Of a DNA stretch of 64,000 nucleotides, positions 1 through 64,000 are shown one piece after another (position 1 is the stretch's first letter; each line of letters begins with the position of its first letter). A program made the translations under genes and the position numbers. The DNA is from an uncultured Hoeflea sp. GTDB lineage: Bacteria; Pseudomonadota; Alphaproteobacteria; Rhizobiales; Rhizobiaceae. The notes under the pieces were generated by a model. The model was not told the origin of the DNA, made no database searches, and saw only the letters and a list, made by a program, of their open reading frames with translations. The DNA lies in NCBI RefSeq assembly GCF_947501405.1, contig NZ_CANMVK010000001.1, positions 558,001 through 622,000 of the forward strand. The letters run 5' to 3'.

Positions 1-1340
1 TGAAAACTCAATTCAACTATGACGGCGTTCCCGTGGAAGCACTTGAAGGCAGCATGCGTGACTTCCGGGTCCTGTCGGACACCGATCTGGTCAGCCGCTG
101 CGACGCGTTTTTCAACTGGCAAGAGACCCGCCGGCATTCCGGCACATGGCCGTTTTCGCGGTCAACCGAAACCGGTCCTGCAGCAAGCTGTGGCGTGCGC
201 GATGACCGTGGAAACCTGGTCAATGGCGTGAATTTCGCCTCGCAGGACTATCTGAGCCTTTCTTCGCACCCGGCCGTCGCAGACGCCGCCCGTGAGGCGA
301 TTGACGTATTCGGTGTGCATTCGGCCGGATCGCCGGCCTTGGTGGGCAATACCTCGACGTCGGTCGAGCTGGAGCGCCGCATCGCCGAATTTCTCAACAT
401 GAAGGAAGCGATCCTTTATCCCACCGGTTGGGCCGCGGGCTTCGGCGTTCTCAAGGGGCTGGTCCGCTCGCATGACTACATCGTCATGGACGCGCTGGCC
501 CATGCCTGCCTCCAGACCGGTGCGCAAGCCGCGACCCGCAATGTCTCGCTGTTCCGCCATCTCGACAATGAGCACTGCCGCGACCGTCTTGTCGCCATTC
601 GCAAGCGCGATCCCAAGGCCGGGATCATGATCGTCACCGAAGGTCTGTTCTCGATGGACAGCGATACGCCCGATATCGAAGGCCTGCAGGAACTGGCCCG
701 CGAGTTCGGCGCCACGCTAATGGTCGACGTGGCACATGACCTGGGCTGCCTGGGCGAGGATGGTACCGGCCATATCGGCATCCAGGACATGCTGGGCAAG
801 GTTGATCTGGTGATGGGCAGTTTCTCCAAGACCTTCGGTTCCAATGGCGGCTTCGTTGCCACCAACAGCCGTGCGGTTAAGGAATATCTGCGGTTTTACA
901 GCCCGTCCTGCACGTTTTCCAACTCATTGTCGCCGGTTCAGGTGGCCACCATCACCAAAGCGCTGGACATCGTCGAGTCCGATGAGGGCAAGCAACTGCG
1001 CCGGGCCTTGATGAACAACGTGGTCTCGCTTCGCGCCCAGATCCGTGCCCGTGGCATGGATGTCTATGGCGATCCGTCGGCCATTGTCGCGGTGAAAACC
1101 GGTGATGAGGCGCTGGCGCGGATGACCTCGCGGTCACTGCCGGAGCTGGGCTTGATCTCCAACCTGGTCGAGTATCCCGCCGTGGGCAAGGGCCAGGCGC
1201 GGTTCCGCCTGCAGGTGATGGCCGGGCACACCGCCCAGGAAATCACCGCTGCGGCTGACCGCATGGAAGCGGCCATGAAAGCAGGCCAGCAGGCGCTTGA
1301 AACGGTAACCGAACCGTTCGAGCAGCGTCTTGCGGGATAA
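1..1340 (+). CDS. Alpha-oxoamine synthase family PLP enzyme (5' end one base short)
   Basis: Fold-type I PLP enzyme of the KBL/BioF/serine-palmitoyltransferase family, which condenses an amino acid with an acyl-CoA and releases CO2. The frame is open from base 3. If the base before the window is A, the gene starts ATG-AAA and encodes about 446 residues; a GTG at 33 would skip a plausible N-terminus. The Schiff-base lysine sits in SFSKTFGSNGG (about residue 277). The cofactor-binding aspartate and histidine lie in VDVAHDLGCLGEDG, and the acyl-pocket region is VHSAGSPALVGNTST. The substrate is not shown by the sequence. CqsA/LqsA autoinducer synthases belong to this family, and the next two genes are a membrane histidine kinase and a c-di-GMP response regulator, which suggests a signal synthase. 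A sphingoid-base or BioF-like role remains possible. Confidence 0.8.
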   Translation, partial: KTQFNYDGVPVEALEGSMRDFRVLSDTDLVSRCDAFFNWQETRRHSGTWPFSRSTETGPAASCGVRDDRGNLVNGVNFASQDYLSLSSHPAVADAAREAIDVFGVHSAGSPALVGNTSTSVELERRIAEFLNMKEAILYPTGWAAGFGVLKGLVRSHDYIVMDALAHACLQTGAQAATRNVSLFRHLDNEHCRDRLVAIRKRDPKAGIMIVTEGLFSMDSDTPDIEGLQELAREFGATLMVDVAHDLGCLGEDGTGHIGIQDMLGKVDLVMGSFSKTFGSNGGFVATNSRAVKEYLRFYSPSCTFSNSLSPVQVATITKALDIVESDEGKQLRRALMNNVVSLRAQIRARGMDVYGDPSAIVAVKTGDEALARMTSRSLPELGLISNLVEYPAVGKGQARFRLQVMAGHTAQEITAAADRMEAAMKAGQQALETVTEPFEQRLAG

Positions 1341-1411
1341 TTGACGACATCGACGCCGGCGGGCCAACCGCCGGCGTCATTCATAACGCGAACCCGGCAC
1401 GGGGACTGCAC

Positions 1412-2857
1412 ATGCTAATGGACAACAAGATCATCAACTGGTTCATTCCGACCCGTTTTATCCACGGCAGGACCAACATTGAACTGGCGCGTGTGTTTGT
1501 CTTTACGCATCTTTTCGGTCCGGTGATCGCCCAGCCGATGGTGATCTATCTGTGGATGATCTCGCCCGAGGTCACCGCCCCGCTTGAAGTGATGATGATC
1601 GGCATCAACAGCTTCCTGCTGCTGCCCTTCGTGATGCGCTGGACCGGCAACATGACCCTTGCGGCGCTGTTGTCCTATCAGGGATTGGCGTCGATATCGC
1701 TGTTTGGCACGCTGTGTTATGGCGGTTTCAGCTCGCCGTTTCTGCCTTGGCTGATCGTCAGCCTGCTGTTGGGATTTTTCTATCTTTCGAAGAAGGCGCT
1801 GCTGGTGCTGGGGCTGTTTGCGGCCGATTTGGCGGTGTTCCTGATCGTCCTGGCCTGGAAAGGTCTTCCCAACACGGTTCCAATCGCAGATCTCAGGATC
1901 CTGGGCTGGCTGTCGATCGTCGCGGCCATGGTCTACATGTCGTGGATGGCGCTGTACTACGCGCGGATGATTGCGCTCAGAAGTGAGCTTCAAACCGAAG
2001 CCGAGCGCTTTCGCAACACGGAGCTTGAGCTCGAAAAAGCCCGCAATGTTGCTGAAAAGATCAGCGGTCAGCGCTCCATGTTTTTCGCCAAGATGAGCCA
2101 CGAGCTGCGCACGCCGCTCAATGTGATCATCGGCTACTCCGAGATTCTGCTTGAGGATTGCAACGAGAAGGACGGCATCCACCGTCAATGCGCCAAGGAT
2201 CTGTCGCGGATCAATTCGGCTGGCAAGCATCTTTTGTCGCTGGTGGCAGAGGTGCTGGATTCGGAAAAGATCGAAAAGGACGTCACCTCCGTCGAGACTT
2301 CCGAGTTTACGACTGGTGAGCTCTGCGACGATGTGGTCGCCAATGCCATGCCGCTGATTACCAAGAACGGCAACAAGCTGGTGCTGGATTGTCCGGTGCG
2401 TAACGAAGTGGTGCTGACGGACCGCACCAAAGTGCTGCAGATCCTGATCAACTTGCTCAGCAATGCGGGCAAGTTTACCAACAACGGCACTGTCACGCTG
2501 CATTTGAGCGTTGAGAAGGACACCGCCGACAGCCGGATCTATGCCTATGTGCGCGACACCGGTATTGGCATCGCACCGGCGGTGCTGCCGAAACTGTTCC
2601 AGGACTACATTCAGGCCGACGCTTCCATCTCCAACCGTTTTGGCGGCACCGGCATCGGTCTGGCAATCACTCGCAAGTTCAGTGTGCTGCTGGGCGGCGA
2701 AGTGCGGGTGACCAGCCGGCCGGGTGAGGGCTCCTGCTTTACGCTCGACATTCCGGCCCGGCTCACCACTGATGCGGTCCCATCCCAAATGCCCGGCACA
2801 CCCGCAACCGCAAGGCAAGGGCAGGTGTCTCAACCCGAAGCGGCAAAGGCTGCATGA
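1412..2857 (+). CDS. Six-helix membrane sensor histidine kinase
   Basis: Sensor kinase of 481 residues. Residues 25 to 195 hold about six hydrophobic segments with very short loops and no periplasmic sensor domain. A short coiled coil (about 195-225) follows, then HisKA with the phospho-acceptor H230 in SHELRTPLN, and HATPase_c with the N box (LINLLSNAGKFT), G1 (DTGIGI) and G2 (GGTGIGLAI). There is no C-terminal receiver, so the partner regulator should be separate; the next gene supplies a receiver domain. A GGGGA ribosome site lies seven bases before ATG 1412, and a second ATG follows at 1418. The polytopic sensor resembles the layout of CqsS/LqsS, which detect hydrophobic alpha-hydroxyketones within the membrane. 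The ligand assignment is inference from gene order. Confidence 0.87.
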   Translation: MLMDNKIINWFIPTRFIHGRTNIELARVFVFTHLFGPVIAQPMVIYLWMISPEVTAPLEVMMIGINSFLLLPFVMRWTGNMTLAALLSYQGLASISLFGTLCYGGFSSPFLPWLIVSLLLGFFYLSKKALLVLGLFAADLAVFLIVLAWKGLPNTVPIADLRILGWLSIVAAMVYMSWMALYYARMIALRSELQTEAERFRNTELELEKARNVAEKISGQRSMFFAKMSHELRTPLNVIIGYSEILLEDCNEKDGIHRQCAKDLSRINSAGKHLLSLVAEVLDSEKIEKDVTSVETSEFTTGELCDDVVANAMPLITKNGNKLVLDCPVRNEVVLTDRTKVLQILINLLSNAGKFTNNGTVTLHLSVEKDTADSRIYAYVRDTGIGIAPAVLPKLFQDYIQADASISNRFGGTGIGLAITRKFSVLLGGEVRVTSRPGEGSCFTLDIPARLTTDAVPSQMPGTPATARQGQVSQPEAAKAA

Positions 2858-2943
2858 CCTCGTGATAACAGTTTCGCAACGCTTACCCTGTAAAATCTAA
2901 GGTAACTCTGACTGATCCGCCTTGCGCGCCTGGAGTGAATGAA

Positions 2944-4806
2944 ATGACATATGCTACCAATCTAGCCGCCTTGGAACAGGAGGTTGATGCCGGGACAGGC
3001 ACGGCGCAGGCGCCTCAAGCCAACCCGCGCATTTTGGTCGTCGATGACGTTGCGGACAATCGCGATATCCTCACCCGGCGTCTTGTCCGGCGGGATTTCG
3101 ATGTCGATGAAGCGATTGGCGGCGAAGACGCTTTGGTCAAGATTGCGGAGAACCGCTATGATGTGGTGCTTCTCGATGTGATGATGCCGGATCTTAACGG
3201 CAACGAAGTGCTCAAGCGGGTGCGTGAGGTCCACGACAAGACCCAGCTTCCGGTCATCATGGTGACGGCGAAGAGCCAGAGCGAGGACGTGGTCGAGAGC
3301 ATCAATTTCGGCGCCAATGACTACATCACCAAACCGGTCGATTTCGCCGTGGCGCTGGCGCGCATCAACAATCAGGTCACGCTGAAACGCGAAGCCGAAC
3401 AGGAAGAGGCGCTCCGCAAGGATGTCGAGGAGCGCGCCGAAGAACTCAACGAGCAGGTCAAGGCGCAAAACGAAGCGCTGAGCGAGGAGGCCAGCAAGCG
3501 CCATGTTTCCGAAGAGAAGCTCCGCTTCATGGCCTATCACGATTCACTCACCGGTCTGCTGAACCGCCAGGGCTTCCGCGACACCTTGCAGGTGGCGCTG
3601 ACAGAGTTCGAAAGCGCGGAGACCGAGCCGGCGCTGATCTTTATCGATCTGAACAGTTTCAAGGCGGTCAATGACACCCATGGCCATGAGGTCGGCGACA
3701 ATCTGCTCGTCGAGGTCGCCAGCCGCCTAAGCGAGGTTTTCGGCCCCGATGTGCCGGTGGCGCGGCTTGGGGGCGATGAATTCGCAGCCGTTTACAAACA
3801 TGCCGATCAGCCGGCTTCGGCGATGAAGATGGCCAACATCATCGTTGAGAAAATGTCCGAGCCGTTCTTCATCGACCAGAAATCGCTGCGCATCGGCGCC
3901 AGTTGCGGTGTTGCCCGGGCGTCGGCTTTCAGCAATGATCTCAATGGTTTGATCAAAGCCGCCGATCTGGCCATGTACCACGCCAAGGGCAAGGGATCAG
4001 GCGGCGCGGCCTTGTTTGAATCGCGGATGCTCGAGGAGCAGGAAGACCGCCGCAAGCTCGAAACCGATCTGCGGCTGGCGTTGCAGCATTCCGAATTCGA
4101 TGTGTTTTACCAGCCGCTGGTGGACATGAAGACCCGCCAGGTGGTGTCGTTCGAGGCGCTTTTGCGGTGGCCGCACAAGACCCGCGGCATGATTTCGCCG
4201 GATATCTTCATTCCGCTGGCCGAAGAGATCGGACTGATCAATCAGCTCGGCGCCTGGGCGTTGCGCAAGGCCTGTGAAGAAGCAGCCAACTGGCCCGAGC
4301 ATATCGGTATTGCCGTCAATCTGTCGCCGATCCAGTTCAAAAGCTCAACGCTGCTGCCGACACTGGTCAATGCGCTGGCAGCTACCGGGCTTTCGCCCGA
4401 CCGGCTTGAGCTTGAAGTCACCGAATCCGCGCTGCTCGGCGCCGAAGCCAAGAACGTGAAGGTGCTCGAATCCATCCGCGAACTTGGCGTCAGGGTGTCG
4501 ATGGATGATTTTGGAACCGGCTACTCGTCTCTGGCGTATCTTCAGAATTTCGAATTCGACAAGATCAAGATCGACAAGCGCTTCATCCAGTGCCTGGAGA
4601 CCGACACCAGCAATTCCGCGATTGTCGACGCGATCATCAAGCTTGGAATCCAGATCGGCATCCGCACGACTGCCGAAGGCATCGAAACCGAGAGCCAGTA
4701 CAAATCCGTGGTTCTCAAGGGGTGTTCGGAAGGGCAGGGCTATTTGTTCAGCCGGCCGCTGACCGCCACCGATGCGCGCCTGGCAATTGAGACAGGATGC
4801 GCGTGA
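2944..4806 (+). CDS. Response regulator with GGDEF and EAL domains
   Basis: Cyclic-di-GMP turnover protein of 620 residues. It has a receiver domain (about 25-145; phospho-acceptor D78 in VVLLDVMMPD), a coiled coil (about 150-195), a GGDEF domain with an intact RLGGDEF motif (about 275), and an EAL domain starting at FEALLRW (about 404). The EAL catalytic set is complete (VNLSP, ELEVTES, DDFGTGYSS, KIDKRF, AEGIET, GQGYLFS), so phosphodiesterase activity is expected. The inhibitory RxxD site is absent before GGDEF. GGAG at 2932 is eight bases before ATG 2944, and the in-frame GTG at 2935 overlaps that site, so 2944 is preferred. It is probably the output partner of the upstream kinase, linking that pathway to c-di-GMP. 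Confidence 0.9.
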   Translation: MTYATNLAALEQEVDAGTGTAQAPQANPRILVVDDVADNRDILTRRLVRRDFDVDEAIGGEDALVKIAENRYDVVLLDVMMPDLNGNEVLKRVREVHDKTQLPVIMVTAKSQSEDVVESINFGANDYITKPVDFAVALARINNQVTLKREAEQEEALRKDVEERAEELNEQVKAQNEALSEEASKRHVSEEKLRFMAYHDSLTGLLNRQGFRDTLQVALTEFESAETEPALIFIDLNSFKAVNDTHGHEVGDNLLVEVASRLSEVFGPDVPVARLGGDEFAAVYKHADQPASAMKMANIIVEKMSEPFFIDQKSLRIGASCGVARASAFSNDLNGLIKAADLAMYHAKGKGSGGAALFESRMLEEQEDRRKLETDLRLALQHSEFDVFYQPLVDMKTRQVVSFEALLRWPHKTRGMISPDIFIPLAEEIGLINQLGAWALRKACEEAANWPEHIGIAVNLSPIQFKSSTLLPTLVNALAATGLSPDRLELEVTESALLGAEAKNVKVLESIRELGVRVSMDDFGTGYSSLAYLQNFEFDKIKIDKRFIQCLETDTSNSAIVDAIIKLGIQIGIRTTAEGIETESQYKSVVLKGCSEGQGYLFSRPLTATDARLAIETGCA

Positions 4807-5060
4807 TCCTGCCGATTTGATCCTGCGTCCCGGATGTCAGGCGATTGACCGGAGAGGTTTTGGTCGCCGTCCTTGCGTGAGCGATGTTCGGCATTCCGCC
4901 CGCGCGCATGCTCTTGCGCCCCGTTGACCACCGATTGCGCGCAGAGCTTTCGAAGATGCTCGACTTGCGCATGTGGCATTCACCAGAAAATCTTGTGAGC
5001 ACGTCTGATCGAAGCCGGTCTGTCGCTGATCATTCCCGGCCAATCAGAGCAAGCGGTGTC

Positions 5061-5765
5061 TCAATCGGTTGATTGGGGCGAAGCGTTCAGCGAATTGTCA
5101 CCCGACTGGGGCAGATGCAGTCGTAAGGATGCTTTCGCGCCGCGAATGTGATCGCCCGTCAATTTCGCGGCCAGATCCGCATCCCCTTTCTCACAGGCTT
5201 CCAGGATGCCCAGATGTTCGCAATTGGCGCGCTCCTTGCCGCCGCTCATCACAAGCTGTGCGCGCAGATACCGGTCGATCCGGTCCATCGCATTGTCAAA
5301 GACCGAGAGGTGGTAGGGAAGGCGGCTTGGACTGTACAGCGTCCAGTGAAAGCGGCGGTTGAGATCACCCCATTCCATCGGATTGCCGGAGCTGCGAAAC
5401 GCCTCCAGATGCTGACGGGCCTCCTGTAGGCTCTCTCTGGTCAGGTTCGGCACCGCGCGGCGGACCAATTCGCTCTCCAGCATTGCCCTGAACTCGAAAA
5501 TCTCGTCGGCCTCGCTGATGGAGAGGCTGGCCACCATGGCCCCCTTGTAGCGCACGGTTGTCACCAACCCCTGTTGTTCGAGCATCGCCAGCGCCTCGCG
5601 CACGGGGATCCGGCTGGTGTTGAACATGCGCGCAATCTCGTGCTGGCGCAGCGGTTCGCCGTCTTTGAGATCGCCCTCAACGATGGCCTTGCGAATGGCC
5701 TCGAAAACCAGCGTCGCGGCTGACGCTGCCTTCCCGATATCAACCGCCTGTAGTTTCAAATTCAT
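5061..5765 (-). CDS. GntR-family regulator, FCD (FadR) subfamily
   Basis: Transcription factor of 234 residues. An N-terminal winged helix (about 18-80; recognition region FNTSRIPVREALAMLEQQGL) is followed by an all-helical FCD ligand domain (about 90-215), where metal or ligand residues are expected around FRAMLESELVRR, DLNRRFHWTLY and CEHLGILEAC. Members sense small organic acids and usually repress a divergent catabolic gene. The divergent neighbour starting at 5900 is a DapA-superfamily enzyme, the likely target. HypR-type regulators of hydroxyproline catabolism have this build, but the effector cannot be read from sequence. An AAAGG lies just before ATG 5765. Confidence 0.88.
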   Translation of the reverse strand: MNLKLQAVDIGKAASAATLVFEAIRKAIVEGDLKDGEPLRQHEIARMFNTSRIPVREALAMLEQQGLVTTVRYKGAMVASLSISEADEIFEFRAMLESELVRRAVPNLTRESLQEARQHLEAFRSSGNPMEWGDLNRRFHWTLYSPSRLPYHLSVFDNAMDRIDRYLRAQLVMSGGKERANCEHLGILEACEKGDADLAAKLTGDHIRGAKASLRLHLPQSGDNSLNASPQSTD

Positions 5766-5836
5766 TCACCTTTGAGCTGTGGTCACCGTGCGGGAGGGAG
5801 CCGACGCGGACATCGATCGTATAAAGCATATTGCAA

Positions 5837-5848
5837 ATTGTATCCAAT
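5837..5848. promoter_or_regulatory. Candidate GntR operator in the divergent promoter
   Basis: ATTG-TATC-CAAT is a short perfect inverted repeat in an AT-rich segment between the gntR start and the DapA-like start. GntR/FCD proteins commonly bind short palindromes of this kind. Its length is modest, so chance occurrence is possible. Confidence 0.35.
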
Positions 5849-5899
5849 ATCCATAATGATTTCCGCACTCGCAAATTGCCGATAACCGGGGGAAATCAA

Positions 5900-6859
5900 A
5901 TGACGTCCACAATATTTGCCGGAACCATCCCAGCCCTGATGACGCCCTGCACGGCCGACCGGCGTCCCGATTTCGACGCGCTGGTTCGCAAGGGACAGGA
6001 GCTGGTCGGGCTGGGCATGTCGGCGGTCGTCTATTGCGGGTCAATGGGGGATTGGCCGCTGTTGACTGACGAGGAGCGGATGGAGGGCGTTGCCCGGCTG
6101 GTGGCAGCAGGTGTGCCCACGATTGTGGGAACTGGTGCTGTGAACACGGCGAAGGCCGTCGCGCATGCGGCCCATGCCCAAAAAGTGGGCGCCCGGGGCC
6201 TGATGGTGATCCCGCGGGTGTTGTCGCGCGGCCCGTCAGCGGCTGCTCAGCGCTCGCATTTTTCCGCTGTGCTCGCTGCGGCTCCTGATTTGGAGGCGGT
6301 GATCTACAACAGCCCCTATTACGGTTTCGCCACCCGGGCCGATCTGTTCTTTGATCTGCGTGCCGCGCATCCCAATCTGGTTGGTTTCAAGGAGTTCGGC
6401 GGCGCGGACGATCTGCGTTATGCGGCGGAGAACATCACCAGCCGCGACGACCAGGTCACGCTGATGATCGGCGTTGATACGACCGTATTTCATGGCTTTG
6501 TCAATTGCGGGGCGGAAGGCGCGATCACCGGAATCGGCAACGCTTTGCCGCGGGAAGTTCTGCACCTTGTCGATCTTTGCCAAAAGGCCGCCGCAGGCAA
6601 CGCCGAAGCCTGGGTCCAGGCACAACAACTGGATGCCGCGCTTGGCGTTCTGTCGTCGTTCGATGAAGGGCCGGATCTGGTGCTTTACTACAAGCACCTG
6701 ATGGTGCTGAACGGTGATGCGGAATACGCGCTTCACTTCTATGAGACCGACGCCCTGAGCGACAGCCAGCGCAACTATGTCGAAAGCCAGTACCGGCTCT
6801 TCAAAACCTGGTATGCGGGGTGGAGCGAACGTCCCGACGTCAAGACACTCTCGGTCTGA
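5900..6859 (+). CDS. DapA-superfamily aldolase/lyase (not DapA itself)
   Basis: A 319-residue (beta/alpha)8 enzyme of the dihydrodipicolinate synthase / N-acetylneuraminate lyase superfamily. The Schiff-base lysine is in LVGFKEFG and the catalytic tyrosine in VIYNSPYYG. A second, canonical dapA lies at 37386, so this copy is probably catabolic. Pairing with a GntR/FCD regulator recalls hydroxyproline loci, where a family member deaminates pyrroline-4-hydroxy-2-carboxylate; keto-deoxy-sugar-acid aldolases are an alternative. GGGGGAAA lies about six bases before ATG 5900. An in-frame upstream start at 5831 would run through the operator region and lacks a ribosome site. No transporter or dehydrogenase of such a pathway is next to it. 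Confidence 0.85.
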   Translation: MTSTIFAGTIPALMTPCTADRRPDFDALVRKGQELVGLGMSAVVYCGSMGDWPLLTDEERMEGVARLVAAGVPTIVGTGAVNTAKAVAHAAHAQKVGARGLMVIPRVLSRGPSAAAQRSHFSAVLAAAPDLEAVIYNSPYYGFATRADLFFDLRAAHPNLVGFKEFGGADDLRYAAENITSRDDQVTLMIGVDTTVFHGFVNCGAEGAITGIGNALPREVLHLVDLCQKAAAGNAEAWVQAQQLDAALGVLSSFDEGPDLVLYYKHLMVLNGDAEYALHFYETDALSDSQRNYVESQYRLFKTWYAGWSERPDVKTLSV

Positions 6860-7410
6860 GCGACTGGAAACGGGCTGCCGCAAGCTGATTTGCGGTTGCG
6901 CTTTCCGGCGACATCCCCGTGGAACTCACACCGATGATGTCCGCACTGGCTGAGCAGAAATGCGGCAAGTCGCTTGACCGGTATCCCGCGATGCGCCTGA
7001 TACGACGGCTGTCTGCACGGATAGATCGATTTCAAGGCTTAAGGGCGTGGCACAGCATTCCGTGAGGCTAAGGCCGGGTAGGGAACCGACCGTACTAAAC
7101 ACTCAATAGAACGAACTATAGCGACAAATGCGTTTCGAAACTGAGAGGGCTAAGTCTGGCCTCGAAGCCGCCGGACCTTCAGGTTGGCGGGCGGTAAGGT
7201 GCAAAAACAAATGGCGGAGACGAAGTCCGCGATTTTTCCATTTCATCGTATCTTGACTGGTTTCATCAAAGTTTGTATTGACGACTAATATCAATGGCTT
7301 ACCTATTTCCTACTTCTCAAAACGACTCATACGGCCTCATCCCATCACGTATCAAATGCGGGACCGCGAGCTGATATGATTCGCTGAGATACTGATCTTC
7401 CCGAACAGAT
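6860..7410. other. Gene-free stretch
   Basis: About 550 bases between the convergent ends of the DapA-like and TetR genes. I see no open frame with a plausible start, ribosome site and codon pattern. A weak GCGGA...TCCGC hairpin followed by T5 near 7212-7240 could stop plus-strand transcription, but the stem is only five pairs. Confidence 0.4.
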
Positions 7411-8079
7411 TTAGGCAGTGGGGTCTTGCTGCCGGTATGCCAGTAGGCCCCCGAGCACCAGCTCCAGGTGATCATCGACCAGCTTTTCGATGTCCAACTC
7501 TTCCAGGTCCGCAAAAAGGATTTTCCAAACAGCGGTGTAGATATGTGCTCCCACGAGAACGAGCGGGTCGATGTCCTTGATGTTTTGCCGAAATTCTCCG
7601 GTTTCCACGCCATAGTCCAAGGTGGCTTTGATGTGTTCAATGCCGCTTTGAACCACATTGTCATAATACAGCTTTATGATCCGTCGATGTTGTGAGCTAC
7701 CCGAAACCATGTGGCGCAGCAACGACGCCATTTCATTGGACGCCATGCGACGTGCAGCAATGCGCATTTGCCGCGCCAGGAGGTCCGTTGCTGAACCCGT
7801 CTTCGACTGGGCAACTTCGCCCATTTTTTGGAGAGTGGGCATGATCTCTGTCAGGATCACCGCTTCCAAAAGCTCAATCTTGGTATCGAAATAAAGATAG
7901 AGCGTGCCCTTCGCCACTTCCGCTTCGCGCGCGATATCTGTCATCTTTGCCGCCTCGAAGCCGTCGCGATCAAAGATCTTGAGCGCAGCCTGTACGATAT
8001 CGTCCCGGCGTCTCTTTTGTGATCGTGAGAGCGTCTCGGTCTCAGGCCGCGGCAGTTTCAATTTGTAGCTCCTGATCAT
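7411..8079 (-). CDS. TetR-family repressor of the adjacent RND operon
   Basis: Regulator of 222 residues. An N-terminal three-helix DNA-binding domain (recognition region MTDIAREAEVAKGTLYLYF, about residues 40-60) is followed by a helical ligand-binding domain. The start is placed at ATG 8079. An upstream in-frame ATG at 8157 would add 26 residues encoded by bases overlapping operator-like palindromes, which is unlikely. It is divergent from the membrane-fusion/RND operon beginning at 8266, and three matching operators sit between them. The family norm is repression of the efflux operon and of itself, relieved by an efflux substrate; the substrate is unknown. Confidence 0.88.
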   Translation of the reverse strand: MIRSYKLKLPRPETETLSRSQKRRRDDIVQAALKIFDRDGFEAAKMTDIAREAEVAKGTLYLYFDTKIELLEAVILTEIMPTLQKMGEVAQSKTGSATDLLARQMRIAARRMASNEMASLLRHMVSGSSQHRRIIKLYYDNVVQSGIEHIKATLDYGVETGEFRQNIKDIDPLVLVGAHIYTAVWKILFADLEELDIEKLVDDHLELVLGGLLAYRQQDPTA

Positions 8080-8142
8080 CGTTGAGGGTGGGAGAAACCA
8101 GATGCCTCCAGCCACGTCAATCGCACAAGACTTGACAGCTAA

Positions 8143-8196
8143 TGACCAGTAGGTCAAACAATGACCTTTGGGTCATTAAATGACTCATGGGTCATT
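8143..8196. promoter_or_regulatory. Three phased TGACC/GGTCA operators
   Basis: Three palindromes of one type lie in a row: TGACC-AGTA-GGTCA (8143-8156), AATGACCTTTGGGTCATT (8160-8177) and AATGACTCATGGGTCATT (8179-8196). Their centres are 19 bases apart each time, close to two DNA turns, so bound dimers would face roughly the same side. They lie between divergent tetR (start 8079) and the RND operon (start 8266) and are the obvious TetR binding sites. The middle site is the most symmetrical (7-4-7). Confidence 0.8.
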
Positions 8197-8265
8197 TGCG
8201 TGAACTGATCGAGGGTACCGATCACTCGTCAATGGCCGCCGCATACGAAATAGAGACGGCTGATC

Positions 8266-9372
8266 ATGCGTAACACCCTGACACTTATCCTGCTTCTTGC
8301 GTTGGTCGCCTGCAAACAGGAGGAACAGGCCGCAGATCCACCCATACGCGGATTGAAAACCCATTTGATCTCCGAGGCCCAGCGAACGACGGTCCGGCGC
8401 TTCCCGGCCGTGCTTGAGCCGACGTCGCTCAATACCCTGTCATTTGAAGTTGCAGGAAAGCTCAATGCGGTGCTGCTCGAAGTTGGTCAACGCGTTGAGC
8501 AGGGTCAGACGCTCTTGGAATTGGATACGAAGTCATTCCAAATTCAGTTGGAAAATACCGAAGCTGGCGTTGTCGCGGCGCGCGCGGCTCGGGACAATGC
8601 CATCGACAATTTCAAACGTCAGGAACAGCTGCTCGAGCGCGGCACCGTCACGCGGGTTGCGCGCGATAACGCTGAAACTGAAGCTATCGCTGCCGAGGCC
8701 CGTTTGGAGCAAGCCGTCAAGGCTCGGGACAGCGCACGCGAGACACTTGAAAAGACAAGCATCACCGCACCAATGGACGGGATTATAAATGCTGTCGACG
8801 CAGTGAGCTTTGGAACGGTTTCACCTGGTACGCCCATGGTTTCGCTTTACTCACCCGACGAATTCGAAATCTCGTTCAGCGTCAATTTCGACACGGTATC
8901 TCAATTGGTCGTCGGGACGAAGGCGACCGTTAGACTTGCGGACTTGCCGTCAGTCAATCTTGCGGCGGTTGTCAGCGAACTGGGATCACGCGCAGACGCG
9001 GTATCGAGCTTTCCAGTTGTTCTCAAGCTGGAGGAAACCGATCCGATCCTGAAAGCGGGAATGGCGGTTGAGGCATCTATCGAGCTGCCAATCCCGGCAG
9101 AAAGCGGCTTCGCGTTGCCACTCAGCGCCATTCTCAAGACAGGTCAGCTTGGCATTCTGCCGGATCAACCCGAAGGTCCGGGCGAAGCACGCGTGTATGT
9201 TTATAATGCAACGACAGAGACCGTCGCTGAACGCGAAATCGTAATCCTAGGTGTCCGCGAAAACACCGCGATCGTCGTTGACGGGCTTGAGGCCGGCGAC
9301 CGGGTTGCTTCTGCGGGCGTGTCGTTCCTGAGGGATGGCATGCGGGTCAACTTGCTGAATGACGGCAAGTAA
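8266..9372 (+). CDS. RND efflux periplasmic adaptor (membrane-fusion lipoprotein)
   Basis: Adaptor of 368 residues that links an inner-membrane RND pump to an outer-membrane channel. It has a lipoprotein signal with lipobox LVAC (Cys16), a barrel-sandwich/biotinyl-like half (about 60-85, FEVAGKLNAVLLEVGQRVEQG), an alpha-helical hairpin (about 95-165, rich in Ala, Glu and Arg), the second sandwich half (ITAPMDGII), and beta-barrel and membrane-proximal domains to the end. It is the first gene of the operon and overlaps the pump gene by 14 bases. No outer-membrane factor is encoded nearby, so a TolC-type channel from elsewhere is presumably used. It is likely under TetR control. Confidence 0.93.
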   Translation: MRNTLTLILLLALVACKQEEQAADPPIRGLKTHLISEAQRTTVRRFPAVLEPTSLNTLSFEVAGKLNAVLLEVGQRVEQGQTLLELDTKSFQIQLENTEAGVVAARAARDNAIDNFKRQEQLLERGTVTRVARDNAETEAIAAEARLEQAVKARDSARETLEKTSITAPMDGIINAVDAVSFGTVSPGTPMVSLYSPDEFEISFSVNFDTVSQLVVGTKATVRLADLPSVNLAAVVSELGSRADAVSSFPVVLKLEETDPILKAGMAVEASIELPIPAESGFALPLSAILKTGQLGILPDQPEGPGEARVYVYNATTETVAEREIVILGVRENTAIVVDGLEAGDRVASAGVSFLRDGMRVNLLNDGK

Positions 9373-12300
9373 CATGGAAAGGCTCACCCGCTTTGGATTG
9401 GAAAAATCCCGCCTGACCGTCCTGGTGATGATTGGTTTGCTGCTGATCGGCGCGACGACCTATCTCAACATTCCCAAACGTGAGAACCCTGCCATTACCG
9501 TGCGCACCGCCATCGTTGCCGCACAGTTTCCTGGCATGGCGCCAGAGCGCGTCGAAGACCTCATCGCAGTGCCGTTGGAACGTGCAGCTCGCGAAATTGG
9601 CGAGGTTGAAGACATTGAAACACGCATCCTGACCGGCGTCGCAGTGTTGAAGCTGCACATCTATGATGCTGTGCCGGAAGATCAGCTTGTGCGCGTCTTT
9701 CAGGACGTCCGCAACAAGATGGGCGACAGTGTTGGCGAGCTTCCCGAGGGCACACTCGGACCGTCCGTCAACACCGATTTTGGCGATGTCGCCATCGCCA
9801 CGATTGCCGTGACCGGTGAAGGCTTTTCGTATGATGAGATTTTTGATGCTGCCGACGCATTGCGCAATGGCCTCTATACGGTCGACGGAATCACAAAGGT
9901 GTCGATTTATGGCAAGCAGGAAGAACGGATATGGCTGGAAATTGACACCCGCCGCCTGGCTGCCATTGGCGTGCAGCTTGAACGCGTATTGGGGGATCTT
10001 CAGGCCCAGAACGTGATCTTGCCAGCGGGTGAATTGAACTCGAAGGGCACCAATATCACCTTGGAGGCCAATGGCGATCTGCGATCCATCGAAGAGATCG
10101 AGGAAGTCTTGACCAAGGTTCCGGGCCTGAGCGGTTTTGTGCGTCTCAAAGACATCCTGACCGTGCGTCGCGGTTTCGTTGATCCGCCTGAAAAACCCGT
10201 CTTCTTCAACGGCCGACCTGCGCTGATGGTCAGCGTCGAAATGGCAAATGACAAAGACATCCAGCAGGTCGGTCGGGTGCTTGAGGCGCGGATCTCGGAG
10301 CTCGAAGGGCGACAACCGATTGGCATGTCCTTCAATATTTCGACATTCCAGGAAACCAATGTGACAGTTGCCATCAACGGCGCCCTGTCAAATGTGGGTC
10401 AGACCTTCCTGGTGGTTCTTGCGGTCATGCTGGTGTTTCTGGGGATGCGGCCCGCCTTCATCATTGCCAGCATCGTGCCTTTCACTGTGATGTTTGCCTT
10501 GTTTGTCATGGTCAATCTTGGGATCGATATCCAGCAGGTCTCGGTCGCTGCAGTCATCATCTCGCTTGGGCTTCTTGTGGACAACGGACTTGTCGTTGTC
10601 GAGGACATCCAGACTAAGGTGAACAAAGGCATGACGGCCTATGACGCCGCAATCGCGTCTTGCGGTCAGTTCTTTGTCCCTCTGGCTGTCGCCTCGCTAA
10701 CCACCATTGCGGCATTCATCCCTATGTTGATCCTCGATGGCACCGAGGGCCAGTTTGCTTACGCAATGGGAGCCGTTGTTGCGTCGATGCTGACGGGATC
10801 GTGGCTTGTCGCTCATTACATTCTTCCCTTTCTCGCCGCGCGGCTCGTCAAGCCAACAAAGAAAGAGGTGGAAACGGAAGGCTGGATCGTGCGCGGCTAT
10901 GGCAGCGTTACACGTTCGCTCCTACCTTGGGGCATTCCGATCATCGTCGTCTCCTACGGCCTTGTTATCGGGTCTGCGACGGTGTTTTCGCAGTTGAAAG
11001 CCGAACTGTTCCCACTGAGCGAACGGTCAGACTTTTTGGTCTATCTCGATATGCCAAAAGGGACTGCAATTGAAGAAACCTTGGCCCAGGCTCAGATGGT
11101 CGAGGCTTGGCTGCGTGATGCGGACGCTAATCCTGAAGTCCGCGACACGACAATTTTTGTGGGCGACGGTGGTCCGCGTTTCTACCTTGGTCTTGATCCC
11201 GCAGAGACAGACCCAGCCAGCGCCTTCTTTGTTGTAAACACGACAAGCCCCGAAGACGCCGTCATCATGGAAAAAAGAGCGCGGCGTTATCTGGCGGAGA
11301 ATTTTCCCGCTGCCCGCGCGCGGCTGACCCGGCTTTCCATGGGCGGCAACGAGTCCGGAATCGTCGAAATCCAGATCATTGGCCCAGATGGCGATGTTCT
11401 GATGGCGGCTGCCGATCAGGTGAAAGCAGGCTTTGCTGAGGTGCCGAACCTTGTGCGCAACGAGGATGATTGGGGCCACAAGACCGTCAAGATCGTCATT
11501 GACGTTGCCCAGGACAAAGCGCGCGAACTCGGCATCACGTCGCAGGAAATCTCCAGCGTGATGGATACGTTCTTTAACGGTTCAACTTATTCCACCTTCC
11601 GGGAGGGCACGGAGGCGATCCCCATCGTTGCGCGTGCGCAAGGCAATTTCCGCGATAGCCTGGAAGATCTTGCGAACCTCTCGGTCCCGACCAGCGGGGG
11701 TCTGATTTCCCTCAATCAAGTCGCGAATTTCCGGCCCACCCTGGAGTTCTCACAAATACGGCGTGAAAACCAGGAGCGGATGATCACCATTTCGGGCAAA
11801 AGCGCGACCCTGGGTGCTGCCCAAGTCGAGGCTTTGCTGGCACCAACACTTGCCGGACTTGGTCTTGGACCGGAGTACAGAATCATCATTGGCGGAGAAA
11901 GCGAACAAGGCGCAGAAATTCAGAGCAAGCTGGCCGCCGGCATTCCATTTGCCTTGATCGTGATGTTGGCGGCCCTGACCTTCCAGTTCAACTCGACCAG
12001 GCGGGTGTTGCTGACTTTCATGACAATTCCGCTGATCGTCGTCGGAGCGCCGCTCGCACTTTCCCTGACCGGCCGCCCGCTCTCCTTCTTCGCTATCCTT
12101 GGGCTCTTGTCGCTGATGGGGATCATCATCAACAACGCGATCGTGCTGATCGACCAGATCGACATCGAAAGAAAAACACACGATCTGGACGACGCTATCG
12201 TGATCGCCGCCAAGAAGCGTGTCACGCCGGTGATGTTGACTTCTTTGACTACGGTATTGGGGCTTGTGCCCATGGCCCTAAACGGGGGCGCATTGTTCGA

Positions 12301-12442
12301 GCCCATGGCGACCTTGATGGTCGGTGGCTTGCTTTTGGCTTCGCCGCTGACGCTGTTCTTTGTCCCACCAGCATACCGCCTCTTCTTCAGACGTTCCGCA
12401 GAGAAACACTCTGCGCTCCAGCCACTTGAGGGAAGCACATGA
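9359..12442 (+). CDS. RND-family efflux transporter permease
   Basis: Inner-membrane proton-driven pump of 1027 residues, the usual length for AcrB/MexB-like and related RND proteins. There is one N-terminal transmembrane helix (about 15-35), a large periplasmic loop, a block of helices around 340-540 containing the conserved GLLVDNGLVVVEDI segment, a second loop, and C-terminal helices (about 860-1015, with GLLSLMGIIINNAIVLIDQ). Family sequences with this N-terminus are often annotated as multidrug or AcrB-like, but substrates are not predictable. It overlaps the adaptor gene; a second ATG at 9374, just after the adaptor stop, is an alternative start. The downstream deiodinase-like gene begins inside its stop codon. 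Confidence 0.94.
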   Translation: MTASNMERLTRFGLEKSRLTVLVMIGLLLIGATTYLNIPKRENPAITVRTAIVAAQFPGMAPERVEDLIAVPLERAAREIGEVEDIETRILTGVAVLKLHIYDAVPEDQLVRVFQDVRNKMGDSVGELPEGTLGPSVNTDFGDVAIATIAVTGEGFSYDEIFDAADALRNGLYTVDGITKVSIYGKQEERIWLEIDTRRLAAIGVQLERVLGDLQAQNVILPAGELNSKGTNITLEANGDLRSIEEIEEVLTKVPGLSGFVRLKDILTVRRGFVDPPEKPVFFNGRPALMVSVEMANDKDIQQVGRVLEARISELEGRQPIGMSFNISTFQETNVTVAINGALSNVGQTFLVVLAVMLVFLGMRPAFIIASIVPFTVMFALFVMVNLGIDIQQVSVAAVIISLGLLVDNGLVVVEDIQTKVNKGMTAYDAAIASCGQFFVPLAVASLTTIAAFIPMLILDGTEGQFAYAMGAVVASMLTGSWLVAHYILPFLAARLVKPTKKEVETEGWIVRGYGSVTRSLLPWGIPIIVVSYGLVIGSATVFSQLKAELFPLSERSDFLVYLDMPKGTAIEETLAQAQMVEAWLRDADANPEVRDTTIFVGDGGPRFYLGLDPAETDPASAFFVVNTTSPEDAVIMEKRARRYLAENFPAARARLTRLSMGGNESGIVEIQIIGPDGDVLMAAADQVKAGFAEVPNLVRNEDDWGHKTVKIVIDVAQDKARELGITSQEISSVMDTFFNGSTYSTFREGTEAIPIVARAQGNFRDSLEDLANLSVPTSGGLISLNQVANFRPTLEFSQIRRENQERMITISGKSATLGAAQVEALLAPTLAGLGLGPEYRIIIGGESEQGAEIQSKLAAGIPFALIVMLAALTFQFNSTRRVLLTFMTIPLIVVGAPLALSLTGRPLSFFAILGLLSLMGIIINNAIVLIDQIDIERKTHDLDDAIVIAAKKRVTPVMLTSLTTVLGLVPMALNGGALFEPMATLMVGGLLLASPLTLFFVPPAYRLFFRRSAEKHSALQPLEGST

Positions 12443-13122
12443 CGGACTACAACTACGACGCCTTTTCACCCGACAACTATAACCTGGCCAGCGCGGATGG
12501 ACCCGAGGTGGACGAGAAGGCCCCCGACTTTGAGCTGGAAACCCATGATGGTCAAAAGCGCCGATTGCTGGACTTTGAAGGCGAATGCATGGTGCTTGAG
12601 CTTGGCAGCATGACCTGTCCGCTGTTCCTCACGCGCCAAGACAGCATGGAAAAAATCGCACAGGATTTTCCACAGGTCGATCACGCCATTCTGTATGTTC
12701 GGGAAGCTCATCCCGGAGCGGACATACCGGCGCACAAGACGCTTGAGGAAAAACGAAGTTGCGCCTCGCTACTCAAGTCCGAATTCGATGATCCGCGCAC
12801 GATTTTGGTGGATGGCGTCGAAGGTGCCGCGCATCTCGCCTACGGAAGCATGCCAAATGCCGTTTACATCATCGACAAAGAAGGCGTTGTGCGGTTCAAG
12901 GCCCCTTGGAACAACGCCAGGACAACCCGCATAGCGCTTGAAGCCATTCTGGCGGGCAAGTCTGCAAAAATGAAAAGCTATTTCAAGCCAGCAAAGCCAT
13001 GGGTGGTCATGAGTACGGCCCGCCGTGCAGGAAAGGGTTCGGGCAAGGACTTTGTCCATGGTCTTCCACGGCTGATCTGGAATGTTCTCATCAAGAACAA
13101 CATCCGAACGTTCTTTCGCTGA
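12439..13122 (+). CDS. Deiodinase-like thioredoxin-fold protein
   Basis: Protein of 227 residues with a thioredoxin-like core. Residues about 25-175 follow the iodothyronine deiodinase pattern: ELGSMTCPLFLTR matches the active-site segment, with Cys where animal deiodinases have selenocysteine, followed by AILYVREAHPGADIPAHKT, which matches the conserved histidine-bearing segment. PNAVYIIDKEGVV is a typical peroxiredoxin/AhpC-like strand. The basic C-terminal tail has no clear domain. The codon is TGC, not TGA. The ATGA overlap with the RND gene and the GAGGGAAG site imply translational coupling. Function is unknown; reductive dehalogenation or thiol-redox protection linked to efflux are possibilities only. 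Confidence 0.8.
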   Translation: MTDYNYDAFSPDNYNLASADGPEVDEKAPDFELETHDGQKRRLLDFEGECMVLELGSMTCPLFLTRQDSMEKIAQDFPQVDHAILYVREAHPGADIPAHKTLEEKRSCASLLKSEFDDPRTILVDGVEGAAHLAYGSMPNAVYIIDKEGVVRFKAPWNNARTTRIALEAILAGKSAKMKSYFKPAKPWVVMSTARRAGKGSGKDFVHGLPRLIWNVLIKNNIRTFFR

Positions 13123-13507
13123 TTGTGTTGATCATACAGACCGCAAAATCGCTCACGGAACCCGCTGATCAACCAAGCAGGCACTGACGAAACGTCCGTC
13201 CGCAGCGTGCAATCCGCAATCGGGACATTGGGAAGATTGGAACAACCGATAGCTTTGTCCACTTTGCCGACATCGAGTTTTGCCGAACTTCGAGACGAGT
13301 TAGCCCAATGACCTGAGACCCAAATCTCATCCGCTTTTGGGCGGAGTCCGCTGCATCATTTGCGGCCCATCGCTGACCTCAATGAAGTTCAAAACTGATG
13401 CGCCGTGGAATTGGTGTAGGCGAACGCGGATGTTCAAGGATGTCTGCGCCGAAGGCCTGAGACTGGATGGCGGCAGCGGGCTTTTTCACTCGACATTTTT
13501 GCCCTGT
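13123..13507. other. Gene-free stretch
   Basis: About 385 bases between the converging deiodinase-like and M81 peptidase genes. I see no convincing gene, strong terminator or repeat here. Confidence 0.4.
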
Positions 13508-14983
13508 CTATCGATCGAGTGGAAAGACCGGGCGCGGAACCTTTTGGTAGGGCAGCCGGGCGAGATTCGGTGTGCAGAGCGCGCCGCTGTCGCAAACGAT
13601 GACGCGGGCGGCAATCGGCTCAAAGGCAGCGCGGAAGTGCTGCATAGACTTCAGAGCAACGACGGACTTCTCGGAGGGGTCGATTCCGAAGGCCCGGAAC
13701 TGCTCAAGATCAAGCATCTGGGTTGCATTGCTGACAATCAGGATCTCGATCCCCTGGGCGGCGAGGACTGCCGTTGGTCCCCAACTCCTGTGAAGACCGC
13801 CCAGGATCGGTCCCGTCCCGGTATAGCCGCCATTGCTGAGCAGCTTCAGCGTGCCGGTCACAGTCAGTGGCCCACCGCCAAATGCGGGATCCGTTCTGCC
13901 TCCCAATGCCAGCGTGACAGTATCGCCCACGGCATGGGCTTCAAGAAGCCTGACAGTCTCCGGGTCGATCATCGGTCCAAAGCATGCATCGCTGACGCCT
14001 TGAGCAAGCAGGGCCGCAAGTAGCGTTGTCGCATCTCCGTAAGCTCCACCGCCAGGATTATCGGCATAGTCGGCAACGACGATCGGCCCATTTGCACCAT
14101 CGTGTGCGGCACATTGCGCGGCGGCGGCTTCAACGCCGAGATAATCGTTCAGAACCTCGAAACGCCGGTTCCAAATGTCGTCGGCAAGTTCGTTGGCGAT
14201 TGTCTCGTGTGGTTTGTGATCGCCCTGATACGTGACAAGAACCGTTGGGCCGACCTCAGCAATATCGGCGTTGCCGAAGCCAGCATTGATGCTGATGGAG
14301 AACGTATCAGACTGCTCTTCGTGGGCACGCGCCATCGAGTTGCGTTCGATCATCGGACCGATGTCGGTGCGTCCACCATTGACTTCCTCGAGCATCGGCC
14401 GACGGACAAGCAACGTCTGCGGCCTGATCTCACCCGACATCGTCCGGTGGAGTATCTCCCCTGCGCGGATGGCACATTCGCGCATGTCGACATGCGGATA
14501 GGTCTTGTAGGAAACGATGATGTTGGCGAGATTTGCCATCTTCTGCGTTACATTGGCGTGGGGATCGAGTGTGATTGCTACCGGAATGTCAGGCCCGATG
14601 ATCTTGCGCAGGCGCTGAAGAAACTCGCCCTCTCCATCGTCGCTTCTCTCGGTCGCCATGGCACCGTGAAGCGCCAGCAGGACGCCGTCAAACAACTGCG
14701 TCCGAGCAAGCTCCAGCACGGGTTCGGCAAGTGTTATCAACGTACCGGCTGTTACCCGCCCCCCGGGCGGCGCAGAGGTGCTGATGGCATGGGTGAGAAC
14801 CCAACCCTTCTGCCGTGCAACGTCGAGAAAACCGGCAAGGTCGGTATTGGCCTGCCCACGCTCGCGGATGGCGTCCTGCCCCAGCAGGAAGTACCGGCCT
14901 TTGAAAGCATCGAGGTCCGTCGGGCGGATTGAAAAGGTATTGGTCTCGTGACTGATCTCGGCAGTCAAAACGCGGAAGCTCAT
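13508..14983 (-). CDS. M81 family (MlrC/microcystinase-like) metallopeptidase
   Basis: Predicted zinc enzyme of 491 residues. The N-terminus VLTAEISHETNTFS is the family hallmark, followed by ALHGAMATERSDDGEGEFL and the probable zinc ligands in LDPHANVT and KTYPHVDMRE. YADNPGGGAYGDAT marks the second domain. The founding member, MlrC, hydrolyses linearised microcystin, but most members sit in peptide or amino-acid transport operons with unknown substrates. Here it is the last gene of a dipeptide/oligopeptide ABC operon, so it probably processes the imported compound. ATG 14983 follows the upstream stop by seven bases. An ATG at 15016 overlaps the previous gene and would add a non-family N-terminus. 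Confidence 0.88.
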   Translation of the reverse strand: MSFRVLTAEISHETNTFSIRPTDLDAFKGRYFLLGQDAIRERGQANTDLAGFLDVARQKGWVLTHAISTSAPPGGRVTAGTLITLAEPVLELARTQLFDGVLLALHGAMATERSDDGEGEFLQRLRKIIGPDIPVAITLDPHANVTQKMANLANIIVSYKTYPHVDMRECAIRAGEILHRTMSGEIRPQTLLVRRPMLEEVNGGRTDIGPMIERNSMARAHEEQSDTFSISINAGFGNADIAEVGPTVLVTYQGDHKPHETIANELADDIWNRRFEVLNDYLGVEAAAAQCAAHDGANGPIVVADYADNPGGGAYGDATTLLAALLAQGVSDACFGPMIDPETVRLLEAHAVGDTVTLALGGRTDPAFGGGPLTVTGTLKLLSNGGYTGTGPILGGLHRSWGPTAVLAAQGIEILIVSNATQMLDLEQFRAFGIDPSEKSVVALKSMQHFRAAFEPIAARVIVCDSGALCTPNLARLPYQKVPRPVFPLDR

Positions 14984-14990
14984 CGGCGAT

Positions 14991-15977
14991 TCAATCCATA
15001 GGGTGATGACAGGCAATCATGTGGCCATTGCCTAGATCGGCAAGGGGTGGGCGTTCGCGCTTGCACAACTCGCTGGCAGCAGGACAGCGCGCGGCAAAGG
15101 CACAGCCCGGAATCGTCGCAAACGGGCTGGGGATTTCACCGCCAAGCATGGTGACCACCTTGCGCCGAGCCGGATCGGGCTCGAAATTGCTGTCGAGCAG
15201 CGCATGGGCGTAATGATGCCGGGGCCGGGCTTCGGCGCCCGGCAAAATCTCCATCACCCGCCCGAGATACATCACGACCACCCGGTCGCAGAAATAGCGC
15301 ACAAGGCTGAGATCATGGCTGATGAAGAGATAGGTCAGACCAAGCTCTTCTTTCAACGATTCCAGAAGGTCGATGATCTGTGCCTGGATGGAAACGTCCA
15401 GCGAAGCCGTCGGCTCATCAAGCACCAGAAATGTGGGGCGCAATGCCAACGCCCGTGCAATTCCGACGCGCTGCTTCTGGCCGCCTGAGAGCTGATGGGG
15501 GAAGCTCTCCATCATCCGCGGACTGAGGCCGACCATGGAGATCAACTCATCAACCGTAGCCTTGGCCTCGGCTGCTGTTTGGGCTTCACCCTGAACCTGA
15601 AACGGCTCGAGCAGTGCACGGCGTATCGTATAGCGAGGATCAATGGCAGAGTATGGGTCCTGAAACACCATCTGCATCTGACGGCGCAGCTTGCGCATCT
15701 CGCCTTGCGACTGGGCGGCCAAATCCTTGCCGTCGAATTCGACGGTTCCAGTCGTGGCCTCCAGCAGGCGCAGCACAAGGCGCGCCAGAGTGGACTTCCC
15801 GCATCCGCTTTCACCGACCACGCCGGTGACTTTGCCACGAGGAACATCAAGCGAAACGTCGTTGACCGCGCGCATGGTACGGCGTGGCCTCAGGAACCCG
15901 CCACCTGACGAGAATTCGCGGGTCAGGCCGGTGATGGTGACAAGATCGTCATCCTTAGTCGCTGGAGCAATGCCCAT
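14991..15977 (-). CDS. Peptide ABC transporter ATP-binding subunit (DppF/OppF type)
   Basis: ATPase of 328 residues for a di/oligopeptide importer. It has Walker A GESGCGKST, signature LSGGQKQRVGIARAL, Walker B FLVLDEPTASLD and H-loop LFISHDLS. The C-terminal oligopeptide-type extension includes CAFAARCPAASELCKRERP, a Cys-rich segment that in related proteins binds an iron-sulfur cluster. It is fourth in the run of five transporter genes, three bases after the previous ATPase gene. The substrate follows the binding protein. Confidence 0.93.
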   Translation of the reverse strand: MGIAPATKDDDLVTITGLTREFSSGGGFLRPRRTMRAVNDVSLDVPRGKVTGVVGESGCGKSTLARLVLRLLEATTGTVEFDGKDLAAQSQGEMRKLRRQMQMVFQDPYSAIDPRYTIRRALLEPFQVQGEAQTAAEAKATVDELISMVGLSPRMMESFPHQLSGGQKQRVGIARALALRPTFLVLDEPTASLDVSIQAQIIDLLESLKEELGLTYLFISHDLSLVRYFCDRVVVMYLGRVMEILPGAEARPRHHYAHALLDSNFEPDPARRKVVTMLGGEIPSPFATIPGCAFAARCPAASELCKRERPPLADLGNGHMIACHHPMD

Positions 15978-15980
15978 CGG

Positions 15981-16931
15981 TTAAACCTCGCTGAAGTGGC
16001 AAGCGGCGATGCCCGACGATTTGCGTTCAAGCGCGGGGACCTGGCCACGGCAAATCTCCTGGGCTTCGCTGCAGCGTGGGTTGAAACGGCAGCCATCGGG
16101 ATAATCAACGATACTCGGCACGGCGCCGGGAATGCCCTTGAGACTGCCCGGTTCCTGACCGAGCCGTGGAATGCAGCGGATCAACTCGCGCGTATAGGGA
16201 TGTTTCGGATTGGCGAAGACCTCGCCCACAGTGTTCATCTCGGCAACCCGGCCGGCGTAGAGAACGACGACCCGGTCACAGGCCTGCGCGACCACGCCCA
16301 TATCGTGGGTGATCAGCATAAGGGCGAGGCTGCGGTCACGGACCAGTTCGACCATGATCTGGATGATTTGTGCCTGGATGGTGACATCGAGCGCTGTGGT
16401 CGGTTCGTCGGCAACGATCAGATCGGGATCGGCCGCAAGCGCCATGGCGATGACGATGCGCTGTTTCATCCCGCCCGAAAGTTGATGCGGATAGGCGCGG
16501 TGGATAGCAGCCGGTTCCGGAATGCGCAGCTGGGCAATAAGATCAAGGCTGCGCGCCTTCGCGGCTTCCGGGCTCAGGCCCAGATGGAGCGTAGAGACCT
16601 GATCGATCTGCGCGCCAATCGGAATGATCGGATCAAGCGAGGTCATGGGGTTTTGGCTGATAAGTGCGATCCGCTTGCCACGCAGACGGCGCAGCTCGAT
16701 CTCTGGCAAACCGATCAGTTCGCGCCCGTCAAAGATGATGGAGCCGTTTGTGATCGTGCCGCCGATACGCGGCAACAGGCCCATGACACACATGGCGGTC
16801 AGCGATTTTCCCGAACCGGATTCACCCACCAGGCCAAGGATTTCACGTTTGTCGATATCGAAGGTGACGCCCTCAAGCGGATTGAGCTGGCCGATGGAGA
16901 CCGAAATGCTCTGAACCGAAAGAAGCGCCAT
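15981..16931 (-). CDS. Peptide ABC transporter ATP-binding subunit (DppD/OppD type)
   Basis: ATPase of 316 residues that pairs with the DppF-type subunit. It has Walker A GESGSGKS, signature LSGGMKQRIVIAMAL, Walker B LIVADEPTTALD and H-loop ITHDMGVV, with the C-terminal motif CRFNPRCSEAQEIC. ATG 16931 has GAGGAG eight bases upstream. An in-frame GTG at 16940 lies between that site and the ATG and is not needed. The gene starts one base past the stop of the permease gene, so the subunits are probably made together. Confidence 0.93.
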   Translation of the reverse strand: MALLSVQSISVSIGQLNPLEGVTFDIDKREILGLVGESGSGKSLTAMCVMGLLPRIGGTITNGSIIFDGRELIGLPEIELRRLRGKRIALISQNPMTSLDPIIPIGAQIDQVSTLHLGLSPEAAKARSLDLIAQLRIPEPAAIHRAYPHQLSGGMKQRIVIAMALAADPDLIVADEPTTALDVTIQAQIIQIMVELVRDRSLALMLITHDMGVVAQACDRVVVLYAGRVAEMNTVGEVFANPKHPYTRELIRCIPRLGQEPGSLKGIPGAVPSIVDYPDGCRFNPRCSEAQEICRGQVPALERKSSGIAACHFSEV

Positions 16932-16932
16932 G

Positions 16933-17781
16933 TTACACACTCCTCAAGTGGTTGTGGATATCGAGCGACTCAATCAACGCGTCGCCAAACAGGTTGATCG
17001 AGATCACCGTGATGGCGATGGCAAGCCCGGGGAAGATGATGATCCACGGCGCGATGAAAATCTGTGCGGTTCCGCTCGACATCATCGCGCCCCAGCTCGG
17101 TGTCGGCGGTTGTGCGCCCAGACCGAAGAATCCAAGCGTGGCTTCCAGAATGATGGCATCGCCGGTTGCCAGCATGCCGGCCACGATCACCGGAGTCAGC
17201 GCGTTGGGCAAAAGATGGCGGAAGATAATGTGAAAATGCCCCGCGCCCAGATTGGTCGTGGCCTCGACATAGGTTTCGTTTTTCAGGGCCATGATCTGCG
17301 CACGCGTCAGCCGCGTGAACTGAGCCAGATAGGCAATCGAAATAGCAACCATCACGCTACCCACGCCTGGGCCGATGATGGCGATCAGGATCAGCGCGAT
17401 CAGAATTTCGGGAAATGACCAGGTCAGATCGACGACCGCCGTCACCGCGCGGTCAAACCAGCCACCGAAATAGGCGGCCATCGCTCCCAGCGTCAGGCCG
17501 GCGACGACGGAGATGGAAATCGCGGTGACCGCCACCGTCAATGACGTCCGCGCGCCATAGATGATCCGCGACATCAGATCACGCCCGAACTCGTCCGTGC
17601 CCATCCAGTGGGCCACGCTCGGGTCGGCGTTGGAGCCGGGCAGGTTCTGGATGTCGTAAGCATAGGGTGCGATGAGCGGCGCAAACAGCGCGCAGGCCAT
17701 GACAAGCAGCAAAACGGCAGCGGATACACCGCCGCGCGGTGACCGGATGGCGGTCTTGATGGGATCGAAGGCGGCCATCAT
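16933..17781 (-). CDS. Peptide ABC transporter permease (DppC type)
   Basis: Inner-membrane permease of 282 residues with the DppC N-terminal helix (about 18-40), the conserved GTDEFGRDLMSRIIYGARTS segment and about five further helices. The EAA-type coupling loop lies near 190-205 (TNLGAGHFHIIFRHLLPNA). Its ATG overlaps the stop of the dppB-like gene by four bases. It forms the channel with that protein. Confidence 0.93.
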   Translation of the reverse strand: MMAAFDPIKTAIRSPRGGVSAAVLLLVMACALFAPLIAPYAYDIQNLPGSNADPSVAHWMGTDEFGRDLMSRIIYGARTSLTVAVTAISISVVAGLTLGAMAAYFGGWFDRAVTAVVDLTWSFPEILIALILIAIIGPGVGSVMVAISIAYLAQFTRLTRAQIMALKNETYVEATTNLGAGHFHIIFRHLLPNALTPVIVAGMLATGDAIILEATLGFFGLGAQPPTPSWGAMMSSGTAQIFIAPWIIIFPGLAIAITVISINLFGDALIESLDIHNHLRSV

Positions 17782-18704
17782 TTGATCCTTTCGCGGACAC
17801 GTGGGTCCATTGCGGCTTGAATGATGTCGCCAAGCAGCGTGCCGAGCATGACGGCGATCGCCAGCATCAAAAGCGCGCCCTGGACGACCGGATAGTCGCG
17901 CTGGTTCAGCGAGGTAATGAGCAGCGAGCCAAGGCCCGGTCGCGCAAAGACGAATTCAACGGTCACGGCACCACCAAGGATCCAGCCGATCCGCAATGAC
18001 AGGATGGTGACGACGGGAAGCAATGCGTGGCGAAGGACATGGCGCAGCTCGATCTGCCAGGGCGGCACGCCCTTGGCGTGCAGCATCATGACGAAATCCT
18101 TGCGCGCGGTCTCCATCATGGCGACACGCGTGACACGGGCAACGAGTGCCACCCCGCCAAGGCCGATTGTCAGCACAGGCAGGATCAGCGCGTCCCAGCT
18201 TCGGGCACCCGAAACAGGAAACCAGCCAAGTTGGACGGCAAACAGCATGATGAGAAGCAGACCCAGCCAGAAGCTTGGAACGGTTGAACCCAGGAGGATC
18301 AAGGTCATTGTTGTGCGGTCGATCCAGCTGTCTTTGTAGATCGCGGCCAGCGCACCCGACGCAATGCCGACAATCGTCGAAAACAAAAGGGCGAGCGCAC
18401 CGAGAGACAGTGAGTGCGGAAGGTTCTGGGCGATCAGGTCAGCGACCGGGCGGCGAAGAATGATCGCATTGCCCAGATCGCCGGTCAGGGCATTGCCGAG
18501 CCAGATCGCGTATTGGTGATACAGAGGTTTGTCGAGGCCGTATTTGGCTGCGAGCGCCGCTTTTTGCTCGGGCGACGAATTGATCTGGACAAGATTGTCG
18601 ATCGGATCACCGGGCACAAGATGGACGATCATGAAGATCACCATCGAGACGGCAAGGAACACCGGAATGAGCAGCAAAAGCCGCTTGAGGAAAAAGCTGA
18701 TCAT
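17778..18704 (-). CDS. Peptide ABC transporter permease (DppB type)
   Basis: Inner-membrane permease of 308 residues. The N-terminal helix and the HLVPGDPIDNL segment are typical of DppB/GsiC proteins. About six helices follow, with a coupling loop around residues 205-225 (MLHAKGVPPWQIELRHVLRH). It sits 40 bases downstream of the binding-protein gene and overlaps the DppC-type gene. Confidence 0.93.
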   Translation of the reverse strand: MISFFLKRLLLLIPVFLAVSMVIFMIVHLVPGDPIDNLVQINSSPEQKAALAAKYGLDKPLYHQYAIWLGNALTGDLGNAIILRRPVADLIAQNLPHSLSLGALALLFSTIVGIASGALAAIYKDSWIDRTTMTLILLGSTVPSFWLGLLLIMLFAVQLGWFPVSGARSWDALILPVLTIGLGGVALVARVTRVAMMETARKDFVMMLHAKGVPPWQIELRHVLRHALLPVVTILSLRIGWILGGAVTVEFVFARPGLGSLLITSLNQRDYPVVQGALLMLAIAVMLGTLLGDIIQAAMDPRVRERIK

Positions 18705-18744
18705 TCCGGAGCCTTCTTGGGTTGGCTTCAGGGTTCGACGCGGG

Positions 18745-20328
18745 TCAGTTGACCGTGATGTCGACGACCGTCTGGCTTTGCAGGCGGGTACCCCGAACCG
18801 TTTCGGGCACAGAGATGGCGTCCTTGCTGTAGGCGTAGATCTGAACCGGCTGATAGATCGGCGCGAAGACGAACTGGCTCAGCACATATTCATGATAGGT
18901 CGTGAAATTGGCGACCCGCTCTTCCCATGTTCGAGAGCCTTTCATGGCTGCGGCGTTCATTTCTTCCGCCGTAGCATCGTTCCACATCGACACGTTGGGA
19001 TAACCCAGCCGCTGGCCGGAGAAGAACCAGTCGATAATGTCCGCATTGGCCCATGAATAGGAGCGCACAGCCAGCTGGTGGTCAGTGCCCTTGCGGTATT
19101 GATCATTGATCGTGGCGCTGTCGAAGACGGTGATGTCAGCGCCAATGCCGATGGCTTTCAATTGGGCCTGAACCACTTCGGTGACGCGCTTGAACTCGGT
19201 TCCGTTCTGGGTCCAGAGCGCAACCTGCAGTCTCGTGCCATCCTTCTCACGGACACCGTCAGAGCCCATCGCCCAGCCAGCTTCATCCAGCACGGCATTT
19301 GATCGATCCGGATCGTAGGAGATTTTAAGCGCCGAATCGACGTTCGCTGACAACAGCGAGTCGATCAGGAACGTGTTGGCAACCGAACCGACACCGCCAT
19401 AGAGATTGTCCAAGATCTCTTGCTGGTTGATGGCAAAGGCGGCTGCCTCGCGCACCTTGATATCATTGAACGGTTCAACGGTCGTGTTGATCGGAATGTA
19501 GAACAGCCCCGTGCCTGGCATTGTGCCAACCTGAACCGAGTCCTCAGCTTCAAGGCGCGGTAGGAAGTCGGTCGGCACGCTGTAGAGCATGTCCACACCG
19601 CCGGTGCTCAATTCAAGGAAAGCGGTTGAATCTTCCGAGATTTCGCGGAACGTCAGTGTCTTGATATGCGGCGCACCCTGGTTTTCCGACAGGTCGGACG
19701 CCCAGGCATAATCCTCATTGGCAACCAGTACGGTCTCCTGACCGACGGTGAAGCTTTCCAGCTTGTAGGGCCCCGACCCAACCGCAGCAGTGACACCAAA
19801 ATCGTCTCCCAGTTCGTCAAACGCCTTGGGTGACGGAATGCTCATGAAGCCCGATGACATGTTCGACAACAGGTTCGGGTCGGGATTCTTCATGACGAAC
19901 TTGACCGTCAGATCATCGATGACCTCGACGCTCTCGATGGCGTCGGTCATGAAAGCGTTTTCCGTGTCGGCAAATTGCGGGATCCACCAAACGATGGTGT
20001 CTGCATTGAACGGTTCGCCATCGTGGAATGTAACACCCGGGCGCAGTTTGAACGTCCAAGACATGCCGTCCGGTGCGGATTCCCATTCGGTGGCAAGCTG
20101 GCCGTGGAAGCTCTGGTCGGCATCCTGAATGACCATGCGGTCAAAGATCAGCGTGATGGCATCATTAAGTTGCGTGCCGCTGATCGGATTGTAGCTGGGT
20201 GTGCCGACATTTTGGGCCGAGACGACAAATGTCGCTTCCTGAGCGCCGGCAGTGGATGCTAGGGCGAGAAGGCTGGCTGAGGCCAGCATCGAGCCCGCGA
20301 GAAGATGTGTCTTGGTAAAGTGGCGCAT
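18745..20328 (-). CDS. Peptide-type ABC transporter substrate-binding protein
   Basis: Periplasmic binding protein of 527 residues (SBP_bac_5 family). A Sec signal peptide is cleaved near residue 29 (LASTAGA-QEA), then come the family segments LATEWESAPDGMSWTFKLRPGVTFHDGEPF and VKFVMKNPDPNLL. It is the first transporter gene; AAGGA lies nine bases before the ATG. Family members bind di/oligopeptides, but also opines, glutathione or nickel, so the ligand is open. The D-amino-acid dehydrogenase and M81 peptidase in the same neighbourhood favour an unusual peptide or amino-acid derivative. Confidence 0.92.
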   Translation of the reverse strand: MRHFTKTHLLAGSMLASASLLALASTAGAQEATFVVSAQNVGTPSYNPISGTQLNDAITLIFDRMVIQDADQSFHGQLATEWESAPDGMSWTFKLRPGVTFHDGEPFNADTIVWWIPQFADTENAFMTDAIESVEVIDDLTVKFVMKNPDPNLLSNMSSGFMSIPSPKAFDELGDDFGVTAAVGSGPYKLESFTVGQETVLVANEDYAWASDLSENQGAPHIKTLTFREISEDSTAFLELSTGGVDMLYSVPTDFLPRLEAEDSVQVGTMPGTGLFYIPINTTVEPFNDIKVREAAAFAINQQEILDNLYGGVGSVANTFLIDSLLSANVDSALKISYDPDRSNAVLDEAGWAMGSDGVREKDGTRLQVALWTQNGTEFKRVTEVVQAQLKAIGIGADITVFDSATINDQYRKGTDHQLAVRSYSWANADIIDWFFSGQRLGYPNVSMWNDATAEEMNAAAMKGSRTWEERVANFTTYHEYVLSQFVFAPIYQPVQIYAYSKDAISVPETVRGTRLQSQTVVDITVN

Positions 20329-20391
20329 AGCAGAGTTCCTTATCGTTATCGTTGTGTCTGGTGGTCTGCGTCAGGCGGATTTGCTCCCTAA

Positions 20392-21270
20392 CTAAGATGT
20401 GCGATTGACCGGTTTGCCGACATAGCCGGTGAACTGGCTGTAAAGCTGGGTGACGGATTCCATGCGCGCTTCGACCTTCGGGCCAAGCTCGAGAAAGACG
20501 CCATTGACCAACAGGTTTGCGAGGCTGGCCATCTGCGCAGTCGATTCCCAGAACTGGTTGAATTCGGTCGGAACGACAAACATCTCATCGACCAGATCCC
20601 GGCCCCAGTCACAGAATGGATCGGTCACCAGCGTGACTGGAATGCCCGCCGCTTTGGCCGTTTTTGTAAGCTCAAAAGACAGCCGTGAATAACGCCGCGC
20701 CTCAAAGATCACGAGGCATGACTGTTTGGGATCCGACGCCAGCAATTCGGCGAAATTCCCCCCGGCCAGATCAAGCATCTGAACACCGTCGCGCAGATAC
20801 TGCAGTTGATTGACCAGGATTTGCGCCATGCCGCGCTCGGTCTGAAATCCTGCGGCATAGACACGCTGTGTCGTCGCCAATCGTCGCACCACGCGGGCCC
20901 ATTCCTCGGATCTTGCCAGTTCGTAAATCGCAACCAGTGCTGAGATTTCCAGTTCGAGACCGGCGGCGAGCTGATCCTCACCGGCTTTGGCCCGGTCCCG
21001 CAGATCGTGGAGCCGGTCACTAACCAGCCATGGCTTCTGACCGATGTCCTGTTTCAAGTGATCCTTGAGATCCTTGAAGCTCTTGTAGCCAACGGTCCGG
21101 CAGAATCGGCCGACGGTCGGCTCGCTGACATTGACTTTGGAAGCAAGACTTGCGGCGGTCTCAAATGGGAGGCTGGACAATTCCGACAGCATGAAATTGG
21201 CAAGAACCCGATCCGCCTTGGAGGCAGTCGTCAAGCTGGCAGACAGTCGCTCCCGCACCGATTCACCCAT
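20392..21270 (-). CDS. RpiR-family regulator (HTH plus SIS domain)
   Basis: Transcription factor of 292 residues. The N-terminal HTH_6 domain (about 1-75; FETAASLASKVNVSEPTVGRF) is followed by a SIS domain (about 110-250) that in relatives binds phosphosugars or other effectors. The start at ATG 21270 has GGAAGGA upstream. A start at 21324 would add a low-complexity leader overlapping the operator region. It lies just upstream of the transporter operon on the same strand and divergent from the DauA-like gene, so it probably controls both. RpiR proteins next to amino-acid transport genes exist, so the effector need not be a sugar phosphate. Confidence 0.88.
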   Translation of the reverse strand: MGESVRERLSASLTTASKADRVLANFMLSELSSLPFETAASLASKVNVSEPTVGRFCRTVGYKSFKDLKDHLKQDIGQKPWLVSDRLHDLRDRAKAGEDQLAAGLELEISALVAIYELARSEEWARVVRRLATTQRVYAAGFQTERGMAQILVNQLQYLRDGVQMLDLAGGNFAELLASDPKQSCLVIFEARRYSRLSFELTKTAKAAGIPVTLVTDPFCDWGRDLVDEMFVVPTEFNQFWESTAQMASLANLLVNGVFLELGPKVEARMESVTQLYSQFTGYVGKPVNRTS

Positions 21271-21296
21271 AGAAGTGTTTTCCTTCCGTGAGCAAT

Positions 21297-21318
21297 ATTT
21301 GTAAGTTTTCTTACAAAT
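21297..21318. promoter_or_regulatory. Palindromic operator, probable RpiR site
   Basis: ATTTGTAAG and CTTACAAAT form a perfect 9-base inverted repeat around TTTT. It lies 27 bases before the rpiR start and about 170 before the divergent dehydrogenase gene. RpiR proteins bind palindromes of this size. A poly-A/T stretch follows it. The regulator-operator link is inference from position. Confidence 0.65.
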
Positions 21319-21485
21319 AGTCAAACAAAATTATTTTTATTGCAGATTCTGATCTCTCGATCTGCTAGCGATAGCCGCCTGATATCGGTGGTCATCAAAA
21401 GCCGAGCTGCTTCAGTTTTGGCGACCCTTCGCCTCAAGCATCCGTGGGCCAATCGGCCGGCCCATCAAGAAAGACAGGTCACGCC

Positions 21486-22637
21486 ATGTATGACTACGCC
21501 ATCATCGGTGCCGGAGTGGCCGGCGCATCGCTGGCGTTTGAATTGGCCGCAACCGGATCGGTCGTCCTGATCGAAGCCGAAAAGCAACCGGGCTACCACA
21601 GCACGGGGCGCTCTGCGGCACTCTTTACCCCCAATTATGGCAACGGCATCGTCCGCAGCATCAATGCGCTGAGCATGCCGTTCTTTGTCGAGCCGCCAGA
21701 AGGCCTTGCCCGGCAACCGCTGCTGACAGGTCGAGGTTTGCTGACCGTTGCGCCGCCGGGACAGGAGGACGGTCTCGATAAAATAGCCGCTGCGGCCGCT
21801 GACGACGCACCGGTTCACCACCTCCCGCCATCGGAGGCGCTGTCGCTGGTGCCGCTTCTGCGTCCGGAAGTCGTGTCCGCCGCCCTATTTGAACCCGGCG
21901 TCATGGATATCAATGTGGACGCGCTCCATCAGGGTTATCTTCGCCGCTTCAAGACTTTGGGCGGGCATCTTATGTGCGATGCGCGCGTGCTTGAGCTTGT
22001 CCGCAGTTCGGGCCATTGGATCATCGAAACCGGCGACAAGACAGTTGAGGCCGCAATTGTCATCAATGCGGCCGGCGCCTGGGCTGATCACATTGGAGCG
22101 ATGGCGGGTGCCGGGCCGATCGGTTTGGTCCCCAAACGCCGCAGCGCAATCGTTGTGGACGCACCTGAAGGCCTGAACATCCATGCGCTCCCCGCCGTCG
22201 ACATGGCTGGATCGGAGGCGTATTTCAAACCCGAGGCTGGCCGGATCATGGCATCGCTTGGCGACGAGACGCCAACCGAGCCGCAAGACGCACAACCTGA
22301 AGAGCTCGACATTGCGCTGGCTGCCGACTGGCTCCAGCGTCACACGACGATCAATCTGCGCCGTATAGAGCACAGCTGGGCGGGACTGCGGTCATTTGTG
22401 TCCGACGATGTTCCGGTGGTGGGGTTTGACAATGCGCTGGACGACTTCTTCTGGCTCGCCGCCCAGGGCGGATATGGGATCATGATGGCTCCGACGCTGG
22501 CACAGGCGTCCAGATCGTTGATCAAGCTCAATCGCTTGCCTGACGACTTCGAGGACCGTGGCGTATCCCAAAAAGCTATATCGCCTGCACGCCTGGCAGA
22601 ACAACTTGAACCAACACTCATGCAATCGTCCGATTGA
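21486..22637 (+). CDS. FAD-dependent D-amino-acid dehydrogenase, DauA-like
   Basis: Flavoenzyme of 383 residues of the DAO family. It has the Rossmann motif IIGAGVAGASLAFELA, then QPGYHSTGRSAALF, VINAAGAWADHIG, VPKRRSAIVV, HSWAGLRSFVSDDVPV and FFWLAAQGGYGI. These match, segment by segment, my recollection of Pseudomonas D-arginine dehydrogenase (DauA), which turns D-Arg/D-Lys into 2-oxo acids and passes electrons to the respiratory chain. ATG 21486 begins the dinucleotide-binding strand directly, as in the family. It is divergent from rpiR and the peptide-transport operon, suggesting that the imported compound yields a D-amino acid. Confidence 0.85.
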   Translation: MYDYAIIGAGVAGASLAFELAATGSVVLIEAEKQPGYHSTGRSAALFTPNYGNGIVRSINALSMPFFVEPPEGLARQPLLTGRGLLTVAPPGQEDGLDKIAAAAADDAPVHHLPPSEALSLVPLLRPEVVSAALFEPGVMDINVDALHQGYLRRFKTLGGHLMCDARVLELVRSSGHWIIETGDKTVEAAIVINAAGAWADHIGAMAGAGPIGLVPKRRSAIVVDAPEGLNIHALPAVDMAGSEAYFKPEAGRIMASLGDETPTEPQDAQPEELDIALAADWLQRHTTINLRRIEHSWAGLRSFVSDDVPVVGFDNALDDFFWLAAQGGYGIMMAPTLAQASRSLIKLNRLPDDFEDRGVSQKAISPARLAEQLEPTLMQSSD

Positions 22638-22952
22638 TCAATTGGTGCTTGCCGCTTCGGGCGCTTTTCGACTTTTCCTGCGTCACTATTCATGTCCGCA
22701 ATGAGGATTCGCGGACCATGATTTTCTCTGCCGCGAAGGCCCGCTTTGGGGCCGGGAGCGAACTGTCCACTACCGGACTTCAGTCGACCTAAGCGGACAT
22801 TCATTCGTGCCACCTGCACGGCAGGTTCCGGCCCAAAGCTGCCCTCTGGGTCGTCCGCAGCGAACGACAGCAAAGAGCCGAAGCCGGACATTGCGCGAGG
22901 TCTTGCCACCACTATTTACGACGAGCGAGTTGGGGGAATTCAATTCAAAATC
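22638..22952. other. Gene-free stretch
   Basis: About 315 bases between the dehydrogenase and the convergent lipoprotein gene. I see no supported gene. The stretch around 22700-22870 reads like degraded, formerly coding or repeat DNA, which I could not assign. Confidence 0.35.
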
Positions 22953-22957
22953 TTAGT
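22943..22957. repeat. 15-base direct repeat, copy 1
   Basis: ATTCAAAATCTTAGT recurs at 25725-25739, nine bases beyond the 3' end of tRNA-Ser. This copy overlaps the last codons of the lipoprotein gene. Together the two bracket a 2.8-kb disturbed region. A match of this length can arise by chance in a window this size. Confidence 0.4.
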
Positions 22958-23645
22958 AATTCACCCAGTTCGGAATGGCTTCCGCCACGCCGGAAAAAGA
23001 CACCAAAGCAATTGGGTCGCTCTGCTTATCAGACTTGTTTTGACGAAATGGCAGTGCAGAGCTTAGGGTAAAATGAAACGGATCGTTTGCACTTTGAGGA
23101 AATACCATATCGTTCTGCTCGACTCTGATTTCCCTCATATTATCTTCCAGATTTTGAGAACGATAGGATTTACCGTCAGCTTGAATCTCAACTTCAAAGC
23201 GGGACAGAAGATAGTTGCCGTTTTTCAGCTTCCAGTTTGCTTTCAAATTGGCTCGGTCAATAGTGTTGTAGAGCTTGGCCAACTCTAAAAGCGATTCTGG
23301 ATTTTCGACTGGTGAAGTTGCAAAGCTGCAACTAAGAAATATTTCGGTCTGTCGATGCGACCGAATCTTGCCGCCATTCGGATTGCGCCATAAACACATA
23401 AACATCGTCTGTGGGGACCTAATATCCGAAACCAGAGCACCGTATTGGCGTTTTGCAAGCTGCTCGGTCTGTCCGATCTCACCTTTCGGCTTTGCCAGAT
23501 ACGAGGTCAATTCATAATTGCCATTGAAATTATGCTTCATCTTCGCGGTGGCATCCACTGGGGCTTCATTGCATGCCGAAAGCGCCAATAAACAAAACAG
23601 CGTAGCGCTGTTGGCAAATAGGTGTCTTGTTCCTTTGGTGGGCAT
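22953..23645 (-). CDS. Orphan lipoprotein of unknown function
   Basis: I do not recognise a family. The predicted product of 230 residues starts with a signal peptide and a lipobox (CLLALSAC, Cys about 25), so it should be lipid-anchored in the envelope. The mature part is hydrophilic, with a few Cys and no visible motif. The start is uncertain: ATG 23645 gives a normal signal peptide, while ATG 23681 and 23726 would lengthen the n-region; none has a good ribosome site. The gene is clearly AT-richer than its neighbours and uses different codons, suggesting transfer. It stands alone, convergent with the dehydrogenase gene. Confidence 0.6.
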   Translation of the reverse strand: MPTKGTRHLFANSATLFCLLALSACNEAPVDATAKMKHNFNGNYELTSYLAKPKGEIGQTEQLAKRQYGALVSDIRSPQTMFMCLWRNPNGGKIRSHRQTEIFLSCSFATSPVENPESLLELAKLYNTIDRANLKANWKLKNGNYLLSRFEVEIQADGKSYRSQNLEDNMREIRVEQNDMVFPQSANDPFHFTLSSALPFRQNKSDKQSDPIALVSFSGVAEAIPNWVNY

Positions 23646-23860
23646 ATGGAAATGAAATTTTCTGATATTCACGATTTTCATATCCCGATGGCTCATAATT
23701 ATGGTGAATTGGTCCGCAAGCGGCAACTCTTGTCGAGCAGACTTTAAAAAGGGATTAATATTTCAAATTGGTAATTTTCTGCGATATCAATCAATAGTCT
23801 CAAGAGCCCGTACAGCTGACCTTTGTTCAATCCGCAGCGAACTTCCGCTCTCCGCCGATG

Positions 23861-24019
23861 GTGTTGAAAAACTCTGTAATGGGTGCCGCACCATCGAAAT
23901 TGGAGAACATGGTTCCCGTCAACGACCCTAGGGGAAACTTCATTTCCCTGAGCCGGCATCATTGAAATCGTATCCTACAAATTGACTACTTTGTCGGCCC
24001 GCTCGGACTTTTTCAACAC
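23861..24019. repeat. 159-base segment with 14-base terminal inverted repeats
   Basis: The left end GTGTTGAAAAACTC (23861-23874) is matched in inverse orientation by 24006-24019 with one mismatch. The inner 130 bases carry no open frame. This is the layout of a miniature inverted-repeat element or of the two ends of a deleted insertion sequence. No family or target duplication could be assigned. Confidence 0.35.
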
Positions 24020-24200
24020 TTTCCGCCCATTTAGGACCTTGTTGCGGAGTCCAGCGAATGGCTGCTTACAGGAGCCGCGTCCAAGATCGCTAACGACCGA
24101 AATGGGGGCGCAAAGCAGTCATGCCATGGACGCCCAATAATTGTAACGCAAATCAGAGTGAGCGCCCCGGACGCCGCCGGACTTCTGCGCCAAAGGAAGC

Positions 24201-24542
24201 ATGGCTGCCGTCGGATTGGCCGCTAAGGATATGCCGCTGACCTTGCCCGCACTGTGGGCTTCACTCAGTGCGGGGCCGGATAATCCGGCTCCAGAAGCTG
24301 AGTGGAGAACCAGAAAAAACTCCAATTTCCACGGTCTTGGTGACAACAACGAAAGAGGCGCTGAAGGCGCTTCCGGAAGTGCCAGGAGGGATGTCCGGAA
24401 GGAAAGACCGCGGGCAGCTGCTAAACGGAAATCAACCGCTGGCGGCAAAACGACGGCAAAGAGCAAGAAGAACCACCTCGCGGTACTTCTCTCCAAGCCG
24501 AACGGCGCGCGCATTCCGTTGATCGTCGAACGCTTGGGCTGA
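24201..24542 (+). pseudogene. Possible DUF3489-type gene remnant
   Basis: A 113-codon open frame whose last part (KKNHLAVLLSKPNGARIPLI, then VERLG) resembles the winged-helix-like segment of DUF3489 proteins, where a Trp should follow LG. Here the frame stops at that point. The preceding part is Lys/Arg-rich with no recognisable domain. No ribosome site is evident. It runs straight into the broken FAH-family gene, so two unrelated relics may have been joined by deletion. The family call is tentative. Confidence 0.3.
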
Positions 24543-24544
24543 GG

Positions 24545-25529
24545 CCGCCGCCCATGTTCGCAAGGCGGAGACCAAGGCCGGTCGGCCGGCTCGAGGAGAT
24601 CGCCGCAAATCCCGGCGATATGAACAAGCCGGACTTTCTCGCGCCCTGTGACCTGCAGGCGGTCAAGGCCTGCGGCGCAACTTTCGCCTCCTCCATGGTT
24701 GAACGGGTGATCGAGGAAAAGGCGGGAGGCGATCCGAAGAAGGCACTGGATATCCGTGCCCGTGCTGGAGAGGCAATCGGCGGTTCGCTCAGAAACATCA
24801 AGGCCGGCTCTGAGGAGGCCGCCCGCGTCAAGAAGGCACTTGTCGACGAAGGGCTGTGGAGCCAGTATCTCGAGGCAGGCATTGGTCCCGACGCCGAGAT
24901 GTTTTCCAAAGCCCAAGTCCTGTCATCCGTTGGCCGCGGCACCGAGGTCGGCCTGCGCTCGATCTCCCGGTAGAACAATCCCGAACCGGAAATCGTTCTG
25001 GCGGTGTCGTCGAAGGGACGGATCGTTGGTGCGTCGCTCGGCAATGACGTCAACCTAGGTGACGTCGAAGGCCGCTAGAGCCTTGTTCCTCGGAAAGGCC
25101 AAGGACAACAATGCGAGTTGCGCCATCGGCCCCATGATCCGCCTGTTCGATGACGGGTTCACCTTGGATGATGTTCGTCAGGCCGAGCTTGATCTAACGG
25201 TCAACGGTGAAGACGGCTATGAACTCAAGGGGCATTCCTCTATGAAGGAGATCAGCAGCGATCCCGCAGATCTGGTTGCGCAGACGCTGAGCCGCCATCA
25301 CTATTATCCCGACTGGCTGGTGCTGTTCCTCGGAACGCTCTTCGCCCCGCCCCAGCACCGTGATGTCCCGGGTGAAGGCTTCACCCACAAGATCGGCGAT
25401 ATCGTGACAATTGCGTCACCCCGGCTTGGCAGTCTTACCAACACAGTACGATTGTCGACCGAGTGTGTGGAATGGTCATTCGGCATCACCTCATTGATGC
25501 GGAACCTCTCGGCGCGAAACCTTATCTGA
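24545..25529 (+). pseudogene. Broken fumarylacetoacetate-hydrolase family gene
   Basis: Recognisable FAH-family protein spread over two frames. The first part includes FLAPCDLQAVKACGATFASS, GLWSQYLEAGIGPDAEMFSK and, after a stop, NNPEPEIVLAVSSKGRIVGA. The second includes FLGKAKDNNASCAIGPMIRL, GFTHKIGDIVTIASP and the C-terminus. A TAG at 24971-24973 stands where relatives have Trp (WNNPEPE), consistent with a TGG to TAG change. The frame shifts near 25073, with a second stop there. About 60-70 N-terminal residues of a full-length member are missing. Intact relatives cleave or hydrate 2,4-diketo or keto-deoxy acids in sugar or aromatic catabolism. Confidence 0.85.
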
Positions 25530-25724
25530 CCGGAGAATCAGAAGCTGACAGGAAAACACCTGATTGCAGGAAGCTGAGTTGCAGCGAGCCAAAAAAAGCG
25601 ATCCGGCTCGACAACGATTTGACCTTGTTCAGATCGTTCTGTGTTCCAAACAGCTTGAAGCCGAGTCCTTAAAGTGCATACAGACGTGCATACCCAAGTC
25701 ACTCAAGGGCAGTTTTTATACAAT

Positions 25725-25739
25725 ATTCAAAATCTTAGT
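25725..25739. repeat. 15-base direct repeat, copy 2
   Basis: Second copy of ATTCAAAATCTTAGT (first at 22943-22957), just beyond the 3' end of tRNA-Ser, where integrating elements often leave att-type repeats. The support is positional only. Confidence 0.4.
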
Positions 25740-25747
25740 CACAATGA

Positions 25748-25837
25748 TGGCGGAGAGGAAGGGATTCGAACCCTCGATACCGTTCCCGGTATACTCCCTT
25801 AGCAGGGGAGCGCCTTCGACCACTCGGCCACCTCTCC
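25748..25837 (-). tRNA. tRNA-Ser (anticodon GCU)
   Basis: A 90-base class II tRNA with the CCA end encoded. The acceptor arms GGAGAGG / CCTCTCC pair, the discriminator base is G, the D-loop region is GGCCGAGTGGTCGAAGG, the anticodon GCT is in CTGCTAA, there is a long variable arm (CCGGGAACGG), and the T-loop is GGTTCGAATCC. It reads AGC/AGU codons. The tyrosine recombinase gene lies 515 bases away on the 5' side of the tRNA, not the usual 3' side. Confidence 0.96.
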
Positions 25838-26352
25838 GTCGCTCGTCTGTTACCGCAGCGGGCGCGGGTAATCAACCGGAATTCCTGCGGTCATTGTCAA
25901 ACCCGTTTTGTGCGTCCGGCTGTCTCAATCCGCATCTTTAAAGTGCGTGTTCACACGGCTCAAGAACAGGTATGCGCAGGGCCATTGTTCGGTCGCACCA
26001 CCGTCCCGCGGCGATATCCGGGTGCAAGTGCGGTGTTGCAAGCCGCTCGAGGCGGGACGCCTTGTAAGCGCGCCGCATGGTCCACATTGCCAGGCTTGGC
26101 AAGCGGTTACGCTGGCAATGGTCGGTTGGATTTCGTCCGCTCCTGAAACTGATCGGCGAGCCGGCTGCGATGGGCCGAAAGTGCTCGCGTTCTGCGTGTT
26201 TGGCCGGCGCTACCAACTTCCATCCGTATCTAAGGACGTACAGACTTGGTGCTTGGCCACACGCTGAAACGCCCGGCGGTATGACCGCGCGTGCTGTCCT
26301 CGCGGCCGGGAAGGGACACGCCTGAAAGGCTCCAGCGTTGTGGCGGAAGGTC
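25838..26352. other. Gene-free stretch between tRNA-Ser and recombinase
   Basis: About 515 bases with only short overlapping frames lacking ribosome sites. I found no copy of the tRNA 3' end and no clear att core here. Confidence 0.4.
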
Positions 26353-27471
26353 TCAGTGTTTCGCCTTAACCGTGCCGCCGGGCTTGCCAGCGGATGCCGA
26401 TGCGGTTGCGCGGCTGCGAGCCAGTTTGAGGCTGCGAGATTTCGGTGCGGATTTGGCCGCCCGGGGCTTGCTGTGCGGTTTTTCTTCAACAGCATGGGAG
26501 ACATTGCTGCGCGCTTGCCGCGTGGTGCGATTGATGGCGTTGAGCGCGTTGGCGCACTGGTCCAGATCAGCGGTGGCCAGATGCGCGTAGCGCAGCGTCA
26601 TCTGAATGGTTTGGTGGCCCAGGAAGGTTTGCACCCGTCGAAGATCGATCCCTGCCTGGACCAGCCTCGAGGCGCAGGTGTGGCGCAGGATATGAGGCAC
26701 CATGTAAGGGTCACCGGAAAAACCGTTTTGCTTGCGGGCCCGGTTCCAGTTGTATTTGAAATTTGGGTACGAGACAGCGGAAAAAGGCCCGTCTCCACGA
26801 AAAATTCGTGCCGCATCAACCGCTTGCGCTGCCCTTTCGGTGAGAGGAACCGATCGGCTCTTGCCGGACTTTGTGATCCAGAAGGTTGCGACGCCGTTCT
26901 GGATATCACCCCATTTGAGCGCCAGAGCCTCACCGATGCGAGCTCCGGTATCGACCAGGAACTGGCACAGGAGTTCGTGCTGCGGGTTGTGTTTACCCAC
27001 CGAGGTGAACATGCAAACCTCTTCTTCGGCAGTCAGGAACCGCACGCGTGAGTTGCGTTCGCGTAGTCTAACATAGGATGGGAGCCGAGGGATCTGGCCG
27101 CTCCTCTCCGCCTTCCGCAACAGTCGATAGAGTGCGGAAAGCTTGCGATTTATGGTTGAGTTGCGGTTGCCGAGACTGCGAAAATGATCGATCAACCGAT
27201 CTATCAATATATCATCATAGGTTGCAATTTTGTGCAACTGCATAAACGTATGAATTTCATGAATGAAAGAATTGCAATTGGTTTTATGGCGGCCGTTTTC
27301 CCAAAGTAAGCCAGCATGTTGCCGCCAAAGTTCGGCCGGTAGTGGCAGGCAACTCGCGCCCGCGCCAGCTGCGCTCGAATAGGTGGTATCAGGTTCCAGG
27401 GGCAGGGGGTCCGATGACATATACCCGGAATAGTTGAATCCAGTAGAAAAATCAATTTTGTTCTTAGTCAT
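26353..27471 (-). CDS. Tyrosine recombinase/integrase
   Basis: Site-specific recombinase of 372 residues. A SAM-like core-binding domain (about 50-130) is followed by the catalytic domain (about 145-320) with all expected residues: Arg in DTGARIGEAL, Lys in TKSGKSRSVPL, HxxR in HILRHTCASR, His in FLGHQTIQ, and the nucleophile Tyr in MTLRYAHL. A roughly 50-residue basic Ala/Lys/Ser-rich tail follows, which is unusual for this family. The 5' end is AT-rich and has no good ribosome site; ATG 27420 is an alternative start. No excisionase, phage or conjugation genes are near. It ends 515 bases from tRNA-Ser and begins 94 bases from a porin gene. Confidence 0.9.
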   Translation of the reverse strand: MTKNKIDFSTGFNYSGYMSSDPLPLEPDTTYSSAAGAGASCLPLPAELWRQHAGLLWENGRHKTNCNSFIHEIHTFMQLHKIATYDDILIDRLIDHFRSLGNRNSTINRKLSALYRLLRKAERSGQIPRLPSYVRLRERNSRVRFLTAEEEVCMFTSVGKHNPQHELLCQFLVDTGARIGEALALKWGDIQNGVATFWITKSGKSRSVPLTERAAQAVDAARIFRGDGPFSAVSYPNFKYNWNRARKQNGFSGDPYMVPHILRHTCASRLVQAGIDLRRVQTFLGHQTIQMTLRYAHLATADLDQCANALNAINRTTRQARSNVSHAVEEKPHSKPRAAKSAPKSRSLKLARSRATASASAGKPGGTVKAKH

Positions 27472-27509
27472 AAACCGTTTCGTTCAGGCCGAAACGAATG
27501 CATTTGGCG

Positions 27510-27542
27510 AAAAAAATCCCGGCAGCCGAAGCTGCCGGGATT
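27510..27542 (-). terminator. Intrinsic terminator of the minus-strand porin gene
   Basis: Read on the minus strand: AATCCCGGCAGC, loop TTCG, GCTGCCGGGATT, then a run of Ts. The 12-pair GC-rich stem with a stable UUCG loop and U tract is a textbook rho-independent terminator, 24 bases past the porin stop. The same stem-loop core follows the other porin. Confidence 0.93.
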
Positions 27543-27565
27543 CATTGGATCAAACCGCGGTTCGC

Positions 27566-28771
27566 TTAGAACGAGCGCTGAACGCGGAGGAAACCGCCGA
27601 ATTCGTCATCGCTGCCGACTTCACCATTGTCGCGCCATACAACTTCCGGCGTGACGATGAGGCCGTCAACAACCTGGTAGGCAACGTTGGCGGCAACACT
27701 GAAGCCATCAGAATCGCCAACCACATTGTTTTCCTGCCACTGACCCTGAATGTTGAAGGTCGCCTTGTCGGTCATGGCGTAAGAGCCGCCAGCTGTGACC
27801 GCGAAGGTCTCGTCGGTGACAGCACCGTCTCTCCATTCGGTGTAAGCCGAGGAGTTCTCACCGTAGTGAAGCATGGCCATCAGCGAGAGCTGATCGTTCA
27901 CGGTCACGTCGACGCGGACCTTACCGGCCCAACCCCCACGGATCTGGTTGACACCAGCGAACACAAAGTCGTCGCGGCTGTCGAAGCCGACGGTGGCGCT
28001 GAGATCGATCATACCGGCATTGTAGCCGAGGCCGACAACGACGTGCGGCACATAATCATCAATACCCCAACCAACGACACCCGGTGCAGCTGCAGCAATA
28101 CCACCGAGGCCAACGGTGAAGTTGTTGGTGGTGTAGCTGTCATTACCCTGTTCGAGCGACAGACCAGCCCGGAAGGCGCCGCCATTGTAGGTGTAGCTGA
28201 TCAGGTTGGTGTCGAACGGACCCGGATCGTAGAGCAGGGCGTCGTTGATGACCGGGCCAGCGTAGCCAGTCCAGGTGGTGAAGAACGATTCGTCCTTACC
28301 GATGCGCAGGCCGCCGAGCTGGATCCAGGCAAAGTTTACTTCGAACTCAGCGTCGTTCGAGTAGCCATTCTGCAGCTGAAAACCAGTCGAGGTCAGAGCT
28401 GAATTGTTGCTCTGGCCATTTGTGTCCCACTGGGCGCGAAGTTCCGAATGGGTGCGCAAAGTGCCAAGTTCGGTTTCCGAAGCGGTCGAAGTGCGAACCG
28501 AAACACGGGCGCGCTTGTAATAGGTTTCGTCGCCGGTCGCCGAAGTGCGTTCGAAAACGTCGCCGCCGCCGATGTCGTAACGGATGTAGCCGTGGATGCG
28601 CAGGCAGGTTTCGGTGCCCGGGATGTAGAAGTAGCCGGTGCCGAATGCGTCGCAAACGCGGACGTATTCAACGGGCTCAGGCTCGGCAGCGACAATAGCG
28701 TCGGCAGCACGAGCGCCTGAAACAGCGACGAGAGCCGCTGCGGAGCCGAGGAGAAGGCTCTTGATGTTCAT
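27566..28771 (-). CDS. RopA-type outer-membrane porin, copy 1
   Basis: Trimeric beta-barrel porin of 401 residues of the rhizobial/alphaproteobacterial porin_2 family. The signal peptide is cleaved after about residue 22 (SGARA-ADA). The mature start has EPVEYVRVCDAFG and the conserved disulphide pair around GTETCLRIHGYIRYDIGGG. Alternating beta strands run to a C-terminal Phe (LRVQRSF), the outer-membrane insertion signal. GGAGG lies seven bases before ATG 28771. It is divergent from a second porin at 29593, with identical 5' sequence (see repeats), and about 27 residues longer in the middle. It is expected to be abundant and to allow diffusion of small solutes. Confidence 0.95.
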   Translation of the reverse strand: MNIKSLLLGSAAALVAVSGARAADAIVAAEPEPVEYVRVCDAFGTGYFYIPGTETCLRIHGYIRYDIGGGDVFERTSATGDETYYKRARVSVRTSTASETELGTLRTHSELRAQWDTNGQSNNSALTSTGFQLQNGYSNDAEFEVNFAWIQLGGLRIGKDESFFTTWTGYAGPVINDALLYDPGPFDTNLISYTYNGGAFRAGLSLEQGNDSYTTNNFTVGLGGIAAAAPGVVGWGIDDYVPHVVVGLGYNAGMIDLSATVGFDSRDDFVFAGVNQIRGGWAGKVRVDVTVNDQLSLMAMLHYGENSSAYTEWRDGAVTDETFAVTAGGSYAMTDKATFNIQGQWQENNVVGDSDGFSVAANVAYQVVDGLIVTPEVVWRDNGEVGSDDEFGGFLRVQRSF

Positions 28772-28792
28772 GTTCTGACCTCCAGTCAAAAG
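28563..28792 (-). repeat. Perfect 230-base inverted repeat, arm 1 (porin 5' end)
   Basis: By base-for-base reading, 28563-28792 on the minus strand equals 29572-29801 on the plus strand, including every synonymous codon position and the ribosome site. Identity stops abruptly at both edges; beyond it the two porin genes differ at many silent sites. Confidence 0.9.
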
Positions 28793-29571
28793 ATGAACGC
28801 GACAACTGGAAATTTCTTAACCTATTGAAATATATAATTTTTCATTGAAATCCGATCCATGTCAGCAATGGGGCTTATCAAAGAGTAGCCGGGCCGCCCG
28901 CTCAATTAATGTGGTCCCTGGCCCACTGAGATCGGCTGGGGTGCTGCTGCTCGCAGCCGGCGCGTGTCGCGTCGCGGCCAAAGGAATCCTGCGCGCAAAT
29001 GGTTTCCAATATACGCGTGTGCCGAGAATTCGAGGCACTAGATGATCTTCGACAACAGCCGCGCCTAAAGCCGTGAGCCCGGCTGCGGGCCATGCCGGGG
29101 CGTTGCTCCGGCTTGCTCTGGTTATCAAGGCGCGCGATCGGGTCCGTGCGCCAACCGCAGATGCGCGGCAATGTGCTCCCGGGCGGCATTGCGGCTGAAA
29201 GATCGAAAGGCCGCGAATGCCGGGAAAGAGATTCGTCGAGAATCAGCAGGAATCCCGGAATTCCGTGCGATCCGGCACGGAGTGCGGTACGAGTCGGGCC
29301 TCACATCCGGCCAAAAACGCGCTCAAAGCACCGCGATTTCCTAACGGGAGGTAAACAAATCCGCAGTGGCCCGCCGATTCCGTGTCATTTGTGCAACAGG
29401 CCCCTGTGAAGGCATGCTCCGGATGCTTCCGCCCCATCAATCGACGTTGCGTGCCCGGCGCTGGCGAGTATGTTCACTTTCGAAGCCAAGGCGGGCACCC
29501 GCCTGTCTTCTTCCATCGTGGGGATGGGGCAGGGAATGCTGTCCTTCAGCGACAACCCAGACCCTTTATAA
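28793..29571. other. Spacer between the divergent porins
   Basis: About 780 bases with no supported gene, bounded by the two arms of the inverted repeat. The first 70 bases next to copy 1 are strongly AT-rich and probably hold its promoter. The copy-2 side (29480-29571) is GC-richer, so the two promoters differ even though the ribosome sites are identical. Confidence 0.6.
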
Positions 29572-29801
29572 CTTTTGACTGGAGGTCAGAACATGAACAT
29601 CAAGAGCCTTCTCCTCGGCTCCGCAGCGGCTCTCGTCGCTGTTTCAGGCGCTCGTGCTGCCGACGCTATTGTCGCTGCCGAGCCTGAGCCCGTTGAATAC
29701 GTCCGCGTTTGCGACGCATTCGGCACCGGCTACTTCTACATCCCGGGCACCGAAACCTGCCTGCGCATCCACGGCTACATCCGTTACGACATCGGCGGCG
29801 G
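29572..29801 (+). repeat. Perfect 230-base inverted repeat, arm 2 (porin 5' end)
   Basis: Partner of 28563-28792. It spans the ribosome-binding site, signal peptide and first 69 codons or so of porin copy 2. Confidence 0.9.
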
Positions 29802-30717
29802 TGAGCTGTTTGAGCAGAACACTGTGACCGGCGACGAAACCTACAACCAGCGCGCTCGCGTGTCGGTTCGTACATCGACCGCTTCGGAAACCGAACTCGG
29901 CACCCTGCGCACCTATTCGGAACTCCGCTTCCAGTGGGACACCAACTCTGCAGTTGGCGGCTACTCGAACGACAACGAGTACTCGGTGAACTTCGCATGG
30001 ATCCAGCTCGGCGGCCTGCGCATCGGTAAGGACGAGTCGTTCTTCACCACCTGGACTGGCTACGCTGGCCCGGTCATCAACGACGGCCTGATCTACGATC
30101 CGGGTCCGTTCGACACCAACCTGATCAGCTACACCTACAATGGCGGCGCTTTCCGCGCTGGTATCGCTGTTGAACAGGGTGATGACAGCAACACCGCTGC
30201 CCAGGCTTGGGGCATTGACGACTATGCACCGCACGTCGTTGTCGGTCTCGGCTACAATGCCGGTATGGTTGACCTGAGCGCAGTTGTCGGCTTCGACACC
30301 CGCGACGACATGGTCGGTCTTGCTCCGGCAATCCGCGGCGGCTGGTCCGGTAAGGTCCGTGCCGACGTGACCGTGAACGATCAGCTCTCGCTGATGGCCA
30401 TGCTTCACTACGGTGAGAACTCCTCGGCTTACACCACGTGGGCCAACGGTGCTGTCACTGACGAGACTTTCGCAGTCACCGTCGGTGGTTCGTACAAGTT
30501 CAACGACAAGGCGACCTTCAACATCCAGGGTCAGTGGCGTGAAGACAACACCGGTATCGTCGGTAACGACGATGCGTTCAGTGTTGCTGCCAACGTTGCT
30601 TACCAGGTTGTTCCTGGCCTGATCGTGACGCCGGAAATCGCATGGCGTGACCGCGGCACCACTGCTGCAAACTCCGATCAGTTCGGTGGTTTCCTCCGCG
30701 TTCAGCGCTCGTTCTAA
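29593..30717 (+). CDS. RopA-type outer-membrane porin, copy 2
   Basis: Porin of 374 residues, paralogue of the divergent copy 1. It has the same signal peptide and N-terminal 70 residues, and then about 80% similarity with a shorter central section (GGYSNDNEYSVNF joins where copy 1 has extra residues). It ends in LRVQRSF. GGAGG at 29581 sets the ATG at 29593; an in-frame ATG at 29575 overlaps this site. The shorter, different loops suggest altered pore or antigenic properties. Codon choice is highly biased, as in abundant proteins. Confidence 0.95.
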   Translation: MNIKSLLLGSAAALVAVSGARAADAIVAAEPEPVEYVRVCDAFGTGYFYIPGTETCLRIHGYIRYDIGGGELFEQNTVTGDETYNQRARVSVRTSTASETELGTLRTYSELRFQWDTNSAVGGYSNDNEYSVNFAWIQLGGLRIGKDESFFTTWTGYAGPVINDGLIYDPGPFDTNLISYTYNGGAFRAGIAVEQGDDSNTAAQAWGIDDYAPHVVVGLGYNAGMVDLSAVVGFDTRDDMVGLAPAIRGGWSGKVRADVTVNDQLSLMAMLHYGENSSAYTTWANGAVTDETFAVTVGGSYKFNDKATFNIQGQWREDNTGIVGNDDAFSVAANVAYQVVPGLIVTPEIAWRDRGTTAANSDQFGGFLRVQRSF

Positions 30718-30741
30718 TCAAACCTCGGTTTGATCGAATGG

Positions 30742-30771
30742 AACCCGGCAGCTTCGGCTGCCGGGTTTTTT
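30742..30771 (+). terminator. Intrinsic terminator of porin copy 2
   Basis: AACCCGGCAGC, loop TTCG, GCTGCCGGGTT, then TTTT. It is preceded by a small TCAAACC/GGTTTGA hairpin at 30718-30733. It is nearly the same stem-loop as behind porin copy 1. Confidence 0.93.
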
Positions 30772-31085
30772 GTTTGTCAAAACGTGCTTTTGGGATGTGC
30801 CTGGAGTTCGCCGCGCTGAGAGCCTGATGCCTATGTCCACAATCGTTGGCTTGTGTGACGTGTCAGAAGCCTGTTGCGCTTTTGCCGCCTGGAGAGCCGG
30901 CGACAGGCTCCGCCGCCTGATCCTCAATTGCGTTGAGCCGTGCTCTTGAAACCATTGCGCTCCTTGTCCCGCCAAATGTCCGGATTTTGCACGGCGCCCG
31001 ATGCGGGTGGAATGCGCATCGAGGCGGTTCCCTTTGTCTGTTTGTTGATCTAGTTTTGCGCGGGTAGACAAGCAGCGGAGCCCCC
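30772..31085. other. Gene-free stretch before the BON/OmpA operon
   Basis: About 310 bases, presumably containing the operon promoter. No gene or clear motif was identified. Confidence 0.4.
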
Positions 31086-32855
31086 ATGCGAAATTGGACG
31101 TCCTGGATCTGGCCTGGTGTGGCGGCGGTGGCGTGTCTGACCGCCCTGGCGCTGTGGTTGGAACACAAGGTGGTGGAAGCGGACCTCCAAACACGGACCC
31201 TTGCCGCATTGGAACAGCAAAAGCACGGCTGGGCCCGCCTGGCGCTGGATGGCCGTGATTTGACCCTGCAGGGAGAGGCGCCCGGCGAGGAGAGCCAATC
31301 CGCAGCGCTGCAGATTGCCCGCGACGTCTATGGCGTGCGCATCGTTCGCGACGAAACCCGCCTGTTGCCGTTGGAGGCGCCTTATCAGCTCTCGGCGGAG
31401 AAAACCGAAGCCGGGGTTACGCTCACGGGCTTTGCACCGGATCAGGCCACCCGTGCAGCGATCGTTGCGCAACTGTCGCAAATGCTGCCCGGAATTGCGA
31501 TTTCGGATCAAATCAAACTGGCGCGCGGCGCGCCGGACAATCTGATGGAGCTTGCGGTCTACGGAATGTCGGCTTTCCCCCGGTTTTCCACCGGCACAAT
31601 GGAGATCAGCGACACGACGATGCGCATCGGTGGTCAGGCGCTGAGCCCGGAAGACCACGAAGCGGCATTGCAAACGCTGTCGGTTGATCCGCCAACGGGG
31701 GCAACGCTCGAGACACTGGAGATCTCTGCAGCCGGAATAGAGGGCGGTTACCGCTTTGCCGCCGAAATCGATGGAAGCAATCTCAAGCTCAGCGGCTATG
31801 TGCCGGATCCCGATGCCAGGGCAAAGATCCTCGGCACGGTCGGAGCCGTGCGGGCCGATCTGACGGTGGCTGACGAGATGCTCTACGCAACGGGCGTGCC
31901 TGAAGGCGTCGACTGGGCCGCGGCGGCGGCGGAAGCAGCCGCACTGGTGACGCGTATGACGCAAGGCCGCGCCGACATTGAGGGCAGGCGGCTGGATCTG
32001 TCCGGACAAGTTACGGACGGCGCCGCGTTTCGCGAGATCCAGGCCGCGCTTGGCGGGCAGCTTGCGGGCGGTCTGGTTCTCGGCACCGCCGATATCGGGG
32101 TGGCGCGGGTGTCGCCCTTTACCTGGTCGGCTTCCGTTTCGGCCGATGGCCTGGTGATGTCGGGCTTCGTTCCCGATGACGCCACACGTGCGCGGTTGTC
32201 GGACGCGGCTGGCCTGAAATTCGGGGCATTGGCCATTGATGACCGTTTGCAGGTGGCTTCCGGGGCTCCCGAGGGATTTGCAACCGCAGCGTTGGCGGCT
32301 CTGCAGGCGTTGAGCCGGCTCGAAGACGCCAGTGTTGACCTGGTTGATGCGAAGGTTAGCGTCGCCGGGCTGGCGCTGACACCACCGGCGCAAGAGGCCA
32401 TTGCCGACAATCTGACCGAGGCGTTGCCGCAAGACTTTGCGATTGAACGACAAATTGAGATCAAGCGGTTGCCGTCCGAGCCGCTCGACGAAGTCGGGTG
32501 TCAGGACGAATTGAACCGTCTGGTCGCCACGAACACAATCCTGTTCGAGACTGCCGAGGCAGGAATTGCGGCCCATTCACATGGTTTCCTGGACAGAATC
32601 GCGTTCGCGGCACAGCGCTGCGGCGATGCACGGCTCGAGATCTCCGGACACACGGATTCCGATGGCGCCGAGGCTTTCAATCTGGCGCTGTCAAAACAGC
32701 GCGCGGAGGCGGTGCTGGCCTATCTGAGCGCTGCCGGCGTCGTGTCCGACCGTCTGGAAGCCATCGGATTTGGAGAAAGCCGCCCGGTGGGGGACAATGA
32801 AACCGAAGCGGGGAAGGCGGAAAACCGCCGGATCGAGTTCCGCGTCGTCAATTGA
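31086..32855 (+). CDS. Membrane-anchored BON-repeat protein with OmpA domain
   Basis: Envelope protein of 589 residues. It has one N-terminal membrane anchor (about 8-26, WPGVAAVACLTALALWL), several BON-like repeats of alternating LxLxGxAP or LSGYVPD strands (about 40-460), and a C-terminal OmpA peptidoglycan-binding domain (about 480-589) with LEISGHTDSDGA, LSKQRAEAVLAYL and NRRIEFRVV. The start at ATG 31086 has GGAG upstream. Proteins of this plan are thought to tether the membrane to peptidoglycan; the exact role is unknown. A 32-residue membrane peptide and a membrane HHH protein follow closely on the same strand. Confidence 0.88.
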   Translation: MRNWTSWIWPGVAAVACLTALALWLEHKVVEADLQTRTLAALEQQKHGWARLALDGRDLTLQGEAPGEESQSAALQIARDVYGVRIVRDETRLLPLEAPYQLSAEKTEAGVTLTGFAPDQATRAAIVAQLSQMLPGIAISDQIKLARGAPDNLMELAVYGMSAFPRFSTGTMEISDTTMRIGGQALSPEDHEAALQTLSVDPPTGATLETLEISAAGIEGGYRFAAEIDGSNLKLSGYVPDPDARAKILGTVGAVRADLTVADEMLYATGVPEGVDWAAAAAEAAALVTRMTQGRADIEGRRLDLSGQVTDGAAFREIQAALGGQLAGGLVLGTADIGVARVSPFTWSASVSADGLVMSGFVPDDATRARLSDAAGLKFGALAIDDRLQVASGAPEGFATAALAALQALSRLEDASVDLVDAKVSVAGLALTPPAQEAIADNLTEALPQDFAIERQIEIKRLPSEPLDEVGCQDELNRLVATNTILFETAEAGIAAHSHGFLDRIAFAAQRCGDARLEISGHTDSDGAEAFNLALSKQRAEAVLAYLSAAGVVSDRLEAIGFGESRPVGDNETEAGKAENRRIEFRVVN

Positions 32856-32883
32856 GTGAGCTGAGCTCACAGGGGAGGTGGCA

Positions 32884-32982
32884 ATGATATACGTGCTTAC
32901 GCATATGTGGTTCTGGGGCTTGCTTGCGTTTCTTATCGGAGGTTTTGTCGGCTGGAAGACCTGTACAGGCAAGCGGGCGTGA
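32884..32982 (+). CDS. 32-residue membrane micropeptide
   Basis: A short gene with a very strong ribosome site (GGGGAGG, 32872-32878) five to six bases before its ATG. The product starts MIYVLTHMWFWGLL and has one hydrophobic helix (about 8-24, LLAFLIGGFVGW), then KTCTGKRA with a positively charged end, so it should be an inner-membrane peptide with the tail in the cytoplasm. It sits 28 bases after the BON/OmpA gene and 30 before the HHH gene, whose N-terminal helix (FVLGCLAGCWLRTR) is of similar design. No named family is known to me. Confidence 0.75.
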   Translation: MIYVLTHMWFWGLLAFLIGGFVGWKTCTGKRA

Positions 32983-33012
32983 GCGGCGACGCGACACTCG
33001 GGAAGGGATGAA

Positions 33013-33867
33013 ATGATTATGTTGTTCTTGCAGACCCTTATCTTTATCGCAGTCGCCTTCGTGCTTGGCTGTCTTGCCGGTTGCTGGCTCCGCACAAGAA
33101 CGAAGGCCTCAGGCCAGGCGCGGTCTGGCGCCGCGGCGGCCATCACCCCCGAAGGCGCTGCCCGAACCGTAACCGCGTCCGAGCTTGCAGCCCCGCAGCC
33201 GCATTACGAGCCGGTAACCACGCCGCAACCTGTGCCGCTGGCGTCGGGATCGCCGGCGTCCGGGAAAACCCCGCCAGCTGGTGATACCGCATCCGGTGAG
33301 GCCGCTGAAGTCAGCACGGGGCGGGCCGCCAAACCTGCTCCGAAAAAGGCTGCGGCCAAACGGGCGGCGGGCAAGTCTGCGTCCGGCAGCAAGCGCACTG
33401 ACAAAAAGGCGGCCGCTACCGCATCCGGCGCCGGGGCCAAAACACCCTCGGCGAAAGCCCCGGCGGCCAAGTCCGGATCAGGTGTCACGTCTTCTGCCAA
33501 GCCAGCCGCCAAGGCCAGTGCCGCGAGCAAACCCGCCGCCAAAACCGCCGCCAAGGCCAAACCAGGTCCCGCCGCAGTCGCCGATGATCTCAAGCGGATC
33601 AAGGGCGTAGGGCCGCAACTGGAAGCCAAGCTTAATGCGATTGGCATTAACAGCTTTGCCCAGATCGCCTCCTGGACCAAGAAGGATCAGGCGGCGTTCG
33701 GGGAGCAACTGTTTTTCCAGGGGCGCGTGGAGCGCGATGAATGGGTTGCGCAGGCCAAGGTGCTGGCAAAAGGCGGTGCGACCGCATTTTCCAAGCGCGT
33801 GGCCAAGGGCGAGGTTCCGAGCTCAGCCGGCGCCAAGCGCAAACGCGGAACACCCAAAGGCGACTGA
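33013..33867 (+). CDS. Membrane-anchored helix-hairpin-helix protein
   Basis: Protein of 284 residues in three parts: an N-terminal membrane helix (about 3-24), a long low-complexity linker rich in Ala, Lys, Pro and Ser (about 30-190, histone-H1-like), and a C-terminal HHH_5-type domain (about 195-265) with LKRIKGVGPQLEAKLNAIGI and SFAQIASWTKKDQAAF. This domain also occurs at the end of some NuoE proteins and in proteins annotated as flap-endonuclease-like; it may bind DNA or protein. GGAAGGGA lies before ATG 33013. It could bring nucleic acid to the membrane, but this is inference. Confidence 0.82.
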   Translation: MIMLFLQTLIFIAVAFVLGCLAGCWLRTRTKASGQARSGAAAAITPEGAARTVTASELAAPQPHYEPVTTPQPVPLASGSPASGKTPPAGDTASGEAAEVSTGRAAKPAPKKAAAKRAAGKSASGSKRTDKKAAATASGAGAKTPSAKAPAAKSGSGVTSSAKPAAKASAASKPAAKTAAKAKPGPAAVADDLKRIKGVGPQLEAKLNAIGINSFAQIASWTKKDQAAFGEQLFFQGRVERDEWVAQAKVLAKGGATAFSKRVAKGEVPSSAGAKRKRGTPKGD

Positions 33868-33943
33868 TGCGGTTCAGTTGGAACCGCAGGCGGCGCGCCT
33901 CAATGCAGCTGGCGTCCGGCTGCATCTCCCGTAGCTTTCGGCC

Positions 33944-34870
33944 TCAGTGGGTGTGTTTCTTGTCGACAGAAGCGAAGAATTTGGCGAGGTGTGCCGGCAG
34001 GCCCGCCAGATGCAGGATCGGCGCATGGCCGTGACCGGCCACGATCCTGGTCTCGAGATTGGGAACCCGGGCGCTCATCTCGTCCAGCGTGGCCTGTGAC
34101 AGCAAGGTCGAGTGTTCGCCGCGCAAGGCCATCAGCGGCATGGCGCCGAGCGCTTCAAATTGCGGCCACAGGGTCGGCAGCGGTGTGTTGAGATCAACGC
34201 CCTTAAGACCATCGAGCAATGCCGGATCGTAGTCGGGCAGCAGATTGCCATTGTTTTCCACATAGACAGCACGCGCGAAATCCGCCCAGTCCTTGTCGCT
34301 TAGCGCGGGGAAGGTTTTGCCGTGGGTCTCGGCGAGTATCCGCGCCGCATCGGCCCAATCCCTGGGTTTCGGGGTCCGCGAGAGATAGGCCTTGATCTGA
34401 GCCAGCCCGGCGCCTTCGATCACCGGGCCGATATCATTGAGCACACCGGCTTTCATGACGCCGGGGCGCATGGCGGCGAGCATGTGCATGATCAGCCCGC
34501 CGCGGGAAGTGCCCAAAAAGATCGCATGCCCGATTCCCAGCGCCGCCAGGCCGGCCAACAGGTCTTCGGCTTCGGTGATAATGGTGTAGCGGGCGGGGTC
34601 CTTGTCCCAGCTGGACTGACCGCGGCCGCGATAATCGAAGCTGACGACGCGTCGCGGCGTCTTGGGGTGGCCCGACATCATCATGGCCAGATCATGGAAA
34701 TCGCGGGTGTTGCGCGTCAGTCCCGGAAGGTAGACAAGCGGCAGGCGGCCGCGGGTGAGGGGATCGTGACGCCCGTAATCGGCCGCATGCAGCCGTAGCC
34801 CGTCGCTGGCCGAGAAGAAAACGTCCTCATGGGTTACGGGTTCCAGGGTCTCGATGTCTTGGTTCGCCAT
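33944..34870 (-). CDS. Alpha/beta hydrolase
   Basis: Serine hydrolase fold of 308 residues. The oxyanion region is YLPGLTRNTRDF, the nucleophile elbow GTSRGG (Ser near 120), the strand before the Asp is MALRGEHSTLL, and the catalytic His is in GHGHAPIL near 290. No signal peptide is seen, so it is cytoplasmic. The substrate is unknown; the family includes esterases and C-C bond hydrolases. It is convergent with the HHH gene, and 119 bases separate it from the transglycosylase gene on the same strand. Confidence 0.88.
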   Translation of the reverse strand: MANQDIETLEPVTHEDVFFSASDGLRLHAADYGRHDPLTRGRLPLVYLPGLTRNTRDFHDLAMMMSGHPKTPRRVVSFDYRGRGQSSWDKDPARYTIITEAEDLLAGLAALGIGHAIFLGTSRGGLIMHMLAAMRPGVMKAGVLNDIGPVIEGAGLAQIKAYLSRTPKPRDWADAARILAETHGKTFPALSDKDWADFARAVYVENNGNLLPDYDPALLDGLKGVDLNTPLPTLWPQFEALGAMPLMALRGEHSTLLSQATLDEMSARVPNLETRIVAGHGHAPILHLAGLPAHLAKFFASVDKKHTH

Positions 34871-34989
34871 GCCGTTCGCCGATTTGCTGCTGCTGTCCGG
34901 ACAGGGCTATAGCGCATTTTCCCGGCAAAGCCACCATGTGTCAGAGCGTTGCCTACCAGTCGGGGACACCGGTTGCGATGGCCGGAGTG

Positions 34990-37041
34990 TTACCGGCGGC
35001 CAAACCGCAGATCGGATTCGATCCGGGCGCTTTGACCCAGCCGAGCCTTGTAGATCTGATAGTTTTCCAAAACACGCTGCACATAGTGGCGGGTTTCGGT
35101 GAACGGGATTTTTTCGATCCAGTCGACCACTTCATCGAGCGGGCGCCCGCGCGGGTCACCGAAACGTTCGATCCATTGCGGCACCCGGCGGGGGCCGGCG
35201 TTGTAAGCCACGAAGGTCAGCACGTAGGAGCCGCCGAAATCGCGGATCTGTTCGCCCAGAAAATGCGCGCCCAGCGTGGCGTTGTAACCTGCATCGGTTG
35301 TCAGGCGCCGTTTGGAGTAGGGAAGACCGTGGCGCGACGCCACGCCTTTTGCGGTGCCGGGCAGCAATTGCAGCAATCCGCGTGCGTTGGCGGGCGAGAC
35401 CGCGGCCTTGTTGAAGGCACTTTCCTGCCGGGCGATGGAATAGGCCAGCGCCTTGCCCGATCCGTCGATGTCGGCGCTGCGCGGCACTGCACCGAGCGGA
35501 TAGGCGAGGGCTGCGACATCGAGACCGCGGTTCCAGGCGATCTTGCCAACCTGGAGCGAGAGCTGGTGGTTGCCGCGCTTTTCAGCCATGGCGGCAAGGA
35601 TTGCCAGTTCACCGGGGCTGTCGAGCTCGCGCGCCAGTGCGCGGTAGAGACTGTCGGCGCGCCACTCGAAGCCTGCGCCTTCCAGTTTCCGGATTGCCTG
35701 AACAGCCTCCCGCCCGGCAAAACGGGCGCGGTCGGCGGCAACCGGAGCGGGATAGGCGATGTTGAGCGATTTGCGACCGAGTTTGGCGCTGGCGAGTTGA
35801 CCATAAAACGCGGTGGGATAGCGCGCGGCACGGGCGTAGTGGCCGCTTGGCTCGCCGGGGCCTCCGGCTTCAGCCGCCCGGCCAAGCCAGTAGTGAGCGC
35901 GGGCTTTCGAGATCTGCCCTTCTACGACCTTGAGGATGTTGGCGAAATGCCGTGCCGCGGTCTTGCCGTCGCCGAGCCCGCGCAGAGCGTACCATCCAGC
36001 ATGAAATTCGGCCTCGGCGATGTCGGCGGGGCTCTGCGCCAGATGTGCGGCGGCCAGGCGGTAGGCGCTGCGGGCATCTCCTTTTTCGAACAGATCGCGG
36101 CTGACAACCCGTGCCTCGATCCACCATTCGTCGGGATCGACCAGGGCCGCCCGGTCGCGCGGCATCTTGGCAAGCAGGGATGCGGCTTGGCTGTCGCGCT
36201 CGATCTTGCGCAAATGCTGGATCCGCAAAAAGAGATAGGCGGGATCATTGTGCCAGCTCGCGTGAACCTTGGCGATGGCGCGGGCCGCAGTGTCAGGATT
36301 GCGGATCACGGCAGCCCAGGCCGTAAACAGCGATTGCGCCTTGGCCTTGCCCGCCAGCGATTTCGCCTCCGTGACGCGATCCCGGTATAGCAGCATTTCC
36401 ATGCGGCGTTTGTGATCGGCCGGGGTAAGCAGACCGTCGAATTCGGCCATGAAGGCCTTGGCGTCCTTGTCCTTCATGGAAGCGGTCCGCCAGAAGCTGG
36501 CGGCGAGCGTGCGGGCGCGGTCGCGTTCACCCGTGGTGAGCAGCGCCCGGGCGAGGATCATTGCGCCCTTGACGGTTTCGGGTCGGGTGGTGCCAAAGGC
36601 TGCGAGAACCTGACGGGCGGGCGGGTTCTCAAAGTAGAGCGCGCGCTCGGAGAGGGCGCGCAAGGAGGTCAGGCCGGGCCAGCCCTTCAGTTCTGCGGCG
36701 GCGGCAGCGATTTCGCCCGATGGCACGCCCTCGAGTCCCGACACGGCGATCGCCCAGGTAAGGATGTGATGATCCAGCGTGCCGCGCCGCATGGCGTCAC
36801 GGATCGAACGGGCGCGATTAATGTCCTTGTCGCCCAGCGCCTCCAGGCCGGTCTTGAGCGCACGGCTGGCGGGTGCGGTCGCGCCGGCGCGGGGAACGGC
36901 TGCAACGGTTTCGTTGCTGACGGTTTGCGGCTTGGGCACCGGCAGCGGGACCTTGCCACTGGGAAGCGGGGCCGCGTGCGCCAGGCCTGTCAGGCTGAAG
37001 CAGATCGTTACAAGCGCGGCAAAGACGGTCTTTGACATCAT
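34990..37041 (-). CDS. Soluble lytic murein transglycosylase (Slt-like)
   Basis: Periplasmic peptidoglycan lyase of 683 residues. It has a signal peptide (cleavage after LTGLAHA, about 23), a long alpha-helical superhelical domain (about 60-510), and a C-terminal SLT domain (about 520-665) with catalytic Glu in SIARQESAFN, GLLQLLPGTAK and VAYNAGPRRV. It cuts the MurNAc-GlcNAc bond to give anhydro-muropeptides during wall turnover. The start is ATG 37041 (or 37038); the frame is open further upstream to 37197, but that would place 52 residues before the signal peptide. Confidence 0.93.
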   Translation of the reverse strand: MMSKTVFAALVTICFSLTGLAHAAPLPSGKVPLPVPKPQTVSNETVAAVPRAGATAPASRALKTGLEALGDKDINRARSIRDAMRRGTLDHHILTWAIAVSGLEGVPSGEIAAAAAELKGWPGLTSLRALSERALYFENPPARQVLAAFGTTRPETVKGAMILARALLTTGERDRARTLAASFWRTASMKDKDAKAFMAEFDGLLTPADHKRRMEMLLYRDRVTEAKSLAGKAKAQSLFTAWAAVIRNPDTAARAIAKVHASWHNDPAYLFLRIQHLRKIERDSQAASLLAKMPRDRAALVDPDEWWIEARVVSRDLFEKGDARSAYRLAAAHLAQSPADIAEAEFHAGWYALRGLGDGKTAARHFANILKVVEGQISKARAHYWLGRAAEAGGPGEPSGHYARAARYPTAFYGQLASAKLGRKSLNIAYPAPVAADRARFAGREAVQAIRKLEGAGFEWRADSLYRALARELDSPGELAILAAMAEKRGNHQLSLQVGKIAWNRGLDVAALAYPLGAVPRSADIDGSGKALAYSIARQESAFNKAAVSPANARGLLQLLPGTAKGVASRHGLPYSKRRLTTDAGYNATLGAHFLGEQIRDFGGSYVLTFVAYNAGPRRVPQWIERFGDPRGRPLDEVVDWIEKIPFTETRHYVQRVLENYQIYKARLGQSARIESDLRFGRR

Positions 37042-37385
37042 GATATGGGATCCGGATTGATCGTTGTCGGCTTTGAGGTGGCGTGATGGCCTCCCCGAAC
37101 CGGCCAAGTCCATCCAGTCTGTTGCCGCTTCAAGATCGCATGCGGGTGGTGAAGCAACAGTTAAGCAAACCTTATCGGCTTCACTCAAATACAACATTCG
37201 GGCATATTTGCGGACCGCACCGGCGCGACCTGCGGTTCAGGCGCGGAAATGTCTGTTTCGGCGCGCAAAAGCGCCGGCCGGAGCCCGGTAAGGCTTTTCC
37301 AAAGCGTGGATTTCCTGTATCGGCTGCCACATTGGATTGCCTGCGGTGCCTGTGGCGCTCCGGGTGTGAATTATTGGAGACCAGC
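37042..37385. other. Divergent intergenic region, transglycosylase/dapA
   Basis: About 340 bases carrying the promoters of both genes. The dapA frame stays open through it, but there is no ribosome site or family similarity before 37386. Confidence 0.5.
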
Positions 37386-38267
37386 ATGTTCAAGGGTTCG
37401 ATGCCAGCCCTCATTACCCCCTTTGCCGAAGATGGCGCTGTCGATGAGGATGCGTTTGCGCGTCATGTCGACCGCATGGTCAAGGCGGGCAGCCACGGCC
37501 TTGTGCCGGTTGGCACCACGGGGGAGTCTCCGACGCTGACTCATGCCGAGCACAAGCGCGTGGTTGAACTGTGTATCGAGGTCTCGGATGGCCGGGCGCC
37601 AGTGATTGCCGGCGCGGGGTCGAACAACACCGCCGAGGCGATCGAGCTTGCGGTGCACGCCGAGCAGGCAGGCGCCGATGCGGTGCTGGTGGTTACGCCC
37701 TATTACAACAAGCCAACCCAACGTGGGCTCTACGCGCATTTCGCAGCTGTTGCGAAGGCCACCAAGCTGCCGATCATCATCTACAACATTCCGCCGCGGT
37801 CGGTGATCGATATGTCGGTCCAAACGATGGCGGCGCTGCACAAGGACTTTCCGACGATTATCGGTGTTAAGGACGCAACGGCCAATCTGGCCCGGGTGCC
37901 GGAGCAGCGGATGGCCTGCGGCAAGGATTTCGTTCAGCTCTCCGGCGAAGATCCGACCGCGCTTGGCTTTAACGCCCATGGCGGTGTCGGCTGCATTTCG
38001 GTGACGGCCAATGTCGCGCCGGGCGAATGCGCGGCGTTCCAGGAAGCGACGCTTCGCGGCGACTATCCCGCGGCGCTGGCCCTGCTTGACCGGCTTATGC
38101 CGCTGCACAAGGCGATCTTCACCGAACCGGGTGTGGCGGGGGTCAAATACTGTCTGGCCAGGATGGGTCTGATGCACAATGTCGTGCGTTCGCCGCTGAC
38201 CACAGTGGAGGCGTCGACCGCGGCGCTGCTCGATGCGGCGCTCGACCAGGCGGGTGTATCGGCCTGA
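37386..38267 (+). CDS. dapA: 4-hydroxy-tetrahydrodipicolinate synthase
   Basis: Condenses pyruvate with aspartate semialdehyde, the first committed step to diaminopimelate and lysine. It has 293 residues, the normal length. [12 protein letters not shown] begins the barrel; GTTGESPTL binds pyruvate; the catalytic Tyr is in [15 protein letters not shown], the triad Tyr being replaced or contributed in YNIPPRS; and the Schiff-base Lys is in IGVKDAT. GGAGA lies about six bases before ATG 37386. smpB follows after two bases, a pairing common in this order. Confidence 0.96.
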
Positions 38268-38269
38268 TC

Positions 38270-38749
38270 ATGGCGCCATCCAACAGCAAGGACCAGGCCC
38301 GCAAGATCGTGGCGGAGAACCGCAAGGCGCGTTTCAACTACGAAATCGTCGACACGTTCGAGGCCGGACTGGTGCTGACCGGAACCGAGGTTAAATCTCT
38401 GAGGGAAGGCAAGGCCAACATTGCCGAATCCTACGCCAATGAAGAAGGCGGGGAGATGTGGCTGATCAACTCCTACGTTCCAGAATATCTGCAGGCAAAC
38501 CGCTTCAACCACGAAACCCGGCGACGCCGGAAGATATTGCTGAAGTCGCGTGAGATCGCGCGGTTGGGGCAGGCGGTGCAGCGCGACGGCATGACCCTGG
38601 TGCCGCTGAAAATCTACTTCAACGACAAGGGCCGGGCGAAGCTCGAACTGGCCTTGGCGCGCGGCAAGAAGCTGCATGACAAACGCGAGACCCAGAAGCA
38701 ACGCGACTGGAACCGGCAGAAATCGCGGCTGCTCCGCGAGCGGGGCTGA
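38270..38749 (+). CDS. smpB: SsrA-binding protein
   Basis: Partner of tmRNA in rescuing stalled ribosomes; 159 residues. The oligonucleotide-binding barrel is visible in [20 protein letters not shown] and [17 protein letters not shown]. The C-terminal tail that mimics mRNA in the decoding centre is present ([18 protein letters not shown]). It is co-transcribed with dapA (two-base gap). Confidence 0.96.
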
Positions 38750-38814
38750 CCGGCGCGCTTGCGTGGTCTGAACTTTGCGGGCATTGCTGAATGTGTCGCA
38801 GCACAGACAGCGGT

Positions 38815-39456
38815 CTATTTCAGATAGGCAGCGACATCTTCGAACACGGCGTTGAACATCTGGGGCGTCAGACGCCCGGTATTGGTGTTGTAGCGCGAGC
38901 AGTGGTAGCTTGAGAAGATCTGGATCCCGTCGATTGCGGTTTGCGCCTGATGGCCGAACGGGTGCGCCGACACCTTGCCCCCCAGCCCCCGCACCGTGCT
39001 GTCATGGGCAATCTTGCCCAGCGTGACGATGGCCTTGAGATTGATGAGGGATTGGATGGTCGCGGTGAGAAAGCTGCGGCAGGTGTTGATCTCGGCGCCG
39101 ACCGGCTTGTTTTCCGGCGGTACGCACCTGACCGCATTGGTAATGGCGGTGCGAACCAGTTCCAGCCGGTCATCGGGCCGGGCATCGTAATTGCCGCGAG
39201 CCAGGCCATGAGCGCCCAGCGTCTGATAAAGCAGATCACCCGCAAAATCGCCGGTAAATGGCCGCCCGGTGCGATTGGCGCCGCGCAGTCCCGGCGCCAA
39301 TCCGACGATCAGCAGTTCGGTTGATGGCTTGCCGGCGGCCGGGTACCAGGTGGTGACCGGACCATTGTGCCAGTCCGGATGGCGCTCACGGATTTCCACA
39401 ATGAAGCCGCGCAGACGCGGGCACAGGCTGCAATCATGGTCCGGTTCAGTCATCAT
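38815..39456 (-). CDS. Uracil-DNA glycosylase, family 5 (UDGb) type
   Basis: Base-excision repair enzyme of 213 residues. Motif A is GLAPGLRGANRTGRPFTGD, where the family lacks the polar catalytic residue of family 1. Motif B is SYHCSRYNTNTGRLT, matching the UDGb H-x-S-x-x-N-T-x-T-G-R-L pattern with Cys in place of Pro. The N-terminal CSLCPRLRGF and C-RC segments could coordinate an iron-sulfur cluster, as in family 4/5 enzymes. It removes uracil and other deaminated bases from DNA. Confidence 0.9.
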   Translation of the reverse strand: MMTEPDHDCSLCPRLRGFIVEIRERHPDWHNGPVTTWYPAAGKPSTELLIVGLAPGLRGANRTGRPFTGDFAGDLLYQTLGAHGLARGNYDARPDDRLELVRTAITNAVRCVPPENKPVGAEINTCRSFLTATIQSLINLKAIVTLGKIAHDSTVRGLGGKVSAHPFGHQAQTAIDGIQIFSSYHCSRYNTNTGRLTPQMFNAVFEDVAAYLK

Positions 39457-39492
39457 CCCGCCGCAATGCGCACCCGCCTTGCGGCCGGGCTA

Positions 39493-40080
39493 TCAATCGT
39501 ATTCGTCGTCATCCTCGTCCTGCGCCACGGGCGCGGGGCGCTGCGGGCGTTCGGACGGGTCCCTGCCGATTTCTGCTTTCAGGCTGGTCAGGTCAAGGAA
39601 ATAATCCGCCTGACGGCGCAAATCGTCGGCAATCATCGGCGGCTGGGTGGACAGCGAAGAGACCACTGTGACCTTGCGCCCCTTGCGCTGCAAGGCCTCG
39701 ACCAGCGAGGTGAAATCGCCGTCGCCGGAAAAGATCACCAGATGGTCAACCACCTCGGCCTGTTCCATGGCATCGATGGCAAGTTCAATGTCCATGTTGC
39801 CTTTAACTTTCCTGCGGCCCATGGAATCTGTAAATTCCTTGGCAGGTTTGGTTACAACCTTGTATCCGTTGTAGTCGAGCCAATCAATCAATGGCCGAAT
39901 AGATGAATATTCCTGATCTTCGATCAATGCGGTGTAATAATAAGCTCTTAGAAGATAGCCGCGTGACTGAAAAGATTTGAGAAGTTTTCGGTAATCAATG
40001 TCGAAATTCAGACTCTTCGAGGCGGCGTAGAGATTCGCGCCATCTATAAAAAGTGCAATTTTTTCTCTAGGATCAAACAC
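39493..40080 (-). CDS. NYN (LabA-like PIN) domain protein
   Basis: Protein of 195 residues with a PIN-fold nuclease-like domain: ALFIDGANLYAA (first acidic strand), KGNMDIELAIDAM and VIFSGDGDFTSLVEALQ carry the conserved Asp residues. The C-terminal tail is acidic. Close rhizobial relatives start at FDPREK. GTG 40080, preceded by GGAAGGA about nine bases upstream, fits this, whereas ATG 40107 has no ribosome site. NYN proteins are putative RNases; the target is unknown. Divergent from rpoZ. Confidence 0.9.
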   Translation of the reverse strand: MFDPREKIALFIDGANLYAASKSLNFDIDYRKLLKSFQSRGYLLRAYYYTALIEDQEYSSIRPLIDWLDYNGYKVVTKPAKEFTDSMGRRKVKGNMDIELAIDAMEQAEVVDHLVIFSGDGDFTSLVEALQRKGRKVTVVSSLSTQPPMIADDLRRQADYFLDLTSLKAEIGRDPSERPQRPAPVAQDEDDDEYD

Positions 40081-40452
40081 TTTAGAATTTCCTTCCTGAA
40101 ATGCCATTGGGTCTTTGTATTGGCTCGCGCGTCGCTTGCGCTAAAGGGGTTAACACCAGTTTGAGCGGTTCATCATCACTTGGTCGCCCGTTGCAGTCAT
40201 TTTTCCGACTCACTAATGGCGGGTGCGGTAGCAAATGTTGCGCTTGCCGATGTTTTTCAAGTGGTAATTCGGCGGGGATGACTTTTATATACAGCATATG
40301 CTAATAAACCCGTTCGCGGAGGGGCATATGGCCCCCGCATGACGGGTGAACAGCCCCAATTCGTCCCAATCCGCCCAAATGACTTGAAATTGCCGCACAA
40401 TGCGGTTATCGGCAGGTCACATCCCCCCATCGCAGTTTGTAAAGGACAGGCA
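40081..40452. other. Divergent intergenic region, NYN gene/rpoZ
   Basis: About 370 bases holding the rpoZ promoter. An AT-rich spot with AGCATATGCT (a 10-base palindrome) lies at about 40293-40303. The frame in front of rpoZ is open from 40339 but lacks family similarity. Confidence 0.45.
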
Positions 40453-40854
40453 ATGGCCCGCGTCACAGTCGAAGATTGCATCGACAAAGTCGAAAACCGT
40501 TTTGAACTGGTTCTGCTTGCCAGCCATCGCGCTCGTCAGATTTCCCAGGGCGGTCAGATCACCATCGCCCGCGACAACGACAAGAACCCGGTCGTCGCGC
40601 TTCGCGAAATCGCCGATGAGACCCTGTCGCCCGGCGATCTGAAAGAAGACCTGATCCACTCGCTGCAAAAGCATGTCGAAGTGGACGAGCCGGAGCCCGA
40701 TCCGGAAAACCTCATCCCTGCCGGCGAGGTGGTCGCCGAGACCGTGGTCGAAGACGATCAGCCCGAGGGCGTTTCTTTTGCCTCGATGTCGGAAGAAGAG
40801 CTTCTCGCCGGTATCGAAGGGCTTGTGCCGCCGGAAAAAAGCGACGACTATTGA
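40453..40854 (+). CDS. rpoZ: RNA polymerase omega subunit
   Basis: Small RNA polymerase subunit of 133 residues that helps assemble the beta-prime subunit. The [20 protein letters not shown] start and [10 protein letters not shown] segment are diagnostic. AGGACAGG precedes ATG 40453. The acidic C-terminal extension is usual in this order. rsh lies 130 bases downstream, the common rpoZ-relA/spoT pairing. Confidence 0.97.
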
Positions 40855-40984
40855 TCCTGCGGCGGGCGTCCCTGGAACCGTCCCGGTTCTCAGGGCGCCG
40901 CCGGACTGCCGAAAGACTGCTGATGCGATGTGATGCGCCGGTCGTTGGATTCGGCGCATTGTCTTGTTTTGGAGCTGCACGTCC

Positions 40985-43225
40985 ATGATGCGTCAGTACG
41001 AGCTCGTCGAGCGCGTGCAAAAATACAAGCCGGATGTCAACGAGGCCCTGCTCAACAAGGCCTATGTTTACGCTATGCAGAAGCACGGCAAGCAGACCCG
41101 TGCGAGCGGCGATCCCTATATTTCCCATCCGCTGGAGGTGGCGGCGATCCTGACCGAGATGCGGCTTGATGAGTCTACGATTGCCGTTGCGCTGCTTCAC
41201 GACACCATCGAGGATACCTCGGCCACTCGCGCCGAGATCGACGAGTTGTTCGGCGAGGATATCGGCCGTCTTGTCGAGGGCCTGACCAAGATCAAGAAGC
41301 TTGATCTGGTCACCAAGCGCGCCAAGCAGGCCGAAAACCTGCGCAAGCTGCTCTTGGCGATTTCCGACGATGTGCGGGTGCTGCTGGTCAAGCTCGCCGA
41401 CCGTCTCCACAACATGCGCACGCTCGAGCATGTGCCGCCTGAAAAGCGCACCCGCATTGCCGAGGAAACCATGGAAATCTATGCGCCGCTTGCCGGCCGC
41501 ATGGGCATTCAGGCGATGCGTGAAGAGCTTGAGGAACTGGCGTTCCAGAACATCAACCGCGAAGCCTATGAAACGGTCACCGGCAAGCTGGCCGAACTGT
41601 CGGAAGCCAATCGCGATCTGATCCACACGATCGAACAGGAGCTGTCTTCGCTGTTCGTCGAGCAAGGATTGGAGGCGGTCGTCAAGGGAAGGCAGAAAAA
41701 GGCCTATTCGGTCTTTCGCAAGATGCAGTCCAAATCGCTGTCCTTCGAGCAGCTTTCCGATGTGTTCGGGTTTCGGATCATTGTCGCCACCGAGGCCGAT
41801 TGCTACCGGGCGCTGGGGATCGTGCATATGCGCTGGTCGGTGGTGCCGGGACGGTTCAAGGATTACATCTCCACGCCCAAGCAGAACGACTACCGTTCGA
41901 TCCACACCACCATTGTCGGGCCTTCGCGCCAGCGCGTCGAACTGCAGATCCGCACGCGCCTGATGCAGGATGTGGCCGACCGCGGGGTCGCCGCCCATGC
42001 GCTTTACAAGGATGCATCCGACGAGGGCGAGACGGCGCTTTTGTCAAAGGATTCGCGGGCCTATTCCTGGCTTCGCCAGACCATCGAGGCGCTGTCGGTC
42101 GGCGACAATCCGGAGGATTTTCTCGAACACACCAAGCTGGAGCTGTTCCAGGACCAGGTGTTCTGCTTCACACCCAAGGGACAACTGATCGCGCTGCCGC
42201 GCGGGGCGACGCCGATCGATTTTGCCTATGCGGTGCACACCGACATCGGCGACACTTGCGTCGGCGCCAAGATCAATGGCCGGATCATGCCGCTGGTCAC
42301 CCGGCTGGCCAATGGCGACGAGGTCGAAATCCTGCGCTCGGGCGTTCAGGTGCCGCCACCGGCCTGGGAGGAAATCGTGGTGACCGGCAAGGCGCGCGCA
42401 GCAATCCGGCGGGCCACTAGGGCGGCGGTGCGCAAACAATATTCAGGCCTCGGCATGCGCATTCTCGAGCGCACCTTCAGCCGCGCCGGCAAGCCCCTGT
42501 CGCGTGAAAGCCTCAAACCCGTGTTGCACCGGCTCGGCCACAAGGATGTCGAGGATGCGCTGGCTGCGGTCGGGCGCGGCGAACTGGTCTCCGAGGACGT
42601 GTTTCAGGCGGTCTATCCCAATCATCAGGAAACGCGCGTGTCGGCGCGCAAACCCGCTGACGAAGGCTGGTTCAACCTGCGCAGTGCGGCGGGTCTGATC
42701 TTCCGGCTGCCGGGACTTGGCAAATCACAGCGGGCGGCCAAGGCGTCGCGGCGGGCCGGCAATGGCGATGGCAGCGACGCGATGCCGATCCGCGGCATGG
42801 ATGACAATGCGGTGGTGCGTTTCGGCCCCGGCGGCGCGGTGCCGGGTGACCGTATCGTCGGCATTATGGAGCCCGGCGCCGGGATCACCATTCATCCGAT
42901 CCAGTCGCCGGAACTGACGAAATACGACGATCAGCCCAGCCGCTGGATCGATATTCGCTGGGATATCGACGAGAACAACAAGAACAGGTTCCCCGCCCGG
43001 GTCCTGGTGACCGCCATCAACGCGCCGGGAACGCTGGCGGAAGTCGCGCAGGTGGTTGCGGCCAGCGAGACCAATATCCAGAATCTGTCCATGGTCCGGG
43101 TCGCGGCGGATTTTACCGAAATGCTGGTCGATCTTCAGGTCTGGGACCTCAAGCACCTCAATCAGCTCATTGCCCAGCTCAAAGCGCTGGAATCGGTTTC
43201 AACCGTGGAACGGATTTACGAGTAG
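40985..43225 (+). CDS. rsh: Bifunctional (p)ppGpp synthetase/hydrolase (Rsh/SpoT type)
   Basis: Stringent-response enzyme of 746 residues. The hydrolase HD domain is intact (ISHPLEVAAIL, LLHDTIEDTSA). The synthetase domain has PGRFKDYISTPKQNDYRSIH; the RFKD form of the RxKD motif marks bifunctional enzymes. A TGS domain (FCFTPKGQLIALPRGATPIDF), a middle zinc-finger/helical region and a C-terminal ACT domain (about 670-745) complete the family layout. GGAG is ten bases before ATG 40985; ATG 40988 is equally possible. As the only long Rsh in view it probably makes and degrades (p)ppGpp. Confidence 0.95.
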   Translation: MMRQYELVERVQKYKPDVNEALLNKAYVYAMQKHGKQTRASGDPYISHPLEVAAILTEMRLDESTIAVALLHDTIEDTSATRAEIDELFGEDIGRLVEGLTKIKKLDLVTKRAKQAENLRKLLLAISDDVRVLLVKLADRLHNMRTLEHVPPEKRTRIAEETMEIYAPLAGRMGIQAMREELEELAFQNINREAYETVTGKLAELSEANRDLIHTIEQELSSLFVEQGLEAVVKGRQKKAYSVFRKMQSKSLSFEQLSDVFGFRIIVATEADCYRALGIVHMRWSVVPGRFKDYISTPKQNDYRSIHTTIVGPSRQRVELQIRTRLMQDVADRGVAAHALYKDASDEGETALLSKDSRAYSWLRQTIEALSVGDNPEDFLEHTKLELFQDQVFCFTPKGQLIALPRGATPIDFAYAVHTDIGDTCVGAKINGRIMPLVTRLANGDEVEILRSGVQVPPPAWEEIVVTGKARAAIRRATRAAVRKQYSGLGMRILERTFSRAGKPLSRESLKPVLHRLGHKDVEDALAAVGRGELVSEDVFQAVYPNHQETRVSARKPADEGWFNLRSAAGLIFRLPGLGKSQRAAKASRRAGNGDGSDAMPIRGMDDNAVVRFGPGGAVPGDRIVGIMEPGAGITIHPIQSPELTKYDDQPSRWIDIRWDIDENNKNRFPARVLVTAINAPGTLAEVAQVVAASETNIQNLSMVRVAADFTEMLVDLQVWDLKHLNQLIAQLKALESVSTVERIYE

Positions 43226-43524
43226 TGCGCTGATCGGAACCAAGGGCGACACCCTTTGGACAGACGAGCTGTCTGTGACACGGGCTGCCTTGCCCGAAAG
43301 TGCAGCTTGTGCGCTGTTGTCCGCCCGACCTAGTGTGGCGAGCCATCAAGTGTTTGTGAGGTTCAATGGCAGCGGAATGGCCGTAAATGGAATGGCGTCT
43401 TTACCAGTTCTTCGCTCTTGGCCGCGATAATTGGGCACCTCGCCTGCGATCTGGCCGGAGATGAGCGGGATTAGTCCCGGAGCTGACTTAGGGTTGACAC
43501 AAAAAGAGCGATATACGGACCGCA

Positions 43525-44136
43525 ATGCTGTTTCGCCGCCGAAGACCAGAGGGAATTTTCAACCGGATGCGCATCGCGCTCTGGCCACGGCGGTCTTTCG
43601 TTCGTTCGTTTCAGTATTTCATCAAGCGGGTGTTGCGCCTGACGGCAACCCCGCACGCCATCGCTGCCGGCGTGGCCGCGGGCGTGTTCGCCTCCTGGAC
43701 ACCGCTTCTGGGTTTTCATTTCGTGCTGGCATTCGTCTTCGCGTTCATTCTGGCCGGCAACATGGTGGCTGCGGCGCTGGGCACTGCGTTCGGAAATCCA
43801 ATCTCGTTTCCGTTCATCTGGGCGTTGACATTGAAAACCGGGAATCTGCTGATCGGCGCTCCGGCTGGCGCAGAGCATCGTCACATCGACCTCAAACCGC
43901 TGTTGATGCACCTTGATTTCAGCCAGTTGTGGGAGCCGGTGCTCAAGCCGATGCTGATCGGCTGTATCCCGCCGGGCATGTTCACGGCGATCACGTTCTA
44001 TCTGTTGACCTATTGGGGCGTGACCGCGTTCCAGACGCGCCGCAAATCGCGGCTGGCGGCGCGCGCCCGGGCGCGAATCCAGGAACTGAAGGCGGCACGC
44101 GCCGAACGTGCGGCGGACAAGGCTGAACGCGCGTGA
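43525..44136 (+). CDS. DUF2062 membrane protein
   Basis: Protein of 203 residues with three to four hydrophobic segments (about 45-105 and 145-170) and the DUF2062 core [20 protein letters not shown] and [12 protein letters not shown]. Basic N- and C-termini ([24 protein letters not shown]) flank the core. Function unknown. It commonly precedes acpS in this order and here overlaps it by four bases. About 300 gene-free bases separate it from rsh. Confidence 0.88.
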
Positions 44137-44534
44137 TCATCGGCATCGGCAGCGACCTGATCGACATCAGGCGAATCGAAAAGACACTGGAGCGGCACGG
44201 CGAGCGGTTCATTGAGCGCTGTTTCACCGAGACCGAACGGCAACGTTCCGAACGCCGCAGGAATCGCGCCGAAAGCTACGCCAAACGGTTTGCGGCCAAG
44301 GAAGCCTGTTCCAAGGCCCTGGGCACCGGACTGTCCAAAGGCGTGTTCTGGCGTGATATGGGCGTGGTCAATCTTCCCGGGGGTCAGCCGACCATGCAGT
44401 TGACCGGCGGTGCGGCCGACCGCTTGAGCCAGATAACGCCGCCGAACATGGACAGCGCCATTCATTTGACAATAACCGATGATTATCCATTGGCGCAGGC
44501 CTTCGTGATTATCGAAGCGCTGCCGCGCGGCTGA
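44133..44534 (+). CDS. acpS: Holo-[acyl-carrier-protein] synthase
   Basis: Transfers 4'-phosphopantetheine from CoA to acyl carrier protein. 133 residues; the metal-binding Asp is in [14 protein letters not shown] and the Glu in [15 protein letters not shown]. It starts with GTG at 44133, whose TG begins the stop of the preceding gene, indicating translational coupling. Confidence 0.96.
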
Positions 44535-44631
44535 AACCGGGTTGGCGTGAACCACCACGGGCACAGTTGCCCAGCCCGGCGCAAACCGTTAGAGAGAGCG
44601 CTTGCGCGCCCCTATCCAAGGAATTCCGAAC

Positions 44632-45381
44632 GTGTCAGAGACTACGAAAGAGCAAGCCGGCGGCGGCCTTTGGGAAAACGTCAAAGTGCTGATCCAGGCG
44701 CTTTTGCTTGCGGTCGTCATCCGCACGCTGTTCTTCCAGCCGTTCAGCATCCCCACCGGCTCAATGATGTCGACGCTGCTGGTCGGCGACTATCTGTTCG
44801 TGTCCAAATTTTCCTATGGCTACTCGAAATACTCGATCCCGTTTTCGCCGGACCTGTTTTCCGGTCGGATCTGGTCCGATGAGCCCGAACTGGGGGATGT
44901 CGCGGTGTTCCGTCTGCCGAGCAATCCCAAGCTCGATTACATCAAGCGGGTCGTGGGGCTGCCCGGGGACCGGATTCAGATCAAGAATGGCGTGCTGTTT
45001 ATCAATGGCGAGGCGGTCAAGCGCGAGGAGGCCGGAAGCTATACGCCCGAAGGCCGCTACAATCACGGCACGGATGTGCCGGTCTATCGCGAAACCCTGC
45101 CCAACGGCGTGAGCTACACCACGCTTGACCTTAATCCCAACTCGCCAGGCGACAACACCCGCGAATTCGTGGTGCCGGAAGGCCACTACTTCATGATGGG
45201 CGACAACCGCGACAACTCGCTCGACAGCCGGTTTGATGTCGGTTTCGTGCCGCTTGAGAATTTCATCGGCCGCGCCACCATCATCTTCTTCTCGATTGGC
45301 GAGGACTCTTCGCCGCTGGAAATCTGGAAGTGGCCGACAGATCTGCGTTTCGACCGGTTTTTCAACTCTGCTCAGCGATGA
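44632..45381 (+). CDS. lepB: Signal peptidase I
   Basis: Removes Sec signal peptides at the outer face of the inner membrane. 249 residues. There is one N-terminal membrane helix (about 15-35), the nucleophile Ser in FSIPTGSMMSTLLVGDY, the general-base Lys in LDYIKRVVGLPGDRI, and box E in MGDNRDNSLDSR. GTG 44632 has AGGA nine bases upstream; an in-frame TTG at 44602 is less likely. The stop overlaps rnc. Confidence 0.96.
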   Translation: MSETTKEQAGGGLWENVKVLIQALLLAVVIRTLFFQPFSIPTGSMMSTLLVGDYLFVSKFSYGYSKYSIPFSPDLFSGRIWSDEPELGDVAVFRLPSNPKLDYIKRVVGLPGDRIQIKNGVLFINGEAVKREEAGSYTPEGRYNHGTDVPVYRETLPNGVSYTTLDLNPNSPGDNTREFVVPEGHYFMMGDNRDNSLDSRFDVGFVPLENFIGRATIIFFSIGEDSSPLEIWKWPTDLRFDRFFNSAQR

Positions 45382-46103
45382 CGCGCGCGTCCACCAAACA
45401 GGCTGATCTGATTGCCCGGGTGCAAGAGCGACTTGGCTACCGGTTTGCCAAGCCCGAGCGGCTGGAGCGGGCGTTGACGCATGCGAGCACCAGGGGGGTG
45501 ACGGGCGGCAATTACGAACGTCTCGAATTCCTCGGTGACCGGGTGCTCGGGCTGTGTGTGGCAGAACTGCTGTTTGATCATTTCGGCAAGGCCAGCGAAG
45601 GCGAGTTGTCGGTCAGGCTCAATCAGCTTGTCAGTGCCCAGGCCTGCAGCGAGGTTGCCGACGAACTGCAACTCCACGAGTTCATTCGCACCGGGGCGGA
45701 TGTGAAGATGCTCACCGGCAAGCGCATGGCCAATGTCCGCGCCGACGTGGTGGAATCGCTTATCGCGGCGATCTATCTCGATGGTGGCCTGGAGGCGGCA
45801 CGCGGATTTATCCACCGGCACTGGAAGGGCCGGGCGCTGGCCGAGGAAGCCGCACGGCGCGACGCCAAGACCGAATTGCAGGAATGGGCACATCAGCGGT
45901 TCGGCGTCACCCCGGTCTACCGGGTGACCGGCCGCGATGGACCCGATCATGATCCGGTGTTCACCGTGGTGGTGGAGATCGACGGCGCCAAGCCGGCGCA
46001 GGGCGAAAGCCGCTCGAAACGGGCGGCCGAACAGGATGCGGCAACCGCCATACTCGAACGCGAGGGCGTCTGGGAACGCCCGGCAGGACAAGCTGATGAC
46101 TGA
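45378..46103 (+). CDS. rnc: Ribonuclease III
   Basis: Double-strand-specific endoribonuclease for rRNA and mRNA processing; 241 residues. The signature ERLEFLGDRVLGLCVAELLF and the second acidic cluster DVVESLIAAIYLDGG are intact. The C-terminal dsRNA-binding domain (about 165-232) ends in SKRAAEQDAATAIL. ATGA overlap with lepB; its end overlaps era by eight bases. Confidence 0.96.
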   Translation: MTRASTKQADLIARVQERLGYRFAKPERLERALTHASTRGVTGGNYERLEFLGDRVLGLCVAELLFDHFGKASEGELSVRLNQLVSAQACSEVADELQLHEFIRTGADVKMLTGKRMANVRADVVESLIAAIYLDGGLEAARGFIHRHWKGRALAEEAARRDAKTELQEWAHQRFGVTPVYRVTGRDGPDHDPVFTVVVEIDGAKPAQGESRSKRAAEQDAATAILEREGVWERPAGQADD

Positions 46104-47034
46104 TGACGTTGAAACAGATGCCGCCGGCGACGCGGTCCAGGGGCCTACCCGTTCGGGGTTTGTGGCGCTGATTGGTGCGCCCAATGCCGGCAAATCCACG
46201 CTGGTCAACCAACTGGTCGGCGCCAAGGTGTCGATCGTGTCGCACAAGGTGCAAACCACACGGGCGATCGTTCGCGGTATCGCCATTCATGATCGCGCAC
46301 AGATCGTTTTCATCGATACGCCGGGCATCTTTTCGCCCAAGCGCCGGCTTGACCGGGCGATGGTGACCACCGCCTGGGGCGGGGCCAAGGATGCTGATCT
46401 GGTGGCCGTGCTGATTGATGCCGAACGCGGCATCAGGGGCGACGCCGAGGCGCTCCTGGAATCGCTCGGCGATGTCCGGCAGCGCAAGATCCTGGTGCTC
46501 AACAAGGTCGACCGGGTCAAGCGCGAAACGCTTCTGGCGCTGACCGCGCGGTGCCACGAAATGGTGGAGTTCGAAGAGACGTTCATGATCTCGGCGCTCA
46601 CCGGCTCGGGTTGCCCGGATCTGATGGACTATCTCGCAAAGGCCTTGCCGGAAGGACCGTGGTATTTTCCCGAGGATCAGATTTCGGATCTGCCGATGCG
46701 CCAGCTTGCAGCCGAGATCACCCGCGAGAAACTGTATCTGCGGCTGCATCAGGAACTGCCCTATGCCTCCCATGTCGAAACCGAGAGCTGGGAGGAAAAA
46801 CCCGATGGCTCGGTCAAGATCGGTCAAGTCATCTATGTCGAGCGCGACAGCCAGAAGAAGATCGTGCTTGGCAGCAAGGGCGAGACCATCAAGGCGATCG
46901 GTCAGGCATCCCGCAAGGAGATCGCCGGCATTCTCGAGCAGAAGGTGCATCTGTTCCTGTTCGTCAAGGTGCGCGGCAATTGGGGCGACGATCCGGAGCG
47001 TTACCGCGAGATCGGACTTGAATTTCCCCACTGA
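46096..47034 (+). CDS. era: GTPase Era
   Basis: Ribosome-assembly GTPase acting on the 16S rRNA 3' end; 312 residues. G1 is [10 protein letters not shown]2 around KVQTTR, G3 DTPG, and G4 NKVD; the C-terminal KH domain includes [23 protein letters not shown] 46096 lies inside the end of rnc, with AGGACA upstream. Confidence 0.96.
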
Positions 47035-47051
47035 GCGGGCAAAGTCAGCGC

Positions 47052-47822
47052 ATGGAATGGCGTGACGAGGGAATTATCCTGGGCCTGCGCAAGCACGGCG
47101 AGACCTCGGTCATCGCCGAGGTGATGACCCGCGCCCACGGCCGGCATATGGGCATCGTGCGCGGCGGCCGCTCGAAGCGGCTGCAACCGGTGCTGCAGCC
47201 CGGGAATTCGGTTGAACTGGTCTGGCGCGCCCGTCTTGACGAGCATCTGGGGCAGTATCAACTCGAGCTTCTCAATGCGAGGGCTGGCCGGTTGATGCAA
47301 AGCGCCATCGGGGTGCATGGAGTGCAGGCCATGGCGGCACTTTTAAGGCTGTTGCCGGAGCGCGATTCCCATCCCCGGCTTCATGACGCCTTTGCCGTCA
47401 TTCTCGACAGTCTCGACGAGCCGGGCGAAGCCGGTGCCCTTTATGTGCGGTTCGAGCTGGCGGTTCTGGAAGATCTTGGGTTCGGGCTCGACCTGAGCAC
47501 ATGTGCCGCCACCGGTGTGCGGTCGGATCTTGTGTATGTTTCGCCCAAATCCGGTCGCGCGGTGTGTGCCGCAGCCGGCCGGCCGTGGGCCGAGCGGATG
47601 CTGACGCTGCCTGCGTTTCTGGCCGAAGCATCTGTGGCCTGCACGGATGCCGAGATGCTGGATCAGGCCTTTCGCCTGACCGGATACTTTCTTGACCGGC
47701 ATGTGTTTGAGCCGCGTGGAATTGCGCCGCCGATCAGCCGTGAGAGTTTTTGTTCCGCCGCGCGCCGGGCGCTTGCCGACGCCGCGCCAGTCCCACCCGC
47801 CAAACAGGAACCTGTGCCATGA
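47052..47822 (+). CDS. recO: DNA repair protein RecO
   Basis: Loads RecA on SSB-coated gaps with RecF and RecR; 256 residues. The N-terminal OB fold ([31 protein letters not shown]) and the helical C-terminal domain are present. The zinc-binding cysteines of some homologues are only partly recognisable. 17 bases after era; ATGA overlap with the thioesterase gene. Confidence 0.95.
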
Positions 47823-48337
47823 ATGACGCCGCCGATATGTCTGTAGCCCAGGCGCAAATGCAACGTGCCGGTGTGATCCCGCTTGAATTGGTGGCCAAGG
47901 AGAGCGGCTTGTCGGTGATGCAGGGCATTTTGGATGGTCGGCTGCCCGGCGCGACCATCGCCAGGGCCTTGAATTTCTGGCTCAGCAAGGTGGAAGAGGG
48001 CGTGATTGCCTTTACCGGCGCGCCCAATGAAGACCATCTCAATCCGCTCGGCACTGTGCATGGGGGCTGGGCGGCGACAGTGATGGATTCAGCGCTGGCT
48101 TGCGCGGTGATGACAACGCTGGCCCCGGGCGAAGGCTACACCACGGTGGAGTTCAAGCTCAATCTGACGCGGCCGATCCTGCCGGGCATGGGCGACCTGG
48201 TCTGCGAGGGCAAGGTGGTGCATCGCGGCAAGACCATCGCCACCTCGGAAGCCTATCTGCGCGACGCTGGCGGCAAGCTGCTGGCGCACGGCACCGAGAC
48301 CTGTGCGATCTTTCCCATCGCCAAGCTGATGCGCTGA
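47819..48337 (+). CDS. PaaI-type hotdog thioesterase
   Basis: Acyl-CoA thioesterase-like protein of 172 residues with a single hotdog domain. [20 protein letters not shown] contains the HGG motif of the PaaI group, with [14 protein letters not shown] later. The N-terminal 45 residues are an extension. The substrate may be an aryl- or acyl-CoA. It overlaps recO by four bases and ends the plus-strand block. Confidence 0.9.
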
Positions 48338-48383
48338 GTGTTCCAGGCCACAGGCTTCATTTGAATTGCGGTTGGCGCGGCGC

Positions 48384-48410
48384 AAAAAAGGCGCCCTCGC
48401 GAGCGCCCTT
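48384..48410 (-). terminator. Intrinsic terminator of the phoX gene
   Basis: On the minus strand GGGCGCTCGCGAGGGCGCC forms a GC-rich hairpin followed by TTTTTT, 23 bases past the phosphatase stop. It may also end the converging thioesterase transcript. Confidence 0.75.
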
Positions 48411-48432
48411 TGCATATGTCGAGTGTCAGCGG

Positions 48433-50445
48433 TCACCCCATGCCGATCTTGCCGCCGCCCTGCTTGGTGACAGTGACCACCGAGGGCCGCACCGGCATAT
48501 CCTGGCTGAAATCTGGCCAGCGGGTGGCGGGCTGTTCAAAGGTCGCCAGACCCTCGTCGCCGGGGTGCTGGACAGCGAGAAACACGGTTTCGCCCTTGGG
48601 GTCAAACAGCGGGCCGCACATTTCGGCGCCGACCGGTACGCGGAAGAACAGCTTCGACGTGGCGCGGGCTTCGCCTTCCGTGTCGACTGCCCAGAGCCCG
48701 TCGGCGCGACCGGTCTTTTTGGCGGAGTTGCCGTCGGTGGACACCCATAGACGGCCATCGGCGTCGATGGCGCAATTGTCAGGCATGCCGAACCAGCCGT
48801 CCTTGCTGGTCGCCGAGGAGAAGGTGGCGCCGACTTCCGCGACCGAGGGGTCGCCGCATTTGAGCAGGATTTCCCAGGTCGATTTGGTGGAAGTGAAATC
48901 GCCATCGGTTTCGTTGATCTCGATGATGTGGCCGAAGGCATTGTTGGCGCGCGGATTGGCGGCGTTTTCGTCACCCTCCTTGCGCCGCGTGTTGTTTGTG
49001 AGCATGCAGTAGACCTTGCCGGTCATGGCATTTGGCTGCACGTCCTCGGGACGGTCCATCTTGGTAGCGCCCAGGAGATCGCCGGCGCGACGGGCCTCGA
49101 TCACCACATCGGCCTGGCTCGCGAAGCCGTTTTCGCCGGTAAGCGGCCCCTCGCCATGGGTGAGCGGTAACCAATCCAACGTGCCATCCTCGTTGAAACG
49201 GGCGACATAGAGCGTGCCGTCATCAAGAAGGTCCATGTTTGCTGCTCGGTCGTCGGGATTGTAGCTGGCGGCGGTCACGAATTTGTAGACATAGTCGAAA
49301 CGCTCGTCGTCGCCGCAGTAAAACACAACCCGGCCGTCCTTGTTGACCACGCTTTCCGCACCTTCGTGCTTGGTGCGCCCGAGCGCTGTGCGCTTTCTGG
49401 GCACCGAGTTGGGATCCATCGGGTCGACCTCGACCACCCAGCCGAAGCGGTTGGGCTCATTCGGCGTCCTGGAGATGTCGAAGCGATCGTGATGGGCGCC
49501 CCAATTGTACCAGCCGCGCGGCACGCCGTAGCGCTGGTAATTGGCGACTTCAGCGTGGCCCTCGGGCAGCTCGCCGATGAAATAGCCGTGGAAATTCTCC
49601 TCCGCCATCAGCCAGGTGCCCCAGGGTGTAACGCCGCCGGCGCAATTGTTGAGCGTTCCGAACACCCTGGTGCCGCTGGGGTCGGCCGTAGTCCTGAGCC
49701 GGTCATGGCCGGCGGCAGGGCCGCTGATCATCATCTCGGTGCCCAGATGCAGACGCCGGTTCATTCCGCCGTCAAGCACCGGCGTCCATTTGCCGTCCTG
49801 CTTGCGGATTTCGATAACCGTGCCGCCATGGGCCGCCATTTCGATGTCGACGATATCCCTGGTGAATTCGCCGGTTTTGACCTTGGTGACTTCGGTGGCG
49901 ACGCCGTCCTTTTCCACTGTTTCGGTCACCACGGCAGCAAAGCCCGGGAACATCAGCTCGGCGTTGGTGTATTCGTGATTGACCAGTAGAAGGCCGTGGT
50001 CGCCCACATCGTCAAGCGGCACGAAGCCGATGTAATCATTGTTGTAGCCGAACTGCCGCATCTGGCTTTCGGGCGTCTGGTTCATCGGATCGAAATCGGG
50101 CGAATCGGCGAACACCTTGTCGCCCCAGCGCAGCAGCACATCGGCGTCATAGCCTTCGGCAACATGGTGGGTCTCATCCACACCGGCCTCAACCTCATCG
50201 AAGCTAAAGGCGCTCATGCCTTCGGCGCGGGCTTCATCGGCGATCATCAGGGCCAGCGGGCTGACCGTCGAGCCGATTGCGGCCACCGCCAGTGAACCGC
50301 CGAGAAATCCGCGGCGCGAAAACCGGCGATTGATGATGTCGCCCATGGTCGGGTTGTCTGACGGGTTGCTGCCGACATCTTCCTCGGCTTCGCGGATTTC
50401 GGTCAGGTTGACCGGATTTCGGTCCGGTGCGGACATCTCGTTCAT
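48433..50445 (-). CDS. PhoX-family alkaline phosphatase (DUF839)
   Basis: Secreted phosphatase of 670 residues. A twin-arginine signal (NRRFSRRGFLGGSLAVAAIG, about 38-57) sends the folded enzyme, likely with Ca/Fe, to the periplasm. The body shows DUF839 segments NNDYIGFVPL, LLVNHEYTNAELMFPG, LNNCAGGVTPWGTWLMAEEN, VVFYCGDDERFDYVYKF and DNCAIDADGRLWVSTDGN. GGAG six bases before ATG 50445 sets the start; ATG 50457 lies upstream of that site. A PhoB box precedes it, so it should be induced by phosphate starvation and release phosphate from organic esters. Confidence 0.93.
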   Translation of the reverse strand: MNEMSAPDRNPVNLTEIREAEEDVGSNPSDNPTMGDIINRRFSRRGFLGGSLAVAAIGSTVSPLALMIADEARAEGMSAFSFDEVEAGVDETHHVAEGYDADVLLRWGDKVFADSPDFDPMNQTPESQMRQFGYNNDYIGFVPLDDVGDHGLLLVNHEYTNAELMFPGFAAVVTETVEKDGVATEVTKVKTGEFTRDIVDIEMAAHGGTVIEIRKQDGKWTPVLDGGMNRRLHLGTEMMISGPAAGHDRLRTTADPSGTRVFGTLNNCAGGVTPWGTWLMAEENFHGYFIGELPEGHAEVANYQRYGVPRGWYNWGAHHDRFDISRTPNEPNRFGWVVEVDPMDPNSVPRKRTALGRTKHEGAESVVNKDGRVVFYCGDDERFDYVYKFVTAASYNPDDRAANMDLLDDGTLYVARFNEDGTLDWLPLTHGEGPLTGENGFASQADVVIEARRAGDLLGATKMDRPEDVQPNAMTGKVYCMLTNNTRRKEGDENAANPRANNAFGHIIEINETDGDFTSTKSTWEILLKCGDPSVAEVGATFSSATSKDGWFGMPDNCAIDADGRLWVSTDGNSAKKTGRADGLWAVDTEGEARATSKLFFRVPVGAEMCGPLFDPKGETVFLAVQHPGDEGLATFEQPATRWPDFSQDMPVRPSVVTVTKQGGGKIGMG

Positions 50446-50499
50446 GGCTGTCTCCATCGTGTTGAGCGAACCCCGATGGCTGCAAGTTCACCAGAATGC

Positions 50500-50517
50500 A
50501 TAACAGGCTGATGACAG
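50500..50517 (-). promoter_or_regulatory. PhoB box upstream of phoX
   Basis: The minus strand reads CTGTCATCAGCCTGTTAT: two 7-base direct repeats, CTGTCAT and CTGTTAT, four bases apart. This matches the alphaproteobacterial Pho box with one change. It lies 55 bases before the phosphatase ATG and 20 bases after the MFS gene stop. Confidence 0.85.
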
Positions 50518-50536
50518 ACAGCGGAAATGGGGCAGC

Positions 50537-51772
50537 TTATTCCGCGGGCGCCAAAACCGGCCGTTCGACCGCCTGTTCCTTGATCGGCCAGTGAACGATG
50601 GCTGCGAACAGGCCCAGCACCACGCCCAGCCACCAGACCGGATCGTAGGAGCCGAAGATATCGTAAAGATAACCGCCCAGCCAGACGCCGAGAAACGAGC
50701 CGACCTGGTGGGAGAAGAACACCACGCCGCCAAGCAATCCCAAATGGCGTGTCCCGAACATGATCGCCACCAGCGCATTGGTGGGCGGCACGGTGGACAG
50801 CCACAACAGGCCCATGACGATGGCGAAGATCACCACCGAGCTGGGGGTTTGCGGAAGCAGCAAAAACGCCGTGACCGCGATTGAGCGGCCAATGTAGATC
50901 AGCACCAGAAACATGGGCTTGGAATGGCGCTGGCCGATCACCCCGGACGCAAGCGAGCCGATGATATTGAAAAACCCGATCAGCGCCAGTGACAGCACCG
51001 CGTAACTGTCGGCAATCGAGATATCGCGCAAATAGGCGGGGAAATGCGCGGTGATGAAGGCCACCTGAAAGCCGCAGACGAAAAAGCCGGAGATCAACAG
51101 CAGGTAGCTTTGATGGCCGAAGGCTTCGCGCAGCGCCTGACCAATCGATTGATCGATATCGGTCTGTTTCTGGGTTCCCGAGGACGAGTTGCCGCGCAAT
51201 GGAATGGCGAGCACCGGGATTATGAGCATCAGGATGCCGAGCCAGACCAGCGCATCGGACCAGCCAAGCGCATCGATCAGGCCCTGGCTCAGGGGTGCGA
51301 ACACGAACATGCCTGCGGATCCGGCCGCGGTGCCGAAGCCAAATGCCAGCGAGCGCTGTTCGGGCGCCACATTGCGGGCGAACGCCGCCAGCACGATGCC
51401 GAAGGACGCCGATGCGATGCCAAGCCCCACCAGCACGCCGCCGCCGATATACAGCCAGGTGGGGCTGTCGGCATAGGCCATCATCACCAATCCGCCCGAA
51501 TAGATCAGCGAGGACAGCGCCAGCACCCGCCAGGTGCCGAATTTGTCGGCGATCGCGCCAAAGAACGGTTGGCCAATGCCCCAGAACAGGTTCTGGATCG
51601 CCATGGCGAGCCCGAATGTGGTGCGGTCCCAACCGGTGTCGGCCAGCATCGGCAATTGAAAGAACCCCATGGCCGAGCGCGGCCCGAAAGACAGAAGCGC
51701 AATCAGACACCCGGCGGTGATGATCAGCCATGGCAGGGGCGGGCTGGCGGCTGCGGTTCGGGTATCGGACAT
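50537..51772 (-). CDS. MFS transporter (OFA/monocarboxylate-like)
   Basis: Twelve-helix transporter of 411 residues. The motif-A-like loop after helix 2 is GAIADKFGTWRVLALS, with a long central loop around 200-215. The sequence style (GPRSAMGFFQLPMLADTGW; LGGVVFFSHQVGSFLGVWLGG) is that of the oxalate/formate or monocarboxylate antiporter group. The substrate is unknown. It stands alone: the downstream phoX gene has its own Pho box, and the upstream gene is divergent. Confidence 0.9.
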   Translation of the reverse strand: MSDTRTAAASPPLPWLIITAGCLIALLSFGPRSAMGFFQLPMLADTGWDRTTFGLAMAIQNLFWGIGQPFFGAIADKFGTWRVLALSSLIYSGGLVMMAYADSPTWLYIGGGVLVGLGIASASFGIVLAAFARNVAPEQRSLAFGFGTAAGSAGMFVFAPLSQGLIDALGWSDALVWLGILMLIIPVLAIPLRGNSSSGTQKQTDIDQSIGQALREAFGHQSYLLLISGFFVCGFQVAFITAHFPAYLRDISIADSYAVLSLALIGFFNIIGSLASGVIGQRHSKPMFLVLIYIGRSIAVTAFLLLPQTPSSVVIFAIVMGLLWLSTVPPTNALVAIMFGTRHLGLLGGVVFFSHQVGSFLGVWLGGYLYDIFGSYDPVWWLGVVLGLFAAIVHWPIKEQAVERPVLAPAE

Positions 51773-51965
51773 GATGAGCTCCTGAAGTGTTCCGCGACTT
51801 TAGGCATTCCGGCGCATGCGACAAGTGCGTTTGCGTGAACGTAATGATCATCGAAATTGATGGTTGCTCATGGCTCTCACCCCAGGGGCCAGCCGCCAGG
51901 TTTGTTGACAGACGCCGTCAAGGCGGGGATGTTCGGACTTGTCCAGTTGACGGGGAGGGATAGCG

Positions 51966-52616
51966 ATGATCCGCAAGGCATTGTGGGTGCTGGGGATAAT
52001 CGGCCTGGCGGTGGCAATGGCAGCCGGCGCGCAAGCCCAGCAGCTCGACCCGGATAATCCTGCTTACGATCCCGACCAGCAATTCGTCATTACCCCCTTT
52101 GGTGCAATTCTTGGCGACCCGGCGCAATTGACCGACATGGCCACCGGCCGGACCGGCTTCACCCACGCCTCGACAGTCGCCGACAAGGATCGCGGCCTTC
52201 TGGTGATGGCGTCGCTGATCATTCCCGCCCAGGACGGCGCCGAGGGCGGCGGACATGCGATGATGCTTACCGTGGACCGGGCGCGAGACTTTATCGCGTT
52301 TTTGCGCAAAGGGCCGGAGTGGGCGAAGGTGGCGGCCGACAACAAGGTCGGGCTGTTTTCCAAGCCGATCGGCGATGTGATTGGCACTGAAGGCGAGCCC
52401 GAACATCTTTCGATTGTGTTCGTCTCGGATGAGCAGAGCCGTGGTGCGATCCGGATAGAACATGTGCTGGGCGGGGTGACCAAGGCCTACCGGTTTGGCG
52501 TCAATGCAGCGTTGAAATACGCAGCACAGACCGAGCACGCGCTGGAGACCGCACTGGCGCAAAATCCGGAGGCGGCGCCGGCGGAAGACGCGGAAAAGAG
52601 TAAATTGTTCGAGTGA
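51966..52616 (+). CDS. Secreted protein of unknown function
   Basis: Protein of 216 residues with a clear Sec signal peptide (cleavage near AGAQA-QQL, residue 25) and no other recognisable domain. The mature part has a mixed alpha/beta pattern and ends in an Ala/Glu-rich tail. GGGGAGGGA six bases before ATG 51966 is a strong ribosome site. It lies upstream of nadA on the same strand but separated by 150 bases and the nadA operator, so it is probably a separate unit. Confidence 0.75.
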   Translation: MIRKALWVLGIIGLAVAMAAGAQAQQLDPDNPAYDPDQQFVITPFGAILGDPAQLTDMATGRTGFTHASTVADKDRGLLVMASLIIPAQDGAEGGGHAMMLTVDRARDFIAFLRKGPEWAKVAADNKVGLFSKPIGDVIGTEGEPEHLSIVFVSDEQSRGAIRIEHVLGGVTKAYRFGVNAALKYAAQTEHALETALAQNPEAAPAEDAEKSKLFE

Positions 52617-52723
52617 ATGGCGGCTTTGGCGCTTCCCGGGACCGTTCAATTCCGCGGCTTGCATTCGGCCCGTCAACATCCTATGTGAAGGGTTCACCGG
52701 CATTGCCGGTTTCTTTTGGACGC

Positions 52724-52748
52724 ATTTATGCTCACAATGAGCATAAAT
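52724..52748. promoter_or_regulatory. NadQ-type operator before nadA
   Basis: Arms ATTTATGCTCA and TGAGCATAAAT form a perfect 11-base inverted repeat around CAA, ending 21 bases before the nadA ATG. The TGCTCA/TGAGCA core is, to my knowledge, the predicted NadQ motif of alphaproteobacterial nad operons, and a nadQ-like gene lies at 59734-60744. The site overlaps the expected promoter, so binding would repress. Confidence 0.85.
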
Positions 52749-52769
52749 GAATTGACGGGAGGGTTTGCG

Positions 52770-53849
52770 ATGATCCGGTTGGAAACTGAGGCCACATCGA
52801 AAACCGCCGCCGCAGTGCAAAGTGCTGCAGACCTGTTCGGCGTGCTGGAGCGGCCTGAACTGAAATATACGCCCGCCGTTGCGCGCGAGACCGCGCATCT
52901 TTACGACCGCGTGCGCGATCACATTCCGGAGATCGAATGGCCGGTTTATGCGCCCTATGTGCACGCCATCAACCGGATCAAGAAAGAGCGCGGCGCCGCG
53001 ATCCTGGCGCACAACTACCAGACGCCCGAGATCTTCCATTGCGTGGCCGATATCGTCGGCGATTCGCTGCAATTGGCGCGGGAAGCGACGCTGGTGGATG
53101 AGGAGATCATCATCCAGTGCGGCGTGCATTTCATGGCCGAGACCTCGAAGCTGCTCAACCCTGAAAAGACGGTGCTGATCCCGGATCTGAAAGCGGGCTG
53201 CTCGCTGTCGGAATCGATCACCGGCGCGGATGTGCGGCTCTTGAAGGAGCGTTATCCCGGCGTGCCGGTGGTCACCTATGTCAACACGTCGGCGGATGTG
53301 AAGGCCGAGACCGACATCTGCTGCACGTCGTCGAATGCGGTGGCGATTGTCGAGAGTTTTGAGTCCGATACGGTGCTGTGCATTCCCGACGAGTATCTGG
53401 CGATGAATGTGGCCAAGCAGACGTCGAAAAAGATCCTGACCTGGAAGGGCCATTGCGAGGTGCATGAGCGCTTCACGGCCGAGGAATTGCTGGCCTACAA
53501 GGAAGCCGATCCGTCGATCGAGATTATCGGCCATCCGGAGTGCCATCCCGATGTGATCGCGGTGTGCGACTATTCCGGTTCGACGGCGGGGATGATCAAC
53601 TACGTCAAAGACACCCGTCCGCCCAAAGTGCTCCTGGTGACGGAATGCTCGATGGCGTCGAACATCCAGAGCGAAGTCGAGGGTGTCGAGTTCATCAAAC
53701 CGTGCAATCTGTGCCCGCACATGAAACGCATCACATTGCCCAAGATCCTCGACAGCCTGCTGATGATGTCCGAGGAAGTGCTGGTCGATCCGGCGATCGC
53801 CGGGCGCGCGCGCCAGGCGGTCGAGCGTATGGTCAACCTCAAGCAGTAA
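52770..53849 (+). CDS. nadA: Quinolinate synthase A
   Basis: Iron-sulfur enzyme condensing iminoaspartate with dihydroxyacetone phosphate to quinolinate, in de novo NAD synthesis; 359 residues. [13 protein letters not shown] begins the core. The [4Fe-4S] ligands are expected in [23 protein letters not shown] and [18 protein letters not shown] six bases before ATG 52770 sets the start. First gene of nadA-DUF6614-nadB-nadC. Confidence 0.97.
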
Positions 53850-53859
53850 GGCCTTCGCG

Positions 53860-54210
53860 ATGAACATCTATCACGCCTTCGTTTCGCTCAAGCCGGGCAT
53901 GTCGGACATGGATTTCGCGCGAGCGATCGGCGTCTATATGGAGCATCTCAAGGCCGATGGCCGGCTTGCCGGCTGGCGGCTGATGCGGCGCAAGCTGGGT
54001 CTCGGTCCGGCGCATATGGGCGAGTTCCACATCATGATGGAGTTCGAGGATCTGGCGCAGATCGATCTGGCGTTCCAGCATGTGGCGACGCGGACCGGCG
54101 AGGTCGAGAAACTGCACCATTGCGCCAACCACATGGTCGAGACCGCGACATTCGCGCTTTATCGCGATTTTCCCGATCCGGTCCGCGAGACCGGCGGAGA
54201 GCTGTTTTGA
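53860..54210 (+). CDS. DUF6614-type small protein within the nad operon
   Basis: Protein of 116 residues, ten bases after nadA and 13 before nadB. It looks like a single ferredoxin-like dimeric alpha/beta barrel ([20 protein letters not shown] at the start; [19 protein letters not shown] later; [19 protein letters not shown] at the end). There is no catalytic motif known to me, no signal peptide and no membrane segment. I recognise it as a DUF6614-like conserved protein. The tight placement predicts a role linked to quinolinate or iminoaspartate formation, for example a NadA/NadB accessory, but this is inference. Confidence 0.82.
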
Positions 54211-54223
54211 GCGGCCTGGCTCC

Positions 54224-55810
54224 ATGAGCACAGCGCTTGCTCCAATCCGCAAGCCTTCGACCCCCGAGTCGGTCGTCATCATCGGCGGCGGGCTGGCGGG
54301 GCTGTTCTGCGCGTTGAAACTGGCGCCCAAGGCGGTCACCGTTCTGGCCGCCGCGCCGATCGGCCGCGGGGCCTCCTCGGCCTGGGCGCAAGCCGGAATT
54401 GCCGCTGCCGTCGGCCCGGGGGACACGGTGGACAGCCATGTTTCGGATACGATCGTCGCGGGCGACGGTATCGTCGATGAGCAGGTCATCAACATGATGG
54501 CGTCCGAGGCATCGGACCGGATCCACGATCTTCTGGAATTCGGCGTGCCATTCGACCGCGATCTTGAAGGCAAGCTGGCAGTCAGCCGGGAAGCTGCGCA
54601 TTCGCAAAGCCGGATCGTGCGGGTGAAGGGCGACATGGCGGGGCGGGCGATCATGGAGGCGCTGGTCTCCGCGGTTCGCCAGACACCGTCGATCCGGGTG
54701 CTGGAAGGCTATGTGGTCGAGGATCTGATCGTCGAGCACGGACAGGTCACCGGCGTGGTGGCGCGCGAAGAGGCTGGCGGCGGCGAGGCGCTCAAGCGGG
54801 TCGAAGGGTCTCATGTGGTGATGGCCACCGGAGGCGTCGGTCATCTCTATCAGGTGACCACAAATCCGACCGAAGCCCGCGGCGGCGGCATCGGCATGGC
54901 GGCGCGCGCCGGTGCCCGGCTGGCCGACATGGAGTTCGTGCAGTTTCACCCGACCGCGATCAATGTCGGCAAGGATCCGGCGCCGCTGGCGACCGAAGCG
55001 CTGCGCGGCCATGGTGCAACGCTTCACAACGGGGCGGGCGAGCGTTTCATGCTGGGCTTGCACAAGGATGCGGAACTGGCGCCGCGCGATGTGGTGGCGC
55101 GGGGCATCTTCGCTGAAGTTGCGGCAGGCCGCGGCGCCTTTCTCGATTGTCGCACGGCGGTGCATGATTTCGCAGCCGAATTTCCCACCGTATTCGGCTA
55201 CTGCCAGGCAGCGGGCATCGATCCGGTCACCGAGATGATCCCGGTTATCCCGGCGGCGCATTACTTCATGGGCGGGGTCTGGACCGATCTTGACGGCCGG
55301 TCGTCCTTGCCCGGGTTCTGGGCCTGCGGCGAATGCACGTCGACCGGGGCGCATGGCGCCAATCGGCTTGCCTCCAACTCGCTGCTTGAGGCGGTGGTGT
55401 TCGCCGCGCGTATCGCCGATGCGCTGAAGACTGAACTCGGTTCCGATGCACCGGCGGGCTGGCAGGACGGGTCAGAGGCGAGCAGTGAGTATCTGACGGA
55501 AAATGACCATCCAAACATGGCCAGGCTGCGCGAGACGATGAGCGCGCATCTGGGAGTGATGCGCGATGGCGAGGGCATGCGCGCAGCCCTTGGCGAAATC
55601 CTGGAGCTTGCGCGTGACAGCCATTCAGTGCGGTTTGACAACGTCATCACCACGGCCAAACTGATCGCGGTGTCGGCGCTCAACCGGCTTGAGAGCCGCG
55701 GCGGGCATTTTCGCACCGATTACCCGGATGAGGATCCGGACTGGAAGCGGCGCACGCTGATCACGCTCGATCAGGCAGATGCCATCATTCCCGAATTGCT
55801 GGAGAGCTGA
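54224..55810 (+). CDS. nadB: L-aspartate oxidase
   Basis: Flavoprotein oxidising L-aspartate to iminoaspartate for NadA; 528 residues. The FAD motif is [17 protein letters not shown]; fumarate-reductase-like segments are [62 protein letters not shown] and [19 protein letters not shown]. The start is ATG 54224; longer frames upstream overlap the DUF6614 gene. Confidence 0.96.
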
Positions 55811-55813
55811 GCC

Positions 55814-56677
55814 ATGACACGCGCCTACCTTCCGGAACTGCCGGGGCTGATGATCGAGGAGCAAGTTCGCGCAGCACTTCAAGAGGACCTCGGACGCGCC
55901 GGAGACATCACCTCCAACGCCACCATCGGCCCCGATATGGGCGCAAAGGCTCAGATGAACAGCCGGGAGGCGGGCGTGATCGCCGGACTGCCGCTGGCCG
56001 CGGCGGCGTTCCGCCTGATCGACCCGGCGATCAAATTCGAAGCTCTGGTTGAGGATGGCGCGCGGGTGGAACCGGGCGCGATGATTGCCCGCATTTCCGG
56101 CCCGGCGAGGGGGTTGCTGTCGGCCGAGCGGGTGGCGCTCAATTATCTCATGCACCTTTCGGGAATTGCCACCCACACAGCACGGTTCGCCGAACGAATC
56201 GCCCATACCAAGGCGCGCGTCACCTGCACCCGCAAGACCATTCCCGGCCTGCGCGCGGTGGAGAAATACGCCGTGCGCTGCGGTGGCGGGTCGTCGCACC
56301 GGTACGGGCTCGACGACGCGATCCTAATCAAGGACAACCACATCGCCGTCGCGGGCGGTGTGGCCGAGGCTTTGCGCGCCGCCAGGGCCTTTGCCGGACA
56401 TCTGGTCAAGGTCGAGATCGAGGTCGACACGCTCGAGCAGTTTGAAATTGTGCTCGCCGAGGGTGCGGATGTGTGCCTGCTCGACAATATGGGCCCCGAC
56501 ACGCTTCGCCAGGCGGTGGCGGTGAATCAGGGCCGAATAACGCTCGAAGCCTCCGGCAACGTCGATCTCAATACCATCGGTGCGATTGCCGAAACCGGCG
56601 TTGACTTCATCTCGACCTCGAAGATCACCATGGCCGCGCCGACACTGGACATTGGACTGGATATGGCAATCGGTTGA
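55814..56677 (+). CDS. nadC: Nicotinate-nucleotide pyrophosphorylase (quinolinate phosphoribosyltransferase)
   Basis: Turns quinolinate and PRPP into nicotinate mononucleotide; 287 residues. The substrate-binding Arg/His/Lys lie in [18 protein letters not shown] and [25 protein letters not shown] and [13 protein letters not shown] complete the barrel. Three bases after nadB; last gene of the operon. Confidence 0.97.
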
Positions 56678-56765
56678 CGGCGCGACGGATTCCGGGCGCG
56701 ACTGAAGCCACGCATGCCCTAGAAGATCGGTAAGCCCATCGATCGCTTCACGGGTGCGAGTTCGA

Positions 56766-57143
56766 TCAAGATTCTCCAGTTAGGTCTTCAGCCAGCATGA
56801 GCGCGTTGCCGTCGGGATCGTAGAAGGTCGCGGTCTTGACCATGCCCTCAATCACCTCGGTGTCACCGTCAAATCTGACATTTGCCTGTTCCAGCTTTGC
56901 GCGCCCGCTGTCGAGATCAGCAATGCCGAACACCGGGACACAATTGCCTGGCGCCGGGCGTGCTTGCTCGCCCAGACCGATGGTGACACCGGGCGTTTTC
57001 GTCTGAAGCTCGGACCAGCCAGCCTCGTCGGCGTGATAGGCTGTCTCAAAGCCGAGCATCTCCTGATACCAGGCGGCGCTGGCGTGGCGGTCGGTCACCG
57101 TCAACGCAATGGTGATGGTGTTGTCCAATGAAATGAGCGACAT
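56766..57143 (-). CDS. VOC/glyoxalase-fold protein
   Basis: Protein of 125 residues with two beta-alpha-beta-beta-beta modules: TITIALTVTDRHASAAWYQE opens the first, and FYDPDGNALMLAE closes the second with the usual metal-site Glu. Possible roles include lyase, dioxygenase or antibiotic-binding activity; the substrate is unknown. GGGGAA precedes its ATG. It is divergent from an HxlR-like regulator, which probably controls it. Confidence 0.88.
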   Translation of the reverse strand: MSLISLDNTITIALTVTDRHASAAWYQEMLGFETAYHADEAGWSELQTKTPGVTIGLGEQARPAPGNCVPVFGIADLDSGRAKLEQANVRFDGDTEVIEGMVKTATFYDPDGNALMLAEDLTGES

Positions 57144-57161
57144 GGTATTCCCCTATTTCTC

Positions 57162-57182
57162 AAAATATACTAACTATATTTT
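57162..57182. promoter_or_regulatory. Palindrome abutting the HxlR-like start codon
   Basis: AAAATATA and TATATTTT form a perfect 8-base inverted repeat around CTAAC in the 39-base gap between the divergent VOC and HxlR-like genes. It ends at the base before ATG 57183. It is probably the regulator's own binding site and shared operator. Confidence 0.65.
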
Positions 57183-57731
57183 ATGGACATAAAAATCCTT
57201 GTCAACGTCACCTCAAGGGCATGGTCGCTTCCCATCCTCTCGCAACTGCATTCAGGGGTTCCGGGTCGGCAGGCGGCATTGCTTTCGGCGACAGGGGCGA
57301 ACCGTACAGCTTTCGCCCAAAGCATGGATCATCTGATCGGGATGGGCCTTGTGGAGCGGAATCCCGGCTATGGCCATCCCTTGCGCCCGGAGTTCCGGTT
57401 GACGCCACCGGGCATCCAGGCCGCCGCGATCGCCGCGCAGGTCCACACTGTTTCAAAGTCTGAGGACCGGACCCTGCTTCGCCGCTCGTGGACCTTGCCC
57501 GTTCTGGTGTCGCTTGATGAGCCCCGTCACTTCAATGACATCAAGAAGATACTGCCCAGCATCACCGACCGTGCGCTGTCGCAATCGTTGCGATCGATGG
57601 AAGACAGGTACTGGGTGTCGCGCAGCGTCAATGCGGCCGCCCGTCCGCCAAGGTCACTCTATCGCACGGTCAACACCGGCGAAGAGATAAGCCGGATCGC
57701 AGCGGCTGAAATGGCCTTTAGCCATTTGTGA
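57183..57731 (+). CDS. HxlR-like regulator with two winged-helix domains
   Basis: DNA-binding protein of 182 residues. Two winged-helix units appear in tandem: RAWSLPILSQL...HLIGMGLVERN (about 12-75) and RSWTLPVLVSL...IKKILPSITDRALSQSL (about 98-165). The second has the HxlR signature W-x-L-P-V-L and I-x-D-R-x-L-S. HxlR proteins are usually one domain and dimerise, so this looks like an internal duplication acting as a pseudo-dimer. There is no ribosome site before the ATG. It is divergent from the VOC gene. Confidence 0.8.
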   Translation: MDIKILVNVTSRAWSLPILSQLHSGVPGRQAALLSATGANRTAFAQSMDHLIGMGLVERNPGYGHPLRPEFRLTPPGIQAAAIAAQVHTVSKSEDRTLLRRSWTLPVLVSLDEPRHFNDIKKILPSITDRALSQSLRSMEDRYWVSRSVNAAARPPRSLYRTVNTGEEISRIAAAEMAFSHL

Positions 57732-57840
57732 TGAAGGCTGCGATGCCCCTTTCTGCGGGAAGTGCTGATCCCGTTCCATCCGTGCTGGCGACGCCAAGCG
57801 GGGTGTGCGTGTGCGGTGGAGGCAGTATGAGTTCGAGGTA

Positions 57841-59625
57841 TCAATCCGGCCGTTTGCCGATCAGGAAATAGGTCATCATCGAACCGCGTCCCTTGATCTC
57901 GATGACACCGCGTTCCTGCAGGACGTAGCTGTCCTTGAGCAGATCATAGGTCGATTGCGTAGTCTGAATGCGGCCGGCTTCGCCGGTCGATTCCATGCGG
58001 CTGGCGATGTTTACCGCGTCGCCCCACAGATCATAGATGAACTTGGTTTTGCCGATCACACCGGCAACCACGACGCCGGTGTTGATGCCTACCCTGAGAC
58101 TTAGATCATAGCCGTTTTCCCGACAGACCGTCTCGGTGGCGTCAATCATCGCCAGCGCCATGTCCGCGACAACCCGCGCATTGTCCCTGGTTCGCAATGG
58201 CAGGCCCGCCGCCGCCATATAGGCATCGCCAATGGTCTTGATCTTCTCCAGTCCAAGCTCGGTTGCCAGATCGTCGAACCGGCTGAACAGCGAGTTGAGG
58301 ATGCCGACAACTTCCGTTGCGTCCATCTTTGCCGACATATCGGTGAATCCGACGATATCGGCAAAGAGGATGGTGACCTCATTGTAGCTTTCGGCGATCG
58401 AATCCGGGCTGGACTTGAGTTGATCGGCAACGGCCTTTGGCAGAATGTTGAGCAGCAGCCCCTCGGCGCGGGCATGTACGCGTTCGAGTTTTTCGTTGCT
58501 GGTTTCGATTTCGCTCAGCATCCAGTTGACCGATTGGCCGAGTTTGGAGAGTTCATCCTTGCCCTGTTCGTTGACGCGGACACTCAGGTCCTTGGTGGTT
58601 CCAATCCGGGAGACTTCACGCTCCAGAGACAGCAAGCGGCGCAGCACAATCCGGTTGAGCAGGAAGAAGACGGCAATCATCAAGATGCCGCCGCCTGCTG
58701 CCATCGCAAGGCGCAGGGAGTTCAGGCTTTCCAGTCCCGCAAGGTAGATTGTTCGCGGTATGGTGGCGGTCGCCAGCAAGACCGGGACGCCGTCGGTGTC
58801 GGGAAACAGCAAATGCCCCTTGATGGTGTTGTCGTCGACATATTCGAGCAATCGCGGCGGAAATCGCAAGGGCGACCCTTTGGCAGGCGTCAGGGCTTCG
58901 AGGGTGGCAATCAATCCGGCAAGCTCTTCGGGAAATCCGTCGGGCCCACGAGCCGTGAAATCGATCGAAAGCTGAGCGCGGGATTCGAGCATCTGTCTTT
59001 TGGCCCGGTCGAGGTATCGCCCCACAACAAGCGTTCCCCGGGATGGCCCGCTGTCATCGCTGCGCAGGATCGGCGACACGCCGGTCAAAAGAACATTGCC
59101 ATCGTCCGATATCAGCCCATAGGCGTGGCTTTCGGAGCTTCGTTCTCCAATCAGCGGGCTGTTCGGCCGCAGATTGGCGAGCAGGCTTTCCGACGCTCTC
59201 ACAGGCCGTTCCGATCTGAGATCGACGCCCACCTGAGAGATCATTTCGCCGTCTTCGGTCAGCATGATCATGAAGTTCGCGCCCAGGCCCAGCAGCGACT
59301 CGGCGTTCACATTGGTGTCGATGAACTCGGGATTTCGATCCTGTGCGAACTCATAGGTGTCGGTCGACAATCCCCAATCCCAGGCCGTGACCGCTTGGTC
59401 TGTCAGGTCGCTTATCAGGATCTGCTGTACGCGAAACAGATCCTTGCGGGCGCTTCGCTCCTCTATCTCCCGATAGGTCTGCAATTGCTGCGACGAGATG
59501 ATCTGGTAGAGCGCAAAGCTTGATAACAGGAGCACAAACCCGACCAAAGCCAGGGTTTTGGTTCGAATGCTCACTTGGTCAGACAGGAGTTTCGGGGCCA
59601 CGGCCTCACGCGCATATCGTTGCAT
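57841..59625 (-). CDS. CHASE4-HAMP class III adenylate cyclase
   Basis: Membrane sensor cyclase of 594 residues: transmembrane helix 1 (about 24-44), a periplasmic CHASE4 domain (about 50-290, with AWDWGLSTDTYEFAQDRN), helix 2 (about 305-325), HAMP (about 328-380) and a catalytic domain (about 400-590). Metal Asps lie in ILFADIVGFTDMS and KTIGDAYMAAAG; the adenine-selecting Lys is in KTIGD, and the transition-state Asn/Arg are in WGDAVNIASRMES. All key residues are present, so it should make cAMP in response to a periplasmic cue. Start 59625 is the longest sensible one; the GGGGG before it is very close. Convergent with the HxlR gene. Confidence 0.92.
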   Translation of the reverse strand: MQRYAREAVAPKLLSDQVSIRTKTLALVGFVLLLSSFALYQIISSQQLQTYREIEERSARKDLFRVQQILISDLTDQAVTAWDWGLSTDTYEFAQDRNPEFIDTNVNAESLLGLGANFMIMLTEDGEMISQVGVDLRSERPVRASESLLANLRPNSPLIGERSSESHAYGLISDDGNVLLTGVSPILRSDDSGPSRGTLVVGRYLDRAKRQMLESRAQLSIDFTARGPDGFPEELAGLIATLEALTPAKGSPLRFPPRLLEYVDDNTIKGHLLFPDTDGVPVLLATATIPRTIYLAGLESLNSLRLAMAAGGGILMIAVFFLLNRIVLRRLLSLEREVSRIGTTKDLSVRVNEQGKDELSKLGQSVNWMLSEIETSNEKLERVHARAEGLLLNILPKAVADQLKSSPDSIAESYNEVTILFADIVGFTDMSAKMDATEVVGILNSLFSRFDDLATELGLEKIKTIGDAYMAAAGLPLRTRDNARVVADMALAMIDATETVCRENGYDLSLRVGINTGVVVAGVIGKTKFIYDLWGDAVNIASRMESTGEAGRIQTTQSTYDLLKDSYVLQERGVIEIKGRGSMMTYFLIGKRPD

Positions 59626-59733
59626 CCCCCTGTCATCAATCCGATCTACAACCTGCTTGAAAAGCGGTGCATATTTGAGGGCATTGCGGTTGAGTTATCA
59701 AGTTTTCATTGGCCGGGTAGCATCCGCCGCCGG

Positions 59734-60744
59734 TTACCCGCGGCCGCCAAGCCGTAAGCCGGGTGCCGGGCGCTCTTCAAGGATTTTGGCGCGGAAGCGG
59801 TAAAGGGCTGCGGGGCGGCCGCCGGTGGCGGCACTGGTGGCTCCGGTGGGCTCGACGAGTTCGGCGCCCTCAACCAGCCGTCGGAAATTCTGCTTGTGCA
59901 GATGCCGGCCGGATATGGCTTCCACCGTCGCCTGCAATTCGGTCAGGGTGAATTCGGGCGGCATCAGCTCGAAGATTACCGGGCGGTATTTGATCTTGGC
60001 TCTGAGCCGCTGCACCGCAGTGGCGGCAATGCGGCGATGGTCGAAGCGCATTGCGAAACCCAGTTGCGCGGACAATCCCGTCGCGGCGACCCGTTGATCG
60101 GCGACGGATTCAGTCAGCAGTCCTGCCTCGTAGAGCAGTTCATAACGATCGAGCACCCGCTCTTCGTCCCAGGGAAAATCATTGAGGCCAAAAGCCAGCC
60201 GGGTGCGCGCGGTGCGGCCGGGTGTGCGCCGGTTTCCCGACGCCTCGGCTGCCCAGGCCTTGAGCCGCGGCAAGATGGAGGCATCGAGCAGGGCGGGGCG
60301 GCCTGCGCGCCAGTCTTCCCAGGGGAAGAGATCGTACCAGTCGCGCCAACGTGCGCCGGTGGCGTGCAGGGCGTCGCGGTTGCCGGCGTCATCTCTGGTC
60401 AGCGCGAGATAGCCGACGGAAACAAGATGCGTTCCTGCATCGCCACCATGGTGCTGGCGGCCGCGGTCGCCGAATGTGTAGAGCTGTTCGACATAGCCCA
60501 GATTGAGTGCCGTCTGGCTTTCCACGCTATGGCGAAGGCTGGCTTCAAAGGTGCGGTGACGCGCCGGATCGAAGGGTCCGAAAGGCAGGCCGTCGGCGCG
60601 GCCCGGACCGGGATTGGCGGGCACGGTGAGAATGCGCGGGCTGCGGTCTGAAACCGCCACGATCGCCGCATTGAGGCCGATGCGCAACGGCGGGATCTTG
60701 TCGGCAATGTCGGTGCGGTCCGGCTCTCGATCCATAGGGGTCAT
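59734..60744 (-). CDS. nadQ: NadQ-like NAD-biosynthesis regulator
   Basis: Protein of 336 residues with an N-terminal Nudix-like domain (about 18-190; LNAAIVAVSDRSPRIL, DWYDLFPWEDWR) that lacks a catalytic Nudix box, and a C-terminal winged helix (about 215-330; FELMPPEFTLTELQATVEAI, HKQNFRRLVEGAELVEPTG). This is the architecture I associate with NadQ (COG4111), the alphaproteobacterial repressor of nadABC. A matching palindrome is in front of nadA in this window. The start overlaps the phosphatase stop (ATGA); ATG 60735 is an alternative. Last gene of a four-gene operon. Confidence 0.82.
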   Translation of the reverse strand: MTPMDREPDRTDIADKIPPLRIGLNAAIVAVSDRSPRILTVPANPGPGRADGLPFGPFDPARHRTFEASLRHSVESQTALNLGYVEQLYTFGDRGRQHHGGDAGTHLVSVGYLALTRDDAGNRDALHATGARWRDWYDLFPWEDWRAGRPALLDASILPRLKAWAAEASGNRRTPGRTARTRLAFGLNDFPWDEERVLDRYELLYEAGLLTESVADQRVAATGLSAQLGFAMRFDHRRIAATAVQRLRAKIKYRPVIFELMPPEFTLTELQATVEAISGRHLHKQNFRRLVEGAELVEPTGATSAATGGRPAALYRFRAKILEERPAPGLRLGGRG

Positions 60745-61304
60745 GGCCTCCGTGAGGGGGCGCCGGGGCTGGCTGCGGGGACCGCGTCACCGGGCCGGAT
60801 GCCGAGGCAGAAGCGGCTGCCCTCATAGGCCTCTGCGCCGCGGCCGATGCCGCGCACCGCGCGTTTGAGCCGTCCGCCGCGATCAAGCAAGGCATCGCCA
60901 ATCTCGATCAGGCGGGGATTGGGCGTGACATAGGGGGACGCCATCCGAAGCCGCTCGGCGAGTTCTATGTCATCCTGATCCGGCGCCAGCGCCAGGGCGG
61001 CGATCGCGGCGCTGGCCGGCGAGCGCGAAATCCCGAGCCAGCAATGGATCAACAGCGGCGCGCTTTGGTCCCAGCTGCGGGCAAATTCGATGATCTTCTC
61101 GACATGGGCCTCGCCCGGAGCAATCAGGCCCTCCCTGACCACCGAGATGTCGTTGACGCCGAGATTGAGATGACGACCCGGATCGATCACCGCCGGGCGA
61201 TGGAAATTCTGGTTTTCCGCCATCAGGCTGATCATTTCGCGGGAGCGGTGCAGCACCGCGCTTTCGGCGATCTGGTCCAGGCGGCAGACGACAATATACG
61301 GCAT
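60741..61304 (-). CDS. Dual-specificity/tyrosine-type protein phosphatase
   Basis: Protein of 187 residues with the cysteine-phosphatase P-loop LIHCWLGISRSPASA (HCx5R, about residues 86-96) and an upstream Asp in LNLGVNDIS that could be the general acid. The C-terminal 40 residues are Gly/Ala/Arg/Pro-rich and probably disordered. The substrate is unknown (phosphoprotein, phosphoinositide or nucleotide). Three-base gap to the HD gene, overlap with nadQ. Confidence 0.88.
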   Translation of the reverse strand: MPYIVVCRLDQIAESAVLHRSREMISLMAENQNFHRPAVIDPGRHLNLGVNDISVVREGLIAPGEAHVEKIIEFARSWDQSAPLLIHCWLGISRSPASAAIAALALAPDQDDIELAERLRMASPYVTPNPRLIEIGDALLDRGGRLKRAVRGIGRGAEAYEGSRFCLGIRPGDAVPAASPGAPSRRP

Positions 61305-61307
61305 TGC

Positions 61308-61922
61308 TCAGCTCTTTCCGCTATGGCGCGAGGATTCGATGGCTTGGAAGCGGGCGAGAAACATCCGCTCCACTTCCATTGCCGGACGCGGCGCAACATC
61401 GATCATATCGCGGCTGACGCCTCGCGGCGTTCCGAAAAAGGTACGGGCCTCCGCATCCTCGAAACCGGCCAGTTCGGTCGCCTCGAAATAGGCGGCGATG
61501 CGGTCGGCGCGCTTGATCAGCGCCTTGGTTGATTTGGGCAGGCTGGCGGGCAGGCCGAAGCGGATGTGGATGGCCGCCTCCAGCCGCGCCTCCACCGCCT
61601 TGTAGCCGCCTCCGACCACGGATTTGAACGGTGAGATCATGTCGCCGATGACATATTCGGGCGCATCATGGAGCAGGGCCAACTGCCTGAGTTCGGCGCT
61701 TGCATTGGTCAAATGACCGATGATCGCCTCGACCAGCAGCGAATGCTGGGCCACCGAAAAAGCATGATCGCCGCGGGTCTGGCCATTCCAGCGCGCCACC
61801 CGTGCCAGCCCCTGTGCAATATCGGTAATCTCGACATCGAGCGGCGAGGGATCGAGCAGATCGAGCCTGCGGCCGGAAAGCATGCGCTGCCAAGCCCTGG
61901 GGCTGCGGTTGGCGGGCGGCAT
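61308..61922 (-). CDS. HD-domain hydrolase (YfbR-like)
   Basis: Protein of 204 residues with HD-domain metal ligands in HAFSVAQHSLLVEAI, LLHDAPEYVIGD and IKRADRIAAYFE. E. coli YfbR is a 5'-deoxynucleotidase of this group; the H..HD..D set is intact here. Its place in an operon with nadQ could mean nucleotide housekeeping, but the substrate is not shown by the sequence. Confidence 0.88.
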   Translation of the reverse strand: MPPANRSPRAWQRMLSGRRLDLLDPSPLDVEITDIAQGLARVARWNGQTRGDHAFSVAQHSLLVEAIIGHLTNASAELRQLALLHDAPEYVIGDMISPFKSVVGGGYKAVEARLEAAIHIRFGLPASLPKSTKALIKRADRIAAYFEATELAGFEDAEARTFFGTPRGVSRDMIDVAPRPAMEVERMFLARFQAIESSRHSGKS

Positions 61923-61925
61923 CGT

Positions 61926-62777
61926 TCAGTGGCCCGTGCCGGTCTGGTCCTGGCGGGAAAACTCAAGGCCCGTCCAGCCCGGAAACGACAGCGTCACCGG
62001 AACGCCTTCCGCCGACAGCAACAGTTCTTCGTTTATTGCGTCGCCAACCCGGTCGGCCCGGATGATCGCCAGCGATTTTCCGTTGACCACAGTCCCGAGC
62101 GCGCCCACCGGTTTTTCGCCCGCCAGAATTCGGCTTCCTGTATCGGGAAGTGTGGTCTCGGCGCTGACAATAGCAGGCCGCCGCCGCGCGGTGCCGCGAT
62201 GGTGCATGCGCGAGACCACCTCCTGGCCGACATAGCAGCCCTTGCGGAAATCCACACCGCCATTCAGGTCCATCAGCACATCATGGGGAAAGGCGTCCGA
62301 AAGCGCAAAATCAGCGCCGGATTCGACCACGCCGAAATCGATGCGCGCCATATCCCACGCGGTCCGATCGGCATCGAGGTCGGCCCCGCTGCCATAAAAC
62401 CGCCAGGCGCTGGCCTCTTTAGGGAAGCGTGCGTCATGGAGTGCGCCCTTTGGCATTTGTCCGCCCCATCCGGCGACAATTGGACGATCACCATCGCTTG
62501 TGAAGGTGACGGCGGCGCGCAGCTTGTAAAGAGTCAATCGCTTGGTGAGAGCCTCGAGGAGCTCGGTCCGTACATCAAGATAAAATCCGCCTTCTGGCGC
62601 ATGCGAGATCAGAAAATCAAACAGGATCTTGCCTTGCGGGGTCAGGAGCGCGCACGGGCGGGCTTCGCCTTCGCCCAGGGTTTCGACATTGGCGGTGATC
62701 AGGTTCTGCAGGAAATGCTCGGCCTCGGCCCCGTCGACATGCACGAGTATCCGGTCATTGAGAATGAGGGCTGGCAC
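61926..62777 (-). CDS. ygfZ: YgfZ/GcvT-fold folate-binding protein
   Basis: Tetrahydrofolate-dependent helper in iron-sulfur enzyme maturation (COG0354); 283 residues. The signature KGCYVGQEVVSRMHHRG with its reactive Cys is intact, as are PALILNDRILVHVDG and LLTPQGKILFDFLI. GTG 62777 has GGAG nine bases upstream and matches the family start; a longer frame from ATG 62918 adds 47 unrelated residues. First gene of ygfZ-HD-phosphatase-nadQ. Confidence 0.92.
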   Translation of the reverse strand: MPALILNDRILVHVDGAEAEHFLQNLITANVETLGEGEARPCALLTPQGKILFDFLISHAPEGGFYLDVRTELLEALTKRLTLYKLRAAVTFTSDGDRPIVAGWGGQMPKGALHDARFPKEASAWRFYGSGADLDADRTAWDMARIDFGVVESGADFALSDAFPHDVLMDLNGGVDFRKGCYVGQEVVSRMHHRGTARRRPAIVSAETTLPDTGSRILAGEKPVGALGTVVNGKSLAIIRADRVGDAINEELLLSAEGVPVTLSFPGWTGLEFSRQDQTGTGH

Positions 62778-62890
62778 TGGGCGGTACTCCGGCTGGGATT
62801 GCAGGGTAAGGACTGGCTGATAGGTAAGCTCTCGATCCACCGCGGGCAAGGGCGCGGTTTGGCCGCACCGCGTGCATGATCGGGCAGCGG

Positions 62891-63670
62891 CTAGTCGCCG
62901 GCCATGAAAAAACGCCATTCGCCTTCAGGCGAAATGCCCACCCGGTAAAAATTGTAGCCGCCATAGGCGCGCATGTCCTCGACATCGCCTGCGGTGACAA
63001 TGCGCAGCAGGTCGACCTGCTGTGCGGGCGTCAGCCCATCGAGCGGCAGGGCGGCAAGATAGGGCCAGATATAGATCTCGCCCGGTTCGCCCTGATCGAC
63101 ACGGACCACGGCGGTGTTCAGCAGATCGATGAGGATCGCCAGGATTTCCAGACCCTGGCCGTCGCCCGACGTGGCGCGGATATAGTCGACCGGATCGGTG
63201 TCGATGTCGCTCAGCGCCAGTTGCGTGGCCTGGTCGCCGATTCCCAGCAACCCGCGCAGTTGCTCGGGATCGCCTGTGGCTGCGGCCTCGATCATCAATT
63301 CGCGTATGCGCAGCACCGCTTCGGGCAGTGTCGTAAGATCGGTGATCACTTCCACCGAGACCAAAGCTTCGCTTGTTCCTGGATCTTCACCGTCGGTTTC
63401 AGCGTTTGGTCCTGCCTCAGGCATGTCGCGAATCACTGGTCCGGGAGGGGGCAGGCCACCATCGTCCCCGGTCAGCGGGCCTTCGAGCGGCGGCGCTTCG
63501 GATTCAGGCTGGTTCTCAGTCTCTTGTGCCTGAGCAGGCTTGAACTCGCTCAACGCCCAAGCCGGGTTCACGCCGCCAAGCGCGGATACAGCGAGGATAG
63601 TGGTAAGTGCGAAGATGAAGGCAAGGATGGGCCCAAGACCAGACGGGGCGGCGAAATCGCTTGTTGCCAT
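62891..63670 (-). CDS. Conserved envelope protein of unknown function
   Basis: Protein of 259 residues. An N-terminal hydrophobic segment (about 14-40) is a signal peptide or anchor, a Pro/Glu/Gly-rich linker follows (about 50-105), and a folded domain (about 110-259) rich in Leu/Ile/Asp shows no motif I recognise (GLLGIGDQATQLALSDIDTD; YGGYNFYRVGISPEGEWRFF at the end). Start taken at ATG 63670; ATG 63712 would add 14 polar residues. 113 bases separate it from ygfZ. Confidence 0.7.
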   Translation of the reverse strand: MATSDFAAPSGLGPILAFIFALTTILAVSALGGVNPAWALSEFKPAQAQETENQPESEAPPLEGPLTGDDGGLPPPGPVIRDMPEAGPNAETDGEDPGTSEALVSVEVITDLTTLPEAVLRIRELMIEAAATGDPEQLRGLLGIGDQATQLALSDIDTDPVDYIRATSGDGQGLEILAILIDLLNTAVVRVDQGEPGEIYIWPYLAALPLDGLTPAQQVDLLRIVTAGDVEDMRAYGGYNFYRVGISPEGEWRFFMAGD

Positions 63671-63733
63671 CGCGCTGCCGGTTTCATGTCCGAGCCCTTG
63701 GTGCTCTGCCACCTGTCGCCTCGTCTGTTCAGA

Positions 63734-64000
63734 CTATTGAAGGATCCGTTCGGGCGAAAACTCGCCGGCGAGGATGCGTTCGCGAAGCGAATCGACCAGC
63801 GCCTCGGCCTGATCTTCCCCTAGCACCCGCACGGTCTCGCGGATTGCGGTACTGATGGCCGCATCGGCGATGATCTCGGGTTCAATGCCGTCCGCCGTGC
63901 TTTCCGCCCAGGCGTCATGTTGCAGTTCCAGTGCGACTTGCAGCTTCTCCTGGATGATCAGCTCGTCAAGTTCGTCGGGCGTGTGAAGCGTGGTCTGGGT
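63734..64000 (-). CDS. Uncharacterised gene, 3' part only
   Basis: The last 88 codons of a minus-strand gene that continues beyond the window. The visible part is acidic and helical (DELDELIIQEKLQVALELQH; IRETVRVLGEDQAEALVDSL), with no motif I can name. The frame is open to the window edge and its GC pattern is that of coding DNA. It ends 64 bases before the neighbouring envelope-protein gene and may share its transcript. Confidence 0.7.
   Translation of the reverse strand, partial: TQTTLHTPDELDELIIQEKLQVALELQHDAWAESTADGIEPEIIADAAISTAIRETVRVLGEDQAEALVDSLRERILAGEFSPERILQ

Follow-up and report, generated by a model that had tools for sequence, protein, structure and literature searches.

The locus that opens the window, by which we mean the whole 64,000-nucleotide stretch of DNA analyzed here, probably encodes a cell-to-cell signalling module in which an alpha-oxoamine synthase and two six-helix receptor kinases act on c-di-GMP. 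What we observed directly is the gene set with its conserved neighbourhood, the joint occurrence of synthase and sensor where they are unlinked, a sensor swapped onto GGDEF-EAL, and members of this sensor family paired with true CqsA. We read the module as one that may work like CqsA/CqsS, with neither enzyme nor sensor belonging to those families by the tests that we ran. As its family suggests, the synthase would join an amino acid to an acyl-CoA, yielding a lipophilic alpha-aminoketone that might then become a hydroxyketone. The signal would leave and enter through the envelope, possibly with the help of an outer-membrane barrel, and the two paralogous kinases would bind it within the membrane and phosphorylate receivers. 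Among these would be the receiver-GGDEF-EAL protein, which to judge from its domains would alter c-di-GMP. We see an even chance for the wider proposition that such loci form an undescribed alphaproteobacterial class of quorum sensing, in which a new synthase family makes a lipophilic aminoketone, two paralogous receptors of a new family that also partners CqsA set c-di-GMP through a kinase or a direct GGDEF-EAL output, and barrels pass the signal.

Genes and gene order

The initial annotation had named an oxoamine synthase, a histidine kinase and a receiver-GGDEF-EAL protein in this sequence, and the open reading frames and Pfam confirmed the three families and their order: Aminotran_1_2 in the synthase (E 7.8e-43), HisKA and HATPase_c in the kinase, and Response_reg, GGDEF and EAL in the third frame (Table 1). 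The synthase's start codon is an ATG of which the first base falls just outside the window, one nucleotide upstream of position 1. In the receiver-GGDEF-EAL protein the motifs LLDVMMPD, GGDEF, EALLRW and DDFGTG are all intact. A second kinase lies directly upstream of the window, so that the genes run kinase 1 - synthase - kinase 2 - receiver-GGDEF-EAL. Kinase 1 is a paralog of the window's kinase (kinase 2), also with six helices and 33% identical to it across 463 aa. Kinases 2 group as one clade apart from kinases 1, which argues that the pair is old. The core of the earlier proposal, a synthase-receptor pair feeding c-di-GMP, is well supported by comparative evidence, with the amendment that the synthase has a pair of kinases rather than a single one.

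Table 1. Features of the locus within and upstream of the window
Feature	Position	Strand	Basis or remark
Alpha-oxoamine synthase, unnamed clade, 446 aa	1..1340	+	window ORF 3-1340, open at the window's edge
Histidine kinase 2, 481 aa: six-helix sensor + HisKA-HATPase_c	1412..2857	+	ORF, Pfam, AlphaFold2
Six-helix sensor domain of kinase 2, no Pfam family	1412..2026	+	AlphaFold2, sensor alignment, Pfam scan
Receiver-GGDEF-EAL protein, 623 aa	2935..4806	+	ORF, Pfam
Kinase 1, same design as window kinase	L001:10082-11650, probable Met start 10208		upstream, outside window
Outer-membrane barrel gene, PF13505	L001:9130-9903	minus	before kinase 1

The synthase and its relatives

The enzyme is a complete PLP alpha-oxoamine synthase that has kept the catalytic residues Lys277, Asp243, His246, His168 and Arg403. 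In a tree that took in 24 rows of the family (CqsA loci L106 and L112 and SPT loci L165, L167 and L168 omitted) it belongs to a clade of its own, with a support of 100/100 and a stem of 2.09, outside CqsA, SPT, BioF, KBL and HemA. This clade branches on the side of BioF, KBL and HemA (95/83), and the CqsA clade, likewise supported at 100/100, is separate from it. Note that neither a sister relationship with CqsA (p-AU 0.33) nor a single clade with SPT (p-AU 0.25) was rejected. Membership in CqsA/LqsA was dismissed on a score of 176.6 bits against the NCBI cut-off of 428 (NF005526) and on the separate tree clade, membership in SPT on 243.5 against 500, 238.5 against 640 and 183.7 against 670 bits and on a position outside the SPT clade, and membership in BioF or KBL on 276.6 against 426 and 250.3 against 460 bits, both under the curated cut-off. 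The grouping inside SPT or BioF with pathway genes that the initial annotation had named as counter-evidence was not what we found, as the synthase forms its own clade and an SPT-type ACP gene is lacking.

It is most improbable, and was already disfavoured, that the synthase is a conventional KBL, BioF or SPT whose neighbours are there by accident. Such a reading can draw on BioF as the top NCBIfam score, KBL as the nearest fold, the tree side just described and the finding that the only other relative in the same genome at E <= 0.001 groups with HemA. Set against this are scores below every curated cut-off, the fully supported separate clade, residues of the type of Q82, which is specific to the clade while the reference rows have Asn, or Tyr in three of the 14 SPT rows (counted after removal of the truncated or broken rows L035, L091, L036, L023 and L100), and the conserved company of the sensor. 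No bio or tdh cluster was recognized by eye at the locus or among recurring neighbours. On scores, tree and neighbours we rejected a housekeeping SPT, BioF, KBL or HemA identity.

SPT and a cysteate fatty-acyltransferase are nonetheless relatives of the synthase, and this kinship is consistent with an enzyme that makes a membrane or envelope lipid, with kinases that monitor the lipid state of the membrane and no exchange between cells. The recurrence of outer-membrane barrels would fit this as well: 28 barrel ORFs of the PF13505 type and 35 of the OmpW type occur in 1.20 Mb of 80 loci vs none in 30 further stretches totalling 281 kb, and the barrel control included five module stretches with neither type. 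The same recurrence also counts for the signalling reading. We regard the lipid explanation, to which the mycobacteria discussed below also lend support, as unlikely. SPT loci resemble the module in fold and catalytic residues, but the SPT enzymes form a separate clade, and a profile search found a dedicated ACP gene in 16 of 18 SPT loci vs one of 91 synthase loci, some of them short, where it lay about 7.6 kb off. The CqsA loci are in this respect like the module, with a dedicated ACP found in none of 14. Except for an AMP-ligase in 8 of the 91 loci, five of these in Mycobacterium, no lipid genes were recognized among the recurring neighbours, and the sensor pairs with CqsA as well, which counts against the lipid explanation. 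It speaks against the signalling reading, in turn, that the 40 largest neighbour clusters, mostly judged by eye, held no recurring reductase family; the single reductase recognized among them, a short-chain dehydrogenase (Pfam), occurs in 3 of 91 loci. One cluster of 12 loci was discarded as a gene, being an antisense frame of the OmpW gene in the two loci inspected.

Linkage and co-occurrence of synthase and sensor

Among 297 genomes of the order, the synthase was present in 11 (E <= 1e-90) and the sensor in eight (E <= 1e-70), all of them among these 11. The corresponding Fisher p of 1.2e-13 is not corrected for relatedness, and its table leaves out three weak sensor matches (1e-16 to 1e-18) in other genomes. 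The other three synthase genomes (G072, G226 and G238) showed no sensor even at E <= 1e-15; theirs are the three lowest-scoring synthases, with 46-50% identity, and one has an internal stop. Across the class the synthase is sporadic, with 3 of 240 genomes where CqsA is found in four, and its spread covers Hyphomicrobiales, Sphingomonadales, Caulobacterales, Rhodobacterales and Rhodospirillales.

We analyzed as named loci the best 80 of 316 synthase loci, and among these best 80, 60 have enough flank (6 kb upstream, 5 kb downstream). A linked sensor is found in 43 of the 60, two linked sensors in 41 and a GGDEF-EAL-type ORF in 36. The linkage of synthase and sensor exceeds chance. The initial annotation had held that a kinase not conserved next to the synthase would speak against a module; the kinase is conserved there. 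Eight of the 17 loci without a linked sensor are from alphaproteobacteria, and all eight of those genomes have strong sensors elsewhere. One of them, Sphingomonas parva, also has a second synthase copy with a linked sensor (L056), and in two Methylobacterium that we inspected both kinases and the receiver-GGDEF-EAL protein cluster together, away from the synthase. No sensor was found in eight of eight Mycobacterium genomes and one Pseudomonas with the synthase; its product can therefore matter without these receptors.

The six-helix sensor and its partners

The N-terminus of the window's kinase was modelled by AlphaFold2 as six long helices (mean pLDDT 90.5), and the protein has the layout of CqsS and LqsS, with six membrane helices, no periplasmic domain and a C-terminal kinase. 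Residues P37, G104, S108, P109 and W113 are invariant across 76 sensor sequences. In these 76, Pfam returned no convincing family (Imm_superinfect in three, best E 0.0005; MASE7 in three, best E 0.002), and a fold search of the PDB with the sensor gave no match at E <= 0.001. Homology to the CqsS sensor was not supported (hhalign Prob 1%, E 0.051), and a CqsS profile had no match in G000 at E <= 1e-8. The likeness to CqsA/CqsS drawn at the outset survives as a six-helix kinase without periplasmic domain adjoining a synthase, but does not extend to the enzyme, given its CqsA score, nor to detectable homology of the sensors. When 14 rows were aligned jointly, the sole invariant column was a Trp, W113 in the window's kinase, and the hhalign register agrees. 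The Trp aligned to it may be W104 of CqsS in the V. cholerae numbering, which is only a lead. According to a review, W104 and S107 of CqsS read the C3 group (PMC3376566).

In G608 and G773 a kinase with the window type of sensor adjoins CqsA. Both enzymes are genuine, at 489 and 461 bits vs the cut-off given above, so that these loci have the sensor family in common with the module and differ from it in the synthase. Their sensors share 23-32% identity with those module sensors that were compared, and G773 yielded no CqsS-type receptor at E <= 1e-8. Two further CqsA genes (L194 and L195) adjoin neither receptor type. Two synthase types with a common receptor family would allow receptor specificity to be compared across both.

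Descriptions of hydroxyketone signalling concern Vibrio, Legionella and Janthinobacterium. The review cited above also names Ralstonia, Nitrococcus, Burkholderia and Polaromonas, and the word Alphaproteobacteria is absent from its text (PMC3376566). As a precedent for the module, another paper states that cqsA, lqsA and jqsA always adjoin their kinase (PMC3566124). In CqsA/CqsS, LqsA/LqsS and JqsA/JqsS, as in the module, a PLP oxoamine synthase adjoins a six-helix kinase without periplasmic domain, but the module has a synthase of another clade, a sensor without detectable homology and, as features of its own, two kinases, a receiver-GGDEF-EAL output and outer-membrane barrels. If it does signal, it would be a second hydroxyketone-like system that has a receptor family of its own, uses two receptors and reaches c-di-GMP by a short route.

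The membrane domain of DivJ-like six-helix PAS kinases, which have an extra PAS and no synthase seen alongside, is distantly similar to the module sensor, and by this kinship the sensor can serve other inputs. The kinases might then sense redox state, fatty acids or another metabolite, and the synthase, which might make an antimicrobial aminoketone, would be under the operon's control as its output. We think this less likely still than the lipid explanation, since in one run the DivJ-like kinases scored 59-65 bits vs 136-151 for the CqsA-partner group and at least 242 for six module sensors, and since all 11 sampled genomes with the sensor at E <= 1e-30 have either this synthase (10) or CqsA (G608). 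Note that the DivJ label itself has only partial support, at 209 and 228 bits for a cut-off of 1000. A receptor role of the sensor in the proposed module is also consistent with G224, in which it is fused directly to GGDEF-EAL in a protein of 684 aa that adjoins the synthase; such a fusion would unite signal receptor and second-messenger enzyme in one protein.

Gene order and proposed signalling

The module is best read as a synthase-receptor signalling system with c-di-GMP output, and what we observed directly in its favor are the genes themselves, their company, their co-occurrence, domain swaps and a pairing of the sensor with CqsA. Product class, secretion, binding, phosphotransfer and the change in c-di-GMP we infer: the synthase product would be secreted, the sensor kinases would bind it, phosphotransfer would follow and the c-di-GMP level would be changed as output. 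No publication on such a module was found in the open-licence literature, judged by titles and abstract openings.

The window comprises bases 558001-622000 of contig 1 in a genome of 4.45 Mb and starts one base past the A of the synthase ATG. As the synthase, kinase 2 and receiver-GGDEF-EAL genes share one strand with intergenic gaps of 71 and 77 bases, they may constitute one operon. All kinase, receiver, GGDEF and EAL motifs tested were found in the window's proteins, and kinase 1 retains SHELRTPLN, DTGCGI and GGTG.

Features of the module and related loci (L001, the window with flank: position minus 12000 gives the window position)
Feature	Coordinates	Strand	Remark
PF13505 outer-membrane barrel	L001:9130-9903	-	ahead of kinase 1, outside window
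Kinase 1	L001:10082-11650		upstream of synthase; same design as kinase 2, 33% identity
Synthase	window 1-1340	+	consecutive with the next two
Kinase 2	window 1412-2857	+
Receiver-GGDEF-EAL		+
HlyD-type fusion protein, AcrB-type RND pump	window 8266-12442		downstream of module (Pfam)
Hybrid kinase of G773	L185:5244-8015		window-type sensor

The HlyD/AcrB-type pump may offer an export route; AcrB-type genes recur at 10 of 91 synthase loci. Near the module, 28 PF13505-type and 35 OmpW-type ORFs were counted (80 loci, 1.20 Mb) and none in the control (30 stretches, 281 kb), with both reference barrels drawn from module loci and the control stretches shorter on average and from other genomes, two SPT stretches lying outside the class. 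Five of the 30 (73 kb) are module stretches of the sampled genomes G174, G272, G773 and G782, and since they contain no such barrel, it is not always near the module. OmpW proteins are channels for hydrophobic molecules. For the Legionella signal LAI-1, delivery by outer-membrane vesicles is reported (PMC10692735).

An oxoamine synthase outside the curated families

Matches to 14 NCBIfam models at E <= 0.001 were obtained for the synthase, none of them above the curated cut-off (bits versus cut-off: BioF 276.6/426, KBL 250.3/460, SPT 243.5/500, CqsA 176.6/428). In a 63-row tree, the 24 sampled synthases form a single clade (support 100/100, stem 2.09) that adjoins the BioF/KBL/HemA side (95/83), with separate groups for the 12 CqsA rows (100/100), 15 SPT-side rows (100/99) and 12 BioF/KBL/HemA-side rows (98/96). 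Joining the synthase in one clade with CqsA (p-AU 0.33) or with SPT (p-AU 0.25) was not rejected. Its one other relative in the same genome at E <= 0.001 groups with HemA.

Lys277, Asp243, His246, His168, Ser218 and Arg403, whose catalytic roles we take to be those in KBL and SPT, are conserved in 99% or more of 87 family members and likewise in the reference families. Specific to the synthase family are, among others, Q82, an asparagine in all KBL, BioF, HemA and CqsA rows and in 11 of the 14 SPT rows, G147, an asparagine in every reference row bar one, and furthermore E391 and N282. The closest solved folds to the AlphaFold2 model (pLDDT 89.7) are KBL and SPT. With its conserved residues, family-specific letters and this fold, the protein thus looks like a functional oxoamine synthase with an altered pocket. 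PMC9386255 reports that in Rhodobacteria the genes for SPT are found together with those for ACP and acyl-CoA synthetase; the association with ACP seen here at SPT loci agrees with this, whereas the module synthase departs from the pattern.

The sensor, its partners and its outputs

The predicted structure of the sensor shows six long helices without a periplasmic domain (mean pLDDT 90.5). It yielded no matching solved fold at E <= 0.001, no convincing Pfam family and no match when its profile was compared with that of the CqsS sensor. By these tests the sensor is a separate receptor family, echoed distantly by DivJ-like kinases. Three loci (L150, L151, L152) encode DivJ-resembling six-helix PAS histidine kinases with a distant version of the domain.

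In genomes G608 and G773, a kinase with a window-type sensor adjoins a CqsA above the NCBI cut-off, so that sensors of this family can be paired with a genuine hydroxyketone synthase. A search of G773 (96% complete) at E <= 1e-8 turned up no CqsS-type receptor; this genome also encodes the module synthase, accompanied by a sensor kinase of its own, and a third window-type sensor, in a 923-aa hybrid kinase, that is sister to its CqsA-partner sensor in the sensor tree. G608 has two CqsA genes (L196, L183), one by a CqsS-type and the other by a window-type kinase. Among five CqsA loci of the class sample (fetched 16 kb), two had a window-type sensor, one a CqsS-type and two neither, and in a 349-genome phylum draw the sensor was CqsS-type at 14 of 14 CqsA loci and window-type at none. 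Judged from gene neighborhood, the CqsA pairing at two loci is the best available hint at the sensor's ligand class.

The architectures beside the synthase include two sensor-HK kinases with a receiver-GGDEF-EAL protein; a sensor-HK-receiver kinase with a single receiver plus PAS-GGDEF-EAL (G202 and G179, by Pfam, the G179 kinase by blast); and GGDEF-EAL fused straight to the sensor (G224). Sensor and synthase are the constant pair among them. These swaps agree with PMC4821796, which reports that another output enzyme can be driven by the six-helix CqsS anchor. Kinases 2 group as a single clade in the sensor tree (100/99, one of its rows being very long), outside which kinases 1 occupy several branches, a separation which argues that the two-receptor design is old.

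Company of synthase and sensor across genomes

Within the order, 11 of 297 genomes carry the synthase (E <= 1e-90). The sensor profile, searched over 297 genomes whose listed handles match those of the synthase search, gave strong matches (E <= 1e-70) in eight, every one a synthase carrier, and weak ones (1e-16 to 1e-18) in three others; in three of the 11 carriers the six-helix profile detected no sensor. In the class sample (240 genomes), all three genomes with the synthase at E <= 1e-80 had sensors at E <= 1e-30, and G608 was the sole further genome with a sensor, without this synthase.

The named-genome loci are the best 80 of 316 synthase relatives, 60 of them with enough flank. Of these 60, 43 had a linked sensor, 41 two sensors, 38 a barrel gene and 36 a GGDEF-EAL-type ORF, called by similarity and length with no receiver demanded; counting short contigs, the sensor was present at 59 of 80. 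As L042/G174, L048/G272 and L047/G266 were judged to be the same genomes, named-locus and drawn-genome counts are not independent.

The 17 loci without a linked sensor belong to Mycobacterium (8), Methylobacterium (4), Minwuia (2), a Beijerinckiaceae MAG and two others, a second copy in Sphingomonas parva, which has an additional linked copy at L056, and a disrupted one in Pseudomonas sp. H9. Searches of their genomes revealed strong sensors elsewhere in 8/8 alphaproteobacteria and none in Mycobacterium (0/8) or Pseudomonas (0/1). In both Methylobacterium examined, the two kinases and the receiver-GGDEF-EAL gene lie together on a different contig from the synthase, and in G782 a sensor kinase lies far from it. 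Sensorless synthase copies, mycobacterial and divergent, count against the signalling reading, as does the fact that no recurring reductase was recognised among the synthase neighbors.

The mycobacterial synthase looks like a transferred enzyme put to separate use. The eight copies (L084, L086, L088, L089, L092, L093, L095, L096) show 61-64% identity in genomes without a detected sensor, and in three a patatin-like gene adjoins. At L023, from a genome of the order, and L100, from Pseudomonas sp. H9, the synthase is split into two ORFs. On a 1.58 Mb plasmid record of Pseudorhodobacter turbinis typed as mobilizable (L171), barrel, synthase, kinase 2 and receiver genes are consecutive.
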